A stretch of DNA of 5,483 nt from positions 1 to 5,483 of the forward strand of contig JAITCS010000033.1 of assembly GCA_031282935.1 (NCBI GenBank), read 5' to 3'. This document shows positions 1-5,483 of this stretch, piece after piece. Position numbers and translations under genes: made by a program. Origin of the DNA: Cellulomonadaceae bacterium. GTDB lineage: Bacteria; Actinomycetota; Actinomycetes; Actinomycetales; Cellulomonadaceae. How positions within the stretch are numbered: the stretch's first letter is position 1; the number at the start of each line of letters is the position of its first letter. Below the pieces are notes generated by a model that saw only the letters and a program-made list of their open reading frames with translations, was not told where the DNA came from and ran no database searches.

Positions 1-584
1 GGCTGCCCGTGCTCCCAAGCGGCGCCCGGGTTGCCACCGAATGGCCCGCGCAAGAACTCCCTGGCAGCCTCAAACTCGGTTTCGGGGTTTTCCACCTGAA
101 TCCCAGGGAACCCGAAATCGCCAAAGCCGCCAAAGCCACCGCCAAAAGCTTCACCAGGGCCGTGATGCGTATGGCCCCCGTGGCCGTGACCACCATGCCC
201 ATGACCGTGCCCGTGGCCGCCGTGGCCATGACTGTCGTGGCCACCGCACATGCCGCCGGGGTTACGGCCACAGGTGCAAACATGAGGCCCCTCGCCCGGG
301 TGCTGGCATTGACCCGCAGGCTTTTCGGCGGCAGGTTCCTTGCGATCCTTGCAGCACCCGCCTTGGCCATGAGCGCCACCGCCCCCGCAACCGCCTTCGG
401 TGGCCGCGCTGGGAGCCGGGTACGGGTCACCCTCTTCAACATCCTCAAAAGCGACTATGACGTAAGCGGGTTTGCCATCTTTCAGCATTAGCACTGCGCC
501 ATCGGAATCAACCATGTCCGCGATGCGACCTAAATCCTCTGCAGCGTCCTCAAAAAGTACAATGTGCCTGGTATTTACTAGCAT
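1..584 (-). CDS. Phd/YefM-like domain fused to Cys- and His-rich putative metal-binding protein (partial, 3' end off window)
   Basis: Reading the minus strand from the ATG at 584 gives 194 residues with no stop before the left edge, so the gene is C-terminally incomplete. Residues 1-51 look like a Phd/YefM antitoxin fold: a short strand, a helix (FEDAAEDLGRIADMV), then the hairpin GAVLMLKDGKPAYVIVAFED, matching the family pattern in which GKP precedes a hydrophobic strand. Residues 66-113 carry seven Cys (66, 77, 78, 93, 103, 105, 113), including CC and CTC. Residues 116-141 hold 12 His in 26 residues as HG/GHG repeats. A Gly/Phe-rich stretch (146-160) follows, then a charged helical piece (NPETEFEAAREFLRG). 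An in-frame TAG (596-594) just upstream leaves ATG 584 as the only plausible start. The CAC/CAT plus GGN codons explain the short DNA repeats here. Binding of Zn, Ni or Cu is inferred from composition. The N-terminal domain could bind DNA or a toxin partner, but no toxin is visible. I do not recognise the full architecture. Confidence 0.8.
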   Translation of the reverse strand, partial: MLVNTRHIVLFEDAAEDLGRIADMVDSDGAVLMLKDGKPAYVIVAFEDVEEGDPYPAPSAATEGGCGGGGAHGQGGCCKDRKEPAAEKPAGQCQHPGEGPHVCTCGRNPGGMCGGHDSHGHGGHGHGHGHGGHGHGGHTHHGPGEAFGGGFGGFGDFGFPGIQVENPETEFEAAREFLRGPFGGNPGAAWEHGQ

Positions 585-586
585 GT

Positions 587-596
587 GCCTAGCCTA
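587..596 (-). promoter_or_regulatory. Putative -10 / leaderless start region of the His-rich gene
   Basis: TAGGCT (596-591, minus strand) fits the actinobacterial TANNNT -10 and ends 6 bases before the ATG at 584, which would place the transcript start at or next to the start codon. No good Shine-Dalgarno sequence precedes the ATG, which agrees with leaderless translation. No convincing -35 is seen; GTGCAC lies about 17 bases upstream. The ten bases TAGGCTAGGC also resemble one half of the DtxR/IdeR box (TAGGTTAGGC), but the other half is missing. This is tentative. Confidence 0.3.
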
Positions 597-639
597 GTTG
601 GTGCTGGCGCTTTGTGCACTAGGTTTCGCCCAAAGCGGA

Positions 640-653
640 TACCAAATTTGGTA
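640..653. promoter_or_regulatory. Perfect 14-bp palindrome, candidate operator
   Basis: TACCAAATTTGGTA is a gapless, perfect inverted repeat in the divergent region between the His-rich gene (minus, start 584) and the TM2 gene (plus, start 793). It lies 56 bases upstream of the His-rich ATG and about 86 bases upstream of the TM2 -10, so it is better placed to act on the His-rich gene. It does not match the Zur, DtxR, LexA or LacI-type consensus sequences I know. A dimeric regulator site is inferred. Confidence 0.4.
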
Positions 654-735
654 CTCGGGCATTTGGCGCGATTTGCGCTAAGGCGCCATCATTTCTGCGC
701 CCTGGCGCCAGATGCTTTTCGGCGCAACGCACCAC

Positions 736-744
736 TGGTATAGT
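736..744 (+). promoter_or_regulatory. Extended -10 promoter for the TM2 gene
   Basis: TGGTATAGT contains an extended -10 (TG, one base, TATAGT at 739-744). The -35 is weak; TTTTCG at 716-721 would give a 17-base spacer, which is tolerable with an extended -10. Transcription would start near 751, leaving a leader of about 40 AT-rich bases before the ATG at 793. This placement argues against the upstream in-frame ATGs at 712 and 748 as starts. Confidence 0.45.
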
Positions 745-792
745 TCAATGAATAAACTAATTTGTAACGAAAATAAAATTTGTGGGGTTAAA

Positions 793-1122
793 ATGGATGA
801 CGGCCGGATCAGTTATTTCGAGCAAGAACAAACTTCTCGGATGCCAAATCCGCGCTCAAAGTATTTGGCAGGAATACTAGGAATTACTCTGGGCGGATTT
901 GGGGCCCACAACTGGTATCTCAAAAAAGAGGGTCGCGCCCTAGTTCAGGTTGTGGCGCTTTTTGGCGCGATTATCTTTTTAGGCGGCGGATTCCCGCTGC
1001 CTACTTCGGTCGCTTTCTTAATTGGGTCGCTCTGGGGGATTATCGAGGGCCTGCTGATAGTCACCTCTAAAGCGGGCACCCGTTGGAATCGTGACCAGTG
1101 GGGCCGCGCGCTAGTAGGCTAG
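793..1122 (+). CDS. TM2 domain-containing small membrane protein
   Basis: This encodes a 109-residue membrane protein from ATG 793. That start is preferred because a GTGGGG ribosome-binding-like run ends 5 bases upstream and the likely promoter (736-744) lies downstream of the alternative start at 712. An internal ATG at 841 is also possible. After a polar N-terminus (1-23), hydrophobic segments lie at about 24-43, 49-66 and 70-91. The motif GFGAHNWYL (35-43) matches the TM2 signature, normally written GxxGAHxFYLG, and SLWGIIEGLLIV (79-90) matches the second helix with its acidic residue. The C-terminus (TRWNRDQWGR) is charged and probably cytoplasmic. TM2 proteins have no single established bacterial function, and nothing here assigns one. 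The gene is convergent with araA, with only 3 bases between stop codons, and is divergent from the His-rich gene. Confidence 0.8.
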   Translation: MDDGRISYFEQEQTSRMPNPRSKYLAGILGITLGGFGAHNWYLKKEGRALVQVVALFGAIIFLGGGFPLPTSVAFLIGSLWGIIEGLLIVTSKAGTRWNRDQWGRALVG

Positions 1123-1128
1123 CTACTA
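1112..1128. terminator. Small hairpin spanning both convergent stop codons
   Basis: TAGTAG (1112-1117) and CTACTA (1123-1128) form a perfect 6-bp stem around a 5-base loop, GCTAG. The TM2 stop lies in the loop and the araA stop in the stem. Flanking GCGCGC runs (1106-1111 and 1135-1140) could extend pairing across an asymmetric bulge. There is no T-tract on either side, so a strong intrinsic terminator is not supported. A weak bidirectional one is possible. Confidence 0.25.
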
Positions 1129-2643
1129 CAAGCCGCGCGCCAACCGATAATAGGCTTGATTCCATTTGCACTGGTTAGCGAAATCTTGCTGCCTAGTGTC
1201 CTCATCAATCACCAATAACTCCATCTGTGCCATGTTGGCAAAGGCCGCGAAAGCCTCAATCCCGGCCGCTGTGGAGAGCGCAGTATGGTGCGCGCCCCCG
1301 GCGGTGAGCCAACACTCAGCCGAGGTGGTGAAATCCGGGCGCGGCTGCCAAATGGCCCGCGCCACGGGCAGGTGCGGCAGGTCGGCGGGCGGATTAACCA
1401 GATCCACCACATTGGCCGTGAGCCGGAAACGGTCGCGCATATCGGTCAATGAAACAACCACGCCCGGCACCGCGTCGGCGGTAAATACCAGCCGCACAGG
1501 ATCGTCTTTCCCGCCTATTCCAAGTGGATGAATTTCCACGCGCGGCTTTCCGGCAGTGAGCGTGGGGCAGATTTCCAGCATATGCGCCCCGAGAATCAGC
1601 TCATGGCCGGGGGTCAAATCGTAAGTGTAATCCTCCATCAAAGAAGCGCCGCCTTTTAAGCCAGCGCCCATAACCTTGGCGGCTCTCACCAAAATGGCGG
1701 TTTTCCAATCACCTTCAGCCCCAAAACCGTACCCCTTTGCCATTAGTCTTTGCACCGCCAAGCCGGGCAACTGCTTCAGGGCACCTAAATCCTCGAAATT
1801 GGTGGTGAAAGCTTTCGCGCCGTGGGCAGTCAAAAAGTTTTCTAGGGCGATTTCCTGCTGCGCCGCATATCGTAAAGAATCGTGGCGCGCCCCACCGGGC
1901 AACAATTCTGGAGCGACGTCATACAGTAACTCGTATTCGGCAACTAATTCGTCAATCTGGGCGGTTGGCACGGCGGCCATAGCGGCCACCAAATCATTTA
2001 CCGCCCAAGTGTTCACGGAAACGCCTAACTGTAATTCCGCTTCCGTTTTGTCGCCCTCGGTTACCGCGACGTTGCGCATGTTGTCCCCAAAGCGCACCAC
2101 TTTCAGGTCGCGCACGGCGTCGAAACCGGCAGCACCCCTAACCCACTGCCCGATTCTGCGCGTGACCTCGGGGTTTGTCGCATGGCCTGCGACCGTGGTG
2201 CGGGGGAGATTGAGCCGAGTGGCAAGATAGGCGTACTCGCGATCACCGTGCGCCGCCTGGTTGAGGTTCATAAAGTCGAAATCAATGGTGTCCCAAGGCA
2301 GGGCCACGTTTGCTTGCGTGTGGAAATGCAGTAAAGGCTTGCGCAGGCTGTCCAGTCCGGTGATCCACATTTTAGCGGGGCTGAATGTGTGCATCCAGGT
2401 GATAACCCCGATAACTTTGTCGTCGCTATTGGCCGCAAGCATGGTGCGCCTAATGCTGTCCGCGTCCTTTAGGACGGGCCGAAAAACGATGGGCGCTGGA
2501 ATGTCACCGGATATGTTTAGGGTCTCCGCTATTTGGCGAGCTTGAGCTTCGACTTGGGCTAAAGTTTCTGGGCCATACAAATCTTGGGAGCCGGTGAGGA
2601 ACCAGATTTCGCGGTCACTGTACGGTTTTGGGGTGGCAGACAT
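1126..2643 (-). CDS. araA: L-arabinose isomerase
   Basis: AraA is the cytoplasmic enzyme that interconverts L-arabinose and L-ribulose, the first step of arabinose catabolism. It is normally Mn2+-dependent and oligomeric. At 505 residues it has the full family length (E. coli about 500). Visible signatures are [11 protein letters not shown] near the N-terminus, [14 protein letters not shown] (81-94), LLHFHTQ (104-110) and [14 protein letters not shown] (123-136). The metal ligands correspond to E310 in [14 protein letters not shown]337 in MEDYTYDL, H354 in GAHMLEICP and one of H452/H453 in [10 protein letters not shown], so the active site looks intact. The ATG at 2643 follows a strong AGGAGGG (2657-2651) with 7-base spacing. 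The gene starts 17 bases after araD and is last in the araB-araD-araA run. Some homologues also isomerise D-galactose to D-tagatose, which the sequence does not resolve. Confidence 0.97.
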
Positions 2644-2650
2644 TTTAGTT

Positions 2651-2657
2651 CCCTCCT
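2651..2657 (-). promoter_or_regulatory. Strong Shine-Dalgarno for araA
   Basis: AGGAGGG in the 17-base araD-araA gap sits 7 bases before the araA ATG (2643) and fixes that start. It is much stronger than the site before araD, so AraA may be translated more strongly than the other two enzymes from a shared message. Confidence 0.75.
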
Positions 2658-2660
2658 GTT

Positions 2661-3356
2661 TTATTGCCCATACACATTTTGGTAACGTTCATAAAGCGCG
2701 TCAATAGCGGGTTGCGGAATCTCATGGGGCGTGCCTAATTGCCTGGAAATGTGCACGGCCCGGGCCACTTCCTCCAATAAAACGGCCGTTTTGACAGCCG
2801 ATTTCGGGTCTTTTCCGATGGTGAACGGCCCGTGATTACGCATTAGTACCGCTGGGCTTCGATGCGCAGTTAAGGTTTCCACAATTCCGCGACCAATAGA
2901 ATCGTCCCCGATAATGGCAAACGGGCCAACCGGAATCGCGCCCCCAAACTCGTCAGCCATCATGGTTAGCACGCAAGGTATTTCCTCCCCGCGCGCTGCC
3001 CAAGCTGCGGCATATGTTGAATGGGTATGAACCACGCCGTTCACTTCGGGCATATGGCGGTACACATAAGCGTGCGCGGCGGTATCGGAAGAAGGGGTCT
3101 GATCGCCCTCGACCAAGTTTCCGGCTAAATCGCACACAACCATAGTCTCAGCGGTGAGGTGATCGTAATATACTCCAGAAGGTTTTATCACCAATAAATC
3201 CGGCGCGCCCGCAATGCCTTTGACTCGCTGCGAAATGTTTCCTGCGGTCCACACCACCAGTTCCCAACGCGGCAACATAGCATGTAATTCGGCTACATGA
3301 GCTTTGGCGTTGTCCACCGCAACGCGCATGGACTCTGGAATAGCTTTATCGGGCAT
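2661..3356 (-). CDS. araD: L-ribulose-5-phosphate 4-epimerase
   Basis: This class II aldolase-family enzyme converts L-ribulose-5-phosphate to D-xylulose-5-phosphate by retro-aldol cleavage and re-addition at a divalent metal, Zn2+ in the E. coli enzyme. At 231 residues the length equals that of E. coli AraD. Substrate and phosphate motifs are TAGNIS (37-42), KPSG (58-61) and SSD (89-91). Metal ligands correspond to D91, H110 and H112 (VHTHS) and H175 (NHGPF). The catalytic acid/base residues match D135 (ADEFGG) and Y229 at the C-terminus (NVYGQ). All expected residues are therefore present. ATG 3356 lies 14 bases after the araB stop, with only a poor ribosome site (AGAGA), so coupling to araB translation is plausible. 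UlaF or SgbE paralogues act on the same product in ascorbate or xylulose pathways, but the araB/araA neighbours make araD the right name. Confidence 0.96.
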
Positions 3357-3370
3357 TATGGTTCTCTATC

Positions 3371-4939
3371 CTATTCCAACGCCAAAATGGCTGCGCGTTC
3401 AATATCCAACCCCGCCAGATATTTACCCAAGTATGCCTCAATACCGCGCAAATCGGCCGGATTCGGATCATATACGTCAAAGGTGGTGTTAGCGAACACC
3501 ACCTCATCAAGCCACGCAGCCAAAGTGCGACCGTCCCCACTGGCAACGGCAGCGGCGTAAGCGGCCAAAACCGCAATGCCCCAAGCGCCGCCCTCGACCG
3601 CGCTCTGGGCAACGGCTATCGGGGATTCGACAAAGCCAGCCAGGAAATGCCCCGCCGCCTCAGGCGTGCGAAACAGCCCGCCGTGGGCGAAAAGCGTGTC
3701 TATCGAAACCTCTTCAGCACGCAAAGTCCGAAACCCTAAAGCCAAAGTCGCAAACACGCTGTAAAGCAAAGCTCGCCCAAAGTTCGGTAAGCTCAAAGTC
3801 GAATCGGGGGAGCGAACCACCGCCGGGCGCCCAGCCTCCAAGCCAACAATCGGTTCACCCGCCAAGAAGTTGTAGGCCAGCAGCCCGCCGCCGTCCGCAG
3901 CGCCATCCAACGCGGCCCCAAAAACAGCTGCGTAAATCTCGTCCGTGGTCACAGAAATGCCCAATGCCGCTGTGAATTGACGAAAAACCTCCATCCAAGC
4001 GGCAAGCTCGGATGACCCGTTATTGCAATGCACCATCGCCACCAAATCACCGGCCGGGGTGGTGACAATGTCCAGCTCGGGGTGGCTACTTTGCAGGGCG
4101 TGTTCCAGCACTATCATGGCGAATATAGAAGTACCGACGGAGATGTTGCCGGTGCGCGGCGAAACAGAATTCGTGGCCACCATGCCGGTTCCGGCGTCAC
4201 CCTCCGGCGGGCATACGAGCGCGCCCGGCTGCAAAGTGCCGGTGGGGTCAAGCCACTGCGCCCCGGCTTCCGCGAGGCGCCCACCGCGTGCGCCCGCCGG
4301 TAAAACCTGGGGCAAGAGGGTGTGCAGCGGCTGGCTAAACCCATGTTGGTGGGCTAGGGCGTCGAATTTTGCCAGGAGATTTTTATCGTAACTGCCCGTG
4401 GCAACGTTTATCGGGAACACCCCCGATGCGTCCCCCACCCCCAACACGGAATTGCCGGTCAAACACCAATGCACATAACCGGCCAGGGTGGTCAGGTGCG
4501 CAATTTCATTTGTGTGCGGTTCCTTATCCAAAATGGCCTGATAAAGGTGAGCGACCGACCAGCGCAAGGGGATATTAGTATCGAAGGTTTTGGATAGGGC
4601 AGCGGCAGCGGCAGCGGTGTTCGTATTTCGCCAGGTCCGAAAAGGGGTGAGGAGATGGCCCGATTTGTCAAAGGCAAGATATCCGTGCATCATCGCGGAA
4701 ATTCCGATGGCGGTGATATTCGTTAATTGGTGGCTTGGAACTTTCTTGGCTAGCGCCGCAAAAGCCTGCCGCACCCCGTTTTGGACAGCGGGCAAGGAAT
4801 ACGTCCACAAGCCGTTTTGCAGCTCGTTTTCCCAGGTGTGCGTGCCAGTGGCTACGGTTTCGAGATTTGCATCGAGCAATACGGCTTTTATGTTTGTGGA
4901 GCCGAGTTCGATGCCTAGCGTCAGGTGGTCAGTTTTCAT
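3371..4939 (-). CDS. araB: Ribulokinase, FGGY carbohydrate kinase family
   Basis: This kinase phosphorylates L-ribulose to L-ribulose-5-phosphate with ATP in the cytoplasm. It shows the FGGY/ASKHA two-domain plan. The N-terminal phosphate-binding loop is GIELGSTNIK (9-18). Substrate-side motifs are ISAMMHGYLAFDK (80-92) and FRTWRN (100-105). The catalytic Asp is most likely D248 in EGDAGTG. The C-terminal nucleotide-binding segment is GNISVGTSIF (264-273), followed by AHGGLFRTPEAAGHFLAGF (418-436) and EGGAWGIAVLAAY. At 522 residues it is shorter than E. coli AraB (566) and reads more like the xylulokinase-like ribulokinases found next to araD/araA in Bacteroides and some Gram-positives; that comparison is from memory. 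L-ribulose specificity is inferred from the araD and araA neighbours. ATG 4939 overlaps the upstream permease stop as ATGA, with GAGG 7 bases before it. A GGCAGC x3 tract (4598-4615) encodes Ala109-114. Confidence 0.92.
   Translation of the reverse strand: MKTDHLTLGIELGSTNIKAVLLDANLETVATGTHTWENELQNGLWTYSLPAVQNGVRQAFAALAKKVPSHQLTNITAIGISAMMHGYLAFDKSGHLLTPFRTWRNTNTAAAAAALSKTFDTNIPLRWSVAHLYQAILDKEPHTNEIAHLTTLAGYVHWCLTGNSVLGVGDASGVFPINVATGSYDKNLLAKFDALAHQHGFSQPLHTLLPQVLPAGARGGRLAEAGAQWLDPTGTLQPGALVCPPEGDAGTGMVATNSVSPRTGNISVGTSIFAMIVLEHALQSSHPELDIVTTPAGDLVAMVHCNNGSSELAAWMEVFRQFTAALGISVTTDEIYAAVFGAALDGAADGGGLLAYNFLAGEPIVGLEAGRPAVVRSPDSTLSLPNFGRALLYSVFATLALGFRTLRAEEVSIDTLFAHGGLFRTPEAAGHFLAGFVESPIAVAQSAVEGGAWGIAVLAAYAAAVASGDGRTLAAWLDEVVFANTTFDVYDPNPADLRGIEAYLGKYLAGLDIERAAILALE
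3481..3504. repeat. Perfect 10-bp inverted repeat within 3' end of araB
   Basis: AGGTGGTGTT (3481-3490) and AACACCACCT (3495-3504) are exact inverted copies separated by 4 bases, inside the araB codons for about residues 479-486 and roughly 110 bases before its stop. In the mRNA this would be a stable tetraloop hairpin. No U-tract follows, so it is not a standard terminator. Confidence 0.6.
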
Positions 4940-4950
4940 GGAGTTACCTC
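4936..4950 (-). promoter_or_regulatory. ATGA stop/start overlap with internal ribosome site for araB
   Basis: The araB ATG (4939-4937) shares bases with the permease TGA (4938-4936). GAGG (4950-4947) lies inside the permease codons, 7 bases before the araB ATG. This arrangement is typical of translational coupling by terminating ribosomes, and it implies a shared transcript. Confidence 0.7.
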
Positions 4951-5483
4951 GTCGGGTAAATCCAAATCGTCATCGCTAATTGCGTCGTGGTGCTTCGGCT
5001 TTTTCCCGCCCCGATCTCGGTGGAACAAGAGGGGATGGATCAGAGCGGAAAGTAAATAAGCTAAAATGGCGATAACGACAATAGTTGCCCCGGGAGAAAC
5101 GTTATGCCAATAGGTTATGGATAACCCAATCAGGCACACTATCACCCCGATAAGTGAGGCCAACGCCATTGTGTGCCCAAAGGAGTGCGTCAGTTGTTGC
5201 GAAATTGCCACCGGCACAATCATTAGGGCCGAAACGAGTAATAACCCAACCACCCGCATAGCAACGGTAACGGTTAAGGCCGCGACCACAGCCACAAGGA
5301 TATTCAACAACCACACCCGCATCCCAGAGGCGATAGCGAAATCCTCATCGTTGGATACCGCAAACAAAGCGTGCCGCAAACCGATGCCCACCGCCAAAAT
5401 AAGCAGGCATAAAGCGGCCGTAGTCCAAACGTCGGCCCAAGTTACCGCCGATATTGAACCGAAAAGGTAAGCCATCAAGTTCC
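4936..5483 (-). CDS. Metal-ion ABC transporter permease, ABC-3 family (partial, 5' end off window)
   Basis: Only the C-terminal 181 residues are visible. The open frame continues through the right edge as ...NLMAYLFGSI, the conserved mid-protein motif of ABC-3 permeases, so a TTG at 5478 is an internal Leu codon and not a start. Counting from that Asn, hydrophobic segments lie at about 17-40, 56-75, 78-96, 104-124 and 130-153. RVVGLLLVSALMIVPVAIS (76-94) and the later NVSPGATIVVIAI match the family's conserved core. ABC-3 permeases (ZnuB, MntB/MtsC/PsaC type) form the membrane channel for importing Zn2+, Mn2+ or Fe2+ with an ATPase and a lipoprotein, whose genes probably lie beyond the window. 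Which metal is moved cannot be read here. The cytoplasmic tail is long and charged, with HH and DDD clusters. The stop TGA overlaps araB's ATG (ATGA), so the two genes are probably co-transcribed. Confidence 0.9.
   Translation of the reverse strand, partial: NLMAYLFGSISAVTWADVWTTAALCLLILAVGIGLRHALFAVSNDEDFAIASGMRVWLLNILVAVVAALTVTVAMRVVGLLLVSALMIVPVAISQQLTHSFGHTMALASLIGVIVCLIGLSITYWHNVSPGATIVVIAILAYLLSALIHPLLFHRDRGGKKPKHHDAISDDDLDLPDEVTP

What the first reader, a model, noticed from the sequence alone, without database searches (positions are those of the whole stretch)
1..584. Phd/YefM-like domain fused to a Cys- and His-rich metal-binding tail
The N-terminal 51 residues look like a Phd/YefM antitoxin. 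They are followed not by a toxin-binding tail but by seven Cys in about 50 residues, 12 His in 26 residues as HG repeats, and a Gly/Phe-rich region. I know of no named family with this plan. One model is a metal-sensing DNA-binding protein or metal store; another is an antitoxin whose stability depends on metal loading. The gene has no stop in the window, so routine ORF calls can miss it.
Basis: partly seen in the sequence, partly recalled or inferred. Interest (0 to 1): 0.75.

Follow-up and report, generated by a model that had tools for sequence, protein, structure and literature searches.

The report
Antitoxin-derived domain with metal-ligand tail
A small bacterial protein family joins a front end that matches the antitoxin Phd to a long stretch packed with cysteine, histidine and glycine; it likely buffers metal ions rather than neutralising a toxin, and the combination matches no model in the family libraries searched here.

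Summary
Window 1-584 (-) encodes at least 195 residues: a Phd-like domain (1-51), 7 Cys in 48 residues, 12 His in 26, then Gly/Phe-rich sequence. The window is a whole contig; the gene's 3' end most likely lies at the end of contig C163, in frame and with a stop. Fourteen database relatives share the plan: conserved Phd domain, Cys/His/Gly-rich middle of varying length and, in the 13 that reach it, a short conserved C-terminal segment, modelled as a helix. Profile comparison with Phd antitoxins (four of six beside a Doc-type gene) is decisive for residues 1-51 (P 1e-14), yet Pfam's score lies far below its cut-off. No toxin gene adjoins the gene. Its domain is acidic and lacks the ANQNFS motif of those Phds, so classical operator binding is doubtful. 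The C-terminal helix resembles a Phd toxin-binding tail in one test and fails another. I read it as an antitoxin core turned into a carrier for a metal-ligand tail, most likely a metal buffer (0.42). A metal-responsive repressor, with metal doing what toxin does in Phd-Doc, is not excluded. Metal binding was not tested. New variant of a known fold.

The parts
1..584 (-). 5' part of the gene (195 residues fixed; runs off the contig end)
   Evidence: open frame; 14 relatives; 3' end most likely at the end of contig C163
432..584 (-). Phd/YefM-like N-terminal domain, residues 1-51
246..389 (-). Cys-rich stretch, residues 66-113, 7 Cys
   Evidence: counts and shuffles
246..284 (-). motif HVCTCGRNPGGMC (residues 101-113); HKCTCGxNPGGYC in P0002-P0005; 8 of the other 10 relatives have paired CxC motifs
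   Evidence: alignments, sequences and CxC positions
162..239 (-). His/Gly repeats, residues 116-141, 12 His
   Evidence: counts and shuffles; the middle region is modelled with low confidence in the relative P0002 (pLDDT mostly under 60), which suggests disorder
90..161 (-). Gly/Phe-rich stretch, residues 142-165
   Evidence: sequence
1..89 (-). residues 166-195, leading towards the conserved C-terminal segment, which most likely lies on contig C163 (14696-14812, -)
   Evidence: alignment with P0004 and C163 match
585..792 (.). divergent intergenic region (if the TM2 gene starts at 793; an earlier ATG at 712 is possible): 8 GGCGC/GCGCC half-sites at 606-725 and a 14-bp palindrome TACCAAATTTGGTA at 640-653; candidate operator region, function not shown
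   Evidence: 0 of 2000 dinucleotide shuffles reach 8 half-sites; 48 of 2000 reach a 14-bp palindrome

Best explanation
This gene encodes a Phd-like domain followed by a Cys/His/Gly-rich stretch and, most likely on contig C163, a short conserved C-terminal segment, and it likely works as a cytosolic metal buffer in which the presumed former antitoxin domain would only pair two subunits and carry the metal-binding tail. Shown: the domain relationship by profile comparison, the composition, the recurrence of the plan in 14 relatives, and no toxin gene beside the gene (given that C163 holds its 3' end). Predicted: the Phd fold, the disorder of the middle and the C-terminal helix (model of a relative). 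Inferred: dimerisation (from the family), metal binding by the Cys and His ligands, loss of classical operator binding (acidic first helix, no ANQNFS motif), loss of the toxin partner, and the buffering role. On this reading a Phd-Doc module lost its toxin, the disordered linker behind the DNA-binding core grew to 117-177 residues rich in ligands, and the protein now takes up excess zinc, nickel or copper and gives it up when the metal is scarce.
For: Domain: hhalign of the family profile (A2, 13 sequences) against six Phd-type antitoxins gives Prob 98.3, P 1.1e-14 over residues 1-51; L006's Phd finds this gene as its only match in G000 (E 7.4e-7); phrog_2194 matches 5 of 5 family members tested (E 4.7e-4 to 8.1e-7) and L006's Phd over its full length. 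Fold: the AlphaFold model of P0002 has pLDDT 78-91 over the first 50 residues and a beta-alpha-alpha-beta-beta-alpha order; its top PDB matches are antitoxins, mostly Phd/YefM-type. Ligands: in 14 of 15 sequences the middle holds 4-9 Cys and 7-21 His although its length (117-177 residues in the 13 where the tail start is found) and order vary; the partial P0013 holds 2 Cys and 7 His. Missing antitoxin features: no toxin gene beside it; three Fic-domain frames in G000 of 411, 396 and 266 aa, none Doc-sized; net charge of residues 1-51 is -5 to -9 in 15 of 15 (P0004 and P0011 counted over 42 residues) against -2 to +3 in 14 of 14 Phds, and residues 10-19 carry -3 or -4 against 0 or -1.
Confidence: 0.42

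Rival explanations
1. Metal-responsive repressor: the Phd-like domain binds the GGCGC-rich region upstream of its own gene, and metal loading of the disordered tail changes its affinity, as toxin binding does in Phd-Doc.
For: N-terminal domain related to DNA-binding antitoxins; 8 GGCGC/GCGCC half-sites in 208 bp (0 of 2000 shuffles) and a 14-bp palindrome (48 of 2000) in the divergent promoter region; all 3 GGCGCCA in the window lie there. In Phd the disordered tail controls operator cooperativity and toxin binding orders it (passages of PMC10135005).
Against: The domain is acidic where the compared Phds are near neutral, and ANQNFS is replaced by A(A/V)xD(F/L)x; YefM uses conserved arginines in its N-terminal segment for operator recognition (passages of PMC3920265). 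The 14-bp palindrome has no second perfect copy in G000; of five near copies (1-2 mismatches) none lies, by eye, before an obvious metal gene. GGCGCCA is not enriched over the whole window (3 against 2.7 expected).
Confidence: 0.22
2. Low-complexity protein without a metal role: the Gly/His/Cys-rich stretch is a disordered spacer or self-associating scaffold between a protein-binding N-domain and a C-terminal helix.
For: Low-complexity composition, low model confidence in the middle, Gly/Phe-rich part; P0012 has no CxC motif and P0013 only 2 Cys in its partial middle.
Against: At least 4 Cys and 7 His in the middle of 14 of 15 sequences although the sequence around them aligns poorly; HKCTCGxNPGGYC or paired CxC motifs recur.
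Confidence: 0.2
3. Metal-gated antitoxin: the C-terminal helix is still the toxin-binding tail and the metal-ligand stretch between it and the DNA-binding core governs its stability; the toxin gene lies elsewhere.
For: Tail-against-tail hhalign: P 0.0012, score 14.8, 0 of 300 column permutations reach it (best 12.65); MAFFT places the first part of both tails together without a gap.
Against: The tail test was chosen after I had seen the likeness. A position matrix over the full 28-residue Phd tail scores the 14 family tails only at the level of the top 1-35% of background windows, and the joint profile's tail also matches designed helices (E 0.03-0.2). No toxin gene beside it and no Doc-sized Fic frame in G000.
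Confidence: 0.13

Closest known systems
Phd antitoxin of Phd-Doc modules (phrog_2194 type, Pfam PF02604)
   Same: N-terminal 51 residues by profile, predicted fold, start of the protein (MLVN/MLIN in most), disordered region followed by a helix
   Different: 117-177 residues of Cys/His/Gly-rich sequence in the middle, no toxin gene beside it, acidic first helix without ANQNFS, score far under Pfam's cut-off, length 202-255 in complete-looking relatives against 79-93 in the compared Phds
YefM antitoxin of YefM-YoeB
   Different: no RelE-type toxin gene seen beside it; ligand-rich region not part of the 86-residue YefM chain
MqsA, zinc-binding antitoxin of MqsR (passages of PMC2791442)
   Same: antitoxin-related protein with a Cys-based candidate metal site
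   Different: MqsA's zinc site is a folded N-terminal Cys4 domain with a structural role and its DNA-binding domain is a C-terminal HTH; here the ligands lie in a region predicted disordered behind a Phd-type domain
Hpn and Hpn-2, histidine-rich nickel stores of Helicobacter pylori (passages of PMC3856676)
   Same: His-rich, lineage-restricted, proposed role in metal storage
   Different: Hpn proteins are 7-8 kDa with 47% and 25% His; here 17 His of 195 residues, Cys as well, and an antitoxin-type domain

Membership tests
Phd antitoxin (type II, PF02604) | Phd/YefM N-terminal fold | tested here: met
   hhalign P 1.1e-14; PDB matches of the P0002 model to antitoxins, mostly Phd/YefM-type (weak Foldseek E-values)
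Phd antitoxin (type II, PF02604) | score over the curated Pfam cut-off | tested here: not met
   11 bits against 29.8 for the window protein; of 9 relatives tested 6 give 12.1-14.6 bits and 3 give no PF02604 match at E <= 1
Phd antitoxin (type II, PF02604) | toxin gene directly beside the antitoxin gene | tested here: not met
   divergent TM2 gene on one side; HAD-Cof and Nudix genes downstream on C163, given that C163 holds the 3' end
Phd antitoxin (type II, PF02604) | C-terminal toxin-binding tail | tested here: inconclusive
   hhalign P 0.0012, 0 of 300 permutations; full-length position matrix within background; designed helices also match
Phd antitoxin (type II, PF02604) | operator-binding residues of the N-terminal segment | tested here: inconclusive
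   ANQNFS motif and near-neutral charge absent in 15 of 15; which of these residues touch DNA was not shown by any search
Phd antitoxin (type II, PF02604) | neutralises a toxin | not testable with these tools
   needs an experiment
MqsA antitoxin | N-terminal Cys4 zinc domain followed by a C-terminal HTH domain | tested here: not met
   N-terminal domain is Phd-like and has no Cys in residues 1-65; no HTH family matched the window protein, whose last part is missing
metal buffer or store (Hpn-like in role) | binds metal ions in the cell | not testable with these tools
   only ligand content counted

The most novel reading that the evidence does not exclude
Metal has taken over the toxin's job: in this family an antitoxin repressor lost its toxin, and a long disordered Cys/His stretch between its DNA-binding core and its tail helix now folds on metal instead of on toxin, switching operator cooperativity at its own GGCGC-rich promoter. 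That would be an entropic, metal-driven gene switch built from a toxin-antitoxin module.
Probability: 0.12. Interest if true: 0.85.

Novelty: new variant of a known kind. Interest (0 to 1): 0.5.

Why it matters
Antitoxins without toxins are often taken for orphans or decay products (recalled view). Here such a domain appears to have been kept, altered in its first helix and built into a longer protein whose composition points to metal. If metal binding is shown, it is a case of an antitoxin turned to metal handling; if metal also controls DNA binding, it would show how the disorder-based switch of Phd-Doc can change its input. It also marks a blind spot: the proteins tested fall under Pfam's cut-off and match no NCBIfam model, and the three relatives that carry a name are called hypothetical.

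Tried and rejected
Single-protein and alignment scans of genome contigs and an alignment scan of viral contigs found no relative. Whole-genome searches found the full plan only in G000: relatives 99 genomes, genus 11, family 221, order 396, class 394; the sets overlap and those are drawn from larger groups. The other rows that matched are, by my reading, short Phds, a His-rich piece of a 608-aa frame (L008) and a Gly/Cys/His-rich frame in G296 (L018). Plasmids held no match to L006's Phd; phages held 31 records, all under 60% identity, by first word 29 Streptococcus, 1 Bacteriophage and 1 Monoglobales; 15 of the 20 listed are annotated prevent-host-death / death-on-curing.

PDB sequence search with A2 gave one match (9evs, E 7.5e-4, profile 74-197), rejected as compositional because it lies in the low-complexity middle. 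With A4 the best matches are designed helical proteins on the tail; YefM and PfiA follow at E 0.42 and 0.57. L006's Phd alone matched nothing in PDB by sequence. The 14-bp palindrome as a regulon motif: five near copies, none by eye before an obvious metal gene. No sigma-70-type promoter was found in 500-1200, and one terminator-like site against 0.9 expected. The idea that the C-terminal helix is certainly the Phd toxin-binding tail: I first believed it, then dropped it to inconclusive. The HAD neighbour search in the genus found only distant HAD proteins (best identity 40%, on a part), so gene order there could not be compared. The metal permease as a partner: no match beside araB in the nine other-genome araB loci L054-L062 (flanks of at most 1500 bases, some cut by contig ends). 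Dropped rows: L032 (not a Phd) of the 9 viral loci; L027 and L028 (identical to L026), but kept in 77; P0001 and P0013, whose tail is missing, from the tail tests; P0014 and P0015 were not yet known. Literature: the rows shown (10 of 13; 8 of 18; 10 of 70) held no antitoxin with such a tail; this covers open-licence PMC full texts only. I saw search listings, plus passages of PMC3920265, PMC4803016, PMC2791442, PMC7024585, PMC3856676 and PMC10135005.

Full report
What is there. The window is the whole of contig C193 in a 1.5-Mb, 228-contig genome of 65.5% completeness. On the minus strand, 584->3 is open without a stop; it is the only one of six frames there without a stop. The protein reads MLVNTRHIVLFEDAAEDLGRIADMVDSDGAVLMLKDGKPAYVIVAFEDVEE, then 7 Cys between residues 66 and 113, 12 His between 116 and 141, then Gly/Phe-rich sequence. 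Both clusters exceed shuffles of the protein's own residues (3 and 0 of 5000).

Where it ends. A profile search of the genome with the family alignment found a second piece, C163:14723-14812 (-), matching the C-terminal profile positions 194-223. It sits at the very end of contig C163, in a frame open to the contig end, and stops after 38 codons. In P0004 the corresponding sequence runs FSHGQPGFLPPELNNLIPEDVMQAGQNLVNRLVGLFG; the window ends at WEHGQP and C163 begins at NDLIPDDVMQAGQNLVNRLAGLFG. The simplest reading is one gene broken by the assembly, with a gap of about seven codons and a total near 240 residues.

The family. Three protein searches found 14 relatives (4 hits and 13, each including the window's own protein; 6, overlapping). 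Complete-looking ones have 202-255 residues. All 15 share the N-terminal domain (P0004 and P0011 start nine residues later) and a Cys/His/Gly-rich middle; the 13 relatives whose sequence reaches it share a short C-terminal segment of the type P(P/E/D)(D/E)xxxAGxx(F/L)(V/L)xxL. P0013 is partial and P0001 is cut by the contig. The middle aligns poorly but keeps its make-up: 31-47% Cys, His and Gly together, 4-9 Cys and 7-21 His in 14 of 15, and 2 Cys and 7 His in the partial P0013. Two ligand patterns recur: HKCTCGxNPGGYC in P0002-P0005 (window: HVCTCGRNPGGMC), and paired CxC motifs in 8 of the other 10. One relative carries an organism name, 'hypothetical protein FWG25_07485, Promicromonosporaceae bacterium'. 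I recall that FW-numbered MAGs include termite-gut sets; the termite-gut MAG paper lists three Promicromonosporaceae genomes (passages of PMC7024585), but the link was not shown.

What differs from a Phd. Residues 1-51 carry net charge -5 to -9 in the family (two sequences counted over 42 residues) and -2 to +3 in 14 Phds (three viral ones identical); the first helix starts (F/Y)(D/E)DAxxD(F/L) where all 14 Phds have ANQNFS. In YefM two conserved arginines of the N-terminal segment take part in operator recognition (passages of PMC3920265). I infer that classical operator binding is lost or altered. Conserved acids (D13, D17, D26, D28) may instead form a new binding surface.

Is the C-terminal segment a toxin-binding tail? 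Phd's disordered C-terminus folds to a helix on Doc (passages of PMC4803016). The family's C-terminal segment aligns to the first half of the Phd tails: hhalign score 14.8, 13 columns, P 0.0012, and none of 300 column permutations reached it (best 12.65). Three things speak against reading much into it. I picked the tails after noticing the likeness. A position matrix over all 28 tail columns gives the 14 family tails -0.3 to 8.0, reached by 1-35% of 1954 background windows, while left-out Phd tails score 18-43. And the tail of the joint profile matches designed helical proteins. The result is inconclusive.

Surroundings. Upstream lies a divergent TM2-domain gene (793-1122; an earlier start at 712 is possible). 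The 208-bp region between them has 8 GGCGC/GCGCC half-sites, reached in 0 of 2000 dinucleotide shuffles, and a 14-bp palindrome, reached in 48 of 2000. Downstream, if C163 is the continuation, come a Cof-type HAD hydrolase and a Nudix-type hydrolase (best NCBIfam rows, the latter under their cut-offs) on the same strand and, further on, frames that I read by eye as housekeeping genes. No toxin gene is seen. In the genome the Fic model finds three frames of 411, 396 and 266 aa, none Doc-sized, but about a third of the genome is missing. Four other Phd/YefM matches exist in G000 (one under the cut-off).

How it most likely works. I commit to a metal buffer: a Phd-type core, which in Phd is a dimerisation domain (passages of PMC4803016), holding two long disordered ligand-rich arms. 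The ligand content is shown, the metal binding is inferred. The strongest rival is a metal-responsive repressor. Its bold form is attractive because in Phd-Doc the disordered tail itself sets operator cooperativity and toxin binding orders it (passages of PMC10135005); a metal could do the same to a Cys/His tail. The acidic helix speaks against it and the half-site cluster for it.

Novelty. The fold is known; the whole plan matched no model in the four libraries searched (Pfam, NCBIfam, PADLOC, PHROGs), and the rows shown by the paper searches named above held nothing like it. Among the genomes searched it was found only in G000. I call it a new variant of a known kind, of middling interest until metal binding or DNA binding is tested.

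Noticed in passing
window 4936-5481 (-): C-terminal part of an ABC-3 (ZnuB-type) metal permease whose stop overlaps the start of the araB-like kinase (4939), so the two may be co-translated; the permease piece found no match beside araB in the nine other-genome araB loci fetched (L054-L062).
   Followed up: partly
window 585-792: All three GGCGCCA of the window and a cluster of 8 GGCGC/GCGCC half-sites lie in this divergent promoter region, with a 14-bp palindrome at 640-653.
   Followed up: partly
window 793-1122 (+): Small TM2-domain membrane protein divergent from the Phd-like gene.
   Followed up: no
window 3371-4939 (-): The kinase of the arabinose row (with AraA and AraD) scores far under NCBIfam's ribulokinase cut-off (27.8 of 428 bits) and best, also under the cut-off, as xylulokinase (97.1 of 380), though 60-64% identical copies stand beside araD in nine relatives of the genus.
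   Followed up: partly
L018 1453-1812 (+): In G296 a 119-aa frame rich in CGCGG and HGHG repeats without a recognisable Phd domain (by eye), a possible separate Cys/His/Gly-rich metal-ligand protein.
   Followed up: no
L033 7278-8056 (+): Two adjacent CrcB-like membrane proteins (by eye; possible fluoride channel pair) on contig C163.
   Followed up: no
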